Shown piece after piece: positions 1 through 64,000 of a stretch of DNA of 64,000 nt. Where the stretch lies: positions 6,244,501-6,308,500 of the forward strand of contig NZ_AP021861.1 in assembly GCF_009177095.1 (NCBI RefSeq), read 5' to 3'. The notes under the pieces are model-generated. The model was not told where the DNA came from and made no database searches. It saw nothing but the letters and a program-made list of their open reading frames with translations. The position numbers and the translations under genes are program-made. The DNA comes from Lacipirellula parvula (GTDB lineage: Bacteria; Planctomycetota; Planctomycetia; Pirellulales; Lacipirellulaceae). The first letter of the stretch is position 1. The number at the start of each line of letters is the position of its first letter.

Positions 1-529
1 GGTCGGTCCGCACCGTCCAGCCATGCTCAATCGACCGGTGACGCTCGGCATCCTCAGCGGCAGTGATCCACTTCTTGCCCCAGGGACGCAGGCCTTGCTC
101 GTACTTGTCGGCATACTCGGCTTTGATCCAGCCGTGGTCGCGACTCCAAACGTGGCCGGTGGCGAGCATGTGCTGCGCGTACTTGCCGGCCCACTGGTTG
201 CCGACGCGCTGGTAGCCCAACAAGCGGCGGGCGTCGGCATGATCTGGATCGAGCGCGACCGCCTGGCACGCCTGCTGAATCGCCGCGCTGACGTCGCCCG
301 CCTCGACAGCGGCACGAGCCTTCGCAAACGCCCCCTCTGCCGCGGCCTTCGCCGACGCACTGACTTTCGGCGTCGCGCCCGTGCTGTTGTAAACATCACT
401 AGGCACAAACAACAGCGAGCCGGGGCGTCCCGCCCCCGGCGCCTCTTCGCCCCAGCAAGGCGCAGCCGTCACCCCCACGCAAACAGCGATCAGCAAAAAC
501 AACCGGCGGCAAGGTCGAGCAGTTGGCAC
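1..529 (-). CDS. Secreted TPR-like planctomycete protein, 3' end outside window
   Basis: Seen: the minus strand is open from a GTG at 529 to the window edge (about 176 codons). A TAA lies in frame four codons upstream, so no earlier start is possible. The N-terminus is a signal peptide: basic residues, then LFLLIAVCVGVTAA, then an Ala/Trp cleavage region. It is followed by a helical TPR-like stretch (AAIQQACQAVALDPDHADAR, residues ~80-100) and a Trp-rich block (QWAGKYAQHML, GHVWSRDHGW, KKWITAAEDAERHRSIEHGW). Known: many planctomycete secreted proteins share this WxxxEEDxxxHRxIxxGW block, often ahead of a DUF1570-like peptidase or TPR region. Inference: exported, of unknown function; the C-terminal part that would decide it is missing. 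A long plus-strand ORF over it is a shadow. Confidence 0.75.
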   Translation of the reverse strand, partial: MPTARPCRRLFLLIAVCVGVTAAPCWGEEAPGAGRPGSLLFVPSDVYNSTGATPKVSASAKAAAEGAFAKARAAVEAGDVSAAIQQACQAVALDPDHADARRLLGYQRVGNQWAGKYAQHMLATGHVWSRDHGWIKAEYADKYEQGLRPWGKKWITAAEDAERHRSIEHGWTVRTD

Positions 530-550
530 GCCTCTATTTTAGCATGCCCC

Positions 551-697
551 AAGTAGCCGCCGGTTAACGACCGGCCGGAGCAGAGTGAGGAAAATGCTGA
601 AGGGTGAATGCGGAATGCTGAAAATACAGGCTGCACCCCTCCGAAGTCGTCCACATTGACTCCCCTCAGCATTCATCCTTCAGCATTCCGCATTTCC
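551..697. repeat. Composite inverted repeat (gtagccg arm plus aatgctgaa arms)
   Basis: The left arm at 551-581 contains the hairpin core CCGGTTAACGACCGG. It is followed by two oppositely oriented arms of an aatgctgaa/ttcagcatt family (about 590-630 and 664-697). The same two families recur together at 6982-7349, 13491-13635 and 25271-25441. Confidence 0.8.
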
Positions 698-700
698 CCG

Positions 701-1696
701 CTACCGATCGAACGCCGCGTCAAACGCCACGTTACTCGGCGAAAAGTCGAGCTTCCGCAGGAACTCGCACGCCTCGCGGGCGCCATGCTGGCGTTCCATG
801 CCGCTGTCTTCCCACTCGACCGACAGCGGGCCGTCGTACTTGATGACGTTCAGCGCCCGAATGATCTCTTCGAAATTCACGCCGCCTCGGCCGGGCGAGC
901 GGAAGTCCCAACCGCGACGCGGATCGCCGAAGTTGAGATGGCTCGCCAAGATGCCGCTGCGACCGTTGAGCGTCACGATCGCATCCTTGATGTGGACGTG
1001 ATAGATCCGGTCGGGGAATTCACGAATGAATTCGACCGGATCAATCCCTTGCCAAATGAGATGACTCGGGTCGAAGTTAAAACCAAACTCCTCGCGATTG
1101 CCGACGGCCTCGAGGGCACGCCGGGCCGTGTGGATGTCGAACGCGATTTCGGTGGGATGAACTTCGAGCGCAAAGCGAACGCCGCACTCGCCGAAGACGT
1201 CGAGAATCGGATTCCAACGATCGGCGAACTGCTGGAAGCCGGCCTCGATCATCGACTCCGGCACTGGCGGGAATGAATAGAGGTACGGCCAGATGCTCGA
1301 ACCAGTGAAGCCGTTCACGACGCCGACGCCCAGTTTCTGCGCGGCGCGGGCGGTCGCCTTCATCTCTTCAGCAGCCCGCTTGTTGACGCCGTCCGGCTTG
1401 CCGTCGCCCCACACGTGCGGCGGCAGAATCGACTTGTGCCGTTCGTCGATGACGTCGCACACCGCTTGGCCAACGAGGTGATTGCTGATCGCGTGGCACT
1501 GCAGACCGAAGCGGTCGAGCTGCTCGCGCTTCGCGGCGATGTAACCAGGGTCGGAGGTCGCCTTTGCCACGTCGAAGTGATCGCCCCAGCAGGCGAGCTC
1601 GTTGCCGTCGTAGCCAAACTCGCGGGTCAGGCGGCCGAGTTCTTCAAACGGCAAATCGGCCCACTGGCCGGTGAACAGAGTGACGGGGCGCGCCAT
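701..1696 (-). CDS. Sugar phosphate isomerase/epimerase (TIM barrel, AP endonuclease 2 family)
   Basis: The 331-residue product, read from ATG at 1696 (an AGGAG lies 11 nt upstream), begins [21 protein letters not shown] longer in-frame start at 1777 would read back toward the repeat arm and is less likely. Seen: the family's metal-site signatures in order, [32 protein letters not shown], then RGGVNFEEI and LSVEWEDSG near the C-terminus. Known: Xylose isomerase-like TIM-barrel proteins of this type isomerise or epimerise sugars or act on inositol derivatives. Inference: a cytoplasmic metal-dependent carbohydrate isomerase, with substrate not deducible. It is monocistronic and separated from the next gene by a repeat arm. 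Confidence 0.85.
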
Positions 1697-1780
1697 GATT
1701 CGCGTGGCTCCTGCAGGATGAGATCGGAAAGCCGCATTGTCGCCAATTTCCCGGCGGTCGCAACCGGCCGCCGTCACCCC

Positions 1781-1810
1781 AGTAGCCGCCGGTCAACGAC
1801 CCGCCGGAGC
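1781..1810. repeat. Single gtagccg-family hairpin arm
   Basis: One copy of the arm (AGTAGCCGCCGGTCAACGAC followed by CCGCCGGAGC) lies between two divergent genes. Its stem has one mismatch compared with the copies at 11753 and 25271. A TATAAT follows 26 bases later. Confidence 0.8.
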
Positions 1811-1835
1811 AGAACGGTGCAACATTTCCGAATGC

Positions 1836-1841
1836 TATAAT
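1836..1841 (+). promoter_or_regulatory. Probable -10 element TATAAT
   Basis: A perfect TATAAT lies 63 bp before the ATG at 1904. No convincing TTGACA-like -35 sits at 17 bp spacing, so the call rests on the -10 alone. Confidence 0.4.
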
Positions 1842-1861
1842 TTCCCGAACGAGCAGAAGAA

Positions 1862-1965
1862 TTGAACCGCAAAGGACGCCAAGGTTCGCCAAGGAATACT
1901 GAAATGACTGAACCACGAAATAATCTCCATCTGCGTCTATCGGCGTTCATCTGCGGTTCGATTCT
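1862..1965. repeat. Repeat arms (aaggacgccaagg and ctgcgtctatcggcg families) running into a coding region
   Basis: Positions 1864-1893 match the arm whose inverted partner is at about 10108-10140. Positions 1927-1963 match the arm at about 10060-10095 and the one at 52105-52141. The second arm lies inside the signal-peptide codons of the gene starting at 1904. Confidence 0.65.
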
Positions 1966-2983
1966 TCTCTTCGCAAGTAGCTTAGTCGCCCACGCCGCAC
2001 TGCCGATCGATATCGAAGTCGCCGCCGAATCGGGCGCTCCGTTTGGAGCGATGCAAGATTGGGGTAAGCTCCTGAACGGCATGGACCTTTATCGAGTGCG
2101 CCTGCGCGGCGCCAATGGCGGCGACGAACCCTCTGTAAAAGCGACCGGCGAAGGCGAGAGCCAACGCTTCAAACTCGTCGGCCTCCTTAATCGTCGCGAT
2201 CAACTCGTCTTGCCTGGCGGCACGTTTGCCGTGACCGATCGCGCAAAACTGCAGGCCTACTTCGAGTCGCTGCCGGAGAAGTCGGCCGAGCAGGGTATCG
2301 AACGCGGGATTTTCGGGCTGACGAAGCAACAATTCGAAGGTCTGTACGAAGAACTATCGTCGCCGGTGACGATCAGCACCAAGGGAATGAAGCCCGAAGC
2401 GATTGTCATGGCGCTCAAGGCTGGGTTATCGACGCCGCTGGAGATCGACGCCGCGGCGCAGGCAGCGCTCAGCGATGCGCCGCCGCTCAACGGAGAACTG
2501 AAAGGACTGTCGACCGGCACGGCGATCGCGATCGCGTTACGACCGGCGACTCTCACGATGCTGCCCGAACAAAAACTCGGCCAACCGCTGACGCTGCGAG
2601 TCATTCCCGCCTCGCGCGAACGCCGCGGCTGGCCGGCAGGTTGGAAGCCCGGCAAGGCCGATCGCGAAATCGTGCCGGGGATGTATCGCTTTACCAACAT
2701 TGAAATTTCCGGCTACACGCTGGCGGAAGCGCTCGAAGCACTCGGCCCCGCCATGGAAGTGCCGCTGCTGTTCGACGAACGCGTGCTCGCCGTCCGCAAG
2801 ATCGATCCCGCGAAGGTCGACGTCGAGTTGAAGCACGGCAAGCGTTACATCCGCCGGGCGGTCGACACGATCTTGAGCAAAGGCCGGCTGGTAGGCGATC
2901 TCCGCGTCGACGAAGCGGAGAAACCGTTCTACTGGATTACGCAGTTCGGACCTGATAGCCTGCCAGCGGCGGCAGCGAAGTAG
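1904..2983 (+). CDS. Exported protein of unknown function
   Basis: The 359-residue product has a signal peptide (residues ~1-31, ending SSLVAHA). No family was recognised. The mature part is a soluble alpha/beta protein with no transmembrane segment after the leader. Its C-terminal third (residues ~250-350) looks like a secretin/STN-type small domain: SGYTLAEALEALGPAMEVPLLFDE would be the N-terminal part of such a fold, but this is only an impression. An earlier in-frame start (1862) would translate a repeat arm, so ATG 1904 is preferred. Odd: the leader codons (RLSAFICGSILLF) are themselves a repeat arm found elsewhere in non-coding sequence. Probably monocistronic; two GC hairpins follow its stop. 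Confidence 0.7.
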   Translation: MTEPRNNLHLRLSAFICGSILLFASSLVAHAALPIDIEVAAESGAPFGAMQDWGKLLNGMDLYRVRLRGANGGDEPSVKATGEGESQRFKLVGLLNRRDQLVLPGGTFAVTDRAKLQAYFESLPEKSAEQGIERGIFGLTKQQFEGLYEELSSPVTISTKGMKPEAIVMALKAGLSTPLEIDAAAQAALSDAPPLNGELKGLSTGTAIAIALRPATLTMLPEQKLGQPLTLRVIPASRERRGWPAGWKPGKADREIVPGMYRFTNIEISGYTLAEALEALGPAMEVPLLFDERVLAVRKIDPAKVDVELKHGKRYIRRAVDTILSKGRLVGDLRVDEAEKPFYWITQFGPDSLPAAAAK

Positions 2984-3011
2984 TCGCGTTGCAATGCACC
3001 TGCATTGCTAG

Positions 3012-3091
3012 CCCCTGGCTCCGCCAGGGGGTCGGCATCGGGTACGCAACGCTTCCCTACACGCCACGTCACCCCCGGGCAGAGCCCGGGG
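3012..3091. repeat. Two cccctggc / ccccgggc hairpins downstream of a gene
   Basis: CCCCTGGC-tcc-GCCAGGGG at 3012-3030 and CCCCGGGC-aga-GCCCGGGG at 3073-3091 form a pair of strong hairpins. The same pair type flanks 26424-26501. No T-tract follows, so they are listed as repeats rather than terminators. Confidence 0.75.
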
Positions 3092-3122
3092 CTAGTTTAA
3101 AGGCTCCCCAGGAATCGACTGA

Positions 3123-3875
3123 ATGGCTCATCCCAGCGTCCGCTCGTTGCTTCCGCTCTCGTGGCAGGTGCCCGACGAGTTCCATCGCCGGTTAGGCGAT
3201 CAGCCGGGTCGCCAGCGGACGATGAAGGCCGACGGCCATCTGCTCGTCATTCTCCACGCCCCGCCGAAGCCCGACGAACCGGAGCGTGAGGGCCGGTTCT
3301 TCTGGCGGGACGCCAACGGCCAGTGGACGCCCCCCGGCACGGCGCCGAGCCAGCCCGGCGTCGGCCAACTCCTCACGGAATACGAGCAGATGATCGACCG
3401 CCTGCAAGACGCCGAAGACCAGGCGAAGACGGCGCGCGAATATTTCAACTTGCTCAACCAACTCAACCCGCTAGTGCGCACGACTCGCAATCTCCACGAG
3501 GCGTTGCAAGATGCCCGCGAAGCGGCGCCCGACGATCGGCAGTTGCTGCTGTGGCGCGACCGAGCTTATGCGCTCGCCCGCTCCGCGGAGCTGCTACACA
3601 ACGATTCAAAAACGGCCCTCGATTTCGCTGTTGCCCAACGGGCCGAGGAAGAAGCCGAATCGAGCCGCCGCGCCGCGACGGCTGCCTATCGGCTCAACAC
3701 GCTCGTCGCCTGTTTTTTCCCGGTGGCAACGTTGGCGGCAATCTTCGGCGTCAACCTTCACCACGGCATGGAAGTATGGGATGAAAAGTACGCCCCGCTG
3801 CCGATGGTCGCCATCCTCGGCGGCGGGCTCTTGATCGGCGTCTTGCTGATGCTGTTCATCAATCGCAAAAGCTAG
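3123..3875 (+). CDS. CorA-like membrane protein with GVN instead of GMN
   Basis: A 250-residue protein with AGGA 9 nt before its ATG. Seen: a globular N-terminal half, a long charged helical region (residues ~85-185, including LLTEYEQMIDRLQDAEDQAK), and two C-terminal membrane segments (~190-208 and ~225-247) joined by a short loop carrying GVNLHHGMEVW. Known: CorA magnesium channels have this long helix-TM1-loop-TM2 ending, with a Gly-Met-Asn motif at the end of TM1. Inference: a short divergent CorA relative of the inner membrane. The usual GMN is GVN here, and GMN changes abolish magnesium transport in studied CorA proteins, so the substrate may differ or the protein may not conduct. Confidence 0.65.
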   Translation: MAHPSVRSLLPLSWQVPDEFHRRLGDQPGRQRTMKADGHLLVILHAPPKPDEPEREGRFFWRDANGQWTPPGTAPSQPGVGQLLTEYEQMIDRLQDAEDQAKTAREYFNLLNQLNPLVRTTRNLHEALQDAREAAPDDRQLLLWRDRAYALARSAELLHNDSKTALDFAVAQRAEEEAESSRRAATAAYRLNTLVACFFPVATLAAIFGVNLHHGMEVWDEKYAPLPMVAILGGGLLIGVLLMLFINRKS

Positions 3876-3879
3876 CTCT

Positions 3880-4008
3880 CGTTCCCACGCTCCGCGTGGG
3901 AACGACTCCTCCGACGCTCTGCGTCGCGAACGGCACAAGAGGCAAGTCAGCGTCGCTTGATTGCCGCGGAGCGGCGAGAGGTGCGTTCCCACGCGGAGCG
4001 TGGGAACG
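3880..4008. repeat. Paired gttcccacgc hairpins
   Basis: CGTTCCCACGC-tcc-GCGTGGGAACG (3880-3904) and CGTTCCCACGC-gga-GCGTGGGAACG (3984-4008) are 11-bp perfect stems. A third copy is at 5087-5111. The first directly follows the CorA-like stop codon and could stop transcription, though it lacks a T-run. Confidence 0.8.
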
Positions 4009-4488
4009 AGAGGGCGGCCGTCAAGTCGCTGTTTCTGGCCATCCCCCGTATGAGGGAGTTTTGACTTTTGCGCGTGCGGCTGGGGGCCCCATTAAAAGTG
4101 TGCAAAAGTCCGTTCTGCACAACTCGGCGTTTGACTTGACCACGCATTTTCCCGAGTCAAACGTCTTTTTCGCCTCGCAGCCGATTCGACTTTTGCGTTT
4201 TTCAACGAAAATCAAAAGTCGGCTTTTTGCTCGCTCGCGTCCATCGTTGGCTGGGAGCGACTCTACCGCAAGTTTTCAAAGAGCGCTGGCCGCGTGGAAC
4301 GCGGGCCGAGGCGCATCGTAACGGGTGGGTTGAGCAAATGCAGCCACCGATTTCCGGCCACTTCGATTAAGTGTTGTCGACGTGCGGCCAGCCCCGACCT
4401 AGCTAGGTCGAGGCTAATGTACGATTGGGCGTCGCGCATCGCGCGTTGCTCATGAAGATCGCATTGCATCGCGTTCGGCCCGTTGCGA
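4009..4488. other. Gene-free stretch with scattered gacttttg/caaaagtc words and a 16-bp palindrome
   Basis: No credible gene. Between about 4055 and 4220 the word gacttttg or a near copy occurs repeatedly in both orientations (about 4058, 4108, 4131, 4154, 4188, 4213), in locally AT-richer DNA. At 4395-4410 there is a perfect palindrome CGACCTAGCTAGGTCG, which may end transcripts coming from the minus-strand gene at 4489. Confidence 0.5.
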
Positions 4489-5064
4489 TCAATCCGTTTC
4501 TTCAACCTCGACAACGACATTGGGAATCGTCGCTCGCAACTGATCAACGCGTTTCTTGTCGGCAATGTAAGTGAAATAGACTTTTTTCAGGTTTGGAAAC
4601 GTCGCAAGCAGTTGAATACCTTCGTCAGAGAGCAACATTGAATCAAATGAGAGCTCTTCGAGCGAGGTCGATCCCTGGAGAGCTGACAGGAGATCTTCTA
4701 TGTCAGTGCAATCGTAAGCATGGATCGTCTTTAACTTCGACAGCTTGCTCGCGGGCGTCATGTCAACGCCATGAAAGTCAATCGAGCTCAGGTTGAGTTC
4801 GACCAACTCTTCGACGGACTCTTCATCCTCTGAGAGCTTCTTAATGACTCCAGCTTCCATGAAGACATAGGCGCTAGAGCGGCCTTTGGCGCTGTCGAAC
4901 ATCGATTCAACCCTGGCTGCGCGTTGTCTCTTCACCGCGCGCGGCCCAAGGATCCTACCAACCACCAACAGGGCGCCGAGCAGCACAACAGCTGCCCCAG
5001 CAAAGATGAGGCACCCTAGGATTGGAAAACCAGAGTCTTCTTGCTCAGCCATCGGAGACGCCAT
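4489..5064 (-). CDS. Membrane-anchored leucine-rich-repeat-like protein
   Basis: A 191-residue product. Seen: one N-terminal transmembrane segment (residues ~14-36, PILGCLIFAGAAVVLLGALL), a basic stop-transfer patch, then leucine-rich stretches spaced about 24 residues apart (VEELVELNLSSIDF, LSKLKTIHAYDCTDI, STSLEELSFDSMLL, FPNLKKVYFTYIAD), as in short LRR domains. The start could also be ATG 5052 (MAEQED), four codons later. Known: planctomycetes encode many small LRR proteins with untested roles. Inference: a protein-interaction module held at the inner membrane. It lies downstream of pepF on the same strand but is separated from it by a hairpin repeat. Confidence 0.6.
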   Translation of the reverse strand: MASPMAEQEDSGFPILGCLIFAGAAVVLLGALLVVGRILGPRAVKRQRAARVESMFDSAKGRSSAYVFMEAGVIKKLSEDEESVEELVELNLSSIDFHGVDMTPASKLSKLKTIHAYDCTDIEDLLSALQGSTSLEELSFDSMLLSDEGIQLLATFPNLKKVYFTYIADKKRVDQLRATIPNVVVEVEETD

Positions 5065-5086
5065 TGCCGCGGAGCGGCGTTGTTGG

Positions 5087-5111
5087 CGTTCCCACGCAGA
5101 GCGTGGGAACG
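5087..5111. repeat. gttcccacgc hairpin, third copy
   Basis: CGTTCCCACGC-aga-GCGTGGGAACG is an 11-bp stem between pepF and the LRR-like gene. It is identical in stem to the pair at 3880-4008. Confidence 0.8.
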
Positions 5112-5115
5112 AGGG

Positions 5116-6966
5116 CTATAGCAGCTCGTCGAGTTCCTTCACCAGCGCTTCGAAGCGATCGAGCGCGGCGGCAACTGGGGCCGGGGTCGTCATGTCGACG
5201 CCCGCATCCTTCAGCAGGTCGAGCGGATCCTTCGAGCAGCCACCCTTGAGGAACGACAAGTAATCGTTCAGTTCCTGCTTGCCGCCGTTGAGGACGCGCT
5301 CGCTCAGCGCGATCGCCGCCGACAGCCCGGTGGCGTACTTGTAAACATAAAATGCCCGGTAGAAGTGCGGGATGCGGAAGCATTCGAGCTTCAGCTCGTC
5401 GTCGATCGCGAAGTCGGGGCCAAAGTAAAGCGACAGCAGATCGCCGTAGATCTTCTGGAACGCGTCGACGGTGAGCGGCTCGCCCGCCTCGGCCGATTCG
5501 TGGATCAGCTTTTCGAACTCGGCGAACATCGTTTGGCGGATGATCGTGCCGCGGATCGCGTCGATGTCGCGATTAATCAGATAGGCCCGTTCTTCCTTGG
5601 TCTTGGCATCGTCCATCAGCTTGCGGCTGAGGAGCTGTTCGTTGAACGTGCTGGCCACCTCGGCGACGAAGATCACGTAGTCGTAATAGATGAACGGCTG
5701 CGTCTTCGACGAGTAGTAGCTGTGCATCGAGTGGCCCGCCTCGTGGGCGAGCGTGAAGACGTGGTCGAGCACCGTCGGCTGGTAGTTCATCAGGATGTAC
5801 GGCTCGCCGTCGAAGCTGCCGCAGCTGAAGGCGCCGCTCTGCTTGCCGCGATTCGGGTAGCGATCGCACCAGCGGGCGGTGGTGAGTCCCTTCTCCAGCA
5901 CGCTGCAGTACTCGTCGCCGAGCGGCGTGAGCGAGCTCATCACTGCCTCGACGCCTTGCTTCCAATTGCGGGTCTGATCGAGGTCGCTGAGGATCGGCAC
6001 GTAGGTGTCGTACTGATGGATCTTCTTCAGCTTCATCTTCCGCTGCCGCAGATCGAAGTAGCGGTAGAGGGCCGGCAACCGACGGTGGACTTCCTCGATG
6101 AGGTTGTCGTAGACCGACATCGGAACGTTGTCGGGAAAGAGCGCAGCGGCGCGGGCGCTCGTGTAGCCGCGGGCCTTCGCGTAGTAGACGTCGCGCTGCA
6201 CCGAACCGCCGAGCGTCGCCGCGAGCGTGTTTTGGTGAGCGGCGAAGACGTCGTAGTACTGGTGGAACGCCGTTTTGCGAACCTCGCGGTTCGATGAGTG
6301 GAGAAGCGCCGAGAACGACGAGTGCGAGAGTTCAATCTCATCGCCGCTCTCGTCTTTGACCATGCCGAACTTCAGGTCGGCGTCGTTCAGCTGACGGAAG
6401 ATGCGGTTCGAGGCGTCCGACATTTCGCTTTGCATCGCGAGCAGCCGCTCTTCGCCGTCGCTGAGCGTGTGGGGCTTGTAGCGTTGGATCCGCTCGAGGA
6501 CGAGCCGGTAATGGGCCAGCTCTTTCGAGGCCATGTACTCCTTCATCTTTTTCGCGGGGATCGCGAGGATCTCCGGGCGGATGAAGCTGGCGGCCTGGCT
6601 CGCCTCGCTGCCGGCGTGCTGCTGCCGGCCCTTCATGCGTTGGTAGTTACTGCTGGCCTGATCCTCGGTCGACTTAAGGAAGGCGTAGGTGCCGAGCCGT
6701 TCGCCAACGCGATCGAACTCTTCGTCGAACTTCAGGCAGGCGGCCAGCTGCTTCGGCCCGTCGGCGAGCGTGCCGCGGAACTTCTCGAACTTGGGGATGA
6801 GCTTCTTCCACTTCTCGAAGGCGGCTTCCCATTCGTCATCGCTCTTGAAGAGCGAGTCGAGATCCCAGGTATCTTCGACCTTCACCTTCTCACGCGCCGG
6901 CAAGGTCTTGGCCTTCGGCTTGGCGGACGACTTGGCTTTGGGAGACTTAGCTTTGGAAGTGGCCAT
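5116..6966 (-). CDS. pepF: Oligoendopeptidase F (M3B metallopeptidase)
   Basis: The 616-residue product is close to the family's usual ~600. Seen: the zinc motif HEAGH at residues 408-412 inside LAHEAGHSMHSYYSS, the downstream glutamate in FVAEVASTFNEQLL, and the YILMNY and GLSAAIALSERVLNGG regions typical of PepF. A Lys/Ala-rich N-terminal tail (residues ~1-25) precedes the catalytic body and resembles the basic tails often seen on planctomycete cytoplasmic proteins. Known: PepF cleaves short cytoplasmic peptides with a catalytic Zn held by two His and one Glu. It is transcribed alone, toward the LRR-like gene. Long plus-strand ORFs over it are shadows. Confidence 0.95.
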   Translation of the reverse strand: MATSKAKSPKAKSSAKPKAKTLPAREKVKVEDTWDLDSLFKSDDEWEAAFEKWKKLIPKFEKFRGTLADGPKQLAACLKFDEEFDRVGERLGTYAFLKSTEDQASSNYQRMKGRQQHAGSEASQAASFIRPEILAIPAKKMKEYMASKELAHYRLVLERIQRYKPHTLSDGEERLLAMQSEMSDASNRIFRQLNDADLKFGMVKDESGDEIELSHSSFSALLHSSNREVRKTAFHQYYDVFAAHQNTLAATLGGSVQRDVYYAKARGYTSARAAALFPDNVPMSVYDNLIEEVHRRLPALYRYFDLRQRKMKLKKIHQYDTYVPILSDLDQTRNWKQGVEAVMSSLTPLGDEYCSVLEKGLTTARWCDRYPNRGKQSGAFSCGSFDGEPYILMNYQPTVLDHVFTLAHEAGHSMHSYYSSKTQPFIYYDYVIFVAEVASTFNEQLLSRKLMDDAKTKEERAYLINRDIDAIRGTIIRQTMFAEFEKLIHESAEAGEPLTVDAFQKIYGDLLSLYFGPDFAIDDELKLECFRIPHFYRAFYVYKYATGLSAAIALSERVLNGGKQELNDYLSFLKGGCSKDPLDLLKDAGVDMTTPAPVAAALDRFEALVKELDELL

Positions 6967-6981
6967 AAGATGCTCGTTAAA

Positions 6982-7349
6982 AGTAGCCGCGGCTCAACGA
7001 GCCGCCGGAGCGAGTGCAAATGTGGAATGCTGAATACAAGGGAGAAAGAATGGGACGCGGATTCTCGCGGATTAGGCGGATCGACGCGGATGAAGAAGTC
7101 GTTCGGCAGCTGAAGCTTAGCTTCCAACACTCCGCTGCGGCGAATGCAGAAGACTTTTTCAACACAGAGAACACGGAGATCACAGAGAGAGATGCGGAAA
7201 GCAAACGCAGATTCTTCTTCTCCGTGTCCTCTGTGCTCTCTGTGTTTAATCTCTTTTCATTCGTGTGAATCCGTTAAATCCGTGGCAATCCGTGTTCTAT
7301 TCTTTGAACCTTGGTTGGACGCTCCGGCGGGTCGTTGACCCGCGGCTAC
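6982..7349. repeat. Nested intergenic repeat block (four families)
   Basis: Outer arms of the gtagccg family at 6982-7011 and, inverted, 7321-7349 bracket the spacer. Inside are an aatgctgaa arm (~7025), a ggacgcggatt arm (7053-7095) with its partner at 7253-7300, and a cacagagaacacgg arm (7158-7190) with its partner at 7218-7247. No gene is seen in this 390-bp gap between pepF and fabH. Confidence 0.8.
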
Positions 7350-7358
7350 CGCTTCGCG

Positions 7359-8378
7359 CTACCAGCGCCAGGCGATGGTGCCCCAGGCGAGGCCGGCGCC
7401 GAAGCCTGACATGATCAAGTGATCGCCGCGGCGGATGCCGCCGGCTCGCACCGTTTCGTCGAGGGCGATCGGGATGCTAGCCGCGGAGGTGTTGCCGTAG
7501 CGATCCATGTGCATGACGACCCGTTCGCGTTCGATGCCGAGGGCTTCGATCGCGGCGTCGAGGATGCGGACGTTGGCTTGGTGGAATAACCAGCAGTCGA
7601 TTTGTTCGGTGCTGAGGCCCGCCGCGTCGAGGACTTGTCGCGTCGTGTCTTCCACGAGACGGACAGCCCACTTGAACACCGGTCGGCCATCCATTTTGAG
7701 GTACCACGAGTTCGGCTCAGTCGTCGTGAGGCTGAACGGCGTTTCCGCGCCGCCACCAGGACGGTGGAGGAGTTCCATCCCCGAACCATCGGCGCCAATC
7801 GTGTAGGCGAGCGCGCCCTGCTCAGGGCTGCCAGCCGACAGCAGCACAGCGCCGGCGCCATCGCCGAAGAGTGGATACGTCTTGAGGTCGGTCGGGTCAA
7901 CCATTCGCGAGTTCGCATCAACGCCGATCACCAGCGCCTTCTTGCTACAGCCGGTGGCGACAAACTGCATCGCGGTGGTGAGCGCGTAGGTGAAACCAGC
8001 ACAAGCCGCATTGATGTCGACGGCGCCGCAGTTGAGGCCAAGTCGCGTTTGTACTTTCGTGGCCGCGGCCGGCAGCAGGCGATCGGGCGTCATCGTGCCG
8101 ACGATCAGCAGGTCAACTTCCGCGCGATCGATCTTAGCCGCTTCGAGGCAACGCTCGGCGGCGGCGACCGCCATGTCACTGGTCGCGAGGCCCATTGGCA
8201 AGTGCCGGCGTTCGCGAATGCCGGTCCGCTGGACGATCCATTCGGGATCGCAGCCGAGCGACGAGAGATCGGCGTTCGTCACGACGTTGTCGGGAACGTA
8301 GCTGCCGGTGCCGAGAATCTGCACCCCCGACAGAGTCCGGACGGGCGCTCCGCCGACCGCCGAAAAACCGTCGCTCAT
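7359..8378 (-). CDS. fabH: 3-oxoacyl-[acyl-carrier-protein] synthase III
   Basis: 339 residues from ATG 8378 (AAGG about 10 nt upstream). Seen: the catalytic triad Cys126 (NAACAGFTYAL), His266 (WLFHQANVRI) and Asn296 (RYGNTSAAS), plus the family end GFGAGLAWGTIAWRW. Known: FabH starts fatty acid synthesis by condensing acetyl-CoA with malonyl-ACP. The chain length and order of motifs match FabH rather than a chalcone-synthase-like ketosynthase. A longer in-frame start at 8468 adds 30 low-complexity residues and is not needed. No fab or acp neighbour is present, so it is not in the classical fatty acid operon. Confidence 0.95.
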   Translation of the reverse strand: MSDGFSAVGGAPVRTLSGVQILGTGSYVPDNVVTNADLSSLGCDPEWIVQRTGIRERRHLPMGLATSDMAVAAAERCLEAAKIDRAEVDLLIVGTMTPDRLLPAAATKVQTRLGLNCGAVDINAACAGFTYALTTAMQFVATGCSKKALVIGVDANSRMVDPTDLKTYPLFGDGAGAVLLSAGSPEQGALAYTIGADGSGMELLHRPGGGAETPFSLTTTEPNSWYLKMDGRPVFKWAVRLVEDTTRQVLDAAGLSTEQIDCWLFHQANVRILDAAIEALGIERERVVMHMDRYGNTSAASIPIALDETVRAGGIRRGDHLIMSGFGAGLAWGTIAWRW

Positions 8379-8523
8379 TACTGGAAACCTTGGGGGCGAA
8401 AGAGGTTGGGTCAACTGGGTGATTGAGGCGAATCTTAGCAGCCTACGCCTTTGACTGGAGGCCCGCAAGGGCGAGCTGGGGCGGCCCGCAACCAGGCTTC
8501 AGTTTGAACCGCCAAGGGCACGC

Positions 8524-9207
8524 TCAGGCCGCTTTCTTGCTGGCGTAGGAGTAGAGAATCGCGTTCCCCTCCTTGCCGACAATTTCGACAGCTCCCATCT
8601 GCCGCAGGCAGTAGGCGATTCGCTGGGCCGTGAACCGCGGCGTCTTCAGCCGCTCGGCCAAATGGGCCGTATGAAATTGTTTCGGCATTCGCTTCGGCAG
8701 CAGCCGCTTGAGGTCGGCCGTGGTGGCGAACGTTTGCGAATCGACGATTTGCAGTAGCCGCTGGTCTTCGATTTGGAAGTCTCGCTCCGAGCTCCGACGC
8801 CGACGCCGTTTGCCGCGGCCGGGAAAGCGACGTTCTTCGATGTCGACGAGCACCACTTCGAGCGTCAGCCGCTCGTGCGGGAAGACGCGCGTGAAGTACA
8901 CCAGCTCTTCAAACACGTCGAGCAGCTTGCCTCGCTTGGGACTGCGACGTCGGCTCAGTTCGGCCCCGCCGCGCTCGTCGAGTTTCACCAGCAGCTTGTT
9001 GGCGACGATCGGTTTGACGATCCGCACCTTATGCTTGGCAAGCAGCTTGCGAATCTTGTCGCGAATCGCTGCGAGCGAGCCGTGCTGAATCTCGATAAAC
9101 TCGTCGCCCCGCACGGCGTCGATGCGGTACTTTCCGTGGACGACCTCGCAGCAACCATCGTCGCCGGCGTAGATCGCTTTCAGCTGACGGTGGAGTGAGG
9201 TTTCCAT
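8524..9207 (-). CDS. Conserved protein of unknown function, possible PD-(D/E)XK-like fold
   Basis: A 227-residue protein, not securely recognised. Seen: the N-terminal section reads YRIDAVRGDEFIEIQ followed by a helix AAIRDKIRKLL, the D-x(n)-E-x-Q spacing of a restriction-endonuclease-like core with Gln in the Lys position. An Arg-rich linker follows (GRGKRRRRR, residues ~130-140). The C-terminal third looks like a winged helix (LKTPRFTAQRIAYCLRQMGA). Inference: a nucleic-acid-binding protein, possibly a nuclease or an inactive relative. No toxin, methylase or phage neighbour is present to suggest defence. The start MET at 9207 fits the family-like opening METSLHRQL. Confidence 0.6.
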   Translation of the reverse strand: METSLHRQLKAIYAGDDGCCEVVHGKYRIDAVRGDEFIEIQHGSLAAIRDKIRKLLAKHKVRIVKPIVANKLLVKLDERGGAELSRRRSPKRGKLLDVFEELVYFTRVFPHERLTLEVVLVDIEERRFPGRGKRRRRRSSERDFQIEDQRLLQIVDSQTFATTADLKRLLPKRMPKQFHTAHLAERLKTPRFTAQRIAYCLRQMGAVEIVGKEGNAILYSYASKKAA

Positions 9208-9209
9208 GA

Positions 9210-9343
9210 GATAGGTGATCGGTGACTGGGGATCGGTGATGGGAGGAAGTGAGTATGTCGCTAGGCGAGTAGGCGGCGAGAAGTTGCGGCAAAGTTATCC
9301 GCTTACGTTTTCCCGATCACCAGCCACCGATCCCCGATCACTC
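9210..9343. repeat. ggtgatcggtgactgggg inverted repeat pair
   Basis: The left arm (9210-9240) and the inverted right arm (9313-9343, gatcaccagccaccgatccc) flank a short spacer between pyrE and the upstream gene. Nothing else is visible here. Confidence 0.75.
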
Positions 9344-9892
9344 TCAACTCCGCTTGATGCCAAAGTCTTCAATCGTCAGCAGCGTGGTGAGCTCGTAACC
9401 TTTGGCCGCAAAGGCTTCGCGGCCTCCTTCGAGCCGGTCAACAATCGCGAAGACGCGCTTCACCTTGAGGCCGGCCGCTTCGCAGCGCTCGATCGCCAGC
9501 AGCGACGAGCCGCCGGTGGTCACCACGTCTTCGACGATGACGAGTTCTTCGCCCGCGGCGTAGGGGCCTTCAACGTACTTGCCAGTGCCGTGTTGCTTCG
9601 GTTCTTTGCGAACCATGACGCCGCGTAGTTGCTTGCCATGCACGCCGGCGAGGGTGAGGATCGCGGCGGTGATCGGGTCGGCGCCGATCGCCATGCCGCC
9701 GACGAGTTGCGGCAGCTTGTCGCCAAGCAGTTCCAGCATGCCGGCGCCAATCAGCTTCGCCCCGCGCGAGTCGAGCGTCACCTTGCGGCAGTCGAGGTAG
9801 AAGGTCGCCTTCTTCCCCGAGGCGAGCGTGAAGTCGCCGAATTGCAGAGCGGTTTCTTTGACGAGATCGATGAGGGCTTGTTTGTCGTACAT
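9344..9892 (-). CDS. pyrE: Orotate phosphoribosyltransferase
   Basis: The 182-residue product is slightly short for the family (usually ~190-215) but complete. Seen: the PRPP-binding loop ELVIVEDVVTTGGSS (residues ~117-131) and the KATFYLDCRKVTL region near the N-terminus that binds orotate. Also present are GGMAIGADPITAAI and the KEPKQHGTG lysine/histidine loop. Known: it converts orotate and PRPP to OMP in pyrimidine synthesis, in the cytoplasm. No other pyr gene is adjacent. Its last codons reach the edge of a repeat arm. Confidence 0.95.
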   Translation of the reverse strand: MYDKQALIDLVKETALQFGDFTLASGKKATFYLDCRKVTLDSRGAKLIGAGMLELLGDKLPQLVGGMAIGADPITAAILTLAGVHGKQLRGVMVRKEPKQHGTGKYVEGPYAAGEELVIVEDVVTTGGSSLLAIERCEAAGLKVKRVFAIVDRLEGGREAFAAKGYELTTLLTIEDFGIKRS

Positions 9893-9975
9893 GGCTCTTC
9901 AACTCCCCGGAAGCGTGAACTCAGTGACATTCAGAGCCGGGGTATACCACGAATAGCGTTGGACCTTCCAGGGGC

Positions 9976-10140
9976 TGAACCACGACGACACGGCGGGCAC
10001 GACGAAATACGGGAAGGATGAAACCGCCGATAAACGCAGATGAACGCCAATGGTTTCTAAATCTGCGTCTATCTGCGTTTACCTGCGGTTCCAAAATTTC
10101 TCCCGTATTCCCTTGGCGCTCTTGGCGTCCTTGGCGGTTG
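9976..10140. repeat. Nested intergenic repeats (gataaacgcagatg and cttggcgtccttggcgg families)
   Basis: An arm at ~10022-10050 (ccgataaacgcagatgaacg) and its inverted partner at 10060-10095 form a near-perfect pair. Outside them an accacga arm (~9977) and ttggcgctcttggcgtcc (10110-10140) form another. An ORF through 10050 that seems to encode a leader is only the repeat. Confidence 0.75.
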
Positions 10141-10169
10141 CCTTTTTCGCCTTCAGCAACGCGGCCGGC

Positions 10170-11621
10170 CTACCGCCGCACCGTAATCGTCGACTGCACC
10201 GAGAGAATGTCGTACACATCCTTCACGTCGCCCGCCTTCAGCTTGATGACGCGGGCGGTGGGGGGCGCCGAAACCGGGTCCGCGGCGCCCGGGCCGCGGA
10301 GCATTGCCGGCTGAGCGGTCGGATTCGCAGCGTTCGAAAGGAGCAGCACGCGATCTTCGGTCGCGCCGGCCGGTTGTCCGTAGACGCCGCCCGCGACTGG
10401 CGTGAGCAGCTTCTGGTCGACCTTCCAGGTTCCCTCTTCGATCGAGAACGACGGATCGAGTTCAATGGTGAACCGGCCAGCGTAACGACGATCGAGCATG
10501 AGCGTCATGCGACGCTTGCCAAGGTCGATTACCGCTGAGAACGGTCCTTGTAGCACCTTCAGTTCCTGGCCAACTTGCACGGCCTTCGGATCGGTGATGC
10601 GATTGATGTTCGCGAGCAGTTCCCACGGCACGTTGTACTTCTGCGCGATCGTCTCAAGCGTTTCGCCCGTGGCGACCACATGCTTCGGCGCCAGGCGGTG
10701 AGCCGGCGGGCCTTCGTAGATCACGTCGCCGGCGAGCTGCCCGAGCAGCGTGTCGACTTCTTGCGTTTCTTCCGGCGTGAGCGACGGATCGCCGTACCAT
10801 TCCGAAAGCTTGAGGAGCGCTTGAGCGAGTTCGCCGCGGTCGAGGTCGCCTTGCACGGCGACGCGGGCCGAGGCGTACATCGACCCCTTACTCGCGTCGG
10901 TCGGCGTGATCGGCTCGGTCCCTGCGACCGGCGCCTCGGCAACGGGTGGCACATCGGCCACTGGAGTCGAGCCCGCCACCGGTGTTTCGAGAGGCGGAGC
11001 GACGGCGCTTGCGTCGGGGGTGACGGCGTAGGGATTCGACGAAGGCGCGGGCGAAGCCGCCGCGCTGCTTTCGGCGGCGGGTGCGCTTGCAGCAGACGGC
11101 GTGGCGCCGGTGCTCGGCGTGTTCACGAACGGAACCGCGGCAGCGGCAGCCGCGGCGGCAACGACCGGAGCGGCATCCTTCGCCGTCGAATTCGATTCCG
11201 GCAGCGGCGGCATGTCGGGAAGTTGCGATGCATCGGCCGAGCGCGCAACCGGCGACGACTCAGCCGTCGCTCCCTTGTCGGCAGGGGCCGCGGCGGTCGG
11301 ATCAAACTTCGGCGCCTCGGCGGCGTCGGTCTTGCTCGATAGAATCGGCTCTGGCTTCCACGCCGGCGCGGCGTCGCCAGCCGGCGCTGCTGAAGCAGCA
11401 GCCGTCGCGTCGAGCGGCGGCGCGTCGAGCTTGGGCGCTTGCGACAGCCCGCCGACGCCAGGAACCGAAGCCCCGGGATCGCCGCCGATTTCAAGTTGGC
11501 CGGTTGTCCATTCGCCAACGCCCTCCGGAATGACCGGTTCGGTTTCGTTGATCTTCATGTACAGCACGACGCCGACGACGGCCAGCAATGTAATCGTGGC
11601 CAGTGGGCGAAGGGAACTCAC
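10170..11621 (-). CDS. LysM protein with degenerate L,D-transpeptidase-like C-terminus
   Basis: 483 residues from GTG 11621, which has GGAGG seven bases upstream; an ATG 34 codons earlier lacks this signal. Seen: an N-terminal membrane anchor (LATITLLAVVGVVLYM), about 200 residues of Ala/Pro/Ser-rich linker, a short helical domain (residues ~225-300), one LysM (~314-357, TGETLETIAQKYNVPWELLA), then a YkuD-like beta domain (~360-483) starting PFSAVIDLGKRRMTLMLD and ending AGDVKDVYDILSVQSTITV. Known: active YkuD enzymes carry HG and S-H-G-C-R-like catalytic motifs, and none is present here. Inference: a membrane-anchored peptidoglycan-binding protein whose transpeptidase fold has lost catalysis. 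Confidence 0.75.
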   Translation of the reverse strand: MSSLRPLATITLLAVVGVVLYMKINETEPVIPEGVGEWTTGQLEIGGDPGASVPGVGGLSQAPKLDAPPLDATAAASAAPAGDAAPAWKPEPILSSKTDAAEAPKFDPTAAAPADKGATAESSPVARSADASQLPDMPPLPESNSTAKDAAPVVAAAAAAAAVPFVNTPSTGATPSAASAPAAESSAAASPAPSSNPYAVTPDASAVAPPLETPVAGSTPVADVPPVAEAPVAGTEPITPTDASKGSMYASARVAVQGDLDRGELAQALLKLSEWYGDPSLTPEETQEVDTLLGQLAGDVIYEGPPAHRLAPKHVVATGETLETIAQKYNVPWELLANINRITDPKAVQVGQELKVLQGPFSAVIDLGKRRMTLMLDRRYAGRFTIELDPSFSIEEGTWKVDQKLLTPVAGGVYGQPAGATEDRVLLLSNAANPTAQPAMLRGPGAADPVSAPPTARVIKLKAGDVKDVYDILSVQSTITVRR

Positions 11622-11752
11622 GGCGGATCCTCCGAGCGAACGAACCAAGCGAAGCCAGCGGCTGCACCCATAGCGCAGCCTGCGGCGCGCGAGATAGTAA
11701 GTAATGTCGGCACAGGGTGCCACGTCACTTTGGCGGCGCTGCTAGCACGGCT

Positions 11753-11993
11753 AGTAGCCGCCGGTCAACGACCGGCCGGAGCGGTGATTCAAAAGACGAA
11801 CCACAAAGACACGAAGGACACAACGACGCACAAAGAAGCGGATGAGCTAGAAGCTCTCTCTGCTTCTAGCAATCGACAGAGAAGGACAAATTGGCTTGTA
11901 TTTCAACGCATTCCTTTGTGGTGCTGCGCGCTCTTGGAACCTTTGTGGTAAGTCTGTCCCCACCGCTCCGGCGGCTCGTTGAGCCGCGGCTAC
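11753..11993. repeat. Nested repeat block between the LysM protein gene and the glycosylase gene
   Basis: gtagccg-family arms at 11753-11782 and, inverted, 11965-11993 bracket an inner pair of the accacaaagacacgaagg family (11797-11840 and 11920-11950). The rest of this 370-bp gap shows no gene. Confidence 0.8.
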
Positions 11994-11995
11994 TG

Positions 11996-12655
11996 CTAGC
12001 ACCTCGGCCCGGCGGCGGGGAGTAGTTCGCGCAGCGGGCAACCTTCGCACTTCGGCGTGCGCTTGCACCAGTGATGGCCGACGTTGACGATCAGCGCGTG
12101 CAACTCGTTGTAGGTCTGCGCGTCTGCCGACAAGCCACGGGCGACTTCCGCTTGCAGCTGGTGATAGTTGGCCCGCGGATCAATCCAACCATGCCGCGTC
12201 CAGATGCGGTGCGTGTAGGCATCGACGACCAGCGCTGCGTGGCCGAGCGCGTAGTTAAGAATCGAGTCGGCCGTCTCGGGGCCGACGCCGTGAATCGCTA
12301 GCAACTCCCGTCGCATCGCGTCGACCGGTACGGCTCGCATCGCGTCGATCGAACCTGCAAAACGCTCGACGATAAACGCCAGCAAATGCCGCAGCCGCTT
12401 CGCTTTCAGTCGGTAATACCCGGCCGGGCGAATCAGCTCGGCAAGTTCTTCTTCGCCGACCGCCGCCAATCGCAGCGGCGCCAGTAGATCGGCGGCGCGC
12501 AAATTGTCGAGCGCGCGTTCCACATTTTTCCACGCCGTGTTCTGCACGAGCATGGCGCCGACCATCACTTCGAACGGCGTCTCGGCGGGCCACCAATGCT
12601 GCGGCCCAAGCTCGCGTGCAAGGATGCGGAAGACGTTTGCACTGTCGCTGGGCAT
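11996..12655 (-). CDS. Endonuclease III-like DNA glycosylase (HhH-GPD, 4Fe-4S)
   Basis: 219 residues. Seen: the helix-hairpin-helix AIHGVGPETADSILNYAL (~115-135), the catalytic Asp in LVVDAYTHRIWTR, and a C-terminal cluster CKRTPKCEGCPLRELLP ending in a final Cys, the C-x6-C-x2-C-x(n)-C iron-sulfur loop. Known: in Nth the HhH carries a catalytic Lys (VGRKTAN). Here the equivalent position is Glu (GVGPETAD), as in the MagIII-type 3-methyladenine glycosylases. Inference: a monofunctional alkyl-base glycosylase of base excision repair rather than a lyase. It is monocistronic. Confidence 0.85.
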   Translation of the reverse strand: MPSDSANVFRILARELGPQHWWPAETPFEVMVGAMLVQNTAWKNVERALDNLRAADLLAPLRLAAVGEEELAELIRPAGYYRLKAKRLRHLLAFIVERFAGSIDAMRAVPVDAMRRELLAIHGVGPETADSILNYALGHAALVVDAYTHRIWTRHGWIDPRANYHQLQAEVARGLSADAQTYNELHALIVNVGHHWCKRTPKCEGCPLRELLPAAGPRC

Positions 12656-12937
12656 CGAAGGGTTCGCCGCGGCGCGGATGCTAGCACTGTCGCGCGGCGA
12701 TCGCGTGCAGGTGCTCGGAATCTGTCAAGCTGAATGTGCGAAACAAACTTTGCGAATGAAATCCTCGTTTGTTCGCTTTCGCCGCTCCAAGTATAATCGG
12801 GGCTGACGAGTCGTTGTGCGACGCGAAGTATGCGGACGCCGCAGCGACTCGCCGACGACTCCCCAACCGCGAGACATGTGACGCCGACCTCCGCTAGCAC
12901 GGCGCGTCGGCGTCAGATTTCATAAGAAGACTTATCC
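12656..12937. promoter_or_regulatory. Divergent intergenic region with a promoter (TTGTTC-N18-TATAAT)
   Basis: The -35-like TTGTTC at 12769-12774 and perfect TATAAT at 12793-12798 are separated by 18 bp. They point to the plus-strand gene at 12938, giving a leader of about 130 nt. No repeat arm and no small gene are evident. Confidence 0.45.
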
Positions 12938-13480
12938 GTGATTTCCGTTCGCCCGAAGCTTGCCGAACTGGTTTATCAGCTGTACGGTCGCTCGCTCCAT
13001 CCGGAGTTGTTCGACATCCAGCAATCGCGCACGGTCGAGCGGGGCGATTACAAGGCGACGGTCCAAATCACTACCGCCGGCCATGTCGTCACCTGGCAAC
13101 ATCGCGGGCTGACGCTCACCGAAGTAGCGGCCGGCGCCCACCACCCGCTGCCGCAACGCCGGCGGCTGATGTCGTACCGAGTGAAGGGCGAACGAACCGA
13201 CCGCATCGAAATTCGTCCGGGCCTCACCTACGAAATGAGCTTCTCGCTTGAACCGGCCGACCACGAAAAGTTCGCCGCGTACCAACGCGAACTGACCCTC
13301 GCCGGCACTCGCCAAGGCATGCTGCAACGCTTCCAGCCGAGCGGCCGCTTCGAGACGGGCGCTCTCAGCTACGTGAACATCGAGTCGCGCGACAAGATGC
13401 TCTGCGTGCAAGCATTCCACACCTTCCCCGACGACTCAGCCGTGCTGAAGATCCAGTCGTGGTACCGCCTGGGCGGCTAA
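12938..13480 (+). CDS. DUF2617 family protein
   Basis: 180 residues from GTG 12938 (AAGAAG lies 8-13 nt upstream). Seen: opening ISVRPKLAELVYQLYGRSLHPELF and closing VLKIQSWYRL, with GALSYVNIESRDKMLCVQAF in the C-terminal half. There is no signal peptide or membrane segment. Known: this matches the conserved DUF2617 family of planctomycetes and actinobacteria as I recall it; its function is not established. Its start region and promoter are separated from the divergent glycosylase gene by about 280 bp. Confidence 0.7.
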   Translation: MISVRPKLAELVYQLYGRSLHPELFDIQQSRTVERGDYKATVQITTAGHVVTWQHRGLTLTEVAAGAHHPLPQRRRLMSYRVKGERTDRIEIRPGLTYEMSFSLEPADHEKFAAYQRELTLAGTRQGMLQRFQPSGRFETGALSYVNIESRDKMLCVQAFHTFPDDSAVLKIQSWYRLGG

Positions 13481-13490
13481 AAGCCGTCCC

Positions 13491-13635
13491 AGCAGCCGCC
13501 GGTCAACGACCGGCCGGAGCGGTGATCAAATGGGGAATGGTGAATGCCGAATGGGGAGCAGTGCATCGCCCCCATTCCACATTCAGCATTCCGCATTCTT
13601 TATTCGCTGCGGCGGCTCGTTGAGCCGCGGCTACT
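13491..13635. repeat. Nested repeat block (gtagccg outer, aatggggaatg inner)
   Basis: Outer arms are at 13491-13520 and 13606-13635. Inner arms run about 13529-13556 and 13570-13599. The block fills the gap between two convergent genes, so it could act as a two-way transcription barrier. Confidence 0.85.
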
Positions 13636-13644
13636 AGCGGAAGG

Positions 13645-14481
13645 CTACAGGTTGTAGCACTGCCGTGCGAATGCGGCGATCGCTGCGGTGACTGCCGCCG
13701 GGTTCTCCATCGGCGTCATGTGTCCGGCGTGTTCGATCTCGACGATCCGCACGTCGTCTTCGCCCGACTTTGCTAGCAGCTGGGCAAACTCGTGCAACTC
13801 GGCCGGCGGGCTGATGACGTCTTCGACGCCGACGATGCACAGCGAGTCGGCGGTGATCGCGTCGAGCTTGCCGCGAACGTCCTCGCGCCGGGCCATGCCG
13901 CGCTGCGCGGCGGCGACTGTTTCGGCCGATTGGCGCTCGATCATCGCTCGCAGCGCCACCTCGACCTCCGGCCGTAATTCGCGAGTCTCGGCGCCGAGCA
14001 ACCGCGGAATCATCACGAGCGCCGGCGAGGAATTGCCCGCCTGCATCGCCGCCTCGGCCATCTTGAACCGCGCCGCGCGCGGTTCGTCGGCGTCGGCCGC
14101 TGCGCGAGTATCGCACGGAATCAGCCCGCGAATCCGCTCGGGCCAGCGCAACACCGCCTGCCAGCCGATGTAGCCGCCCATCGACAGCCCCGCCAGCACC
14201 ACCGGTTCGCTGATCTGCAACCAATCGAGCAGCGCGATCACGTCGGCTGCATAACGCTCCATGCCGACGCCGTTCTCGGCGTCGCCGTCGGCTAAGTGCG
14301 AGTCGCCGAAGCCGCGCAGGTCGGGTGCGATGACGCGGAAGTGGGACTGCAGCGCAGCGATCTGTGCGTTCCACATCGTGTGATCGAGCGGAAAGCCATG
14401 GAGCAGCACAATCGGCGGCCCGGACCCAACGTCTTCGCAAGCCAGCCGCACGCCCTCAACATTGAACAATCGCTGTGCCAT
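13645..14481 (-). CDS. Alpha/beta hydrolase
   Basis: 278 residues. Seen: an HGFPLDHTMW oxyanion region near residue 29, the nucleophile elbow AGLSMGG with Ser100, the acid region in LCIVGVEDVISPP (~220), and the catalytic His in IEHAGHMTPMENP (~250). There is no signal peptide, so it is cytoplasmic. Known: these features fit the carboxylesterase/haloperoxidase-like branch of the superfamily; the substrate cannot be told from sequence. A short glycine/acid cap lies between strands 6 and 7. It is monocistronic and flanked by repeat blocks on both sides. Confidence 0.85.
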   Translation of the reverse strand: MAQRLFNVEGVRLACEDVGSGPPIVLLHGFPLDHTMWNAQIAALQSHFRVIAPDLRGFGDSHLADGDAENGVGMERYAADVIALLDWLQISEPVVLAGLSMGGYIGWQAVLRWPERIRGLIPCDTRAAADADEPRAARFKMAEAAMQAGNSSPALVMIPRLLGAETRELRPEVEVALRAMIERQSAETVAAAQRGMARREDVRGKLDAITADSLCIVGVEDVISPPAELHEFAQLLAKSGEDDVRIVEIEHAGHMTPMENPAAVTAAIAAFARQCYNL

Positions 14482-14524
14482 GATCGCTCCCTGACCGATT
14501 TCAAAGCGATGCGAATAGATTTAT

Positions 14525-14614
14525 TGACAGGATAACAGGATTAAATAGATCGACAGGATCACGAGTTTATCAGCCCAAATCCAGTCGATCCTTTGCAATC
14601 CTGTGATCCTGTCC
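14525..14614. repeat. gacaggataacaggatt inverted repeat pair
   Basis: The left arm (14525-14558) and inverted right arm (~14585-14614) enclose a short spacer. The same family occurs at 17117-17258 and 53682-53810. Confidence 0.8.
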
Positions 14615-14642
14615 AGTCTTCGTTCGCGCGAAATTCGCAGGC

Positions 14643-16439
14643 TTACTTCTTCGCTTTCTCAAATTCCGCTAATTGCCGTTGCATGATCTGATACTGCGGC
14701 GCCCGCTCCACAGCCTTTTGCTGCGACTTGATCGCGTTGTCGACGTCGCCCGCCGAAAAGTAGCACCGCCCCAGCGTGTCGAGGTAGCTCGGCTCGTCCG
14801 GCGACAGCTCCAGCGAACGGAGCGAATGCTGTACCGCTTTCTGGTAGTCGGCTGCAGTCTGCTGCGTATTGCTCACGAGCCAGGCCCATTGGTTGTACTT
14901 CGACGGGTCTTCCGGCATCCGTTCGATCTCGTTGAGGTAAAGATCACTCATCTTGGCGATGCGATCGCGCGTCTGTTGCTTGAAAGCGTCGTCGACGCCC
15001 GGGATGCGCGCCATCGCGATCAGCACGTCGGGATCGCCGTCGTACTTTTCGTACGCCTTCTCAAGCGTTTCGCGTTCGGAGTCATACTCGCCGCGCGTGT
15101 GGTGATGGTTGGCGAGATATAGCAACTGCCGACCTTCTAACGCGTTGAGGTACGCTTGACCGTCAACCTGCTGCAGCAGCGTGCGCCGTGCGGCGCGATT
15201 TTCTTTCGCTTGGATCGCGACAAAAAAATCGGCCAGCACGTCCGACGCTGCTTTGTACTCCTGCCGATCGTGGAGCCACATCGCCAACTCACGGCGGGCG
15301 TACAGCGACTCGAAGTCGGTCGCCGGCAGCGCTTCGATCGCCGCGCGGTAGTCGCGGATCGCCCAGTCGACCGCGCCGATCGCCGCAATGCGTTCGGCGA
15401 TGACCAGTCGTTCGAACTCGCTGTCAGGCTTCATCTCGAACGCGCGATCGGCAAGCTTGTTCGCCTGGTCGATCTGCTCGACTTTGCCCGTCTTCGCGAG
15501 CGCCGCCGCGTAGTAGTAGAGCAAGCTGCGATCGCCGTGGATTTTTCCGCGGTACTTATCGTAAACCTGATTGAGGACGTCCCATCGCTGGTGATCGACG
15601 ATCCACTCGAGCGCCTGCACGACGCTCGAATTAAACTGCCGGCGATCATCCGCGCCGGCCATCAGATCGACGACCGCGAGGAGAGCGTTCGTCGTTTCGT
15701 CGGTCAGTTTCAGCTCGTCGCAAATCTTCAGCCGGCGCTGCAGAAGCGCGTAGACCGTGTAGTAATCTGTATCGGGCGATTTCTCCTCAAGCAGCTTTTG
15801 CTCCACATCAATGGCTTTACCCCACGCAGCAAGCGTCGCCTGGCGATCTTTTTGCTCTTGTAGCCAAAGCCCGATCCACTCGGTCGCCGGGCGATCGATC
15901 GTCTGCAACTCCTGCCGGCAAGCATCGGCTATCGCGGCCGTCTCTTCGGGAGTTAGTTCCGCGTCGAGAAGCGCAACCGCGGCATTGCGCGAGATTTTCG
16001 GCGCGTGGTCGAGGCGGGCAATACGGCAGAGCGCCGGCAGCCCCTGCCCTTTCGGCAACTCCGCCAGCGTGCGAATGCGGCTCTGCTTCTCGTCCGCGGA
16101 AAGATCGCCGAAACGCGACAACGCGCGACGAACTTCTTGCGAGTCCTGCGGCTGAATCCACTCCACCCGCATGCTCTGCAGGATGTACTTGGCCCGCTCG
16201 GCAATTTCGAGATCGTCGTTTTGCTCGGCCAGCTTCAGTTGGTCGTGGATGCCGGGGCCAAGCCGCATCAGTTCTTCTTCGGCGCGGCGACGCTGAGAGT
16301 ACTGGTCGGAGCCGAGTTGCTTGATGAGCTCGTCGACCGATTGTTGCGGCGCTCTCGCGGCGACTTCCGGAGCAGGTTCTTGGGCGACGACGCTCGACGC
16401 GAAGAGAAGCAGACCGAGGGTTAGAAAACAGCGTTTCAT
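14643..16439 (-). CDS. Secreted TPR/HEAT-like repeat protein
   Basis: 598 residues from ATG 16439, preceded by GGAGGTG at a good distance. The longer in-frame start at 16499 reads through a repeat arm. Seen: a signal peptide (MKRCFLTLGLLLFASSVVAQ), an N-terminal alpha-helical region that is HEAT-like (DELIKQLGSDQYSQRRRAEE and the following ~80 residues), then TPR units, clearest near the C-terminus (EPSYLDTLGRCYFSAGDVDN, ~560-580). Known: planctomycetes export many such scaffolds. Inference: a periplasmic or surface protein-interaction scaffold. It is on the same strand as the CheY-like gene upstream but separated by 190 bp holding a repeat pair. Confidence 0.75.
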   Translation of the reverse strand: MKRCFLTLGLLLFASSVVAQEPAPEVAARAPQQSVDELIKQLGSDQYSQRRRAEEELMRLGPGIHDQLKLAEQNDDLEIAERAKYILQSMRVEWIQPQDSQEVRRALSRFGDLSADEKQSRIRTLAELPKGQGLPALCRIARLDHAPKISRNAAVALLDAELTPEETAAIADACRQELQTIDRPATEWIGLWLQEQKDRQATLAAWGKAIDVEQKLLEEKSPDTDYYTVYALLQRRLKICDELKLTDETTNALLAVVDLMAGADDRRQFNSSVVQALEWIVDHQRWDVLNQVYDKYRGKIHGDRSLLYYYAAALAKTGKVEQIDQANKLADRAFEMKPDSEFERLVIAERIAAIGAVDWAIRDYRAAIEALPATDFESLYARRELAMWLHDRQEYKAASDVLADFFVAIQAKENRAARRTLLQQVDGQAYLNALEGRQLLYLANHHHTRGEYDSERETLEKAYEKYDGDPDVLIAMARIPGVDDAFKQQTRDRIAKMSDLYLNEIERMPEDPSKYNQWAWLVSNTQQTAADYQKAVQHSLRSLELSPDEPSYLDTLGRCYFSAGDVDNAIKSQQKAVERAPQYQIMQRQLAEFEKAKK

Positions 16440-16465
16440 CGCACCTCCAGACAGTTCCATCGGGG

Positions 16466-16613
16466 TGCCACTGGCGTGTCGCCAGTGGGAAGCTGGCACA
16501 CGGTCTCCATCAGTTCCAGACAGCAGGCGGCCCCATCCTCAGGCTGTTGGCAAGTCGTCCGGCAGTCATGCCGTTTCAACACTTCCCACTGGCGACACGC
16601 CAGTGGCACCCAA
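16466..16613. repeat. gtgccactggcgtgtcgccagtgg hairpin pair
   Basis: Two inverted copies, about 16466-16492 and 16582-16612, each of which is itself a hairpin with CCACTGGCG and CGCCAGTGG stems. No gene lies between them. Confidence 0.8.
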
Positions 16614-16630
16614 CTCATTTCACCGGACGC

Positions 16631-17080
16631 CTAGCGCTCGGCTTCCATTTGTTCGATGTAGCGGCGGAGGCGTTCCAGCTCATCCGAAACGTTCCGCAGC
16701 TTCAACATGTTCTCGACCCGCTTTACCAACGACACCTTGTCGACCGGCTTCGACAGGAAGTCGTCCGTTCCGGCGTCGACGGCCCGCTCCATGTCGCCAT
16801 GCTCGTTGAGCGCGGTGACCATCAGAATCATGATGCCGCTGGTCGCCGGATCGCCCTTGAGCTTCTGGCAAACTTCGAAGCCGCTCAGCTTCGGCATCAT
16901 CACGTCGAGCAAGATGAGATGCGGCTTGAACGACGCCGCCTTCTCCATCGTGTCTTGCCCATCGACGGCGACGGCAATCTCGACGTCGAGTTCGCTATCG
17001 GCCAGGTAGGCCTCCAGCAATTCAACGTTCGCCTCGTTGTCATCGGCGATCAGCACGCGGTCGCGGGTGGTGTCGGTCAT
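16631..17080 (-). CDS. Single-domain response regulator (CheY/DivK-like)
   Basis: 149 residues: one receiver domain with the acidic pair in LIADDNEAN (13-14), the phospho-acceptor Asp59 (HLILLDVMMP), the Thr/Ser switch in MVTALNEH and Lys111 (FLSKPVDK). There is no output domain. A C-terminal helix (ERLRRYIEQMEAER) extends past the receiver fold. Known: such proteins shuttle phosphate or act through protein contacts. Inference: a cytoplasmic signalling relay with an unknown partner kinase, as none is adjacent. A repeat block separates it from glyA. Confidence 0.9.
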   Translation of the reverse strand: MTDTTRDRVLIADDNEANVELLEAYLADSELDVEIAVAVDGQDTMEKAASFKPHLILLDVMMPKLSGFEVCQKLKGDPATSGIMILMVTALNEHGDMERAVDAGTDDFLSKPVDKVSLVKRVENMLKLRNVSDELERLRRYIEQMEAER

Positions 17081-17116
17081 CTTGCCTTCGCTGCAATTTG
17101 GAAATTCGATTGAAGG

Positions 17117-17258
17117 ATGGACAGGATAACAGGATTGCTTGGATTGACAGGATGTTAAGAAAGTCCGTCAACCTTCAAGTGGAGAATGCTCTTCTCCGCC
17201 TCTTATTTATCCTGCATTTATCCCGTCGATCCGAACCAATCCTGTAATCCTGTCAAAG
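17117..17258. repeat. gacaggataacaggatt inverted repeat pair
   Basis: Arms at about 17117-17154 and 17210-17258 face each other between glyA and the response regulator. Confidence 0.75.
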
Positions 17259-17284
17259 TTAAATCGACGCTGAATTCAGTCAGA

Positions 17285-18562
17285 TCAAACAGCCGACGTC
17301 GCATCGGCAAACTGATCGGCCACGGTCGGCGCCGGGAAGTTGGCGCCCAACTCGCGAACCTGCTCACGAATGCCGGCATGCACCTTCGCATCGTCGACGG
17401 CACGGAGGGCTTCCAGCATCCAGCCGCCGATGGTCCGCATCTCGTCGACGCCCATGCCGCGGGTAGTGAGGGCCGGCGTGCCGACGCGGATGCCGCTCGG
17501 GTCCATCGGCTTGCGTTGGTCGTACGGAATCATGTTTTTGTTGACCGTGATGCCCGCGGCGTCGAGGGCGTGCTCGGCTTGCTTGCCGCCGATTCCCAGC
17601 GGGGTCACGTCGACCAGCATCAGGTGATTGTCGGTGCCGCCGCTCACTAGACGCAGGCCGCCCGCCGTCAGCACTTCGGCCAGGGCCTTCGCGTTGGCCA
17701 TCACCTGCTTGATGTAGGTCTTGTACTCAGGCTGCAGCGCTTCGCCGAAGCAGACCGCCTTGCCGGCGATGACGTGCATCAGCGGGCCGCCTTGGATGCC
17801 GGGGAAGACGCGGCTGTTGATCGTCTTGCCGTACTCTTCCTTACTGAGGCACAGGCCGCCGCGCGGGCCGCGGAGCGTCTTGTGCGTGGTGGTCGTTACG
17901 AAGTCGGCGACCGGCACCGGGTTGTCGTGCAGTCCCGCAGCGACGAGTCCGGCATAGTGGGCCATGTCGACCATTAGCTTGGCGCCAACCTCGCGGGCGA
18001 TCTCGGCAAACTTGCCGTGCGGAATCTCGCGGGGGTACGCGCTGGCGCCGGCGACGATCAGCTTCGGCTTGTGCTCGCGGGCAAGCTTGGCAATCTGATC
18101 GAAGTCGAGCCGGTGGTCGTTCTCGCGAACGCCGTAGCTGACGAAGTTGTAGAGCATGCCCGAAATGTTCAGCCGCATGCCGTGGGTGAGGTGGCCGCCG
18201 TGGGCGAGGTCGAGGCCCAGCACCGTGTCGCCCGGTTCGAGAGCGGCGAGGTAGATCGCCGTGTTCGCCTGCGAACCGCTGTGGGGCTGCACGTTGGCGA
18301 ACTCGGCGCCAAACAGCTTCTTCGCCCGCTCGATGGCGAGGTTCTCTACCACGTCGACGTACTCGCAGCCGCCGTAGTATCGCTTGCCGGGGTAGCCCTC
18401 GGCGTACTTGTTCGTCAGCACGCTGCCGGCCGCCGCCATCACGGCGGGGCTCGTGTAGTTCTCGCTGGCGATCATTTCCAGGCCATCTTGCTGGCGCTGG
18501 ATTTCGTCAGCGACGGCGGACCAAACTTCGGGATCAGCGGCGGCGAGGGGATTGCTCATCAA
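17285..18562 (-). CDS. glyA: Serine hydroxymethyltransferase
   Basis: 425 residues, the usual length. Seen: the opening [19 protein letters not shown], the motif [17 protein letters not shown], and the PLP lysine Lys228 in [14 protein letters not shown]. Also seen are [12 protein letters not shown] and the C-terminal [19 protein letters not shown]. Known: GlyA interconverts serine and glycine with tetrahydrofolate and supplies one-carbon units. All catalytic regions are intact. It is monocistronic, with a 600-bp region upstream that also serves the divergent ABC exporter. Confidence 0.98.
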
Positions 18563-19160
18563 CGGGGGCTCTTTGTGGGCTTAGCGACGTGTCGAGTTGG
18601 GGGCAAAAATGTTCCGCCATGCTAGCCCTCGGCTAGCCAGCCGAGGTTCCGTGGAACGCCGCGACATCGAGCGACCCGACAGGCATCGCAACTAATTATC
18701 GCAACTCCATTTAGACGCAACATTGTCATTGTCAGAGCACTGGCGGAGGGTGTCAATCGCCGCGAATCGCGCACGCGGCGCAAGCGCCAGCGTTCCGGCC
18801 AAGTCCCGCCAAGAATGGTCGTTGGGGGGCGAACTTCTATAATCCTATGTTCCCGCTCAGTTTTGGCAGCGGGGCCTCTGCGTGCCGCCCTCCGGCGGCC
18901 CCTGGCGACTTTCCCGCGATGCCCCACCTACCGCCGACTTACTGGCCGCCGATTTGACGCTTCCCCTGTGGGATCCGTTCCCTGTGGGAGGCGTCTCCGA
19001 CGCCGATTCCGCTCACCACCACAAGCGGTGGTGGCTACGCAGCGCCGCTTCGGGGTCGGAGACCCCTCCCACATTTTGAGATCCCACATTGTTGAGATAG
19101 CACTTCCCCCGCACGGGTTCATCTTGCACGTTTCACCCGGAGACGATTATCACGACCGCT
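18563..19160. promoter_or_regulatory. Long divergent intergenic region (glyA / ABC exporter)
   Basis: No convincing gene is seen in about 600 bp. A perfect TATAAT lies at 18838-18843, reading toward the ABC exporter at 19161, which would give a leader of about 310 nt. Inverted arms (gtgggaggcgtctccgacg, 18985-19005, and its partner at 19053-19073) lie in that leader. A ctcggctagccagccgag hairpin is near 18628-18645 on the glyA side. Confidence 0.45.
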
Positions 19161-22001
19161 ATGCTTCACGAAGAACTGCCGCTCGCCGTCAAGAAGGAAC
19201 TCGACGTTCAGGGACTCAACGGGGTCCCGGTGCTGCTGTCGACCAGCACCGATCTTTCCCTCTCGGGGAAGCCGCGGCGGCATTGGATCGTCGCCACCCA
19301 CGCCAACGTCGCGGCCGTCTCGGAGCAAGCCGAAGGCGAAGCGACCCAGCCGACGCCGCGCGTTGAAAGCTACGTCCCCGTCGCCGACGTGCAAGAGTTC
19401 CGCACCCAGGGCGCCGTCGGCTCCGGCTTCTTACAGGCGTACGTCGACGACCACTGGGTCGACCTGGCCCGCTATTCAAACGCTGAGGCCGATCGGTTCC
19501 ACCGCGTCGCCCGTAGCCTCGAAGAACTGCGGACCACCGGCGCCATTGAGATCCACGAAGGCGAGACGTTACAGAAAACTCACTGCGAGAAGTGCGACCA
19601 GCGATTGCCGACGCCGGGCGAAGCCTGCCCGCGTTGCATTCCACGCAAGGCAATCCTCAGCCGGCTGGCCCAAATGTTGTGGCCCTACCGCGTGACGGCG
19701 GCGATCATGTGCGGCTTGATGCTGGTAGGTGTTGCGGCCGAATTGGTCCCACCGCGACTGCAGGCCTATCTGGTCGATCACATTCTCAACAACGGCCAGC
19801 GGACACTCAATCCGCAATCACTCGTCTCGGCGCTCATGGCCGTCGTATCAGCGCTCGCGATCGCTCGGGTCGTGCTGAGCCTCGTGAACTTCGCAAAGGG
19901 GCGCATGGCGACCCGCGTCGGCGTGACTCTCACCTTCGATCTGCGCGCGAAGCTGGTTGAGAAACTTCACTCGCTGGGACTCGGCTACTACGACCGCCAT
20001 CAAGTCGGCTCGATCACCAGCCGCGTCGCCTACGACAGCGAAGTGATCCAAAGCTTGCTGCAGCAAATCACCGGCGGCTTCCTATTGCAAATCGTCCAAG
20101 TGACGGCCGTCGGCGTCATGCTCTTCACCATCAACCCCAAGCTGGCCATCTACACCTTGATCCCGGCGCCGCTGGTGATCATCGGCAGTTGGTACTTCTG
20201 GAAGCGGGTCCACCCGAAGCATTACCGCTACTGGGATAGCAGCAGCAAACAGGCGGGGATGCTGTCGGGAATGCTGTCGGGAATCCGCGTCGTGAAGGCG
20301 TTCGCTCAGGAAGATCGCGAGTACTCCCGCTTCAATCGCATCAGCGACTACCTCCGCACCTCGCGGATTCACGTTGATTACTCGACCGCGGCCTTCTCGG
20401 CAACGATGCAGCTGATTTTCAGCCTCGGCGGCTTAATCGTCTGGTATGTCGGCGGTCGAGACGTTCTCTCCGGAAAGATGACCATCGGCGAACTCATGGG
20501 CTTTCTCGCGTATCTCGCGATGTTCTACACGCCGCTGGCGACGCTCTCGCAGTTCACCACTTGGCTCACCAACTTCCTCACCGGCTGCCAACGGGTGTTT
20601 GAGTTGCTCGACACGCCGGTGGAATCGACCGATCCCGCCGAGCCGGTCGACCTGCCAGAAGTGCAAGGCCGCATCGAGTTCGACAAGGTGACCTTCGGGT
20701 ACGAACGCCACCAGCCGGTGCTACGCGACGTCAACTTCGCCATCGAACCGGGCGAGACGATCGGCATCGTCGGCAAGAGCGGCAGCGGCAAAACAACGCT
20801 CGTGAACCTGCTCTGCCGGTTCTACGACGTCAACGAAGGCCGCGTCCTCGTCGACGGGGTCGACGTGCGGCAACTCGCCTCCAATCAACTCCGGCGACAA
20901 GTCGGCGTCGTGTTGCAAGAACCGTTCATGTTCCGCGGCACGATCTGGGACAACCTCGTGTACGGCCTGCCGACGAGCAGCCAAGAGCAAGCGATCGCCG
21001 CGGCGAAGGCGGCCCAGTCGCACGAGTTTATTCTTAACTCGCCGCTGGGGTACGACACCTGGCTCGGCGAGCGGGGCGCCGGCCTTTCCGGCGGCGAGCG
21101 CCAACGCCTCTCGATCGCTCGGGCGATTTTGTACGATCCGCCGATCTTGGTCCTCGACGAAGCGACGAGCAGCGTCGACGCCGAGAGCGAGCAAGCGATC
21201 CAGCAGGCGCTCAAAGCGCTCACCCGCGGACGGACGACGATCGCGATCGCCCACCGGCTGTCGACGCTGCGTGATGCACATCGAATTCTGGTGTTCGACC
21301 GCGGCCGCTTGGTGGAACAAGGAAGCCACGAGCAGCTCATCGCTGAGAACGGCCGCTATGCGAAACTCGTGCGACTGCAGTCGCAGACTTCGCCAAAGGC
21401 TTCGATCGACGATCTGCTTGAGAAGGCCGATGACGGCAGCGCCGACGAAGCAAAGGCAACCGCCGAGCAAGACGCCGCGGCCGAAGCGAAGAAGTTCCTG
21501 CCGAAGTGGCTGCTGCCGGGCGATGCCGAGATCTGCGCCGGCGCTCGCGACACGATGACGGTCGTCCTCGCGAATGACCAAGTCCACCGCGGCGTCTTCG
21601 CGGTGAACTTGTTCCCCGCGACGAACCCCGAAGACTACATCAGCCTTCGCGTCTGGACCCGCGACGGCGAGCAACAAGAAGTCGGCATCCTCCGCAACCT
21701 GAAGGAGTGGCCGGCGGAAGCGCGGCAGCTCGTCCGCTCGGCGCTCGATCGCCGTTACTTCCTGCAAACGATCGACGGCGTCGACGCCATCAGCCTCGAA
21801 CTCGGCCACCTCCACTGCGACGTCCGCACCCCGCACGGCCCGCGAAGGTTCACGATGCGGTGGAGCCAAAGCCAGGTGCAAGACTTCGGCGAGCGCGGCA
21901 AAATGCTGCTCGACCTCGACGACAACCGCTTCCTGGTGCCCGACGTGCAGACGCTGCCGCCGAAGGAGCGGGAGTTGTTCCAGCGGTATGTTTATTGGTA
22001 A
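19161..22001 (+). CDS. ABC exporter fused to a C-terminal DUF1854 region
   Basis: 946 residues. Order: an N-terminal region of unknown fold (1-135), a zinc-ribbon-like CxxC..CxxC (HCEKCDQRLPTPGEACPRC, ~141-160), an ABC exporter membrane domain with about six TMs (~175-455), the nucleotide-binding domain (Walker A GKSGSGKTT ~538, signature LSGGERQR ~642, Walker B ILVLDEATSSVDAE ~664), a charged linker, then ~775-946, which reads like DUF1854 (PEDYISLRVWTRDGEQQEVG, LRNLKEWPAEARQLV, LELGHLHCDVRTPHGPRRF). Known: DUF1854 is often a separate protein linked to cyanophycin-metabolism ABC transporters. Here both lie on one chain. Inference: a homodimeric inner-membrane exporter of unknown cargo. Confidence 0.85.
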   Translation: MLHEELPLAVKKELDVQGLNGVPVLLSTSTDLSLSGKPRRHWIVATHANVAAVSEQAEGEATQPTPRVESYVPVADVQEFRTQGAVGSGFLQAYVDDHWVDLARYSNAEADRFHRVARSLEELRTTGAIEIHEGETLQKTHCEKCDQRLPTPGEACPRCIPRKAILSRLAQMLWPYRVTAAIMCGLMLVGVAAELVPPRLQAYLVDHILNNGQRTLNPQSLVSALMAVVSALAIARVVLSLVNFAKGRMATRVGVTLTFDLRAKLVEKLHSLGLGYYDRHQVGSITSRVAYDSEVIQSLLQQITGGFLLQIVQVTAVGVMLFTINPKLAIYTLIPAPLVIIGSWYFWKRVHPKHYRYWDSSSKQAGMLSGMLSGIRVVKAFAQEDREYSRFNRISDYLRTSRIHVDYSTAAFSATMQLIFSLGGLIVWYVGGRDVLSGKMTIGELMGFLAYLAMFYTPLATLSQFTTWLTNFLTGCQRVFELLDTPVESTDPAEPVDLPEVQGRIEFDKVTFGYERHQPVLRDVNFAIEPGETIGIVGKSGSGKTTLVNLLCRFYDVNEGRVLVDGVDVRQLASNQLRRQVGVVLQEPFMFRGTIWDNLVYGLPTSSQEQAIAAAKAAQSHEFILNSPLGYDTWLGERGAGLSGGERQRLSIARAILYDPPILVLDEATSSVDAESEQAIQQALKALTRGRTTIAIAHRLSTLRDAHRILVFDRGRLVEQGSHEQLIAENGRYAKLVRLQSQTSPKASIDDLLEKADDGSADEAKATAEQDAAAEAKKFLPKWLLPGDAEICAGARDTMTVVLANDQVHRGVFAVNLFPATNPEDYISLRVWTRDGEQQEVGILRNLKEWPAEARQLVRSALDRRYFLQTIDGVDAISLELGHLHCDVRTPHGPRRFTMRWSQSQVQDFGERGKMLLDLDDNRFLVPDVQTLPPKERELFQRYVYW

Positions 22002-22023
22002 GCGTCGACGAGTCGACGCGCTT

Positions 22024-22047
22024 AGCCCCCGGTCAGTGACCGGGGGT
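22024..22047. repeat. cccccggtcagtgaccggggg hairpin
   Basis: A strong hairpin lies between two convergent genes (ABC exporter stop at 22001, next gene stop at 22061). It probably helps end both transcripts, but has no T-run. Confidence 0.6.
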
Positions 22048-22060
22048 AGCACGGCGTCGG

Positions 22061-23377
22061 TCAATCAGCGGGTGCAATCTCCACTTCGACTGCCCCGCCA
22101 TTATCCCCCAGCTTCGCCGGCGAGTCGTTCACCCGTAGGCAAAGCACGCCGTCGCTCTTCGGTTGAATGACCGCCGCGCTGCCGATCAGCAGCGGTCTGG
22201 CGAACGACGGGTCGCCCTCGCTCGGCTTCGCGCTCGCGATGGCGCCAAGCAAGACGCCTAGCGGCATGCCGTCGTGATACTCGATCGTCACGCCGTTAGG
22301 TTCGCAGGGCCACGGTTCGCCGTCGTTGGCAATTTGAAACTGGCCCTTCGCGCTGACGCGGTACGACTTGCCCGCTTCTAACTTCCAGCCAGTCGCCTGC
22401 CAGCCGCGGTCGGCGGCGATGGAGACCTCCGTCGCGCCGCGCTTGGCGGCGGGTTGCAACGCGATCGCCATTCGTTCGAAATCGTAGCCGTAGTCGAGTT
22501 GAGCAACGAACGCCGCCCACTGCTGGTTGAGCAACCGCCATTTGGGGCCGTAGGCCGCTCGGAACTTGTCGTTGAACGCCGGGTCGGCAACGACGCCCTT
22601 CAACGACCTAAACTCCTCGCGAAACGCCGGCGTCCCATCTAGCATCGACGCCAGCGCCCAGGTCCACGCGTAGTGCTCGGTATCAAGCTGCCGGCGATTG
22701 TCGACTTCGATTACCGCTTCAATGGGCCAAGGCTTCCCAGCCTTCACGGCGTCTCGAACGATCTTCACCCGCCCCCACATCGGCACGCCCTCTTTCGACG
22801 CCGGCATCACGCCGAGTTCCAGCTGGCCATCCTGCCAGCGATGCGTGCCGAGCAGTTCGGCCATCCCCTCCATGTACCACCCTGCCCCGGCGCCGCCGAG
22901 TTGCGTCTGCATGAACGCGTGCGTTCCCTCGTGCAGCAGCAAATGGCGGCGATAGTAGTCGCTCGGCTGCTCGACGAGCCAGAACTCGTAGTTGCGGTTG
23001 TATCCGTTGGCGAAGTCGCGATTCTCTTCCGGCAGCAGCCCGAGCGCCGCAAACTTCTCCCGATCGCTGATGAGGAAGCCGACGAACTTGCCGCGTACGG
23101 AGCGCTCGTCGAGTTCAAAATATTTGGCCCACAGCGGAATCGCCGCGTCGAACACGGCGGGCAGCTCGTCGACGGCGGGGCTCAACGGCAAATCGGTGAA
23201 CAGGCGAATGTGCTGGCCCGTCAGTTCGCGAATGCCAGCCGCCGCGGCGCGCTCGGCGTCGACCTCGCGCGGCAGCGGGGCGTTGGCAGCGTGAGCAATT
23301 GGCGCGTTCACCGCCAGCACTGCCGCGCACGCGATTGCGAACGCCAACAAACAGATTCTCGAAAGACGCAACCGCAT
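22061..23377 (-). CDS. Secreted metallopeptidase-like protein with C-terminal lectin-like module
   Basis: 438 residues from ATG 23377; ATG 23395 is an alternative six codons earlier. Seen: a signal peptide (RICLLAFAIACAAVLAVNAP), a catalytic-type HEGTH at residues 149-153 within LLLHEGTHAFMQ, and a downstream WYMEGMAELLG that could give the third ligand. The C-terminal ~120 residues (WQATGWKLEAGKSYRVSAKG, then GVLLGAI and LCLRVND) resemble the LecA-type sugar-binding beta sandwich. Known: DUF1570-type planctomycete proteins share the HExxH...MxExxA layout. Inference: a periplasmic or surface zinc hydrolase that binds carbohydrate. Divergent from the UPF0173 gene. Confidence 0.7.
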   Translation of the reverse strand: MRLRLSRICLLAFAIACAAVLAVNAPIAHAANAPLPREVDAERAAAAGIRELTGQHIRLFTDLPLSPAVDELPAVFDAAIPLWAKYFELDERSVRGKFVGFLISDREKFAALGLLPEENRDFANGYNRNYEFWLVEQPSDYYRRHLLLHEGTHAFMQTQLGGAGAGWYMEGMAELLGTHRWQDGQLELGVMPASKEGVPMWGRVKIVRDAVKAGKPWPIEAVIEVDNRRQLDTEHYAWTWALASMLDGTPAFREEFRSLKGVVADPAFNDKFRAAYGPKWRLLNQQWAAFVAQLDYGYDFERMAIALQPAAKRGATEVSIAADRGWQATGWKLEAGKSYRVSAKGQFQIANDGEPWPCEPNGVTIEYHDGMPLGVLLGAIASAKPSEGDPSFARPLLIGSAAVIQPKSDGVLCLRVNDSPAKLGDNGGAVEVEIAPAD

Positions 23378-23432
23378 GCCCACCCCATTCGCCATTCCGC
23401 CGAAGCCATTTCGCCCCGACGCTTGCCTCCAT

Positions 23433-23450
23433 TGTACCCACCGGGGTACA
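23433..23450. promoter_or_regulatory. Candidate operator palindrome TGTACCC-N4-GGGTACA
   Basis: A perfect 7+7 inverted repeat with a 4-bp centre, located between two divergent genes whose starts are at 23377 and 23495. Position and symmetry suit a dimeric repressor or activator. No regulator gene is adjacent. Confidence 0.4.
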
Positions 23451-23494
23451 AGTGCAGGCAGCGCGTCCACCGTCACTTGCCCGCGAGAATCCGC

Positions 23495-24184
23495 ATGTCC
23501 GTTACAATCACCTGGCTCGGCCACTCCTGTTTCGCCCTCGAAGCCGACGGCCAACGCCTATTGATCGACCCCTTCCTGAACGACAACTCCGCCGCTCCCA
23601 TCAAAGCGGCCCAAGCCGAGGCCGATTTCATCCTCCTCACCCACGGCCATTTCGACCACGTGGCCGACGCCCCGGCGATCGCCAAGCGAACCGGCGCCAT
23701 GGTGCTGGCGAACTTTGAAGTGTGCGAGTGGCTCAAACGCGAAGGCGTCTCTGAAGACAAAGTCATCCCGATGAATCCCGGCGGCAGCGTCAAGCCGCCG
23801 TTCGGCCGCGTGAAGTTCACCATCGCCCACCATAGCTCCAGCACGCCCGACGGAGCCTACGGCGGCGTGCCGGGCGGGCTGCTCATCGAGATTGCCGGCA
23901 AGCGGCTCTACTTCGCCGGCGATACGGCCCTGTTCCTCGACATGAAGCTGATCGGCCTCGGCGGACTCGACCTCGCGGTGCTGCCGATCGGCGACCAGTT
24001 TACAATGGGCCCCGAGGACGCGGTCGAGGCGGTGAAGTTCCTGAACCCCAAGAAAGTCGCGCCCTGCCACTACAATACTTGGCCGCCGATCGCCCAAGAC
24101 GCTGGCGCCTGGGCCGAGCTAGTTCGCCGGCAAACCGCGGCGGAGCCGATCGTGGTCGAACCGGGCGGCAAGTTCGTGGTATGA
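23495..24184 (+). CDS. UPF0173 metal-dependent hydrolase (metallo-beta-lactamase fold)
   Basis: 229 residues from ATG 23495. A longer reading frame opens at 22673 but overlaps the divergent gene and is an artefact. Seen: ITWLGHSCFALE opening, the LTHGHFDHVADAP metal motif (HxHxDH type), AHHSSS, FAGDTALF, and the final CHYNTWPPI. Known: this order defines the YtkL/UPF0173 branch of the metallo-beta-lactamase superfamily; its physiological substrate is unknown. Cytoplasmic. A hairpin follows its stop. Confidence 0.9.
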   Translation: MSVTITWLGHSCFALEADGQRLLIDPFLNDNSAAPIKAAQAEADFILLTHGHFDHVADAPAIAKRTGAMVLANFEVCEWLKREGVSEDKVIPMNPGGSVKPPFGRVKFTIAHHSSSTPDGAYGGVPGGLLIEIAGKRLYFAGDTALFLDMKLIGLGGLDLAVLPIGDQFTMGPEDAVEAVKFLNPKKVAPCHYNTWPPIAQDAGAWAELVRRQTAAEPIVVEPGGKFVV

Positions 24185-24201
24185 TTCAGCCGGCCTGAAG
24201 A

Positions 24202-24222
24202 CCCCTCCCGTAAAGGGAGGGG
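24202..24222 (+). terminator. CCCCTCCC/GGGAGGGG hairpin after the hydrolase gene
   Basis: An 8-bp perfect stem with a 5-nt loop, 18 bp after the stop at 24184. There is no T-tract, so it may be a processing or attenuation hairpin instead. Confidence 0.4.
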
Positions 24223-24322
24223 CTCGCCAGGGGCCTTTGCGCCGCTTCGCTCCTTATTCCTTAACATCTTCGACATTGATACCGCTGCTCTTCGAACAGT
24301 CGACCATACGGAACAACAAAAC

Positions 24323-25258
24323 ATGCCGTCGCTCATCGCCCCTACGGTTCGCGCCGCCTTCGCTACGCTCCTGCTCGCCTCGGCCACTGTCGCTCAAGCC
24401 GCCGATGCGATCGCTTGGAAGTTCTCGCCCGGTTTGGTGAACCGCTTCCAAATGAACCAGGAAACCAAGGTCACCAAGACTGGCGCCGGCGGCGACATGT
24501 CGGTCGATACGCTGCTCACCATCGACCTGTCGTGGGCCGTGAAGGAAGTGAACGCCGACGGCTCGGCCGTACTCGAACAGAAGATCGACCGCATGCGGAT
24601 GACGGTGACGACGAGCGACGGGTTGAAGTCGGAAATCGACACCGACTCGAAGGATCCCGCCCAAGGCCAAGCGGCGATGGCGGCGCCGCTGCTCAAGGCG
24701 ATCACCGGCAACGTCTTCATCATCACGATGACCCCGCGCGGCGAAGTGACGAACGTCGTCGTTCCCGATGCGGTCACCGAAGCGCTTAAGAATCAACCCG
24801 GCGCACCGCAAATGGGCGAACTCGCCAGTGCCGAAGGTTTTAAGAAGCTCGTCGGCCAGGCGTCGTTCGTATTGCCTGAGGGACTCACCGTTGGCAAGGA
24901 GTGGACCAGCACGACGGAATCGAAGCTCCCGGTCGTTGGTACGCAAAAAGCTGTGACCACCTACAAGTTCGAAGGCCCGATCGACCAAGAAGGAACGAAG
25001 CTTGAGAAGTTTACCGCCAAGGTCGACATCAGCTTCTCCGGCGGCGAGGTGACGGTTGAAGTGCCGAGCCAAGAATCAAACGGCGAGATTCTATTCAACG
25101 CCGAGGCGGGCCGGCTCGAACAATCGAAGATCACGCAGGTAACGAATCTGAAGATTTCGAACCTGAAGATTCCGGAACTGAAGGACGCCGCAGGCCAGGT
25201 CGTCGAACAGAAGATCGAGCAAACGATCGGCGTGAAGTGGGTGCCGGACGTGAAGTAA
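24323..25258 (+). CDS. Exported DUF6263-like protein
   Basis: 311 residues with a signal peptide (TLLLASATVAQAADA, cleavage near 27). Seen: a beta-rich soluble protein starting IAWKFSPGLVNRFQMNQETK, with internal TIDLSWAVKEVNADGSAVLE and a basic/acidic repeating C-terminus (LKISNLKIPELKDAAG). Known: this pattern is like the DUF6263 family, which lacks an assigned function. Inference: a periplasmic or surface protein. It has its own upstream region of about 140 bp and is followed by repeat blocks. Confidence 0.65.
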   Translation: MPSLIAPTVRAAFATLLLASATVAQAADAIAWKFSPGLVNRFQMNQETKVTKTGAGGDMSVDTLLTIDLSWAVKEVNADGSAVLEQKIDRMRMTVTTSDGLKSEIDTDSKDPAQGQAAMAAPLLKAITGNVFIITMTPRGEVTNVVVPDAVTEALKNQPGAPQMGELASAEGFKKLVGQASFVLPEGLTVGKEWTSTTESKLPVVGTQKAVTTYKFEGPIDQEGTKLEKFTAKVDISFSGGEVTVEVPSQESNGEILFNAEAGRLEQSKITQVTNLKISNLKIPELKDAAGQVVEQKIEQTIGVKWVPDVK

Positions 25259-25270
25259 CCGCCGCCCCAA

Positions 25271-25441
25271 GTAGCCGCCGGTCAACGACCGGCCGGAGCG
25301 GAAATCAAATGGGGAATGCTGAATGTGGAGTGGGGTAGGATCACGAGCGCCTCCCTCATCCCCCATTCAGCATTCCCCATTCAGCATTCCCCATTCGCCA
25401 TTACTTCGTTCCGCTCCAGCGGCTCGTTGAGCCGCGGCTAC
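25271..25441. repeat. Nested repeat block (gtagccg outer, aatggggaatgctgaatg inner)
   Basis: Outer arms are at 25271-25300 and 25413-25441. The inner arms (about 25308-25330 and 25360-25400) contain tandem ccccattcagcatt units. It lies between two convergent genes and overlaps the last codons of the Rieske gene by a few bases. Confidence 0.8.
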
Positions 25442-25764
25442 TCCGCCTTCGTCGGCGTCGTGCGGACCTGGATCTCATCCCCAACGACCCGCGTCTCGAA
25501 CGCGTCGATCTTGATCCGCGGATTGTCGCACCACGTCCCGTCGCACACCGAAAAGTGCCAGGCGTGCCAGGGGCAAGTCACCACCCCCTCGGCGTCCATA
25601 TATCCGGCGCCAAGCGACGCCCCCATGTGCGGGCACAAATCGTCGATTGCGAAATACTCGCCCCCGCGATTGAACACGGCCACCAGCCGCTCGCCGACCT
25701 GAAACGTCCCCCCCTGCCCCTCGGCAATGGCTCCCACGCGGGCAACGGTGACAAACTCAGACAT
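25438..25764 (-). CDS. Rieske [2Fe-2S] protein (NirD/ferredoxin-like)
   Basis: 108 residues. Seen: the cluster ligands Cys44-x-His46 (DDLCPHMGAS) and Cys64-x2-His67 (VTCPWHAWHF), and the small single-domain length of Rieske ferredoxins. There is no signal peptide or membrane segment. Known: such proteins pass electrons to oxygenases or act as small nitrite reductase subunits. Here there is no partner gene, and the nitrite reductase of this window already has a fused NirD-like domain. Inference: a soluble electron carrier for an unknown oxygenase. Confidence 0.85.
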   Translation of the reverse strand: MSEFVTVARVGAIAEGQGGTFQVGERLVAVFNRGGEYFAIDDLCPHMGASLGAGYMDAEGVVTCPWHAWHFSVCDGTWCDNPRIKIDAFETRVVGDEIQVRTTPTKAE

Positions 25765-25833
25765 ACGGGCAATTCGCTTGGTGGCAGATGGAGCCGTTGA
25801 GCTTACCCCCCCAACGGCCGCCGCTCAACGACG

Positions 25834-25977
25834 AGTAGCCGCGGCTCAACGAGCCGCCGGAGCGGAACTCGAACAAGGGCGAATGGGGAGGAAACTCACG
25901 CACGACTCTTCCCTCCCCTCATTCCCCATTCCCCATTCTTTCCGCCCCGCTCCGGCCGGTCGTTGAACGGCGGCTAC
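25834..25977. repeat. Nested repeat block upstream of mazG-like gene
   Basis: Outer gtagccg-family arms are at 25834-25863 and 25949-25977; inner gaatggggagg and cattccccattcc arms are at about 25879-25940. A gtcattcgtcattcag word cluster (26036-26063) lies just before the next start codon. The whole 313-bp gap from 25765 to 26077 is repeat-derived. Confidence 0.75.
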
Positions 25978-26077
25978 CATTCGCTGGCGGCTACTACAGT
26001 CGCCACGCGGCCAATTCCGAGTACAATATCCATTCCGTCATTCGGATTTCGTCATTCGTCATTCAGCGTCTCCGCCT

Positions 26078-26389
26078 ATGCCAGCCGACGTTTCGCTCCG
26101 CGAGTTCCAGCAACTCATACGCGGGATGTATCACGAGAAGGACGTTGCCCGCGGCGTCGACGGGACGTTCATGTGGCTGATGGAGGAGGTGGGCGAACTC
26201 GCCGCCGCCCTTCGCGAAGGGACGCACGAAGAACAGGCGATGGAGTTCGCCGACGTGCTCGCCTGGCTGACGACGATCGCCAACGTGGCAGGGATCGACC
26301 TCTCGGCCGCTCTGGAAAAGAAGTACGGCGGCGGCTGCCCCGGCTGCGGCCACCTCATTTGCACCTGCGACGATGCGGAGAAGCCGTGA
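26078..26389 (+). CDS. MazG-like nucleotide pyrophosphohydrolase
   Basis: 103 residues. Seen: the acidic helix FMWLMEEVGELAAAL with EExxE (~30-40) and EFADVLAWLTTIA (~60-72), the metal-binding pattern of MazG. Odd: a C-terminal zinc-finger-like CPGCGHLICTC (residues ~86-97) not usual for the family. Known: MazG-type enzymes hydrolyse NTPs or dNTPs to monophosphates to clean the nucleotide pool. Its TGA overlaps an in-frame GTG of the next gene, so the two may be translationally coupled. Confidence 0.85.
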   Translation: MPADVSLREFQQLIRGMYHEKDVARGVDGTFMWLMEEVGELAAALREGTHEEQAMEFADVLAWLTTIANVAGIDLSAALEKKYGGGCPGCGHLICTCDDAEKP

Positions 26390-26423
26390 GCGATTCCCCG
26401 CTGAAGCCAACCGCAATTTCTAG

Positions 26424-26501
26424 CCCCGAGCTCCGCCCGGGGGTCGAACGGCGCTCCATGCCGCAACGGTTCGCGGCGCTACCCCCTGGCGGAGCCAGGG
26501 G
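26424..26501. repeat. Paired GC hairpins overlapping the start of a coding region
   Basis: A ccccgagctccgcccgggg hairpin at 26424-26442 and CCCCTGGC-gga-GCCAGGGG at 26483-26501. They match the pair at 3012-3091. The ATG at 26458 sits between them, and the second hairpin is translated as part of the leader peptide. Confidence 0.75.
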
Positions 26502-28728
26502 CTGGAAATGCACCTTTGCCTCGCTCTGCTGCGCGCTCATCGTGGCGACCTCGTCGCTCGCGCGCGCTCAAGAACCCGCCCCCGCCAAGCTCGCCATCAC
26601 CCAACTTAAAATCGGCTTCGGCGGCGAATATAAGTTCGGCTGCTGGACGCCTGTTGAAGTCGTCATCCAGGGCGGCGGCGACGCGTTCACCGGCACCGTG
26701 CAAGTCATCACCCCCGACCCTGAAGGGGTGCCGACCTCCGTCTTCACTCCCGCCGATCGTCCCGTCGGAGTCTTCGCCGGCAAAACATCCTCAGCGCGAC
26801 TCTTCATTCGCCCCGGGCAAGATGGCGCCAAGTACGAAGTTCGACTGCTCGACGAGCAGGGCCGCACGCGCACCAGTAAACAATTCATCCCCAACGCCGA
26901 ACCTGGCGATGAATTCATCCCGTTTGGCAGTCCCGCGACAAGTCGCTTCATCGCGACGTTCGGGATGCAGCGCGGGCTCGGCGAACTAACTCGTTCCGAC
27001 GGCAGCCAAGACAGCGCGACTGCGACCGAGGCCGTCAAAATCGACGACGCCGCTGAACTGCCGACCGAATGGTACGGCTACGAAGCGTTCGACCTCGTCG
27101 TCCTCGGCGGCGGTGATGCGGAACTCTACCGCCCGCTTACCGCCAACCCGGCTCGCATCGAAGCCCTCCGCAAGTGGGTCGAACTTGGCGGCCGGCTCGT
27201 CATCTTTTGCGGCGGCAACGCTCCCGAATTGATCGGGCCCGACGGCCCGCTGGCGACGTTCGTGCCGGGCCGTTTCGACGACATGTCGACACTCCGCGAG
27301 GCTCAGCCAATCGAAGGCTTCGCCGTCGCGAACGAATCGATCCCCGGCGGCGCGAACCTGCGGTTGCAGACACCGCGCATCGTCGATGTTGAGGGCCGTA
27401 TCCTCGCCTTCTCCGGCCAGAATTCCAGCGACCTACCGCTCGTGATTCGCGCTCGACGCGGCCTGGGCGAGGTGACATTCGTCGCGTTCGATCCCGACGT
27501 CGCGCCGCTAAGCGATTGGGGCGGGCGGACCAACCTCCTCCGCCAAGCCCTCCAGTGGCCCTCCGCCGAAACATCGACGAACCAGTACGGCTATCAAGAC
27601 GACATGACCGATCGCCTCCGTCGCGCTCTCGACGCATCGTTCGAAGGCGTCACCACGGCGCCGTTCGGTTTGGTGGCGCTGCTGGTGATCGGGTACATCT
27701 TGCTCATCGGCCCCGGCGACTACTTCCTGGTGAAGAACCTGCTGCGGCGGATGGAATTGACGTGGATCACGTTCCCGCTGATGGTCGTCGGCGTCTCCTT
27801 CGCCGCGTACTGGGCCGCTCACTGGATGAAAGGCAACAGCCTCCGCGTCAATCAAGTCGAGTTCGTCGACGTCGACGTTGCCAATGGCGCCGCGCGCGGC
27901 ACCGTCTACACCCACTTCTTCAGCCCCCGTGTCGAACGCTACAACCTGTCCCTAGCGTCCTCCTTCGCAAAGAAACCAATCAGCGAGCCGGGTCGTCCCG
28001 ACCTCGGCGCCGGCGATCCCTCCCTAGTCGCCTGGCTAGGCGCCACCGGCTACGGCCTCGACGGCATGCGCAGCAGCGGCGCTCAAGCCACCCTCTTCGA
28101 GAGCGGCTATGCCTTCAACCCGCCGCTCACCGAAATGAACGGCCTCCCGGTTCAGGAGTGGTCGACGCGAACGCTCATCGGTCGCTGGACCGGCGCACTC
28201 GACGAACCAATCGTCGCCGAACTTCGCAGCCTCGACGACGACCTAGTCGCGGGCCATCTCACCAACCGCACCGGCGTCGCGCTAACCGATTGCGTGCTGA
28301 TGCATGGCCGCTACGCCTACGCCCTGCCCGATCTCGCCGACGGCGCGGTCGCGACGATCGACGATACGATCCAACCGACGCAAGTTCGCACCGCCCTGCT
28401 GAAAGTCTCCGGCAAACAAACCGCGAGCCAACCCGGCAGCGGTCCGATCACGCTCGACGTCAACGGCATCGACGTCAACGAACTCGCCGTGGCGATGATG
28501 TTCTACAACGCCCTCGGCGGAGAAAGTTACGCCCAGGGCCCGAACCGCTACCAGCCGTTCCTCGACATGACGAAACTCCTTGCCGGCAAGCAAGCGATCC
28601 TGCTCGCCCGCGGCGTCGACGACCCCGGCTCGAACTGGAAAAACGGCGACCTCCCCCTCGCCAGCGACCACGACCGCCGCTGGGTGTACTATCGGTTTGT
28701 GATTCCGTTGGAAGAGGAAGATGAGTAG
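26458..28728 (+). CDS. Large exported/membrane protein linked to an ABC ATPase
   Basis: 756 residues from ATG 26458; an in-frame GTG at 26386, overlapping the mazG-like stop, is the alternative. Seen: a signal peptide (FASLCCALIVATSSLARAQ), a periplasmic region of beta sandwich and glutamine-amidotransferase-like type (residues ~70-390), two TMs (~404-424, LVALLVIGYILLIGPGDYFL, and ~435-455, WITFPLMVVGVSFAAYWAAH), then another extracytoplasmic region. Known: planctomycetes often place such a protein before an ABC ATPase of the gliding/CcmA type. Inference: an inner-membrane subunit or adaptor of that transporter. Its first leader codons come from a repeat hairpin. Confidence 0.6.
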   Translation: MPQRFAALPPGGARGWKCTFASLCCALIVATSSLARAQEPAPAKLAITQLKIGFGGEYKFGCWTPVEVVIQGGGDAFTGTVQVITPDPEGVPTSVFTPADRPVGVFAGKTSSARLFIRPGQDGAKYEVRLLDEQGRTRTSKQFIPNAEPGDEFIPFGSPATSRFIATFGMQRGLGELTRSDGSQDSATATEAVKIDDAAELPTEWYGYEAFDLVVLGGGDAELYRPLTANPARIEALRKWVELGGRLVIFCGGNAPELIGPDGPLATFVPGRFDDMSTLREAQPIEGFAVANESIPGGANLRLQTPRIVDVEGRILAFSGQNSSDLPLVIRARRGLGEVTFVAFDPDVAPLSDWGGRTNLLRQALQWPSAETSTNQYGYQDDMTDRLRRALDASFEGVTTAPFGLVALLVIGYILLIGPGDYFLVKNLLRRMELTWITFPLMVVGVSFAAYWAAHWMKGNSLRVNQVEFVDVDVANGAARGTVYTHFFSPRVERYNLSLASSFAKKPISEPGRPDLGAGDPSLVAWLGATGYGLDGMRSSGAQATLFESGYAFNPPLTEMNGLPVQEWSTRTLIGRWTGALDEPIVAELRSLDDDLVAGHLTNRTGVALTDCVLMHGRYAYALPDLADGAVATIDDTIQPTQVRTALLKVSGKQTASQPGSGPITLDVNGIDVNELAVAMMFYNALGGESYAQGPNRYQPFLDMTKLLAGKQAILLARGVDDPGSNWKNGDLPLASDHDRRWVYYRFVIPLEEEDE

Positions 28729-28730
28729 CG

Positions 28731-28828
28731 AGTTACGAGCCGCGAGTTTCGAGTGAATGAACTTTCGCTCGACGCTCCGACCGCTAACCCGTCGCTCGCA
28801 ACTCGAAACTCCTAACTCGCAACTCTCC
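28731..28828. repeat. gagttacgagccgcgagtttcg inverted repeat pair
   Basis: Two facing arms (28731-28755 and 28797-28826) span the gap between the membrane protein gene and the ABC ATPase gene, leaving no room for another gene. Confidence 0.75.
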
Positions 28829-28829
28829 C

Positions 28830-29756
28830 ATGATCGAAGCCCGCGACCTCACCAAAAAGTACGGCGACCTCTACGCGATCCATAAGATCGACCTGAAGCT
28901 CGAACGCGGCGACGTGTTCGGCTTCATCGGTCCGAACGGCGCCGGCAAGACGACGACGATGCGAATCCTTGCGACGCTCCTCAACCCCACCTGGGGCGAA
29001 GCGTACGTCGGCGGCTATTCGATCTACTCGAAGCCGAAGGAAATTCGCCGCATCATCGGCTACATGCCCGACTTCTTCGGCGTGTACGACAACATGAAGG
29101 TGATCGAGTACCTCGAGTTCTTCGCCGCGGCCTATCGCATTAAAGGCGCCGCGCGGCGGAAGATCTGCGACGAGGTGCTCGAACTCGTCGACCTCGGCTA
29201 CAAACGCGAAGCCCTCGTTACCAGCCTCTCGCGCGGCATGACGCAGCGTCTCGGCCTCGCCCGCGTGCTGCTCCACGACCCGCAGGTGCTTCTGCTCGAC
29301 GAACCAGCCAGCGGCCTCGATCCGCGGGCTCGCATCGAAATCCGCGGCCTGCTCAAAGAGCTCCGCAACATGGGCAAGACCATCATGGTCTCCAGCCACA
29401 TCCTGCCGGAGCTCGCCGACATCTGCAACAAGGTCGGCATCATCGAGCGGGGCGAACTCCACTACAACGACACCGTCGACGAGCTGATGAAACTCGTCCG
29501 CCAGCAAACGGTCCTGCGGATCGGCATCGCCGGCGACAGCGACCCCGCGGCGCGGTTGATCGAACAAGCCAGCTACGTCGAGAAGGTCGAAGCCCACGAC
29601 GGCCAGCTGCGGGTGACGCTCACCGCCGGCGAGCACGACTACAGCGAGCTATCGCAAGCGCTCGTCGCCGCCGGCCACCGCCTGACGCGGCTCACCGAGG
29701 AAGAAATCAACCTTGAAACGGCGTTCATGGCGCTCACGAAGGGAATTACGTCTTAA
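28830..29756 (+). CDS. ABC transporter ATP-binding protein
   Basis: 308 residues. Seen: Walker A GPNGAGKTTT (~36), a modified signature LSRGMTQRLGLAR (~138), Walker B VLLLDEPASGLDPRA (~155), and the H-loop VSSHILPE. The C-terminal ~80 residues (after KLVRQQTV) form an accessory domain as in CcmA/NatA-type ATPases. Known: this subclass works with membrane permeases in export. No typical ABC-2 permease follows in this window; the preceding 756-residue membrane protein is the likely partner. The two are about 100 bp apart with a repeat pair between. Confidence 0.9.
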   Translation: MIEARDLTKKYGDLYAIHKIDLKLERGDVFGFIGPNGAGKTTTMRILATLLNPTWGEAYVGGYSIYSKPKEIRRIIGYMPDFFGVYDNMKVIEYLEFFAAAYRIKGAARRKICDEVLELVDLGYKREALVTSLSRGMTQRLGLARVLLHDPQVLLLDEPASGLDPRARIEIRGLLKELRNMGKTIMVSSHILPELADICNKVGIIERGELHYNDTVDELMKLVRQQTVLRIGIAGDSDPAARLIEQASYVEKVEAHDGQLRVTLTAGEHDYSELSQALVAAGHRLTRLTEEEINLETAFMALTKGITS

Positions 29757-29766
29757 GGAAATTTGT

Positions 29767-29859
29767 CCGTTGTCAGTGGTCAGTGGTCAGTTGCTATTTA
29801 TGGCAGCAAGCGCCCGGCGATAGCCGCAACTGACGACGGACCACTGACAACTGACGAGC
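29767..29859. repeat. ttgtcagtggtcagttg inverted repeat pair
   Basis: Left arm 29767-29797 and inverted right arm 29826-29859, downstream of the ABC ATPase gene. Confidence 0.8.
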
Positions 29860-29894
29860 CCCCAGAAAACGCGACCAGCCGCAAACCGCCCCGA

Positions 29895-29923
29895 TTGACA
29901 ACCCGCCCCTGATGGCGGAAAAT
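29895..29923 (+). promoter_or_regulatory. Promoter of tRNA-Glu (TTGACA-N17-GAAAAT)
   Basis: A perfect -35 TTGACA (29895-29900) and a weaker -10 GAAAAT (29918-29923), 17 bp apart, 20 bp before the tRNA's first base. Confidence 0.6.
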
Positions 29924-29943
29924 TCTTGATTCACGTCACTTGC

Positions 29944-30016
29944 GCCCCGTTCGTCTAGTGGCCCAGGACAGCGCCCTCTCACGGCGCAGACAGGGGTTCG
30001 ACTCCCCTACGGGGTA
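29944..30016 (+). tRNA. tRNA-Glu (anticodon CTC)
   Basis: A 73-nt cloverleaf. Seen: the acceptor pairs GCCCCGT with ACGGGGT (one terminal G-U), the D arm is of Glu type (GTCTAGTGGCCCAGGAC), the anticodon stem-loop has loop CTCTCAC giving anticodon CTC, and the T arm is CAGGGGTTCGACTCCCCTA. CCA is not encoded. It reads GAG codons. A promoter precedes it and a terminator follows; its 3' side carries an integrase relic. Confidence 0.95.
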
Positions 30017-30063
30017 TACTGTTCGCTTGTACAGAATCGCACCGACTTGCACGGCGAGTCGGA

Positions 30064-30341
30064 TTAGCCCGGGATTCCCGGGCTTTTTTCGTTTCCAGTG
30101 ACTCTACGAGTTTCGGTGCAGGAGAGTGCTGCGCCGGATTTTACCCCGGGGTCCGCGGCCGTTGCCCGCTGAAGTGCACCGGCGTAATCTTCTTCTGTGA
30201 CCTGAAGATAATGCTTCGACGCCATCTGAGCAGAGTTGCCAATCCACTCGCAGACGACGTGCAGGGGATTCTCTTTCACCAAGTCCGTTTCTCGCGACGC
30301 CTGGAGATTCTGGAGCAGTCGCCCCCACGGTTTTACCCCGG
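30064..30341 (-). pseudogene. Tyrosine recombinase (integrase) C-terminal remnant
   Basis: The minus strand reads, in one frame from about 30341, PWGRLLQNLQASRETDLVKE, then HVVCEWIGNSAQMASKHYLQ and TEEDYAGAL. Known: this is the end of planctomycete/phage-type tyrosine recombinases, where the catalytic-domain ending carries the HxxR/YLQVT region. Everything upstream (SAM-like N-terminus and the first catalytic Arg) is missing. It is directly beside the tRNA-Glu 3' end, a classic attachment position, and its final codons overlap the terminator. Inference: a leftover from an integrated element. Confidence 0.8.
30067..30089 (+). terminator. Rho-independent terminator after tRNA-Glu
   Basis: Stem GCCCGGGA/TCCCGGGC at 30067-30083, followed directly by TTTTTT (30084-30089). 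Confidence 0.85.
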
Positions 30342-30369
30342 CCGTCCACGGAACCTCTCGCAGTCCAGC

Positions 30370-30606
30370 TCGCGTGATGCGGTGAAGCTTTGCCCCGATG
30401 CAGTCTACGTGAAGCGCGACTTCCGTTGGTACGAGGCCCTCAGTCGGCGGATGCTCGACTTAGTGAAGAAAATCAGCCCTCGCGTCGAGTTCTACTCGAT
30501 CGACGAATCGTTCTGCGAAGTCACAGAGGTTGCCCCTCGCGGCTTGCAGGCAACCATCATGCAGCGGGTCAGCGTGCGAATTGGGACTTCGGTTCGCTCG
30601 TCTTAG
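30370..30606 (+). pseudogene. Y-family DNA polymerase (UmuC/DinB-like) fragment
   Basis: The plus strand reads AVKLCPDAVYVKRDFRWYEA, LSRRMLDLVKKISPRVEFYS and IDESF, the palm region of Y-family polymerases including the S-I-D-E catalytic motif. About 60-75 residues remain of a ~400-residue protein, with both ends lost and a premature TAG at 30604. It abuts the integrase remnant head to head with under 40 bp between. Inference: part of the same decayed mobile region. Confidence 0.8.
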
Positions 30607-30899
30607 CCGGCGCGTGCCGCTTCTGTCGGAATACCGTGTTCTACAGCTGGAACGCCGCTGCCAGCTTAGATTTGCCCACAAGCGGCTTTATTGTGAGACA
30701 TGACCGAATCCTCTGGTGAATCGCGTTGAGGGTCTACTCCTTCACGGCTGGCGGCCCCACGCGTTTCGGTATCGCTGAACGAGGCAGGAATAGATCCGTT
30801 AGCGAACGCCGACCTCATCAAGTATCATAGGAACATTATTATTCATCTATCCGAGCTCCGGCTCGACCGCTCCCTCGCGATCTGGCCAGTCCGCCGCGA
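30607..30899. other. Gene-free stretch at the integration scar
   Basis: About 290 bp with no gene, repeat arm or RNA that can be supported. A frame-shifted continuation of the polymerase fragment may run to about 30719, but its residues carry no recognisable motif. Confidence 0.4.
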
Positions 30900-31823
30900 A
30901 TGTACACTCCTCCTCTGGATCGCCGAAGTTTCTTGACCAGGCTGAGCGGAACGACCCTCGGAGCCGTTACCGCAGCGGCTGGCGGGGCATCGTGGCTCCA
31001 CGCGGCGCAAGATGCGCCGCTATTCTCGATTTCGCTTGCTGAATGGTCAGTTCATCAGGCCTTATTCAAAGGTAGGATGAACCACCTCGACTTTCCCGCG
31101 TTCGCAAAGCGCGAGTGCGGAATCGATGCGGTCGAGTACGTTAATCAGTTCTTCATGAAGCATGCCAAGGATGACAAGTACCTCGCTGCGCTAAAGCAAC
31201 GTTGCGTCGACGAGGGAGTAACAAGCGTCCTGATCATGTGCGATGGCGAAGGAGACCTTGGAGCGCCCGACCGCGCGGCTCGTAGCGAGGCGGTTGCAAA
31301 CCACCGCAAGTGGGTCGATGCGGCGCTCGCGCTGGGGTGCCACGCGGTTCGCGTCAACGCCCATTCAACCGGCACGCGCGACGAGCAGGTGAAACTCGTC
31401 GCCGATGGCTTACGTCAGCTCGCCGAGCATGCGGCTCCCCATGGGCTCAACGTCCTTGTGGAAAATCATGGCGGATTTTCATCGGACGGAGCGTGGGTCG
31501 CGGAAGTCATGCGAAAGGTCGACTTGCCGAACTGCGGAACGCTTCCAGACTTCGGCAACTTCAACGACTACGACCGCTACCAAGGCGTCGCCGAGATGAT
31601 GCCGTTTGCCAAAGGGATCAGTGCAAAAAGCTTCCGATTTAACGACGAGGGGAATGAAACCGAAACTGACTTTAAGCGGATGATGGAGATCGCCGTCCGC
31701 GCTGGCTTCCATGGCTACGTCGGCATCGAATGGGAAGGAAAAGTTCCGGCCCAGGAGCGCGAAGGGATTCTGCTGACAAAGCAACTACTAGAGCGAGTCC
31801 GCGAGTCACTCGCTTCAAAGTAA
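30900..31823 (+). CDS. Tat-exported hydroxypyruvate isomerase-like TIM barrel protein
   Basis: 307 residues. Seen: a Tat signal (DRRSFLTRLSG followed by a hydrophobic run to WLHAAQ, ~1-37) and a TIM barrel of the AP endonuclease 2/xylose isomerase family with motifs EYVNQFF, LIMCDGEGDLG, VRVNAHSTG, VLVENHGGFSSD, GTLPDFGNFNDYDRYQGV and GYVGIEWEGK. Known: planctomycetes have many Tat-exported sugar-isomerase homologues. Inference: a periplasmic sugar or keto-acid isomerase folded in the cytoplasm with its metal. It stands alone, just past the tRNA-Glu scar. Confidence 0.85.
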   Translation: MYTPPLDRRSFLTRLSGTTLGAVTAAAGGASWLHAAQDAPLFSISLAEWSVHQALFKGRMNHLDFPAFAKRECGIDAVEYVNQFFMKHAKDDKYLAALKQRCVDEGVTSVLIMCDGEGDLGAPDRAARSEAVANHRKWVDAALALGCHAVRVNAHSTGTRDEQVKLVADGLRQLAEHAAPHGLNVLVENHGGFSSDGAWVAEVMRKVDLPNCGTLPDFGNFNDYDRYQGVAEMMPFAKGISAKSFRFNDEGNETETDFKRMMEIAVRAGFHGYVGIEWEGKVPAQEREGILLTKQLLERVRESLASK

Positions 31824-31890
31824 GCTCAATAGCTCAAGCCATCACATGCTTGAGGCCGCGGTTCCCGTCGCGCTGCAAACCAAGGGTTCA

Positions 31891-33651
31891 TTACGACCCT
31901 GGCTTCCCGGCTTCGTAGATCTCCGCGACTTCAGCAGCCGACAACGGCGTGTCGAAAATGATGAACTCATCGACCCGACCATTCAAGCTCCGAGTCCGAT
32001 AGGTGCTGTAGTCTTGCGGCGTCCAGTTGCCGAGCTCCGCAGTTCCGATGCGCAGCGGCGTCGCGACGGTAATCTTTTCCGCGCTGACTTCCACGCCGTC
32101 GACATAGTGATGAACGGTCCCCGTCTCGCCGTTGTAAACGCAGGCGAGATGGACCCATCGCCCCAGATCATTCGAATTGATCACCGACGGCGAGTAAAAG
32201 TCATGAGAGAATTCGGGATCCGCCTTCACGCCCAGCAATAGCTGTCCGGTTTCGGTAATCTGCCAATGGAGCTCGCCCTGCTCGTGGCCGTCGCACAGCA
32301 TCAGCGAGCTTAGCCAGCGCTCAAGCCCCTCGATGCGAACCCAGACGGAGAATGAGGCTGAGGCGTATTCTCCGGGCACGTTGATGCGAACGCGGTCGCT
32401 CGTCCGCTTGAACTCCAAGGCGCTCTTCCCGTTCCAACGCCCTGTGGTCCAGTGGCAACCGACGATCGCCCCGTTCAAGATCGCGTTGTCGTGCGAACTC
32501 TTGTTACGAATCTCACGCTCCCAGCCGTCCTGGTTATCGAAGTCGTAGTAGAGCAGCACATTGGGCTGCGATCTTAATTGCCGGCTATACGCGAACCACT
32601 CCTGGTGACGCCGCTGCTGAGCCGCCTCGGAAATTTCCAGCAACTGCTTCCGGCCGATCAATTCCGATTCACGCCCCTCGATCCGCGCCAAATTGCCGGC
32701 GATGTTCGAGCGAACAGCCTTCCCTTTCGTCAACAACTCCGCCAGCACGCGATCCTCAGGACGGATGTCCCATAGCTCTACTTCGCCGTCGAGGACATGA
32801 AACTCGCTGACGCCCTCTTCCTCAACTTTGACGGTGAACTCCGTGCCAAGGTCAACAGCCGCATAGGACGGCGTGTCGATGGTGAAGCCCTTCGCATGCT
32901 TGGGGACGTGCGCTCTGATTTTCCCTAAGCGGCAAATGACGCGATCAGCCGACACCAATTCGAAGTCGGCCGGACCTTCGATAATGGCGACGGCGCCCGT
33001 GAAAAACTCGACTTGAATCAAACCTTCGTCGAGCCGAAATCTACCGGGCTCCAGCGGACCGCCAGCACGAATCGCCGAGTTGGCGTCACCCCACTTGGCG
33101 CCAGTCGCCTGGCTCAGCATGGCGACGGCTCGCGACTTCTCTTCCGTCGCATTTGGCGCCGTCCGAATTGGCGGCACGCTCAAATTGGCCGCAGGAAGCG
33201 AATCGGTGCTCGCGGCAGGCTGGGCGTCGACTAGCAACGGCTTGTCGCCTCGGCTTCCACGATTTAGGTACGCACCGATGCCCAGCAGAATCGCCGCAGC
33301 TACGGCGGCCGCTACCCACTGCCGTTTCGTGAATCGCGAACGCCGCTGCTCCGCGGCGAGCTGCGTCTGCGGCGTTACGGACTGGTAATCGTCGCTAGGC
33401 GCCGCTAGCGACAGCGGCTGCTTGCGCAACACCGGAGGATTCGCATTCTCCAACCCCGCACTAAAATCGAGGTGGAGCAAGACGTGCACGCGCATAATCG
33501 CGCAATACATATCCTGCAGTTCCGGATTGTCGCGCAGTAATTCTCCCAGGCGTTCACGCTCGTCCGTCGTCAACTCGCCGTCGATGAGTTGCGACAACAG
33601 CTTGCGGGCTTCGCGTGCCGGCTCGTCGGCGGGGTATCGCGGGGCAGTCAT
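31891..33651 (-). CDS. FecR-domain anti-sigma-like protein with C-terminal LamG domain
   Basis: 586 residues from ATG 33651. The ATG overlaps the sigma factor's stop (ATGA), indicating coupled translation. Seen: an N-terminal cytoplasmic zinc-free anti-sigma-like helical region (RKLLSQLIDGELTTDERERL, 10-60), one TM (~109-130, QWVAAAVAAAILLGIGAYL), a FecR domain (~200-300, VICRLGKIRAHVPKHAKGF and YAAVDLGTEFTVKVEEEG), then a LamG/concanavalin-like fold (~400-580). Known: planctomycete ECF operons pair a sigma factor with such FecR proteins. Inference: a membrane-spanning signal receptor that holds the sigma factor and may sense carbohydrate or surface ligands through LamG. Confidence 0.85.
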   Translation of the reverse strand: MTAPRYPADEPAREARKLLSQLIDGELTTDERERLGELLRDNPELQDMYCAIMRVHVLLHLDFSAGLENANPPVLRKQPLSLAAPSDDYQSVTPQTQLAAEQRRSRFTKRQWVAAAVAAAILLGIGAYLNRGSRGDKPLLVDAQPAASTDSLPAANLSVPPIRTAPNATEEKSRAVAMLSQATGAKWGDANSAIRAGGPLEPGRFRLDEGLIQVEFFTGAVAIIEGPADFELVSADRVICRLGKIRAHVPKHAKGFTIDTPSYAAVDLGTEFTVKVEEEGVSEFHVLDGEVELWDIRPEDRVLAELLTKGKAVRSNIAGNLARIEGRESELIGRKQLLEISEAAQQRRHQEWFAYSRQLRSQPNVLLYYDFDNQDGWEREIRNKSSHDNAILNGAIVGCHWTTGRWNGKSALEFKRTSDRVRINVPGEYASASFSVWVRIEGLERWLSSLMLCDGHEQGELHWQITETGQLLLGVKADPEFSHDFYSPSVINSNDLGRWVHLACVYNGETGTVHHYVDGVEVSAEKITVATPLRIGTAELGNWTPQDYSTYRTRSLNGRVDEFIIFDTPLSAAEVAEIYEAGKPGS

Positions 33652-34160
33652 AGCGTGGCGGCCCTCTTGCGCTCGATGCAATCCCCCAACGTCGTCCGCA
33701 CTCGCATGAGCGTCATTCGAATGGCGCCCTCCGACTTACCATGCTTCTTAGCGATTGCGGTGATCGAACTCCCCGGCCAGTACCGCTCGCGGATGAGCGT
33801 TCGCAGATCCTCCGGCAAAGAAGCTAGGCAGTGACGCAGCGCCACCCGTACTTCATCTTCGTCCGCCGCGACTGGCCGAGCCGCAAGTTGCGCGATCACC
33901 GCCTCGTCGAAGACATGCTTGTCGCGCCGCTGGTCACGAATGTACGCCAGGGTGCTGTAATAGGCGACCTTGCGCGACCAGGCGGTGAAATCCATCTCCT
34001 CGGAGTACTCGTCGGCCTTTCTCCACAGTACCAAATTCGCCTGCTGCAACACGTTGTTAGCGTCGTGAACGTCACCGATCAACATCGCGATGTAGCTGAA
34101 GAGGCTGGTTTGAGAGCCAGTAAGCAGTTGCACGAATTTGTCGCGACTCGACTCTTGCAT
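33648..34160 (-). CDS. ECF RNA polymerase sigma factor (Rhodopirellula/Verrucomicrobium family)
   Basis: 170 residues from ATG 34160 (MQESSRDKFV); a start at 34223 would add 21 residues. Seen: region 2 (TGSQTSLFSYIAMLIGDVHD, ANNVLQQANLVLWRKADEY) and region 4 (LPEDLRTLIRERYWPGSSIT, AIAKKHGKSEGAIRMTLMR). The N-terminus lacks region 1, and region 3 is absent, as in ECF factors. Known: the TIGR02989 group is restricted mostly to planctomycetes and relatives. It overlaps the FecR/LamG gene and follows the DUF1559 gene by 65 bp. Inference: it transcribes its own operon and is held by the FecR protein. Confidence 0.9.
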   Translation of the reverse strand: MQESSRDKFVQLLTGSQTSLFSYIAMLIGDVHDANNVLQQANLVLWRKADEYSEEMDFTAWSRKVAYYSTLAYIRDQRRDKHVFDEAVIAQLAARPVAADEDEVRVALRHCLASLPEDLRTLIRERYWPGSSITAIAKKHGKSEGAIRMTLMRVRTTLGDCIERKRAATL

Positions 34161-34225
34161 GGATGCGCCAAGCACCGCACTAAAGAATTGCCGCCCACGG
34201 TAAAAAGGGCGACATAAACTCAATC

Positions 34226-35227
34226 CTACAGGCTGCTCAGATCCACAACTTCACCGTCGGCACGGCTCGCCAAACGGTTGAGGATCTGGTAGTCGATATC
34301 ATATTTGATTGCGTGGACCGCGCCATCAGCGAATACTGAGTTTGCGATCGCTGCATGCGCAGACCCAAAGCAATAGCCATACGCGCGGTCATCGACTTCC
34401 GGATCGACGTCTACGTCTGCTCGAAAAGGGAACATCGTTGACCGCATCGTGTCCGGATCCCAACCGTCGGACCAACCGCGATCATCGTGCCAGTCGCCAG
34501 TGTCATACTTGGACGGATGCAAACGCTTCTCTGCGATGACGAGCGTGTTTGATAGCCCATCCTCGATGCGTCGCACCGTGATTGGGGGATCCAATCCAGG
34601 GACGGAATAAGGTGGGATGCCATCTCGAACTACCCAATTCGTTCTGACGATGACGCCTGAGAAAGCCATCCCAGTCTTCACGTAGGCCAAACAGCCGTAG
34701 TCACCACAGTCCTGCCGCCCCCACACTTCGCCGGGGTCTTTATAAATAGTCCCCGGCTGCGCCGATGCGTAGTCAGTCAGATAGGGCTGCGTACCGCCAT
34801 AATCGTCGGCATAGCGTGTTGGGCCACGACGGGAGGGGCAGTTATACATGCTTATGTAAACCGACGCGATTTGGGCGGTCGTCGTTAGATTGCGAACCGC
34901 ACCTTGCTCCATGTAGGGCAGAATTTGAAACGCCCATCCCAGCCCCTGTTTGTCAGGCCCATTGACCTTTCCATTGGTGCTGAAGCTGGCGATATCTGGC
35001 CCCACGTGCGTGCCGCCCGTCGGAAAAATCTTCATCGCGCTTTCGTGATTGCTGAGCGCTAGCCCTACCTGCTTAAGATTATTTTGACACTGCGAACGCC
35101 GCGCTGCTTCTCTCGCCGCTTGGACGGCGGGAAGTAGTAGTGCTACCAGCACGCCGATAATCGCAATGACGACGAGCAGCTCTACTAGCGTGAATCCATT
35201 CTTCGCGAATTTACTACGTATCGACAT
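34226..35227 (-). CDS. DUF1559 prepilin-like protein
   Basis: 333 residues from ATG 35227. Seen: an N-terminal type IV prepilin leader ([20 protein letters not shown], cleavage after Gly, methylated Phe+1), [20 protein letters not shown] typical of DUF1559, internal [11 protein letters not shown] and the C-terminal [20 protein letters not shown] (often H-x-G-G in the family). Known: DUF1559 proteins are strongly expanded in planctomycetes and are presumed pseudopilins; their function is unknown. It sits between a PEP-CTERM protein gene and the sigma factor on the same strand. Inference: an exported surface or pseudopilus component of this ECF operon. Confidence 0.9.
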
Positions 35228-35316
35228 AGAGGAGGTTCCTCGTTCCACAGTGATGTGGAGTGAATGAGCTGTATCGAGAACGTTTCAGCGACCTAGTAAT
35301 TCCTTGAGACGCCTAT

Positions 35317-36861
35317 TCAAGCGCTACGCCGCCGACGCGCGATCAACGAGACCATGGCGCCAGCGAACAGAATGACAGAGGAGGGCTCTGGAACCGCCGC
35401 TACGATCGGGCTTGCGGGAACTCCCGAACCAAATTGCCGCTGCCAGGCCAGGAAGTCAGCTCCGTCACTCTTCAAGTCACCATTTGCATCTGAGTTGGCG
35501 TTGACGCCGTAGTCACTCTTCCACTTGGTAAGGTCCAGACCATCGACTTTACCATCCTTATTGAAGTCGGCGGTGAATGTCGGAATCGCTGTCCCTGTGA
35601 CACTTAACGTCACCGAGTTGTTTGCGTAGCTGACATTCCACGACAAGCCACTAGTGAGCGGAGCCAAAGAGAAATCCGTCGAGGCAAACGTCCCCATTAA
35701 CGTACCCGGGGTGTTCGGAACTGCGTGGGCCAATTGATCGAAGCCTCCGGCAGCAACCATATTATCGATGGTCGTGACGGCGGCAGAGATGTCCGCTCCA
35801 GCTGTAAGTAACGTCCAGCTATTGCCGCTGACCGGATTGTATCCAGTTAGATCGACTTTCAGCTTCCCATTGGTGATGTCTGCGTTCCCCGCAACTCTGA
35901 TCGTCGTATGCGCCGTCCCGGTAATTTCGGCAACGAGCGTTGAGGATGATGCGATCTGCGTCGGGTTCATCAGGAAATCGCCTGCGCCAACGATGATGGC
36001 ATTACCGCCCGTGACACGCATTTCGACTGGCCCGCCAGCGCCAGGTGTTCCCCAGTCCATGCCGCGACCAACGTAAATATTGGAGCCACCGCCGTCTGAC
36101 CCGGTCACGGCCAAGGCGCCCCCGCTAATGTTGACAGTTCCTGTCCCACTTCGATTGCCAATTGCGAAATTGCCACCTACGTGAACGACACCTCCCGTAA
36201 TATTCATCGAGCCGTTACGCGGGCCAATATTTCCAGTCTGCGAGGGATTGCCGCCATCGCCAATTTCAAGATCGCCTCCGGTTTGGCGAAGCAAACCTCC
36301 CGAGTGATTCCACACGCCGGTCCCGTACTTGCCAATGAACAGGAACGGCGCTCTTGCCTCACCTCCCGACTGGTTGACAATTCCGTTGCCCTGTCGCCCT
36401 ACGCCGAAGTCGTCGTTCGATTGCACTCGCGTGGAACTGCCCGAAATATTAAGCGTTCCAATTCCTGAGCCATTGTTGGGGCCTACGAAGAGAGCAGAAT
36501 CCGCCAGTAGGGATCCACCCGAAATGGAACTGGTGGTCGTGCCGCTTTCGCCAAAGCGATAAGTCGAAGCTCGAATCGCACCGCCAGTCATATTGAACGT
36601 TCCGGTCGTGGCGCTAGCCGAGGCAACCGACAACGATTCCATCCGGAAGTCTCCAGATGAAAGAGTGGCGACGCCGCCGTTGTTGATGAACGCTTCATCA
36701 ATGACGCCAGGAACCGCCCCAACATCCCAATTCGAACCAACGCCAAAGTTACCGCTCGCAACATTCCAGTTGTTCTGGGCGGAAGCCGTATTAGCAATCA
36801 ACGCTAATGCAACCAACGACATGGCGTGAAACTTTACGCCCGACAAGCGACACAGCTTCAT
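35317..36861 (-). CDS. Exported PEP-CTERM/dockerin-type passenger protein
   Basis: 514 residues from ATG 36861 (MKLCRLSGVKFHAMS). An ATG at 36876 and an in-frame TTG at 36945 are alternatives. Seen: a signal peptide (VALALIANTASAQ), a Gly/Ser/Asn-rich parallel-beta repeat region (repeating GTGTVNISGGAL-like units, residues ~60-310), a dockerin-like pair (ADFNKDGKVDGLDLTKWKSD and DLKSDGADFLAWQRQFG), and a C-terminal VPEPSSVILFAGAMVSL-RRRR signal of PEP-CTERM type. Known: PEP-CTERM proteins are sorted by exosortase to the cell surface. Inference: a surface adhesin or matrix protein, first gene of the ECF operon. Confidence 0.85.
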   Translation of the reverse strand: MKLCRLSGVKFHAMSLVALALIANTASAQNNWNVASGNFGVGSNWDVGAVPGVIDEAFINNGGVATLSSGDFRMESLSVASASATTGTFNMTGGAIRASTYRFGESGTTTSSISGGSLLADSALFVGPNNGSGIGTLNISGSSTRVQSNDDFGVGRQGNGIVNQSGGEARAPFLFIGKYGTGVWNHSGGLLRQTGGDLEIGDGGNPSQTGNIGPRNGSMNITGGVVHVGGNFAIGNRSGTGTVNISGGALAVTGSDGGGSNIYVGRGMDWGTPGAGGPVEMRVTGGNAIIVGAGDFLMNPTQIASSSTLVAEITGTAHTTIRVAGNADITNGKLKVDLTGYNPVSGNSWTLLTAGADISAAVTTIDNMVAAGGFDQLAHAVPNTPGTLMGTFASTDFSLAPLTSGLSWNVSYANNSVTLSVTGTAIPTFTADFNKDGKVDGLDLTKWKSDYGVNANSDANGDLKSDGADFLAWQRQFGSGVPASPIVAAVPEPSSVILFAGAMVSLIARRRRSA

Positions 36862-37836
36862 GGTGAATTCTCTCATAGCGGTGTTGAGGTTAGATCTCGC
36901 AGGAGAAGGAGAGAGCGACATAAGCCCGCGCGCAAGTTGACGCAAAAAACGACGTTTGCCCCCCGGCGCCCGCCGTGGGCACTGGCCGTCAATCTGCGAA
37001 CGCAGGCGTGAGACGAAATCGGCTGCCCCGCCGATTTAGTCCCGAAAAGTGACGCTTGAGGGGCCTACGACACGAACCGACAGCTAAGCTCGATTAGCGA
37101 CGAATCCCCTCTAGATTAAGAGTTCCGCCGCTGCCCGGAACGTCACAACAAAAATGGAAAATTCTCTGGGAACTGCCTCCATTCGAAGCAGATCCCGACG
37201 GAATGTGCTTTCTGCGTGGCCGCACTGCTAGGCTATTTATTCGACGTTCCATCCATGCACATGTGCACACAGTTGATTGCCGCGAGCACCGCGAATGCTG
37301 GCCCGAAGGCGGGTCTCGGACCGTTCGGGAACTTTACTCGGGCGGTCGTCGGCGCTCGCAATTGCGCCCGAGCGGTAAGTTCACCGGCCAAATACGCATC
37401 ACCGGCCGCCCAATAGCGCTCCCCACAATGCCGTGCGAGGTTCAATTCCCGCCGATTTTCTCTTTGGTGATGGAGGGGGCGTTCATGCCTCGCAGAGGTG
37501 ACGGCATTGGCTGGATGAAGAGCCAACGCTAAGATCGCCGCCCACAGACCCTCCGTCGCGTAGCCGGCGTCACTCTGCGTCCACAGCGGAGGTAGCGAGC
37601 CAGCCACTATTCGGGCTGCATCGTTTACGTCACCCCATGGGCTAGCGTCGCAGCGTCAGCCCATCGCGACAGCGCCGATCGGCGGCAACTTGATTAGCAC
37701 TAGTACAACGACCCATTTAGAATTCCGAAATAGCTCAAATGCGTCTGTCACAGTCTTCCTTTTCGCGTGTCCAAGAGAACAAGGGCTGCCTGTCGCCCTT
37801 TGAATATGGGAAGTCACTTAGACTAGGTTGGCCGCA
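36862..37836. other. Long gene-free region between two ECF operons
   Basis: About 970 bp between divergent ECF operons (minus-strand PEP-CTERM gene and plus-strand sigma gene), without a gene I can support. Short open frames (for example 37203-37532 and 37233-37607) have no motif or family. The region is AT-richer than its surroundings near 37040-37200. It must hold both promoters. A ggttcaattcccgcc word near 37440 resembles a tRNA T arm, but the rest of the cloverleaf is absent. Confidence 0.4.
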
Positions 37837-38721
37837 ATGCCCAATCCATTCAGTGAAAGTGTCGGTGATGACCGAGAGGATATTAAGCTGGTCGGCCAAG
37901 CGCAGGCCGGCGATCGCGAGGCACTAGAGCGACTGATTCTTCGGCACCAGGCCTGGATCTACAACATTGCCGTCCGCATGGTCTTCCAGCCACAGGATGC
38001 TGAAGAAGTGACTCAGGAAGTGCTCGTTAAGGCAGTCACTCGGCTGAGCACATTCCAAGGTGAAAGCAAGTTCCGCACTTGGCTTTACCGGATTGCATCC
38101 AACCACGTTCTGAACATGCGACGTCGGGGCGCGGAGGCTGGAAATTACACGTTTCCAGCCTATGCCGCCGCGATCAACGGCACTCCTGATGCAGAATTAC
38201 CCGATCCGAAGAGCGTGCCGGTCGACGTCCCGATGCTTGTGGAAGAAACCAAGCTCGCGTGCACCGCTGGCATGCTGCTCTGTCTGGATCGCAAGCAGCG
38301 ATTAATCTTCACGCTCGGCGAGATTATTGGCGTTAGCGACACCGTGGGCAGCGACATTTTGGAGATGACTGCCGCTAACTTCCGGCAATGTTTGGCACGC
38401 GCTCGCCGCGATCTCTACCAGTTCATGAACAACCAGTGCAGTCTCGTCAACGCGAGCAATCCCTGCCGCTGTCCCAAGAAGACGAAGGGATTCATCGACG
38501 GCGGCCACGTCGACCCGAATCGCTTGCTATTCGCCACTGGTCATTTTCAGCGAATCAAGGAGGTCGCGTTTGAGACAGCCCGTGAAATTGACGACCTCGC
38601 AGATCGTTCCTACGCAGCGATCTATCGCGAGCACCCATTTCTTGAGCCTACAGATCAGGCTGAATGGCTGCGACGCATTCTGAATCAGCCTGAGGTTCGC
38701 ACGGCTTTGCACCTTAACTAA
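37837..38721 (+). CDS. ECF sigma factor with Cys-containing C-terminal tail
   Basis: 294 residues from ATG 37837; an in-frame TTG at 37828 is the alternative. Seen: region 2 (AVRMVFQPQDAEEVTQEVLV, KFRTWLYRIASNHVLNMRRR) and region 4 (DRKQRLIFTLGEIIGVSDTV, ARARRDLYQFMN), then an extra ~95 residues beginning NQCSLVNASNPCRCPKKTKG and ending in a helical tail. Known: sigma-70 homologues with an NPCRCxKKTxGF patch form a recurrent subgroup; the tail is presumed regulatory. No anti-sigma gene is adjacent. Inference: one-component regulation through the tail, possibly redox- or metal-sensing. It starts an apparent operon with an SDR and a SnoaL-like protein. Confidence 0.85.
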   Translation: MPNPFSESVGDDREDIKLVGQAQAGDREALERLILRHQAWIYNIAVRMVFQPQDAEEVTQEVLVKAVTRLSTFQGESKFRTWLYRIASNHVLNMRRRGAEAGNYTFPAYAAAINGTPDAELPDPKSVPVDVPMLVEETKLACTAGMLLCLDRKQRLIFTLGEIIGVSDTVGSDILEMTAANFRQCLARARRDLYQFMNNQCSLVNASNPCRCPKKTKGFIDGGHVDPNRLLFATGHFQRIKEVAFETAREIDDLADRSYAAIYREHPFLEPTDQAEWLRRILNQPEVRTALHLN

Positions 38722-38811
38722 GAAACTCCACCTCGAGTTGTCACACTCGTCGCGCTGCGGTGTCTATGCCATTGAGGAAAACATTTCTTCTTGGCAATGA
38801 GGACACGAGCA

Positions 38812-39567
38812 ATGGCGAAACTAAATGGTCGCGTCGCCCTAATTACTGGGGCATCCAAGGGTATCGGAGCAGGCATCGCGAAAGAGTTAGCAGCAGCTGG
38901 AGCTGCGGTCGTCGTTAATTACGCGACTGACCAATCCGGCGCGGACGCTGTAGTACGCACGATCGTCGATGCAGGTGGCCGTGCTACGGCTATTCATGGG
39001 GACGTCTCGAAAGCCGCAGACGTAGCAAGGCTGATCGATCAGACAAAACAGGCGTACAAATCTCTCGACATCCTGGTCAACAACGCTGGAGTGTATCAGG
39101 GCATGCCGATCGACGAACTCACAGAGGATGAGTTTTATCGAGAGATGAACGTCAACGTGCTCGGGCCGCTGCTGACGATCAAGGAATCGCTCAAGCTCTT
39201 TGGGCCAAATGGTGGAAGCATCATTAACATTGGTTCCGTGGCCTCAACATCCTACACGCCTGGTTTCTCAATCTACTCAGCCACGAAGGCGGGGCTTGAT
39301 GCGATTACTGGCGTTCTGGCGAAGGAACTTGCCCCGCGAAATATTCGGGTAAATTCCGTAAATCCGGGCGCCACTCTGAGCGAGGGAACGCGCGACGCCG
39401 GGCTCTACGGCGTGGGAAGCGATTTCGAGAAGCAACTTGTTGCCGCGACCCCGCTCGGCCGCATTGGCACACCGAGAGACATTGCCAACGCCGTTGTGTT
39501 CCTAGCTTCAGATGATTCTGGCTGGTTGACCGGCGAGAGAATACTCGCTTCCGGCGGCCTGCGGTAG
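38812..39567 (+). CDS. Short-chain dehydrogenase/reductase (SDR)
   Basis: 251 residues from ATG 38812. Seen: the NAD(P)-binding [12 protein letters not shown] (~11), [11 protein letters not shown], the catalytic Ser region NIGSVAS and Tyr/Lys in [11 protein letters not shown] (~148-152), and the C-terminal [20 protein letters not shown]. The fit is to the classical FabG-like subfamily. Known: these reduce ketones or oxidise alcohols with NAD(P). It follows the sigma factor by 90 bp on the same strand and precedes the TIGR03067/SnoaL gene by 28 bp. Inference: part of the sigma factor's regulon, perhaps a stress or detoxification oxidoreductase. Confidence 0.9.
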
Positions 39568-39595
39568 CCACTCACTTCAACACAGAGGTAGCAAA

Positions 39596-40450
39596 ATGCG
39601 CCGCATCATGTTGTGCGTTGTTTGGATCACGGTGGCTTGTGCGGCAGTAGCGGCTGAACCCGCCGAGGATCGTGTCGCGACGGGCAAGCTGTCGCTCGTG
39701 GGAAAATGGGCGATCACAAAGGTTCACCCGGAAGGCGTGACCAAGAACGCACATTGGTTGCTATTCGCTAGGGACGGAAATTATGCGGCCCTGGACAAAG
39801 AAGGGAAAGAGCTTTGGGCGGGCACGTTTGAAATCGTTCCTAGCACGACTCCTAAAAGTTGGGACCACCGATCGCACGATGCCAGGAAGTCGGGCGCAGA
39901 CCAACTTGGTATCTACGAACTAAATGGCGACGCGCTGACGATGGCGTGCGTTGGCGGGCAGTGGAATGGTAATGAATGGGTTGGGCGCCCGCGGCCTAGG
40001 GCTATTGATCCTAAAGATGCGGATGTAATTCTCGAACTGAGTCGGGCGAAGCATGCTGGTAAGCTTGCCGATCCAAGCAACCAACGCAAAGGCAGTTCTA
40101 TGACTAAAGACCTATCCACACTCGCAACTAAATTTATGCGTGCGATCAATGAGAATGATCCGAGCGGCTTTCTCGCGATGTTTGACGACGACACGATCGT
40201 CGACGACGCGGGGCGAATTATTCGCGGCCGCGACGCTATTCAGCAGTGGGCGGCTCACGACATCTTCGCGGCGAGCGTTACGCTCGATGCGCTCGACATG
40301 AATGAGTATGAAAGCGGTGTCACCATCACTGCAAAAATAGATGGCGCCTTCGATCGGAACGGGTTGCCCGATCCACTTATCATGACGTTCGACATTGCGC
40401 TCCGTGACGGAAAGATCGCGAAGCTCACGTGTCGATTGGCTGATAGATAG
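39596..40450 (+). CDS. Secreted TIGR03067-like domain fused to SnoaL-like domain
   Basis: 284 residues with a signal peptide (MLCVVWITVACAAVAAEP). Seen: residues ~30-150 read like the planctomycete TIGR03067/lipocalin-type domain (LVGKWAITKVHPEG, AHWLLFARDGNYAALDKEGK, LGIYELNGDALTMACVGG). Residues ~169-284 are a SnoaL/NTF2-like fold (DLSTLATKFMRAINENDPSG, FDDDTIVDDAGRIIRGRDAI). An internal ATG at 40100 with AAAGGCAG upstream could start the SnoaL part alone, so the gene may also yield a separate cytoplasmic product. Inference: a fusion of two small-ligand folds. Confidence 0.7.
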   Translation: MRRIMLCVVWITVACAAVAAEPAEDRVATGKLSLVGKWAITKVHPEGVTKNAHWLLFARDGNYAALDKEGKELWAGTFEIVPSTTPKSWDHRSHDARKSGADQLGIYELNGDALTMACVGGQWNGNEWVGRPRPRAIDPKDADVILELSRAKHAGKLADPSNQRKGSSMTKDLSTLATKFMRAINENDPSGFLAMFDDDTIVDDAGRIIRGRDAIQQWAAHDIFAASVTLDALDMNEYESGVTITAKIDGAFDRNGLPDPLIMTFDIALRDGKIAKLTCRLADR

Positions 40451-41085
40451 GGGCGGCGAGACGAACCTTGAGGGAATGACCAAGAGTACGGTAAAGCCTA
40501 CGCTCTTGGGCACAGCAAAACGGGAGATAGAAACCCCTGTGACCATCCCACGACGAAGTTGAGGCAGCGGGACTCGGAAGCAAATCGCTCTCCAGCAGCG
40601 ACTCCTGCCACACCTGCGTGTTGGAGTAGACCGTGCCCCAGTGATTGCGGTGCCGGCTTCCAGCTTGGGGCGGTCGAGCCGCCTCCATTTGAAAAGCACG
40701 CCCACTGGGCGTCATCCAAAGAAGGGCCACTTACGACCCAATTGGCCCTTCTGTGCGTCATGCCTCGTGTGGATGCATCGGGAGTTTTGGCGGCTGGAAA
40801 TACAGATCCAACTTAAGCCAACGGCATAGTTCGAGAACATCCCCGCCCCCTGGCCGTTCCCCGCGATGTGCTAACAGGCCGGTGTTGAGTCGTGCTCAAG
40901 AATTGAGCCCTCGGCGCTGTAAAGTCTGAACCCCAACTAGATTCGATCCCCCCCGCAACCTACTCTTCTCCGGCGTTGTTTAAATCGCGACGTTACTATC
41001 CTCTGAAAACAGTAGATTATAATCGACTCAATGTAATCAGAGGTTAAGGACGCCAAAGTTAGAGCGCCGATCGTGAGCTGACGAG
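40451..41085. other. Gene-free stretch with a -10 element near its end
   Basis: About 630 bp with no supportable gene. Short frames on the minus strand (for example 40425-40730, 40498-40761) have no family or motif. Near the end a TATAAT at 41018-41023 lies 63 bp before the small gene at 41086, with TTACTA 19 bp upstream as a weak -35. Confidence 0.4.
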
Positions 41086-41337
41086 ATGTGGAAGTTTCTG
41101 AAGAAAACAGCGTCAAAGTATCGCGATCGATCGCGATCGAAACAGATTGCGATTGAATTATTTGAAGAAACCAAGCTGCGCAAAGCACATAGACGATACA
41201 CTCGGGCCCGCGAAATCCCCGAAGGCTATCTCGTCAATGTCGCCTATGGGTTTGCCGAACAGGCTTGGTATTTGGTTAGCTTCGATCATTCCGAGGTGAG
41301 TGAATTGCAGGAAATCAAATCGGCTACCAGAGATTAA
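41086..41337 (+). CDS. Small basic protein of unknown function
   Basis: 83 residues, not recognised. Seen: a basic N-terminus (WKFLKKTASKYRDRSRSKQ), a helix (AIELFEETKLRKAHRRYTRA), and a short beta-like C-terminal half (EGYLVNVAYGFAEQAWYLVS). No signal peptide or TM. The codons include a gatcgatcgcgatcg palindromic run at about 41120-41140. A TATAAT 63 bp upstream supports transcription, but the reading frame could be chance. It lies just left of the nitrate locus with nothing in between except 138 bp of featureless sequence. Confidence 0.4.
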   Translation: MWKFLKKTASKYRDRSRSKQIAIELFEETKLRKAHRRYTRAREIPEGYLVNVAYGFAEQAWYLVSFDHSEVSELQEIKSATRD

Positions 41338-41475
41338 TACTCGCCGAAAACCCCATACCGCGTTCATCGTCACGAATCTCGTTGCAAAGACGATGGCGAT
41401 GCTCTGCGGGACGAACGTTCCGATTTCATTCGGTGGCCCGCCCATCATGCCAGCCAACGCGATCACGCCTGCTCG

Positions 41476-43092
41476 CTAAAAATTCACTTCCCACTGGCTG
41501 TAAGCGAAGTCCGCATCCTGCGGCGCCAGAATCTTGTCGCCTCGCCAGAAGTGAGAGTAGCCGAACAGAATGTTCGATCGCGGCCCAATGACGTACTTCG
41601 CGATCAGGTCGAGTTCCTGCCCCAGGAAGCGGCTATCGAGACTTTGCAATTCCGTCGCGCTGAGTGCGGGGACGATGTCGCCCGCTTGGTCGGCGCGGAA
41701 GTACCAGTACCAGCAGAGTAGTTCCCAGTCGGTCTGCGGCGGCTTCGCTGTCAGCAACACGTTCGGCGACTGGATGTTCGACCGCGCCACCGCATCGATG
41801 AAACCGAAATACCTGTGGCCGAGCGGGAAGAGCTGGTTGAACCGCGTGAAGTCGTCGCCGCCGTCGTTGCCCGAGGCGTAGTCGAAGTAGGTCCACAGTT
41901 CCGGCCGCCACTCGTGATCAGGCGCCTTGCGGCCGACGCCGACGGTGGCGAAGCCAGCCCGTTGATCTTTGCCAAGTCCGCTTTGGCGGCCGAGCTGAAC
42001 GCCCCCTTCCGTTTCGAACATCCAGTTGTTCTCGAACGTGCGGAACAGTCGCGAGCCGAACGTGTGAAGCGAGAAGTCGCTGACGATCTCCCCCGGACGG
42101 CGGTTGTCGTAGCCAATGTAGTAGAGGTCGAGCGTGTTGTTCGGCGCCGCGGTGTAGACGGCGTACGAACCGTACACCTGCTGCTGCCAGTCGGCTTTGT
42201 CGAACTCGTTCGCTCGCGGCGGTACGTAGGCTGTGTAGAACGAGTCGATCGACCAGGGGCCGTCCTCGTACAACAGCATGGCGCCTTCAAAAGTCCGCCG
42301 AGTATTCGCCCAGTCGAGCGGCGAAATCAGCCGCTGCGCGCCGAACAACATTTCTTGCCGACCGACTCGCGCCGTCCATATGCCGTCGGCGATCGAGTGT
42401 TCGACGAAGCCGTTGAGGACGTCGCCAAAGTTGTCGTCGATGATGCGGGGGCGGTACTGACCGCTGTCGGTCGTCGTGTCGGCGTAGATCCCTTCGAGGT
42501 AAACGCGCGACTGGTCGGTTATCCGCCAGTTGCCGTAGAGCCGCATCCGATTGAGGAAGAGGTCGAACTCAGTCTCCTCGAACCGCAATGCGCCGGGGCC
42601 GCTGACGGCGTTGCCCATGCCGACTTCGTGCTTGTACTGCAGACGGTACTGACCGCCGACGTCGAGCGTTCCCCAGTCGTTGTAAACGCCGAGCGGCATC
42701 AACTTCAGCTGATCGCCCAGGCAATCGCCGTGATACGCGGGGTCTTTCAGGTAGTTGAAGTCGTTAAGGAAGAACAGATTCTTGTGCGACTCGGCGCAAG
42801 GGTTCTTCGGCTTGGGCTTCGGGTAAGGGCCGCTGGCGGGAGCGGGGCCATATCCTTCCGCATCGATCGCCTCGTCATCCGTCTCGGCGTCCTCATCCCC
42901 TTCGGCTTCCTCTGCCTCGCCCGGCTGCAGCATGGCGACGTCGAAAGCAGAGTCCCCGCGAGCCGCGACGTTCATCGCCGCGGTCTTACGCACGGCATCA
43001 ATCGACTCCTCCGCCCAGACGCCTGCAGGCCACGTGGAATGTGCCGCCAAGAGGCCGCAAGCGAGTGCTAGCAGTGGAGCGGGGCGTTTCAT
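41476..43092 (-). CDS. Outer-membrane beta-barrel porin (alginate-export-like), nitrate locus
   Basis: 538 residues from ATG 43092 (start of a clear signal peptide, MKRPAPLLALACGLLAAHST). Seen: an acidic linker (EAEGDEDAETDDEAIDAEGY, ~55-75), a Pro/Lys patch, then a barrel-like series of alternating hydrophobic strands with aromatic girdles (RLYGNWRITDQSRVYLEGIY, RVGRQEMLFGAQRLI, YFDYASGNDGGDDF) ending in ...YSQWEVNF with a terminal Phe as expected for BAM-inserted porins. Known: this is the alginate-export (AlgE-like) porin superfamily. Inference: as the last gene of the nitrate cluster with a matching operator, it probably admits nitrate or nitrite through the outer membrane. Confidence 0.75.
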   Translation of the reverse strand: MKRPAPLLALACGLLAAHSTWPAGVWAEESIDAVRKTAAMNVAARGDSAFDVAMLQPGEAEEAEGDEDAETDDEAIDAEGYGPAPASGPYPKPKPKNPCAESHKNLFFLNDFNYLKDPAYHGDCLGDQLKLMPLGVYNDWGTLDVGGQYRLQYKHEVGMGNAVSGPGALRFEETEFDLFLNRMRLYGNWRITDQSRVYLEGIYADTTTDSGQYRPRIIDDNFGDVLNGFVEHSIADGIWTARVGRQEMLFGAQRLISPLDWANTRRTFEGAMLLYEDGPWSIDSFYTAYVPPRANEFDKADWQQQVYGSYAVYTAAPNNTLDLYYIGYDNRRPGEIVSDFSLHTFGSRLFRTFENNWMFETEGGVQLGRQSGLGKDQRAGFATVGVGRKAPDHEWRPELWTYFDYASGNDGGDDFTRFNQLFPLGHRYFGFIDAVARSNIQSPNVLLTAKPPQTDWELLCWYWYFRADQAGDIVPALSATELQSLDSRFLGQELDLIAKYVIGPRSNILFGYSHFWRGDKILAPQDADFAYSQWEVNF

Positions 43093-43110
43093 CGAACGTG
43101 TCTTCCGTGA

Positions 43111-43126
43111 CTTCGGATATCCGAAA
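43111..43126. promoter_or_regulatory. CTTCGG-N4-CCGAAG-type palindrome before the porin gene
   Basis: CTTCGGATATCCGAAA, a 15/16 match to the palindrome seen twice at 51885 and 51993. It ends 19 bp before the porin's ATG. A gctgtc-aaa-gacagc hairpin (43145-43159) lies just upstream of it on the transcribed strand. Confidence 0.55.
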
Positions 43127-43266
43127 AATGGCGCCAGCGGGGTGGCTGTCAAAGACAGCTTCGTCGAGCATGCAGGGCAACCGTGAACAAACTTCGGTTC
43201 GGCGGCAGAGTCATCCACGCGGGCCGCGCGTCGGCAATCCCGCATGCGCAGATCCGCACGCAACGT

Positions 43267-45504
43267 TCAGTTGGAGGCCATAGCCACGCGCACCGCGCAC
43301 GCCTTGTAAGAGGGCTGGTGCGAGTAGGGATCGAACGATGGGTGCGTCAGTCGGTTCGTCGCTTCGTAGTGCATCGGAATAAACACCTGCCCCGGCTGCA
43401 CCGCCGGCGTGACCATCGCTCGCCCCCGCAGCTCGCCGCGCTGCGAGGCGACGATGATCAAGTCGCCTGAACTGATTAGCAGCCCCGCAGCGTCGTGTGG
43501 ATTGATTTCAACGTACAGCTCCTCCGGGTAGAGCTTGCGCAGCACCGCCGACTTCGCCGTGCGAGTTTGCGTGTGCCACTGCGCGACCGAGCCGCGTCCG
43601 GTGAGCAGCGTCAACGGAAACTTGCTCGTCGTCGGTTCGGGCAGCGGCCGCGGTTCTTCGCAGAGGAACTTCGCGCGGCCATCGGGATGGAAGAAGCGCC
43701 CGTCGGCAAAGAGGCGGCGCTCCGTCGCATACTCGTCGCTTTCGGCAGGGTACGGCCACTGGACGCCGCCGCGCTCGCGGAGCATCGCGTAGCCGTCGAT
43801 TCCAGCGACGTCGCACGGCTGGCCGGCGCTCAGTTGCTTGAGAATCTCAAACGTCGCCGCCGGCGATTCCCAGCGGCGGAACATCTCGCCGCAGCCCCAG
43901 TACTCGGCCAGCAGCTTGAAAATGTGAAAGTCGGCGAGCGCTTCGCCTGGCGCCCTCGCTACTTTGCTCGTCACGCCGATGCGACGTTCGGAGTTGATGA
44001 ACGTCCCCTCCTTCTCGCCCCACCCCGCGGCCGGCAGGACGAGATCGGCGATGCGGGCCGTCTCGGTCGAGTGGTACATATCCTGCACCACAAGAAAATC
44101 GAGCCGCGAAAGAACGTCGCGAGCCGTCTCTTGGTTGATCCATGAGTGGGCCGGGTTCGTCGCCACCACCCACAGTCCGCGGATCTCGCGGCGGAGAATT
44201 CCTTCCATGATGCGGTGATAGGGCCAGCTCGCCTCGTGCGGAATTCGTGATTCGTCGATGGCCAAGATGCCGGCGACCTTCTGCCGATCCTCAGCGCTGG
44301 CGAAGTCGTGCCCGCCGAGCAGGTTCGTCGTATTGCTGAACAGCCGTGAGCCCATCGCATTGCACTGGCCGGTGATCGAGTTGGCCCCCGTCCCCGGCCG
44401 GCCGATGTTGCCGGTCATCAGCGCGAGGTTGATGATCGCCTGGGCCGTGCGCACCGCTTGGTGGCTCTGGTTCACCCCCATCGTCCACCAGAATGAAACC
44501 CGCAGCCCGTTGTGGATTGACTCGGCGAACCGCTCGATCACCTCGGCGGCGAGCCCCGTTTCCGCGACGACGCGCGACAGCGGAAAGTCGCTGACGAACG
44601 CCGCGAACTCGTCAAAACCGCTCGTGTGGGCGTCGATAAACTCGCGATCGATCCACTCGCGTTCAATCAGCAAATGGGCCACGCCATAGAACAGCGCGAG
44701 GTCCGACTTTGGTTGCAGCGCCAAGTGTTGCGTCGCCGCCATCGTCGTTTCGGTCGTCCGCGGATCGATCGCGATGATCTGCGGATCGAACTGGTTTCGC
44801 ATCACCCGTTGCCACAGAATCGGATGGGCGATGCACAGATTACTGCCGACGAGCACGATCGTGTCCGACTGCTCGAAATCGGCGTACGTGTACGGCGGCG
44901 CGTCGAAGCCGAAGGCCTGTTTGTAGGCGACTACTGCGGTCGCCATGCATTGCCGCGTATTGCCGTCGCCGTGGAGCATCCCCATGCCGAACTTGGCGAG
45001 CGCGCCAAGCAGCGCCATTTCTTCCGTGACGATCTGCCCGGTGCTGAGGAACGCGACCGATTGTGGCCCATGCTCGCGCTGAATCGCTTGCATGCGGTCG
45101 CCGAACGTCGTCGCGGCAACGTCCCAACCGACCGGCTCCAACTTGCCGACGGCGTTTCGCAACAGCGGCCGCGTCGCACGGTCGGGCGCGTCGAGCACGG
45201 CCAGCGCCTCCCACCCCTTGGGGCACGCCATGCCGAGATTGACCGGATAGTCGGTCGCCGGGCTGAGGCCAAGCGCCTCGTCGCCGCGCTGGTGGACGTT
45301 GAGATTGCAGCCTGTCGAACAGAAGCCGCACACCGAAGCGGTTGCTCGATCGCCGTGCATCTGCGGCGGCAGCAGTCGCGGGCCGAACTCCGACGCGTTT
45401 AGGGCGAGCGATTCCGTCAGCGGCCCCGTTCGCTGTAACAGTCGGGGAATGAAACGTTGCGACGGCGTCGACAGATGCGTGCCGTTGGTTGGGGCTTGGC
45501 TCAT
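43267..45504 (-). CDS. nasA: Assimilatory nitrate reductase, molybdopterin catalytic subunit (NasA/NarB type)
   Basis: 745 residues from ATG 45504; this start overlaps the preceding gene's TGA by one base (TGATG). Seen: an N-terminal 4Fe-4S site C-x2-C-x3-C-x(~27)-C ([15 protein letters not shown] to GMACPKGW), the molybdopterin-binding regions [43 protein letters not shown], and the C-terminal MopB domain ([17 protein letters not shown]). There is no Tat signal, so it is cytoplasmic. Known: length and motifs fit NasA/NarB-type nitrate reductases. Electrons probably come from the co-translated DmsB-DmsC fusion rather than from ferredoxin or flavodoxin. Confidence 0.9.
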
Positions 45505-47213
45505 CAACGAATCCCTCCCGGCATTCTCGGGGCCGCGCAGGCGGTGAAAAAGAGGTACCGCTCGAGTAACTCGCCCGCTAAGCAGGCCACGAACAGCAAA
45601 CTCGCGGCGCCGATGAACTCCGCGCTGGCGACGTCTCCACCCAACGCAGCTTGATTGAGTAGAAACAGCGGCATCAATACGCCGCCCAGGAGCCCTAACG
45701 CGAAGCGGGCCAGAGTCACGCGCGACAACTCGCCCGCGTGAAGCATCGCCGACCGTCGCAGCGGCGTCATCCGGCGAAACAGCAAGTGCCGAAAGATCGC
45801 TGCCTCCCACGCGAGTTTCACCGCCGCGGTGACGATCAGTGCACGGCACAGAAGTGGGCTGACCTTGGCAACCAACTCAGTCAACTGCAGCGACGGCGCC
45901 GCGAGCATCGCCGCCAGCATGCTTAACCACATTGCCGCGATGCCTAACAGAACGCAAGTGAGCGTGAACCGCATGCCGACGCGGGTGAAGCTCCAGTACT
46001 CGCGCTGCGTGAAGACGTAGATCATCACCGAGCAGAAGACGGCGATCGCCCCGGTCGCCGCAACGCTCCACCCGAGCGGCTCGATGGCTGGTTCGAGATT
46101 GAACTCAATTCGTTCGAGTAGAAAGACGGCCGCGGCGTAGGCGGACGCGCATCCCGCGAACAATCCAAACGCCACGATTTCCCGGCTCAACCATGAATGT
46201 CGCAGCCCCAGCACCGCGCGAAACGCGTACTGCGGCCGGCCGAGGTGGAGCGAGCTTGCACCGAGCGCGAGCAAGCCGAACCCGAGCGCCGCCACGGCAT
46301 GCACGGGTCGCAGCGACGTTCCGCTCGGCAGTTGCACGAGGGCCTCCAGCACTAGCCCGACGCAAAACGCCCCCACCGACAGCTGCGTGAGCACCAACAT
46401 CACCACCAGCGGCCAATGGGCATGCTGGGCACTCACCCGCGCATAGTCAGCCGGCAGCAAGTTGCGCGGAAATGGCTTCTTCGTCTTAAAACTCGTCGTC
46501 GGCAGCGTGATCTGCGGATCGGGCGTTCCCGGTAAAAACGCCGTCGTCTCGGCGTCTTCGACCACTTGCCGCCGGCTCACCGTGCGAATGAGGATCGCCT
46601 CGTGCGGGCACGATTGCACGCACGCCGGCGCCTCACCTACCGCCAACCGCGACGAGCACATATCGCACTTCCGCACAATGCCGAGGCCCGCGTGATATTT
46701 CGGAACCTCGTACGGACACGCCAACGTGCAGTACTGGCAGCCAAAACACTGGTCGTCGAGATGCTTCACGATCCCCGTGACCGCATCCTTCTCGTAGGCG
46801 TTCACCGGGCACGCAATCATGCACGCCGGTTCGAGGCAGTGATGGCATGCCGTGGTGACATGCTGCATCACCGGCGCTGAGGTCGAACCTCCGACCATCA
46901 GGCCCACATCGCGCCACGTCTCCGTCTCGTCGAGCCCATTGAGCGTGTGGCAAGCGACGACGCACGCCTTGCAGCCGGAACAGCGATCGAGATCGACCTC
47001 GAACGCATACTGCTCGCCCGGCCCCGGCGGCGTCGCGGGGAGCAGGCTGCGATATTGCCGCGATTGGGGGCGAGCGACATCCGTCTCGTGCCAACGACTG
47101 AACTCCTCGACCGCCGACATCGATTGCTGCTCCGCGAGCAGCTGCGCCACTAGCGCCGGCCCGCTGAGCGGCGGCTTCGATCGATTCGAGTTGAGAACGG
47201 GAAGTTCAATCAT
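45504..47213 (-). CDS. DmsB-DmsC-like fusion: 4Fe-4S ferredoxin plus membrane quinol-oxidising subunit
   Basis: 569 residues from ATG 47213. Seen: an N-terminal ~250 residues with four Cys-rich clusters ([75 protein letters not shown]), the DmsB/NrfC arrangement, then about eight TMs (~265-560) of the DmsC/YnfH type. Known: in DMSO reductases B and C are separate proteins linking the quinone pool to the Mo subunit. Here they are one polypeptide, overlapping nasA by TGATG. Inference: it passes electrons from menaquinol to the cytoplasmic nitrate reductase, anchoring it to the membrane. Confidence 0.85.
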
Positions 47214-47245
47214 GAATGCAGTTGGCAAGATAATTGCAATAAAAG

Positions 47246-47316
47246 CCACCGGCTCTGCCGGTGGACGCGGTGGAATGGCGGCTTGCGTCTACTCCGTCCA
47301 CCGGCGGAGCCGGTGG
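47246..47316. repeat. Paired CCACCGGC hairpins within the nitrate operon
   Basis: CCACCGGC-tct-GCCGGTGG (47246-47264) and CCACCGGC-gga-GCCGGTGG (47298-47316) fill the 109-bp gap between the nirB-nirD gene and the DmsB-DmsC gene. They may tune expression of the distal genes. Confidence 0.75.
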
Positions 47317-47322
47317 CTTCTA

Positions 47323-50300
47323 TCAAACCATCGCGCCTGCGCTAACCACCGGTTCAACAGACTCAGCCGCTGTGACGCAAGACGTCGCTAACCGACACCC
47401 AATCGCCGTTGCCAACTGCTCATCAAGCACCTCCGGCGGCGGCAACTCGAGGAAGACTTGCTCCCCTTCGACCTTCACCGCAAACGTCCGAATGCGATAC
47501 TCCTCCCCCTGCAGCGACTCGCCGTTCTCCAGCGAGAACGTTTTCTTATGCAGCGGGCACGCCACCTTTGGTTCGCCGGCCGCGTCGCCGACGATGCCGC
47601 GCGACAGCACGAACGCCTTCTTGTGCGGACACATGTTCTGGCTGGCGTACCACTCGCCCCGGCTGGCGAAGTTAAACACTGCGAGCTGCGAGCGGCCATA
47701 TTTCACCGTCGCCCCGCCGTCGATCGGGAAGTCGGCGATGCTCCCCACCGCGACCCACCGCAGCCCTGTCGAACGTTCTTGTTCATGCTCCGCCCACGAG
47801 CGGCCATCCGTCATGCGGAACTGCTCAAGCGACACGAACTCGCTCGGCCAATCGGCCGGCCGCGTCTGCTCGCGCTGGCCGACGATCTCGATGCAGGGCT
47901 CGGTCTCGTCGCTGTTGACGAACTGCCGGAACCGTTCCCGCTTCGCCGGATCGCGGACCACCGCCGCCCACTCGCACTGGTAAGTGTCGACCAGCCGCTG
48001 CATCATCGCATCGAGCTCGGCGGCGATGCCAAGCTTGTCGTGAATCACCACGTCGCGCAAATGCTCAATCCCCCCTTCGAGCTTCTCCCGCCACACGGCA
48101 GTACGCGTCAGCTTGTCGGCCGTCATGATGTAGTAGGCGAGGAAGCGGTCGATGTACTGCAGCGCCGTCTTTTCATCGAGATCGGTGGCGAACAGCTCCG
48201 CATGCCGCGGCTTCGAACCGCCGTTGCCGCAGACGTAGAGGTTGTAGCCCTGTTCGGTCGCGATCAGACCGACGTCTTTGTTTTGCGCCTCGGCACACTC
48301 GCGAATGCATCCCGACACGGCCATCTTGATTTTGTGGGGCGCTCGGATCCCCTTGTAGCGATTCTCGACGCGTATCGCGAAGCCGACTGAATCCTGCACA
48401 CCGTAACGGCACCAGGTCGTACCGACGCAGCTCTTCACCGTGCGAACCGCTTTGCCATAGGCGTGGCCGCTCTCGAATCCGGCGTCGACCAGCTCTTCCC
48501 AGATCTCTGGCAGATGCTGCACCGGCGCGCCGAACATATCGATCCGCTGCCCGCCGGTGATCTTCGTGTAGAGCCCGTACCGCCGCGCGATATCGGCGAT
48601 GACGGCCAGCTTCTCTGGCGTGATCTCGCCACCGGGCACCCGCGGCACCACCGAGTACGTCCCGCCGCGCTGAATGTTGGCGAGAAATCGATCGTTGCTG
48701 TCCTGCAGCGTCTCGTGCTCGGCGTCGACGATGACGTCGTTCCACAAGCTCGCCAGGATCGACGCGATCGCCGGCTTGCATAGCTCGCACCCATGCCCAG
48801 TCCCGTTACCGCAATGCGCGAGCACGGCGCCGAACGTCCGCAGCTCTTTTGCTTTCACGATCGCGAACAGCTCGGTTCGCGAGTAGGCAAAATGCTCGCA
48901 CAGGTAATTCACGACCGCCTTGCCGGCTCGCTTCAGCTCCGCCTTAAACAGATCAGTCACCAGCGGCATGCAGCCGCCGCAGCCGGTTCCCGCCTTTGTG
49001 CAACGCTTCAATGCATCGAGCGTGTCGACGCCCCCTTCGTTGATTGCGGCACAGATCGCGCTCTTTGTCACGTTGTTGCACGAGCAAATCTGCGCCGAGT
49101 CAGACATCACGTCGAGACCGGCCCCGCCTACCGGGCCGGCCCCGACGATGAGTTCGTGCGGCGCGCAAGGCAACGCCCCGCCGCTCTTCGCAAAGATCGA
49201 CAGCTTGCCGTAGTCGCTCGCATCGCCGACCAAGATGCCGCCCAGCAGCTGCTTGCCGTCGCGCGAGAAAAGCAACTTTTTGTAGACGCCCGCGAACGGG
49301 TCTTCGAACGTCAGCGGCATCGCATCGCACGCCGGCGCTTCGTAGCGGCCGAAGCTCGCCACGTCGACGCCCATCAGTTTCAGCTTTGTCGAGAGATCGG
49401 CGCCGGCGAATCGCCGCTCGCCGCCGGTGAGATTCGCCGCCACGATTTCCGCCATCTCATACCCCGGCGCCACGAGCCCGTAAACCATGCCGCCATGGAC
49501 GACGCACTCGCCGATCGCCGAGATCCGCTCGTCGGACGTTTCGAGCCGATCGTTCACGACAATGCCGCCGCGGTCGCTCACCGAGACGCCGCATTGACGC
49601 GCCAGATCGTCGCGCGGGCGAATCCCCGTCGAGACGATCACCATCTCGACATCGATCGAGTCGCCGTCGGCAAACTCCATCCGCTCGACCGCTCCGTTGC
49701 CGTGAATCGCTTTCGTCGCTCGGTTGAGGTGCACCCGCACGCCGAGCGACTCGATCTTGTTCACGAGAATCCGCGAACCGGCGTCATCGACTTGCCGCGG
49801 CATCAGCCGCGGCGCGAACTCGATCACATGCGTTTCAAGCCCCAGGTCGTACGCCGCCTTCGCCGCTTCGAGGCCTAGCAACCCGCCGCCGATGACGGCG
49901 CACCGCTTCACCGTGCCGGCATACTTGATGATGTTCTGCAGATCCTCGATCGTCCGGTAAACGAACACGCCGGTCTTATCGACCCCCGGCACCGGCGGCA
50001 CGAACGGGAACGAACCGGTCGCCAGCACAACGTGGTCGTAAGCAATCTCCACGCCGCGATCCGAACGCACCAACCGCCGCGCGCGATCGATCTCGCAAGC
50101 CCGATCGCCGACGTGCAGCTCGACCCCATTCTCCGCGTACCACTCTTGCCGCGCGAGCATCAGCTGCTCGGCATCGCGGTGAGCAAAGAACGACGTCAGC
50201 CCGACGCGGTCGTACGCAGCCCGTGGTTCTTCGCAAAACGTCACGATCCGATAGCGTTTCTCCGCGTCGAATTCGACCAGCCGTTCGCAAAACCGCTGGC

Positions 50301-50367
50301 CGACCATGCCGTTGCCAATGACGACGACGGTTTGTTTTGCAGTCGAGTGAGTCATGGGTTTGCTCAT
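47323..50367 (-). CDS. nirB: Assimilatory nitrite reductase, NirB-NirD fusion
   Basis: 1014 residues from ATG 50367; ATG 50355 is an alternative. Order: FAD/NAD-binding domain (VVVIGNGMVGQRF at the start, VIGGGLLGLEAAKAAYDLGL), two BFD-like [2Fe-2S] domains with Cys ligands (ICSCNNVTKSAI, GTGCGGCMP, HGCELCKPA), the ferredoxin-half and siroheme domains with TTWCRYGVQDSVG, GCIRECAEAQNKDVGL and CGNGG, and a C-terminal Rieske NirD domain (~890-1014; CPHKKAFVL, CPLHKKTFSL). Known: NirB and NirD are usually separate; together they reduce nitrite to ammonium with NAD(P)H in the cytoplasm. The fused arrangement ensures 1:1 assembly. Located between narK and the Dms-like gene. Confidence 0.95.
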   Translation of the reverse strand: MSKPMTHSTAKQTVVVIGNGMVGQRFCERLVEFDAEKRYRIVTFCEEPRAAYDRVGLTSFFAHRDAEQLMLARQEWYAENGVELHVGDRACEIDRARRLVRSDRGVEIAYDHVVLATGSFPFVPPVPGVDKTGVFVYRTIEDLQNIIKYAGTVKRCAVIGGGLLGLEAAKAAYDLGLETHVIEFAPRLMPRQVDDAGSRILVNKIESLGVRVHLNRATKAIHGNGAVERMEFADGDSIDVEMVIVSTGIRPRDDLARQCGVSVSDRGGIVVNDRLETSDERISAIGECVVHGGMVYGLVAPGYEMAEIVAANLTGGERRFAGADLSTKLKLMGVDVASFGRYEAPACDAMPLTFEDPFAGVYKKLLFSRDGKQLLGGILVGDASDYGKLSIFAKSGGALPCAPHELIVGAGPVGGAGLDVMSDSAQICSCNNVTKSAICAAINEGGVDTLDALKRCTKAGTGCGGCMPLVTDLFKAELKRAGKAVVNYLCEHFAYSRTELFAIVKAKELRTFGAVLAHCGNGTGHGCELCKPAIASILASLWNDVIVDAEHETLQDSNDRFLANIQRGGTYSVVPRVPGGEITPEKLAVIADIARRYGLYTKITGGQRIDMFGAPVQHLPEIWEELVDAGFESGHAYGKAVRTVKSCVGTTWCRYGVQDSVGFAIRVENRYKGIRAPHKIKMAVSGCIRECAEAQNKDVGLIATEQGYNLYVCGNGGSKPRHAELFATDLDEKTALQYIDRFLAYYIMTADKLTRTAVWREKLEGGIEHLRDVVIHDKLGIAAELDAMMQRLVDTYQCEWAAVVRDPAKRERFRQFVNSDETEPCIEIVGQREQTRPADWPSEFVSLEQFRMTDGRSWAEHEQERSTGLRWVAVGSIADFPIDGGATVKYGRSQLAVFNFASRGEWYASQNMCPHKKAFVLSRGIVGDAAGEPKVACPLHKKTFSLENGESLQGEEYRIRTFAVKVEGEQVFLELPPPEVLDEQLATAIGCRLATSCVTAAESVEPVVSAGAMV

Positions 50368-50416
50368 CGAAATCGCTGGAAGGAATGGAAGCCGTGAATC
50401 CGCGTTGCGGGCTGCA

Positions 50417-51760
50417 TTAGGCAGGCACAGGTTCGACGGCAGGCAGGTCGAGCGATGGCCGAGCTTCCGCCCCTTCGCGGAACGTGATCGCAAAGCTCGC
50501 GAACGAAATGCAGGTCACTGCGATCCCCGCGATGAACAGTGCCGAGTGCCAATCGAGCCCTTCAACCTTCAGCAAGAAGCCAAACGCCACCGCCCCCAGA
50601 TTTCCGCCGGCCCCGACGATGCCGCTCACTGCCCCCAGCGCTCGGCGATTGATAAACGGCACGACCGCGTAGGTGGCGCCGTTCGACATCTTCACGAACA
50701 TCGCGAACGTGATCATCAACGGAATCGCCAGCGACAGCGTCGTGGCTTGCGAGAAGAGCATGAGCCCGATTCCCTCGCCGAACAGGGCGATGAACAACCA
50801 CTTCACCCGCCCGTCGAGTCCCCAGCGGTTGCCGCAACGGTCGGCGATCAATCCGCCCACCGCGCGAGCGAACAAGTTCATCCCGCCGAACATCGCCGCG
50901 ATCATCCCTGCGGTTCGCAGCGCCTCGGCCTGTTCCAGCGTCTTGAAGTAATCGAAATAGTCGATGAAGTAGAGGACCGCGATGTTGTCGATCGTCAGCT
51001 CCATCCCGAAGCAGGCACCGTAAATAAGGAACAACGCCCACACGCGGCGATCGCGGGCCGCTTCGCCGAACGCCCCCTTCGTCGCCTGCACCCGCGGCAT
51101 CTTGCCGGCAGCCCGCAACTCGCGGAAGTTTCCCTCGGGCGTATCTTGCGTGCAGAAGTAGTAGGCAACGCCCGTGAGTGCACAGAGCACGCCGACGACG
51201 ATCATTGCCACGCGCCAGCTGACGGCCTCGGTGAGTCCCCAGCCGACAAGCGTCGCAAACAGCAGCGGCATCGCCAGCTGCGTCACGCCGCCGCCGAGAT
51301 TCCCCCACCCAGCCGCCGTCGCGTTCGCCGTGCCGACGCAATTCGCGGCAAACATCCGCGAGGTGTGATATTGCGTGATGACGAACGACGCCCCAATCGC
51401 GCCGATCATCACACGGAACAGCAGGAACGTCTTAAAATCATCCGCGAGCCCGATCGCCATCACCGGTATCGAACCGAGCAGCAACAGACCGGTGTATGTC
51501 AGCCGCGGGCCGATGCGATCGCACATCCAACCCGCCAGCAGCCGCGCAAAGACCGTCGCCGCGACCGAGCCGATGATGCACCAACCGACCTGCTCCTTCG
51601 TCAGTTGCAGCTCGCCGCGCACGACCGCCATCAACGGCGCCACGCCAAACCAGGCGAAGAAGCATAAGAAGAAGGCGATCCACGCCATGTGGAACGCCCG
51701 CATGTTCGGCGTCGAGAGATTGAACAGGGCGAGACGCGTTGCTTTGCCGTCGACTTCCAT
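50417..51760 (-). CDS. narK: Nitrate/nitrite transporter (NarK/NasA-type MFS)
   Basis: 447 residues with 12 predicted TMs. Seen: the NNP-family nitrate signatures FFAWFGVAPLMAVV, AGWGNLGGGVTQLAMP (conserved Gly-rich TM5 motif) and GAGGNLGAVAFGFLL (TM11), and the paired Arg residues (GWMCDRIGPR, TSRMFAANC). Known: NNP carriers move nitrate or nitrite across the inner membrane. First gene of the minus-strand cluster; the upstream region carries two CTTCGG-N4-CCGAAG palindromes. Inference: it imports nitrate for the NasA-type reductase encoded downstream. Confidence 0.93.
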   Translation of the reverse strand: MEVDGKATRLALFNLSTPNMRAFHMAWIAFFLCFFAWFGVAPLMAVVRGELQLTKEQVGWCIIGSVAATVFARLLAGWMCDRIGPRLTYTGLLLLGSIPVMAIGLADDFKTFLLFRVMIGAIGASFVITQYHTSRMFAANCVGTANATAAGWGNLGGGVTQLAMPLLFATLVGWGLTEAVSWRVAMIVVGVLCALTGVAYYFCTQDTPEGNFRELRAAGKMPRVQATKGAFGEAARDRRVWALFLIYGACFGMELTIDNIAVLYFIDYFDYFKTLEQAEALRTAGMIAAMFGGMNLFARAVGGLIADRCGNRWGLDGRVKWLFIALFGEGIGLMLFSQATTLSLAIPLMITFAMFVKMSNGATYAVVPFINRRALGAVSGIVGAGGNLGAVAFGFLLKVEGLDWHSALFIAGIAVTCISFASFAITFREGAEARPSLDLPAVEPVPA

Positions 51761-51884
51761 GGCGGAGTGACTCGAGAGGTTCCATTATGGTGGAATGATC
51801 GTGGTTCCGCCAAACCATTGATCACGCGTGTGGTGCGACTCGCTTTTGCAACCACAGGGCCAAACGCCGCATCGAGCGTCGTTT

Positions 51885-51900
51885 CTTCGGAAGCCCGAAG
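51885..51900. promoter_or_regulatory. CTTCGG-AAGC-CCGAAG palindrome
   Basis: A perfect 6+6 inverted repeat with a 4-bp centre in the narK/kinase divergent region. It probably binds the FixJ-type regulator encoded at 53817. Inferred, not shown. Confidence 0.5.
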
Positions 51901-51992
51901 CGATCTCGCCGATTCCCAAAAATGGTCGCCAAGTCGCTGCCGCGTCTGTACGCACGACCGCACATCCCTTGGGCAACCTCCGCCAGCCGCCA

Positions 51993-52008
51993 CTTCGGAA
52001 ATCCGAAG
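51993..52008. promoter_or_regulatory. CTTCGG-AAAT-CCGAAG palindrome
   Basis: Second perfect copy of the 6+6 inverted repeat, 108 bp from the first. Placed 213 bp before the kinase GTG and 233 bp before narK's ATG. Confidence 0.5.
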
Positions 52009-52220
52009 CCGCCGAGTTTCATCTCCCGCCAGCAAGGCATTTCGCGGCCTTCCAACCAACCCCAACCGTTTTGGAACGCCATTTTCATTAGCAGCCGGCC
52101 ACCCTCCATTTGCGTTGATCTGCGTTCAGCAGCGGTTCCAAACTGAAGCCTCACCAACCCACCCCCGCCTCAGCCCCCCGCTCCGCCGACGCCCTCATCC
52201 GGCGCCTCGGCCGGCGCTAC

Positions 52221-53699
52221 GTGTTGGTACTGGGCGTTGTCGCCAGTTTGATGATCGTCGACCAAGCGATCATCCAGCCGCTGCTGGTGCGGATGGACGC
52301 CTACGCCCCGGTGATTAATCTCGCCGGCCGCCAGCGGATGCTGAGTCAAAAGCTTGCCAAAGCCGCGCTCGCTGCAGAATCTGCCCCCGATTCGAGACTC
52401 CGCGAAGCAAGCCGAGCGGAACTGCGCGTCGCCCTCGCCGAATGGATCGCCGCCAACGACGCCCTCCGCCAGGGCAGCGACGAGCTTCGCGTGCCACGCA
52501 TCACCTCTGCGGAACTCACCACGGAGTGGGCCGCGCTCGATCACGACTTCCAGCCAATCGTCGCCGCCGCGCAACAAATCATCGCCGGCAACGATAAACC
52601 GCCGCAGGCCGCTGCCATCATTCTCAGGCATGAAGCACCCTTCCTCGCGCGGATGGAGCAAATCGTCGACCTCTTCGAACTCGAAGCCTCGCGAGAAGTG
52701 ACGAGGCTCCGCATCTACAGCCTCGCCATCGCCGCCGCCGTCGCGTCGCTGCTCGTGACGCTCGGCTGGTTCGTCGTCCGTCCCGCTACCCGCGCAATCC
52801 GCACGCAAGTCGATGAACTCGAACACCGCGTCGCCCAACGCACCGCCGACCTCGCCGAGCTGGTCGCCTCGCTTCAGCATGAAGTCGCCGAGCGGAAACT
52901 CGCCGAAGCGAACAGCCGTCGCCTGGCCGCGCAGCTCAGCCACGCCGACCGCGTCGCCTCGATGGGCCATTTGGCGATCGGACTCGCTCACGAACTGAAC
53001 CAACCCCTCGGCGCCATCGCCAACTTCGCCGCAGCCAGCGAAGTGATCCTCGAACAATCGCCCCCGGCCGACGATCGCCGCCTGCACCAATACCTGCGGC
53101 AAATCTCCGACGCATCGCTCCGCGCGGGCCAAATCGTCCACCGCATCCGCCGCTTCGTCGCCCGTACGAAAGACGACGCGAGCGATTATGAGCCAGTCGA
53201 CCTCGCCGCGCTCATCCGCGAAGTCGTCGACCTTTGCCAGTTCGAAATTCGCCGCCATGAGACGGCCGTCGTATTGCACATCGGCGATCGTTCGGCACAA
53301 GTGGAAGCCGACCCGATTCAGATCCAGCAAGTGTTGGTAAATCTCGTGCAGAATGGCTTGCAGTCGATGCAGGCGATCCCCATCGCGTCGCGCCGCATTG
53401 CCATCGAACTGGAAGTCGACGACGATGAAGCGACGGTCAGCGTCGTCGACAGCGGCCCCGGCTTCGACCCCGCCGATCTCGAAGCCCCCTTCGCCCCCTT
53501 CCACACGACAAAGGCCGCCGGACTCGGCGTCGGCCTCTCGATCTGCCGCACCATCATCGCAGCCCACGGCGGCGACATCCGCATCCGCCCTGCCGATGTG
53601 GGAGCGCACGTCTCCTTCCAACTTCCCGTCAGCCCACCTCGCGTTTTACTCGACAACGAAGCAAAGCCGTTTGAAATTATGGACAGGATTACAGGATGA
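52221..53699 (+). CDS. Nitrate-type sensor histidine kinase (PilJ/NarX-like input)
   Basis: 492 residues from GTG 52221, the only usual start, but the frame is open back to 52119. The basic SADALIRRLGRRY just upstream looks like a real cytoplasmic N-terminus, so translation may begin earlier at a non-standard codon. Seen: TM1, a PilJ-type periplasmic region with a NarX-like P-box (NLAGRQRMLSQKLAKAAL, ~32-49), TM2 (~165-188), a coiled coil, FixL-type HisKA (GLAHELNQPLGAI) and HATPase (VNLVQNGLQSM, VDSGPGF, GLGVGLSICR). Inference: senses nitrate and phosphorylates the FixJ-type regulator. The last residues (MDRITG) and the stop are coded by a repeat arm. Confidence 0.88.
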   Translation: MLVLGVVASLMIVDQAIIQPLLVRMDAYAPVINLAGRQRMLSQKLAKAALAAESAPDSRLREASRAELRVALAEWIAANDALRQGSDELRVPRITSAELTTEWAALDHDFQPIVAAAQQIIAGNDKPPQAAAIILRHEAPFLARMEQIVDLFELEASREVTRLRIYSLAIAAAVASLLVTLGWFVVRPATRAIRTQVDELEHRVAQRTADLAELVASLQHEVAERKLAEANSRRLAAQLSHADRVASMGHLAIGLAHELNQPLGAIANFAAASEVILEQSPPADDRRLHQYLRQISDASLRAGQIVHRIRRFVARTKDDASDYEPVDLAALIREVVDLCQFEIRRHETAVVLHIGDRSAQVEADPIQIQQVLVNLVQNGLQSMQAIPIASRRIAIELEVDDDEATVSVVDSGPGFDPADLEAPFAPFHTTKAAGLGVGLSICRTIIAAHGGDIRIRPADVGAHVSFQLPVSPPRVLLDNEAKPFEIMDRITG

Positions 53700-53810
53700 T
53701 GCGGATTAACAGGATGCGAAAAAAAGGCGGGACTTAGTGGATGTGACAATGCATAAGCGATCTCGAGCTTCATCCCGTCGATTCCATCCATCCTGTGATC
53801 CCGTCCAGTC
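53682..53810. repeat. gacaggattacaggatg inverted repeat pair between kinase and regulator genes
   Basis: The left arm (53682-53722) overlaps the kinase's last codons; the right arm (~53780-53810) precedes the regulator's start. Third copy of the family seen at 14525 and 17117. Confidence 0.8.
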
Positions 53811-53816
53811 TTCCCA

Positions 53817-54470
53817 ATGACGCCAGCCCCCCCACCCGCGCCGAAGCTCTATGTCGTTGACGACGACGAACAAATGCGACAGTCGCTCGCCGCGCTGCTC
53901 GGTGCGCTGGGGCATGAAGTCGTCACGTTCAGCACGCCGGGCGGCTTCCATCGTTTCTACCGCCGCGAGATGCCCGGCTGTCTCATTCTCGACGTCCGCA
54001 TGCCGCGGCAATCGGGCTTGGAACTTTACGAGCAACTTCTCCACGAAGGCAAACGCCTGCCGGTGATTTTCATCACCGCGCATGCCGACGTCCCCACGGC
54101 CGTCGCCGCGATGAAAAGCGGGGCCGTCGAATTCCTCGAAAAGCCGTTTGATCGCCAGACGCTGGCAAGCCGCGTCGAGCGCGCCCTCGCGCTCGACGCC
54201 GAGTGGCGCTCCCAGGAAGCGGAGTTCGCCGCCCTCGCCACGCGCATCGCCGTGCTAAACGACCGCGATCGCGAAACGCTGTCGATGATCCAAGCCGGCG
54301 AACCAAACAAAGCGATGGCCGCCAAGCTGTTCATCAGCGAACGAGCCGTCGAGATGCGGCGATCGTCGCTCATGAAAAAGCTGAACGTCGCCAGCGTCGC
54401 CGAACTCATCGACCTCACCGCCACGCATCGCCTCATGAGCGACCTCCGCCAATCGCGCGAGCTGCGGTGA
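53817..54470 (+). CDS. FixJ/NarL-type response regulator
   Basis: 217 residues. Seen: a receiver domain (acidic pair VVDDDEQMRQ, phospho-Asp in CLILDVRMPRQSGLE, FITAHADVPTAVAAMKSGAV and Lys in EKPFD) and a C-terminal LuxR-type HTH (LNDRDRETLSMIQAGEPNKA, ERAVEMRRSSLMKKLNV). Known: this layout matches FixJ. It is encoded just after the kinase, with a repeat pair between. Inference: upon nitrate it activates narK-nirB-dms-nasA and the porin through the CTTCGG-N4-CCGAAG sites. Confidence 0.93.
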   Translation: MTPAPPPAPKLYVVDDDEQMRQSLAALLGALGHEVVTFSTPGGFHRFYRREMPGCLILDVRMPRQSGLELYEQLLHEGKRLPVIFITAHADVPTAVAAMKSGAVEFLEKPFDRQTLASRVERALALDAEWRSQEAEFAALATRIAVLNDRDRETLSMIQAGEPNKAMAAKLFISERAVEMRRSSLMKKLNVASVAELIDLTATHRLMSDLRQSRELR

Positions 54471-54530
54471 GGCTTTCCCAACGTCTTCCAACTGGCAGAG
54501 GACGACAGACGAAGCGAGAAGAAAGCAGAC

Positions 54531-54770
54531 CTAGCCGCCGGAATCTGGAGCGGAGTCGCGAGCAGTTCGCTGTCGCGGCAAAAGCTTATCAGCCAACTGC
54601 GCGGCCTTGAACGCGGCCGCGATCGATATCGCCAGGATTGCCAGGAACCCCACCGGCTCTTTCCTGAAGAATAATGTCATCAATGGGACGTAGGCAGCCA
54701 CATAGCCGGCTGCAGCAGCCAAGCCTAGCGCAATAATCCGAGCAGCGGAATAGACGAGTCGCGATGCCAT
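54531..54770 (-). CDS. Small membrane protein
   Basis: 79 residues from ATG 54770 (GGGG just upstream); a longer ORF from 54971 has no supporting signal. Seen: two hydrophobic stretches (IIALGLAAAAGYVAAYVPLM and FLAILAISIAAAFKAAQLA) and a short basic/acidic C-terminus (LLPRQRTARDSAPDSG). Not recognised. Inference: inner-membrane helical hairpin of unknown role. It lies convergent to the FixJ-type regulator gene, 60 bp from its stop. Confidence 0.55.
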   Translation of the reverse strand: MASRLVYSAARIIALGLAAAAGYVAAYVPLMTLFFRKEPVGFLAILAISIAAAFKAAQLADKLLPRQRTARDSAPDSGG

Positions 54771-54802
54771 TGCCCCATCATAGCCGCCGTCGGGGCGGCT
54801 TC

Positions 54803-54934
54803 CTACAGCGTCACCGCCATTCCTAGCAGGCCGGCCGCGATCGTCGTGACGATGATCGCCGAACGAAGCGTGAAGCGGTGGCCAAGTTGCACGGCCGCGA
54901 CACCTGCAAAGGCAAAGCGGAGATGCGCAACCAT
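54803..54934 (-). CDS. Putative very small membrane protein
   Basis: 43 residues from ATG 54934: MVAHLRFAFAGVAAVQLGHR and a hydrophobic C-terminal helix (SAIIVTTIAAGLLGMAVTL). The composition and single TM are what one expects of a real microprotein, but GC-rich DNA also yields such frames by chance. No ribosome-binding site is strong. It sits directly upstream of the 79-residue membrane protein on the same strand (33 bp apart), which gives modest support. Confidence 0.3.
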   Translation of the reverse strand: MVAHLRFAFAGVAAVQLGHRFTLRSAIIVTTIAAGLLGMAVTL

Positions 54935-54970
54935 CCCCTACAGTATATCCATTCGCTAGCAACGTGGTCA

Positions 54971-55352
54971 CGGCGATTCCGCCGCGTTAACATGACGGTC
55001 GCTAAATCCCTTATCTACGAGGCTTCTCCCAAAGGCAGAATCGCCTTGGTCGGCCTCGATTGGCTCGTGCTCGCTTCCAGCAGTCGTTTCACAACCGCCC
55101 AAACTGCCGAAGATCCATGCGGAGAAACGACGCGCGTGCAGCACGGAGGCATGGCGCGAGTGACGCACAATGACGCCGACGCCAACCCGCCCGGACCGTT
55201 CAAGATCGCTTTCAACTAGCGCTGCATTCGTCGCGTGAATCGATCGGCGGAAACCGGGCATTCTGAGCAGGGCATTCGTCGCCGATTGCTTTGCGGATAG
55301 ACTTATTGGAGTTCGAAAGACTCAGGCGCAATGAAACGCAAGGAGGGTAGCC
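54971..55352. other. Intergenic region without clear gene
   Basis: About 380 bp. An open frame through 54991-55219 gives MTVAKSLIYEASPKGRIALV and onward but shows no motif and no signal. Near 55338 an AAGGAGGG serves the next gene. Confidence 0.3.
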
Positions 55353-56675
55353 ATGGCGGCTCGAACGATTTGCCAAGTGATTGGATGCTGGGCATGCTCA
55401 GCGGCCATCATGCTGGCAGGCAATCCAGAACTAGCCAAGCCCGTCTTGCTAAACGCAGACGGCAAGGCAATCGACACCGGCAAGGCGTGGGGGCATAGCA
55501 GCCCATGCATCGTCGATCTTGATGGCGATGGCCGCCAGGATCTACTGCTTGGGGATTTCAGCGGCAAGTTCCACGTCTACAAAAACGCTGGCGGCGACGG
55601 CATCCCCCAGCTCAAGAGCGATGGCGCCCTCCAAGCTGGGAACGTTGACGCCGAAGTAAGAATTTACTGTTGCATTGGCGCCCAAGCGCGAATGGCCGAT
55701 CTCGATGGCGACGGCATTCAGGATCTCGTCAGCAACTCCTACGACCCCGGCCACTGCTATCTCTTTCGCGGCCTGCCGGATCATCAGTTCGCCGCTCGCG
55801 AAGAGTTGCTCGACAAGACCGGAACGCCAGTGCGAAGCAGCCCGCAGCAGCAACAAGACTTCCAGTCATTCGGCAGCTTTTACACGCCTGTCGATTGGGA
55901 CGCGGACGGCGATTTCGACCTGCTCATCGGCTGCTTCGACGGCGGGCTGAAGGTCCGGATCAATGAAGGCGATGCGAAGCAATACGCCTTCGCGGCGGAG
56001 AACATTCCTCTCAAGGCAGATGGCAAGCCGCTGAAAGTCAAAGCCCACTTCTGTCCAGCCGTGGCCGATTGGGACGGCGACGGTCTGTTCGACGTGATCG
56101 CCGGATCGGACGACGGCAGCGTCACTTGGTTCCGCAACGTCGGCAAAGCGGGGGCTCCCAATTTCGCCGGCGGCGTCGAGCTCGTCGCCAAACACGACGG
56201 CAACGGCTACAACCTGCTCCGCTGGAGCGACGACGACATTGGCCCAGGGATTCGCAGCCAACCCGAAATCGCCGACGTCAACGGCGACGGCAAGCTCGAT
56301 CTCATCGTGGGAGACTTCGCGACCGTTTACGCGATCAAGCCCGACGTCACGCCCGAAGAGCGCGCCGAATTCGAGTCGATTCTTGCGGAGGCCCAGAAAA
56401 CGGGCAAGCCGGTGGCCGAAAAGTACGAGGCCCTGCACAAGGACTTCGCCGCACGCTACCCGGGCGACGCCATCTACAGCGACGAAGCGACTGCAGCCTG
56501 GACCAAAGAGTATCAGGCGATGCGCGAGAGTCCTGAGTCGAAGGCAGCCGAGGCCAACGCCGCGGAGTTCGTCAAGAAGGTGAAGCCCTTCCTCGCCAAA
56601 ACGCACGGCGCTGGCAACGAGTCGCACGAGTTGGCGATCCCGCATGGATACGTCTGGCTGTATCTCCGCAAGTGA
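55353..56675 (+). CDS. FG-GAP/VCBS-repeat protein
   Basis: 440 residues; AAGGAGGG lies 8 nt before ATG 55353, the best ribosome-binding site seen in this window. Seen: a short hydrophobic N-terminus (CWACSAAIMLAG), at least five calcium-binding FG-GAP-type units (VDLDGDGRQDLLLGDF, ADLDGDGIQDLVSNSYD, VDWDADGDFDLLIGCF, ADWDGDGLFDVIAGSDDG, DVNGDGKLDLIVGDF), then a ~110-residue helical C-terminal region (EERAEFESILAEAQKTGKPV) not part of the propeller. Known: such proteins fold as beta propellers outside the cytoplasm. Inference: an exported calcium-binding protein. The next gene follows within 20 bp. Confidence 0.85.
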   Translation: MAARTICQVIGCWACSAAIMLAGNPELAKPVLLNADGKAIDTGKAWGHSSPCIVDLDGDGRQDLLLGDFSGKFHVYKNAGGDGIPQLKSDGALQAGNVDAEVRIYCCIGAQARMADLDGDGIQDLVSNSYDPGHCYLFRGLPDHQFAAREELLDKTGTPVRSSPQQQQDFQSFGSFYTPVDWDADGDFDLLIGCFDGGLKVRINEGDAKQYAFAAENIPLKADGKPLKVKAHFCPAVADWDGDGLFDVIAGSDDGSVTWFRNVGKAGAPNFAGGVELVAKHDGNGYNLLRWSDDDIGPGIRSQPEIADVNGDGKLDLIVGDFATVYAIKPDVTPEERAEFESILAEAQKTGKPVAEKYEALHKDFAARYPGDAIYSDEATAAWTKEYQAMRESPESKAAEANAAEFVKKVKPFLAKTHGAGNESHELAIPHGYVWLYLRK

Positions 56676-56694
56676 ACCTACGCTGGAGTTCTCA

Positions 56695-57294
56695 ATGAGC
56701 CGCCTGCGAACGCTGCTGCGACTCACGTTAATTGCGACCCCGCTTGCGCTATTCGTATGCGCCATTGGCTGCGGGCCGCCATCCGCGCCGACCAGTTCTA
56801 CTGCAACCGACGCCGCCCTGGTGCAACCCGCGGCAGACGTCGCAACAGCGGCGACAGCCTCGGACGCGATCGTCGTGCGCGTCGAGCAGACGCCCATCGC
56901 CGCCGCACTCGTGCTGCCGCAGCGTTCCGCGCTCCCCGGAGCGCAGTTCGAGCTCGCCGTGGAACTAGAAATAGCGCCGCAGTGGGAAGTGCGGGCGCTC
57001 GGCGCCAACTCTGCCGCGGGCATCGCTACCACGCTCCAACTGACTCTTCCGCCAGGAGTTTCCGCGGTGGGCGAATGGGTCGCGCCGTCGCCCACGCGGT
57101 CCATCGCACCTGACGGCCATCCGGTGCACGTCGGCAAATCAACGTTCAAACGAACGCTCAAAATCGAGCCAACGGCGCACGTCGGCGAAACGGCGATCAA
57201 CTGCAAGATCGACTACCAAGCCTGCAACGAACGCTCGTGCATGAGGCCGGAAGCGATCGAACTTGCGGCGCCCTTCGCCATCGCCGCCCCGTAG
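56695..57294 (+). CDS. Lipoprotein with DsbD alpha-like domain
   Basis: 199 residues from ATG 56695. Seen: a lipoprotein signal (ATPLALFVCAIGC, lipobox AIGC), a Ser/Thr/Ala-rich linker, and a beta-sandwich ending in INCKIDYQACNERSCMRPEA. Known: the YQxC...CxxP ending is that of the N-terminal reductase domain (DsbD alpha / DsbD_2), which binds DsbD partners. No DsbD membrane part follows. Inference: a stand-alone periplasmic thiol-redox or binding domain. It starts 19 bp after the FG-GAP gene, so the two are probably one transcript. Confidence 0.75.
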   Translation: MSRLRTLLRLTLIATPLALFVCAIGCGPPSAPTSSTATDAALVQPAADVATAATASDAIVVRVEQTPIAAALVLPQRSALPGAQFELAVELEIAPQWEVRALGANSAAGIATTLQLTLPPGVSAVGEWVAPSPTRSIAPDGHPVHVGKSTFKRTLKIEPTAHVGETAINCKIDYQACNERSCMRPEAIELAAPFAIAAP

Positions 57295-57566
57295 TCGACT
57301 CCCGGCCGAGGTCGCCGCTAGCCCGCGCTTCGGCTAGCCCGCTCGCCTCCACGCCCAGACGGCGCCCGCCCCGCACGCTCTGTTTAGCTTGCTTTTCAGC
57401 AAGCTTCATCGCCCTACGGCGACCCGCATTGAACGCGTTTCTCAACCCCTTTTGTGACCATTTCTTATTGCCGCGCAAACGTAGCCGACCCGGGATTTCC
57501 CGACTATTCTGAATAGTTGACTCCTCTCGGAACTCTCCTCTGAAGACGGCACGGAACAGAGCTCGC
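57295..57566. terminator. Hairpin-rich intergenic region after the lipoprotein gene
   Basis: GCTAGCC...GGCTAGC (57317-57338), AGCTTGC-ttttca-GCAAGCT (57386-57405) and ACTATT-ctg-AATAGT (57503-57517) are three separate hairpins. The second, with its T-rich loop, is the most terminator-like. No gene is visible. Confidence 0.4.
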
Positions 57567-60500
57567 ATGGCATCTTCGCATCGCAATCGGCGCCCCTCGT
57601 CGCCCAATTCCATTTCCCGCCAAAAGTCAGCGCCGCGCAAGTTGCGCTACGAGCCGCTGGAAGATCGCCGCGTGTTGGCGGTCGTCATCAACGAGCTGCA
57701 CTACAACCCTGAAGACAACACGAGCCAGGAAGAGTTCATCGAACTCTACAATACCGGCGCGACGGCGGTTGATCTTTCGAACTGGGCCTTCACCGACGGC
57801 ATCGAGTATACCTTCGCACCTGGTCAGCAAATCGCGGCGGGCGGTTACCTCGTCATCGCTCAGAGTCCCGCGACGATCTTGGCGGAGTTCGGCGTCAATT
57901 CCATCGGCCCTTACACCGGCGGGTTGAGCAGCGACGGCGAACTCGTCGAACTCCGCAACGCTCAAGGCCAGATCATCGACCAAGTCGACTACAAGGTTAG
58001 CTTTCCGTGGCCAATCGCCGCGGACGGCAACGGCGCCTCGATGGAACTGATCAATCCGGCGCTCGACAACAATCTCGGCAGCTCGTGGCGCCCATCGTAC
58101 GTCACGCCCATGTTCCCCGCTCCCAGCGATCCGCCGCCGCCCGCCGGCACGGGGTTGCTCAGCAACATCGTCCACCGCTGGAGCTTCAACGGCAATCTGA
58201 ACGACAGCGTCGGCGGCTCGAACGCCACGCTCGTCGATCCAGGCCACATCGCCAGCTACAGCGGCGGCCGGCTCAATGTCAGTGCAAACTCTGGCCAGAG
58301 CTCGGACCAAACGCCGTTCGCGTCGGGCGCGTACGTCGACTTGCCCAACGGCATCATCTCCAGCCTCAGCGGCAACGCCACCTTTGAATGGTGGGGCACG
58401 GTCTCTACGAATCGTACCTGGGCTGAGATCTTCTCGTTCGGCCGCAGCAGCGGCGGCGAAGATCGCTCGACTGGCGCTCTCAACCAGGAATACGTCACGC
58501 TCATTCCCCAAGCCTCCTCGGGAACGTTGCGACTCACTCACCGCAACGGCGGCACGCAAACCGAAAGCTCCGTCGATTGGACGAGCGCTCCGACGCCCGG
58601 CGTGGAATACCAGTTCGTCAGCACTTGGGACACCGTCAACGACGTCCAGAAGCTCTACGTCAACGGCGTCCTTGTCGGCACAAGCCAGCTGCTCATCGAC
58701 CTGATCGACATCGAAGACGTGAACAACTGGCTGGGCCGTTCGCAGTGGGGCGATCCGTTGTTCGACGGCTTCCACAACGAATTCCGCATCTACGACAAAG
58801 CCCTCACCGCGGCGGACGTTTCCACGAGCTACGCCGCCGGCCCCGACGCCGTCGCCCCTGGCCCGACGATTAGCGCGTTCAACGCGAGCGCCGCCGAAAT
58901 CCTCGTCGGCCAGCCAGTGACGCTCTCCTGGAACGTCGCCGGCGCCACGTCGATCTCGATCAACCAAGGCGTCGGCACGGTCACGGGGCAGAACCAAATC
59001 GTTCTGAACCCGACGCAAACCACTACCTACACCCTCTCCGCCACGAACGCCCAGGGAACGAACACCCGCACGGTGAAGGTGGTCGTCGAGCACCCCCGCG
59101 CGACTCCCGGCGCACAGAACAACGTCTTCGCCACGAACGCCGCGCCGGCGATTCGGCAGGTCAACCATACGGAAAATCCCGTCTCCGGCACTTCCGTCAC
59201 CGTCTCCGCCAAGGTGACCGATCCCGAAGGCGTCGCGTCGGTCGTCTTGCAGTATCAGGTCGTGCTTCCCGGCCAGTACCTTCCCGCGCGGCTTCCGGTG
59301 CCGGTCGATCAGCTGATCGCCGACGAAACGCTGCAACCGACGGCCAACCCCGCCTACTTCGCCGCCGCCAGTTGGACGAACGTTTCGATGCTCGACAACG
59401 GCGCCGGCGTCGACGCGGCGGCCGGAGACTCGATTTTCTCCGTCGCGCTGCCGCCGCAGTCGCATCGCACGCTGGTGCGTTATCGCATCGTCGTCACCGA
59501 CGCGCTCGGCAAGTCGGCGACCGTCCCCTACGAGGACGATGCTTCGCTGAATTTCGCGTACTTCGTCTACGACGGCGTCCCTGAATACAAGAACAACGCG
59601 AACCAGGTCGTCGCCGACGCCGCCGCGCTCGCTTCGCTCCCGGTCTACCAATTCCTGACCCGGGCCGAAGACATGACGGCCGTCAACGGCTACGAACCGA
59701 GCCAGGAAATCCCGCAAGGGACCGAAGCCCGCAGCGCGTACAACTGGTCGGGCACGATGGTTTACAACGGCGTCGTGTACGACAACATCACCTACCGCCT
59801 CCGCGGCGCCAACGGCCGTTACCTCACCGACGGCAAGCGGAGCATGCGGTTCCGCTTTAACGACGGCAGCTGGTTCGAGCCGCTCGACAACAACGGCGTG
59901 CCTTACCCTGAAAAGTGGAAGACGCTCACCACCGGCAAAGGCTTCGACAATCGTCAAACGCTCACCTACTCGCTCAACGAAGCGATGACGATGATGCTGT
60001 CGAACCTCATGGGCCTGCCAGCGGCGGAAACCCACTGGTTCCAGTTCCGCGTCATCGACGGCGCCGCCGAAGCCCCCGACCAATGGCGCGGCGACTTCTG
60101 GGGCATCAACTTCGCGATGGAGGACTACGACAAGCGGTTCCTCGACGCCCACGACATGGAAGCGGGCAACCTCTACAAGCTCATCAACCAATCGAACGAC
60201 GCGCTGCGGCAGCAAGACTACCAGGCGCCGTTCGCGGTGAGCGACGGCTCCGACCACGACTACATGGAAGAGATTTTCGGCCGCGCGAGCACGGATATCG
60301 AGTTCCGCGTCAATCTGCAGAAGTACTTCATCTTCCGCGCCTTGGCGGAAGCGGTGCGCCATTACGACTACTGGCCTACCGGCAACAAGAACATGGTCTA
60401 CTACTTCGAGCCCGACTACCTGCCGCAGAACGATAACTTCGGCAAGCTGTGGATCATGCTGTGGGACACCGACGCCACGTGGGGCCCTACTTGGAACGAC

Positions 60501-62363
60501 GGCAAAGATCTCGTCCAAGACGCCCTGTTCGAAAACCAGAACGTCGCTTACCGCAACTCGCTGATCAATCCGGCGTACTACAACACGCTCCGCGAATTGC
60601 GCGATCTCATCTGGCAGCCTGACCAAATCAAAGGCATGCTCGACGAGCTCGTGTCGAAGATCCTGCCGCTCGAAGCGGCCGACCGCGCGCGTTGGCAAGG
60701 CGCACCGGCCGACGCCGGCAACTACAACGGCCTCGGCGGCGCCGGCGCGACTTCGCTCACTGCCCTCGTGCAAGACATGATGAACTTTGCGTTCGTCGGC
60801 GGCAGCTGGCCCGGCGGCGACGTCGGCCCCGGCGGTCGAGCGTCGTATCTCGACGGCCTGCTGAATGCGTCAGGCGAAGAATCGCAAATCCCCAACACGC
60901 CGACGATTACCTACGTCGGCGCTCCCGGCAAACCGGCCGACGGCCTCGCGTTCCAAACGACGGCGTTCGCCGATCCGCAGGGCAATGCCACCTTCGGCGC
61001 CGTGCAGTGGCGTCTCGCGAAGGTCACCGACGTCGCCGCCGGGCTAGACGTGAACAGGACGTTCCTCGACGAATTCACCGCCAGCTGGGATTCGGGCGCG
61101 CTCACCGTCAACAGCAACGTCATCAACGCCCCCGCCTCGGCTGTGACGCCGGGCGGCACCTACCGCGCGCGGGTTCGCTACCAAGACGCCACAGGCCGCT
61201 GGAGCCACTGGTCGGCACCACTGGAATTTGTCGCCGGCGCCAACGCATCGACGCCGTCGCTCGTCATCAGCGAACTTCACTACAACCCCGCGTCGAATCC
61301 CGCCGTCGCCGATTCGCAGGATCTCGAGTTCATCGAAGTCCTGAACACCGGCACGCAAACCCTCAATCTCGAGGGCGTGCAACTCGCCACGTTCGCTTCG
61401 ACGCCGTACACCTTCGGCGCTGGCCTCACCCTGGCCGCCGGCCAGCGGATCGTCGTGCCGAAGAACCCGACCGCCTTCCAGTCGGTCTACGGCTCGGGCG
61501 TCTACATAGCAGGAGGCGGCTACGGCACCGCGAACCTCAGCAACGGCGGCGAAGTGATCACGCTCGTCGCAGCCAACGGCACCGTGCTGCAGACGATCGA
61601 GTACGACGACGCAGCCCCTTGGCCCACCGCCCCTGACGGCGGCGGCCCCTCGCTTGAGTTCTTCAACCTCGCGGGCGATCCGAACTCGGGCGCCAACTGG
61701 CGGGCCAGTTCGATGACCGGCGGCTCGCCCGGTTGGGACGGCACCCCTGGCCTCGCCGGCGATTACAACCGCGACAACCGCGTCGACGGCGTCGACTTCC
61801 TCACCTGGCAGCGGACCTATGGCAACCGCACGCCGGCGCTGGTCGGCGCCGACGGCAGCGGCAACTTACTGGTTGACGCTCCCGATCTCACGATTTGGAA
61901 AACCAACTTCGGCCAGTCGCAGACGATCGCTGCCGCCGCATCGTCGGGTGCAACAGTAGCCGCCGCGGTAATGGCGCCGGCTTCATTGAGCGCTATGCTC
62001 GTCGAAGAATCGACGCCCATGTTCACGCCCTCCACGAGCGCCGATTTCGCCATGCCCGCCGGGCTTCCCTTTCTGGCAGCCGGCGATGCGTCGCAACGGC
62101 GCTTCGACGCCGCCTTCTCGGCGTTCGGAGACGATGACCTGCAACCGATCCGGCGCCGTGAATCGGCGAATGGCTGGTTGCAAGCTGAACGCAACGGTCG
62201 CACTGAGAGCAATTCGGTCGCGTGGGCCAACCCCAAGCACCGTGCACGGCGCGGCGAGTTGCACGAGTTCTCCGCAGAGGAAACTGAACTCGCGCGGCGC
62301 GACGCCGCCATCGGCGTCCTCGAAGATCGTCACTGCACGGTTTCTGACGACGAGTTGCTATAG
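57567..62363 (+). CDS. Giant exported LTD/LamG/CotH/dockerin protein
   Basis: 1598 residues. Order: basic N-terminus with the planctomycete export motif YEPLEDRRVLA (~28-38); lamin-tail domain (VVINELHYNPEDNTSQEEF, ~40-150); LamG fold (~200-430); Ig-like insert (~435-520); further repeats; a CotH kinase-like region (YRLRGANGRYLTDGKRSMRF ~741, WGINFAMEDYDKRFLDAHDM); a second lamin-tail domain (SLVISELHYNP, ~1231); a dockerin-like pair (GDYNRDNRVDGVDFLTWQRT, DAPDLTIWKTNFG, ~1395-1450); a charged C-terminal tail. No PEP-CTERM sorting signal. Known: this architecture is common in planctomycetes. Inference: a secreted or surface-associated protein, possibly a protein kinase-like enzyme acting outside the cell. 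Its 1048-residue antisense ORF is a shadow. Confidence 0.88.
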   Translation: MASSHRNRRPSSPNSISRQKSAPRKLRYEPLEDRRVLAVVINELHYNPEDNTSQEEFIELYNTGATAVDLSNWAFTDGIEYTFAPGQQIAAGGYLVIAQSPATILAEFGVNSIGPYTGGLSSDGELVELRNAQGQIIDQVDYKVSFPWPIAADGNGASMELINPALDNNLGSSWRPSYVTPMFPAPSDPPPPAGTGLLSNIVHRWSFNGNLNDSVGGSNATLVDPGHIASYSGGRLNVSANSGQSSDQTPFASGAYVDLPNGIISSLSGNATFEWWGTVSTNRTWAEIFSFGRSSGGEDRSTGALNQEYVTLIPQASSGTLRLTHRNGGTQTESSVDWTSAPTPGVEYQFVSTWDTVNDVQKLYVNGVLVGTSQLLIDLIDIEDVNNWLGRSQWGDPLFDGFHNEFRIYDKALTAADVSTSYAAGPDAVAPGPTISAFNASAAEILVGQPVTLSWNVAGATSISINQGVGTVTGQNQIVLNPTQTTTYTLSATNAQGTNTRTVKVVVEHPRATPGAQNNVFATNAAPAIRQVNHTENPVSGTSVTVSAKVTDPEGVASVVLQYQVVLPGQYLPARLPVPVDQLIADETLQPTANPAYFAAASWTNVSMLDNGAGVDAAAGDSIFSVALPPQSHRTLVRYRIVVTDALGKSATVPYEDDASLNFAYFVYDGVPEYKNNANQVVADAAALASLPVYQFLTRAEDMTAVNGYEPSQEIPQGTEARSAYNWSGTMVYNGVVYDNITYRLRGANGRYLTDGKRSMRFRFNDGSWFEPLDNNGVPYPEKWKTLTTGKGFDNRQTLTYSLNEAMTMMLSNLMGLPAAETHWFQFRVIDGAAEAPDQWRGDFWGINFAMEDYDKRFLDAHDMEAGNLYKLINQSNDALRQQDYQAPFAVSDGSDHDYMEEIFGRASTDIEFRVNLQKYFIFRALAEAVRHYDYWPTGNKNMVYYFEPDYLPQNDNFGKLWIMLWDTDATWGPTWNDGKDLVQDALFENQNVAYRNSLINPAYYNTLRELRDLIWQPDQIKGMLDELVSKILPLEAADRARWQGAPADAGNYNGLGGAGATSLTALVQDMMNFAFVGGSWPGGDVGPGGRASYLDGLLNASGEESQIPNTPTITYVGAPGKPADGLAFQTTAFADPQGNATFGAVQWRLAKVTDVAAGLDVNRTFLDEFTASWDSGALTVNSNVINAPASAVTPGGTYRARVRYQDATGRWSHWSAPLEFVAGANASTPSLVISELHYNPASNPAVADSQDLEFIEVLNTGTQTLNLEGVQLATFASTPYTFGAGLTLAAGQRIVVPKNPTAFQSVYGSGVYIAGGGYGTANLSNGGEVITLVAANGTVLQTIEYDDAAPWPTAPDGGGPSLEFFNLAGDPNSGANWRASSMTGGSPGWDGTPGLAGDYNRDNRVDGVDFLTWQRTYGNRTPALVGADGSGNLLVDAPDLTIWKTNFGQSQTIAAAASSGATVAAAVMAPASLSAMLVEESTPMFTPSTSADFAMPAGLPFLAAGDASQRRFDAAFSAFGDDDLQPIRRRESANGWLQAERNGRTESNSVAWANPKHRARRGELHEFSAEETELARRDAAIGVLEDRHCTVSDDELL

Positions 62364-62690
62364 CCTTCGCTCGCGCGGAGAGGTCTGGCAAGAACGAAGT
62401 GATCGTTACTGTGACGTTGATCGCGCGAACGTAAGCGCGCGCAAGGACGCCCGCCAAGGCGTTTCGGCAGTCGACGGACTTCGGATGGCGTTCGCGAAAA
62501 GCTTCCCTTCGCAACTCCGTGCCGTTGCGATATCTCTCTGCGGCTCAACGGGTTGCATTCGCGCGACCAATCGACGGCAAATCAGGCAAGCTAGGTTCTT
62601 CTTGCCGCCGCGGCTTTATTAACCTAATCTCTTAGTAGCGATTGCGACGATTGAGATTGACGGTTGCTCCCGTTTTCCGAGCCGGCTTAC
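62364..62690. other. Intergenic region with a promoter-like hairpin
   Basis: About 330 bp without a supportable gene. A gcgcgaacgtaagcgcgc hairpin near 62422-62440 is the only structure noticed. An AT-rich stretch (62620-62640) may hold the promoter of the metal-handling pair. Confidence 0.4.
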
Positions 62691-63173
62691 ATGTTCCACC
62701 GCTCCCCATTATTGACGCGAATGATCGCCGCCCTCGGGCTGGCGTTGCTGTCAATTAACGGGGCGCAACAATGCCGCGCACTTTGCTTGCTAGCAGATTG
62801 CCACGCGGCCGAAACCTGTCCGCATGACGAAGCAGCCCAGCCGCGTTCATGTGGAACGTGCTGCAAACCAGCCAAGCCAACCGCCGCGAGCCCGCAGCAC
62901 CGCCACTCTGGCGACGAACTGTGCGATGATTCGCACAGCTCGGACCACTGCCCCAGCGAACAACCTTGCGCCTGCTGCGCCTCGCCGGTGCCGACGCAAA
63001 CATCCTCGGTCGTCGACTCGCAAGAAGTGCTCGATGCGATGCCGCTCGATGGCAATCTGACGGCCGTCGTCCAATATTTGAACCGCCATTCCGAACGCGT
63101 TTCGGACGCGCACAACAGCGATCTTCCGCGAACCGTTTCGGTATGCGCGGAGTTGTGCCGCTTCATCATTTGA
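62691..63173 (+). CDS. Secreted Cys/His-rich protein, probable metal binding
   Basis: 160 residues from ATG 62691; an upstream in-frame TTG at 62664 adds nine residues of no clear value. Seen: a signal peptide (MIAALGLALLSINGAQQ), then a dense run of Cys and His between residues ~30 and 105 (CRALCLLADCHAAETCPHDE, SCGTCCKPAKP, HRHSGDELCDDSHSSDHC, PCACCASPVP). The remainder is ordinary. Known: such composition is typical of periplasmic metal chelators, but I do not recognise a family. The next gene encodes an HMA-like protein. Inference: a copper or other soft-metal buffer outside the cytoplasm. Confidence 0.6.
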   Translation: MFHRSPLLTRMIAALGLALLSINGAQQCRALCLLADCHAAETCPHDEAAQPRSCGTCCKPAKPTAASPQHRHSGDELCDDSHSSDHCPSEQPCACCASPVPTQTSSVVDSQEVLDAMPLDGNLTAVVQYLNRHSERVSDAHNSDLPRTVSVCAELCRFII

Positions 63174-63320
63174 GCATCACTCGCTTCGATCTTTGCCCGC
63201 TGGGCATGTAGCTGACTCACGCTGAGCAGCCGTTACTGCACGAATTGTCGCGAGGCGCCCGCCTGCGCTGCGACGAACGGATTCGTCGCCCCCGCCTCGA
63301 TTTTATCTAGGGAGTAGTCC

Positions 63321-64000
63321 GTGAAACTGCATCGAATGGCCCGTTGGGCCAGGTCGCTCGCCCTGCTGGCCGCCGTCGTGGCGCCAGTTGCACTCAACGC
63401 CTCCAGCGCCGTCGCGGCCGACGTCGTCACCTACGAGATCACGGCGGACGACATGTGCTGCCAAGGGTGCGCCAAGAAAATTGCCGCCCAGCTCTACACG
63501 GCGCCAGGCGTGATGAACGTCTCGGCGAACGTTGAAAAGCGGCTCGTCACCGTCACGGCGAAGCCCTCGCCGAAGCTCACCGCCGACCGGCTCTGGAACG
63601 CCGTCGAAAAGGGAAAGGGCAAGCCGTCGCGGCTCGTCGCGAGCGACGCGGCGATCTCGCTGGTTCGTCCCGATCAGCTCGATGCGGCCAGCCGCGCTAC
63701 TGACGGCCGTTATGTGATTGCCGTAACGCCCGCCGCCGACGCGAACGCCATCGCTCAGTTGAGTAGCGCCGTGCAGTCGATGAAGGGCGTTCAAACGGTC
63801 ACGCTGCTGCAGGACAAATCGCAACTGATCGTCGAGCCGGCGAAGAACGTGCAACTTTCGCCGTGGCCGATGCTGTCATCCGCTCGGCAGTTGGGCCTCA
63901 CGCCTTCCTCGGTCACCGGTCCATTTGGCCGGCTCACCTTGGAAACGACTCAAGCCGCTCCGCAAGTCAGCGCACGTCCTCAATCCGCCGGAGGGACTCG
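63321..64000 (+). CDS. HMA-like metal-binding protein with CCQGC site, 3' end outside window
   Basis: Open from GTG 63321 (AGGGAG about 7-12 nt upstream) to the end, at least 226 residues. Seen: a signal peptide or anchor (LALLAAVVAPVALNASSAVAA), then an HMA-like ferredoxin fold (VVTYEITADDMCCQGCAKKI, GVMNVSANVEKRLVTVTAKP, residues ~38-90). A second similar beta-alpha-beta repeat follows (GRYVIAVTPAADANAIAQLS, MKGVQTVTLL). The metal site reads MCCQGC rather than the usual MxCxxC. Inference: an exported heavy-metal (probably copper) binding protein or part of a larger one cut by the window edge. Confidence 0.7.
   Translation, partial: MKLHRMARWARSLALLAAVVAPVALNASSAVAADVVTYEITADDMCCQGCAKKIAAQLYTAPGVMNVSANVEKRLVTVTAKPSPKLTADRLWNAVEKGKGKPSRLVASDAAISLVRPDQLDAASRATDGRYVIAVTPAADANAIAQLSSAVQSMKGVQTVTLLQDKSQLIVEPAKNVQLSPWPMLSSARQLGLTPSSVTGPFGRLTLETTQAAPQVSARPQSAGGT

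Follow-up and report, generated by a model that had tools for sequence, protein, structure and literature searches.

The right edge of the window, a stretch of 64,000 nucleotides (bases 6244501–6308500 of the single-contig, 6.92-Mb genome of Lacipirellula parvula), falls inside a gene cluster that probably encodes a new form of split MacB-type exporter linked to metal handling. The genes are arranged in the order CysHis, HMA, LipoC, permease A, fusion protein, ATPase, permease B, and TolC-type channel. The first two, which encode a Cys/His-rich protein and an HMA-domain protein, probably head a metal-efflux operon, in which periplasmic buffers and chaperones would feed an ABC tripartite pump. 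The original prediction regarded these two genes as a metal-handling pair; both are real and conserved, but they are only the beginning of a cluster of eight. It had also proposed that the sequence to the right of the window should be obtained, and that the metal link should be abandoned if the genes there were unrelated to metals. That sequence encodes an ABC tripartite efflux cluster, which did not refute the link. Coordinates beyond the window are given for the genome stretch L005 (bases 6307001–6323000), in which the addition of 62500 yields the window coordinate. The features are as follows:

62691–63173, plus strand: CysHis gene, ATG at 62691, TGA at 63171–63173, 160 residues; each of the 22 family loci has an orthologue in this position
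62772–62996, plus strand: densest Cys/His segment of CysHis, residues 28–102, with 18 Cys and His
63144–63170, plus strand: conserved C-terminus of CysHis (C152, C156-R-F), at the extreme end of the protein
63174–63320, plus strand: intergenic gap between CysHis and HMA, 147 nt
63321–64004 (63321–64000 in the window; L005:821–1504), plus strand: HMA gene, GTG start, 227 residues
63441–63620, plus strand: HMA domain 1, residues 41–100, PF00403 at 49.7 bits
63453–63470, plus strand: MCCQGC, putative metal site, residues 45–50; MCCxGC in orthologues
63711–63920, plus strand: degenerate HMA-like domain 2, approximately residues 131–200, without Cys in the window species
L005:1501–2034 (64001–64534 by extension): LipoC, predicted OB-fold lipoprotein, 177 residues; its ATG overlaps the HMA stop by 4 nt
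L005:2061–3218: permease A, MacB_PCD/FtsX
L005:3279–4880: fusion protein, HlyD/RND_mfp
L005:4911–5618: ATPase, ABC_tran, nearest LolD
L005:5631–6773: permease B, MacB_PCD/FtsX
L005:6876–8312: TolC-type channel, OEP

The TGA stop codon of the HMA gene (64002–64004) lies just beyond the window edge. The gap between CysHis and HMA has no Rfam match, and none over the gathering score was found across L005:1–9000. Promoter-like and terminator-like sites in L005:1–8500 did not exceed the level of shuffled sequence, and a search for a common operator upstream of CysHis found no shared palindrome, every 8-mer being confined to at most 5 of the 22 upstream regions. Upstream of the cluster, a surface-protein-like ORF of 1598 residues (57567–62363) carries LEDRRVL, a motif typical of planctomycete secreted proteins, near its N-terminus and DYNRDNRVDGVDFLTWQ near its C-terminus, and looks unrelated to the operon. 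An ORF of 216 residues at 56644–57294 contains, near its C-terminus, CKIDYQACNERSCMRPE, which is reminiscent of the N-terminal domain of DsbD.

At E up to 1e-12, a match to the HMA protein is present in 21 of the order's 296 genomes, and 16 of these 21 are from its own family. Its distribution is patchy within the genus, where three of six genomes, its own included, hold an orthologue of at least 50% identity, and a single locus, in a congener, was retrieved when genome contigs were scanned for the protein. Loci were taken from 23 of the 25 HMA matches (G044 and G079 were left out), six CysHis matches, and 14 LipoC matches. The cluster was found in 22 loci from 18 genomes of the family; because the loci were picked by HMA or CysHis matches, fractions of these 22 describe the chosen loci. 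CysHis, LipoC, and permease A are encoded in all 22, and a two-domain HMA protein in 20. Some loci end at contig edges (for example, L045 and L051), so the later genes are not visible in all of them, and TolC was undetected in some family loci (for example, L047, L049, and L120). Identity to the window copies is approximately 70–88% for the permeases, 54–64% for LipoC, 25–47% for HMA, and 23–29% for CysHis. Judged by these comparisons, the pump is conserved, and the sequences of the small metal proteins change rapidly at positions other than Cys.

The HMA protein has a Sec-type signal peptide, recognized by eye, followed by two HMA-like halves. Domain 1 is the single stretch that matches PF00403 (49.7 bits against a cut-off of 24.8). 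Of the two HMA-like repeats predicted originally, the first is thus confirmed by Pfam; the second has neither a Pfam match nor a Cys in the window copy, but forms a ferredoxin-like domain in the predicted model, and relatives carry LHCxxC there. The model, based on an alignment of 19 sequences (mean pLDDT 81.9), contains the beta-alpha-beta-beta-alpha-beta arrangement twice. Domain 1 of the model superposes on HMA7 (3dxs; Z 8.1, rmsd 1.8, 74 aligned residues), CopZ (Z 7.9, rmsd 1.3, 69 residues), and MerP (1osd; Z 7.8, rmsd 1.5, 71 residues). Structural matches differing by no more than 1 Z were regarded as tied, and the superposition therefore identifies the fold, not the metal.

The sequence MCCQGC had been described as replacing the MxCxxC motif. 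However, it fits the motif, with C at the first x and Q and G at the other two, so a broken MxCxxC is ruled out, and the peculiarity of the site is an additional Cys. In the window protein, MxCxxC is present in domain 1 and absent from domain 2. MCCxGC occurs in domain 1 of all 20 two-domain orthologues read, and MHCxxC in all five single-domain relatives read (L039, L053, L057, L060, and L061). The LHCxxC of domain 2 is retained in 14 of the 20 two-domain orthologues and is missing from the window species, congeners L036 and L037, L044, L045, and L049. Within this clade the extra Cys is thus fixed, and the second site is the dispensable part of the protein.

Among 32 HMA loci, comprising 29 high scorers from part of the matches of a class-level PF00403 search and three other loci from the window genome, the first x of MxCxxC was readable in 31: it is H in 19, T in eight, R in two, S in two, and C in none. 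In a sample of 294 phylum genomes, in which the window genome is the sole member of its family, five were matched by a DNA pattern encoding MCCxG-C and then GC, a pattern that misses MCCxGCV (L044 and L045); only the matches in the window and in G584 fall in an HMA reading frame. Together, the tally and the scan indicate that the extra-Cys motif is rare, yet not unique to this protein family. The match in G584, a distant planctomycete, belongs to a stand-alone HMA protein with GMCCGGC (L141). The plant Zn/Cd ATPases HMA2 and HMA4 have a CC-containing variant, GICCTSE, which may be taken as a hint but not as evidence. Covariation of the extra Cys with the fourth Cys of LipoC was considered and set aside, since the LipoC residue is retained in L119 and L121, where no HMA gene was detected. 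The extra Cys may, as the original prediction suggested, change metal preference; if the operon functions in the proposed way, mutation of this residue would be a clean test of the idea.

CysHis contains 14 Cys and 9 His. It begins with a hydrophobic segment, is rich in Cys and His through its middle, ends in AELCRFII, and is predicted to be a secreted or membrane-anchored protein. The two adjacent exported proteins of the original prediction hold up. The dense cluster expected to hold about twenty Cys plus His within 75 residues is present, but its count is slightly lower, 18. This is the highest value among the 276 stop-to-stop frames of at least 100 residues in the window (runner-up, 15) and never arose when the bases of the gene were shuffled 2000 times (maximum, 15). 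Eight Cys (C32, C37, C54, C58, C93, C95, C152, and C156), together with R157 and F158, are invariant in 12 aligned orthologues; among ten further orthologues, the proteins from L054 and L047, inspected by eye without alignment, each miss one of these Cys. CRF is located close to the C-terminal end in 21 of the 22 family loci.

Neither CysHis nor LipoC from the window has a Pfam or NCBIfam match at E up to 0.1, and the same libraries gave no convincing model match for the 12 CysHis orthologues at E up to 1. The HYC_CC_PP/CzcI-type family is absent from the matches of these orthologues, in libraries that may lack such a model. In L122 and L123, a CysHis-like gene, the product of which ends similarly to the CysHis C-terminus (LCRFLM and LCRLLT, respectively), precedes a TolC-like gene near RND genes and without ABC genes. 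A weak CysHis match in L124 (4237–5432, E 1.5e-5) is followed by an ORF of 136 residues with 28 Cys, in surroundings where no efflux gene was recognized.

LipoC was predicted by AlphaFold to be an OB-fold lipoprotein (mean pLDDT 81). The block means of pLDDT are 81–97 for residues 41–100 and 93–97 for residues 121–177, and the Cys loop between them (residues 101–120) is modelled with low confidence (58 and 69). The best VIA-align matches (Z of about 10, rmsd 2.3–3.2 over 90–96 residues) are OB-fold domains, among them Stn1-Ten1, MCM, and Obody. In 21 diverse members C111 is invariant, and C115 and C116 are nearly so. The Cys cluster of the 22 family loci reads C-x-x-D-C-C. Most of the 14 loci read from outside the family show C-x-x-P-W-D-Y-C-C, which is not a strict pattern, and the cluster differs again in L039, L060, and L061. 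No LipoC member scanned matches a Pfam or NCBIfam model over the cut-off, and the weak matches are to DUF2946 in 2 of 24 members (best E 0.0032) and to a general OB-fold model in four (best E 0.083).

A profile built from 24 LipoC proteins has matches in 105 of 392 phylum genomes, and a tblastn search of 72,556 plasmid records with the window LipoC gave no match (E up to 1e-3). In all 14 non-family loci (12 genomes), which were chosen among the better profile matches, LipoC is encoded beside permease A, permease B, the fusion protein, and the ATPase, in varying order; an HMA match was found in 4 of the 14 stretches and none in the other 10. In L039, from the window genome, and in L060 and L061, LipoC is paired with a single-domain HMA protein, with no ABC genes in the surrounding stretch. 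Since LipoC pairs with ABC genes and also with HMA, it connects the HMA protein with the pump. The pair in L039 (3568–5259) is the second one in the window genome, has no ABC genes within 10 kb, and includes a LipoC copy with a long D/H repeat (DHDHDGDGKADHA).

The identification of LipoC with DUF3299, of which Pseudomonas PA4066 is a member, looked attractive because seven planctomycete DUF3299 proteins show a CC motif in what seems to be the same loop. These proteins (L190:1498–2178, L191, L193, L194, L195, L196, and L198) share an invariant D..(x)CCFGG.P motif. However, PF11736 (DUF3299) matched none of 24 + 6 LipoC proteins and nothing in the window genome. Comparison of the profiles by hhalign gave P of 0.026–0.11 for LipoC against DUF3299 and 0.0038–0.033 against the control CysHis and HMA profiles; the controls thus scored equally or better, and the identification is unsupported. 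The absence of PA4066 (PDB: 4hsp) from the best 50 structural matches of the LipoC model is uninformative.

The pump genes were assigned by their domains. Permease A scores 54.2 bits with MacB_PCD and 40.2 with FtsX, and permease B 69.5 and 53.2, respectively (Pfam cut-offs 27 and 25.5). The adaptor passes RND_mfp (131.7 against 94.9) and the channel passes OEP (139.1 against 22); the TolC-specific model stays below its cut-off for the channel (78.8 against 225.15). The ATPase is nearest to LolD, also under the cut-off (220.5 against 307.75). ATPase and permease genes are separate, and the single-chain MacB model (PRK10535) yields 20.1, 16.8, and 191 bits against a cut-off of 966. By domain content, the downstream genes encode a split MacAB-TolC-like pump. 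MacAB-TolC and other MacB-type pumps collect their cargo in the periplasm and deliver it to TolC.

Metal handling by the cluster is well supported by gene context, and relatives strengthen the link: in 2 of the 22 loci the cluster holds a P1B ATPase gene, and in nine it continues into a CusA/CzcA-like pump. The two loci with the ATPase, L119 and L121, have no detected HMA gene, and the ATPase gene is located between those of permease B and TolC:

L119:10279–12555: P1B ATPase gene, operon variant
L121:10524–12731: P1B ATPase gene, operon variant

After the general heavy-metal model, the two ATPases are best matched by Zn/Cd-type models. The Cd-type model TIGR01512 scores 536.8 and 535.7 bits (cut-off 313.5), and the Cu-type model 400.2 and 394.3 bits (cut-off 397). 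Their membrane motifs, CPC, N...K, and DxG, are those characteristic of P1B-2 Zn/Cd/Pb pumps. The comparison with copper operons made in the original prediction gains no support here, as the sole partner with an assigned metal class points to Zn/Cd/Pb, though the Cu-ATPase model comes near its own cut-off.

In the nine loci adjoining RND genes (L037, L042, L043, L046, L048, L052, L056, L058, and L059), a small Cys/His-rich ORF comes after the TolC gene; its product is mostly 29–36% identical to that of L042, and genes of an adaptor and a CusA/CzcA-like RND protein come next. The RND proteins are 75–83% identical, over the available part, to that of L122, which passes the CusA/CzcA model (818.5 against 701.45). 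The model was run on L037 only among the nine, where a fragment of 289 residues scores 257.8 bits against a cut-off intended for the whole protein; the others were classed by their identity to L122. The adaptors of the RND blocks of L042 and L122 match the CzcB and RND_mfp models only below the cut-off. The genes beyond TolC in the window genome are on the opposite strand and encode an RND pump, which is under the metal-RND cut-off (313.4 against 701.45), and its adaptor; no metal-specific transporter gene was found after the operon. The most probable metal is a thiol-seeking ion from the Zn/Cd/Pb class; Cu(I) is possible but not favoured.

We propose that CysHis would buffer the metal in the periplasm and that the HMA protein would take up an ion at its MCCxGC site and hand it to the Cys cluster of LipoC, from which the split MacB-type ABC pump would expel it through the fusion protein and the TolC channel. 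We infer metal binding, the order of hand-over, the direction of transport, and the identity of the metal from gene order, conservation, domain identity, predicted folds, and the metal-transporter neighbours in relatives. The relay from chaperone through LipoC to the pump is suggested by co-conservation, by the 4-nt overlap of HMA and LipoC, which recurs in 17 of the 19 two-domain pairs with computed starts, and by common Cys chemistry. Since MacB-type pumps have known cargo of other kinds, and 10 of the 14 loci from outside the family gave no HMA match, the ABC-LipoC core may export something else, and may be tied to metals only in some lineages. A planctomycete-wide, ATP-driven tripartite exporter of periplasmic soft metal ions, in which MCCxGC HMA chaperones load a new family of Cys-cluster OB-fold lipoproteins and these in turn a split MacB-type pump, is a tentative and rather doubtful extension. 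Export of soft metals from the periplasm has otherwise been described for proton-driven RND pumps of the Cus/Czc type. The well-known pumps that move metals from the periplasm to the outside are RND systems, and ABC tripartite pumps are known to serve drugs, peptides, and siderophores. Should the operon function in the proposed way, metal efflux in planctomycetes would be driven by ATP, with the pump loaded by chaperones, and the LipoC family would gain a testable role.

It is unlikely that the ABC pump instead exports a metal complex or metallophore, with the HMA and Cys proteins sensing or stripping the metal. This reading draws on Pseudomonas PA4063–PA4066, which has a similar list of parts, combining a split MacB with a metal protein of ferredoxin-like fold and a protein with an OB fold, and for which export of pyochelin-cobalt is proposed (PMC8561739, PMC11481552). 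However, the neighbours of the planctomycete cluster in relatives resemble ion pumps, and no synthesis genes were recognized by eye in the ORF lists, a weak argument. Trafficking of Cu or Ag by a chaperone cascade, moving Cu(I) outward or to periplasmic cuproenzymes, would suit the PDB matches of the HMA profile, 36 sequences that are mostly copper proteins (the rest include ZntA, a cadmium ATPase, and MerP), and the superposition of domain 1 on CopZ, Atx1, and HMA7, and also on MerP. Nevertheless, the preference of the P1B partner in L119 and L121 for Zn/Cd-type models, after the general heavy-metal one, and its membrane motifs, typical of P1B-2 pumps, make a copper or silver route quite improbable, though cuproenzyme genes may lie nearby.

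The resemblance of the ATPase and permeases to the LolD, LolCE, DevC, and MacB models could also be taken to mean that the cluster is an exporter of lipids, lipoproteins, drugs, or peptides of the LolCDE/MacAB type, to which the metal proteins are mere neighbours, as would fit the ABC-LipoC cores of the 10 non-family loci without an HMA match. We regard this as very unlikely, given the conserved gene order with the 4-nt overlap of HMA and LipoC, the presence of a Cys cluster across the LipoC members, and the recurrent metal-pump neighbours. The preferred reading is that of a metal-efflux operon.

Like MerP, CopZ, and other HMA chaperones, domain 1 of the HMA protein is an HMA domain with MxCxxC. 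Unlike them, the protein has an extra Cys (MCCxGC) and a degenerate second domain, and is exported and linked to an ABC pump; the equivalog models for MerP and CopZ score far under their cut-offs (TIGR02052, 21.1 against 92.55; NF033795, 22.9 against 91). CzcI and HYC_CC_PP are small Cys/His-rich proteins that head metal-efflux operons. CysHis resembles them as a small exported Cys/His-rich product encoded ahead of efflux genes and differs in that its 12 orthologues have no convincing NCBIfam or Pfam model. The cluster shares with the type VII ABC systems MacAB-TolC and LolCDE the MacB_PCD/FtsX permeases, the LolD/MacB-like ATPase, the adaptor, and the TolC-type channel. In contrast to these systems, it has two distinct permease genes and a separate ATPase gene together with the adaptor and TolC, and adds the HMA, lipoprotein, and Cys/His proteins; its proteins score below the MacB, LolCE, LolD, and DevC cut-offs.

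Judged by titles and abstract openings, none of the papers listed, outside subscription journals, describes this operon. ZepA, from a paper that, in its accessible part, mentions Lacipirellula, is a different zinc protein (PMC10957091). The closest published analogues are Pseudomonas PA4063–PA4066 and Vibrio ZrgABCDE. As described in the accessible parts of the sources, PA4063–PA4066 of Pseudomonas aeruginosa is a Zur-regulated split MacB operon, in which PA4063 is ferredoxin-like and binds Zn via His-rich regions, PA4064 and PA4065 are MacB-like and proposed to export pyochelin-cobalt, and PA4066 is similar to the OB fold (PMC8561739, PMC11481552). The planctomycete cluster likewise has a separate ATPase, a MacB-type permease, a ferredoxin-like protein, and an OB-fold protein. 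The Pseudomonas operon differs in having four genes and one permease, with no fusion protein or TolC gene named and PA4063 not described as an HMA protein in those parts. LipoC differs from PA4066 by its lack of a Pfam DUF3299 match and a profile comparison that is not significant.

ZrgABCDE is described, in the part of the source available, as a zinc acquisition system composed of an ABC permease, an ATPase, a DUF2796 protein predicted to bind zinc, the DUF3299 counterpart of PA4066, and a small DUF2607 protein (PMC9817125). The planctomycete cluster is similar in that an ABC permease and ATPase are encoded with a predicted metal-binding protein and further small proteins, and differs in its adaptor, outer-membrane channel, and HMA domain, none of which is named in that part for ZrgABCDE. 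DUF2796/ZrgA has no match among the eight cluster proteins, and the HMA protein matched HMA only. By analogy, the planctomycete operon may work like PA4063–PA4066 and ZrgABCDE; on the sequence features compared, it is not a member of either: it has an HMA protein, a pair of permeases, a fusion protein and a TolC of its own, and a DUF3299-negative lipoprotein.
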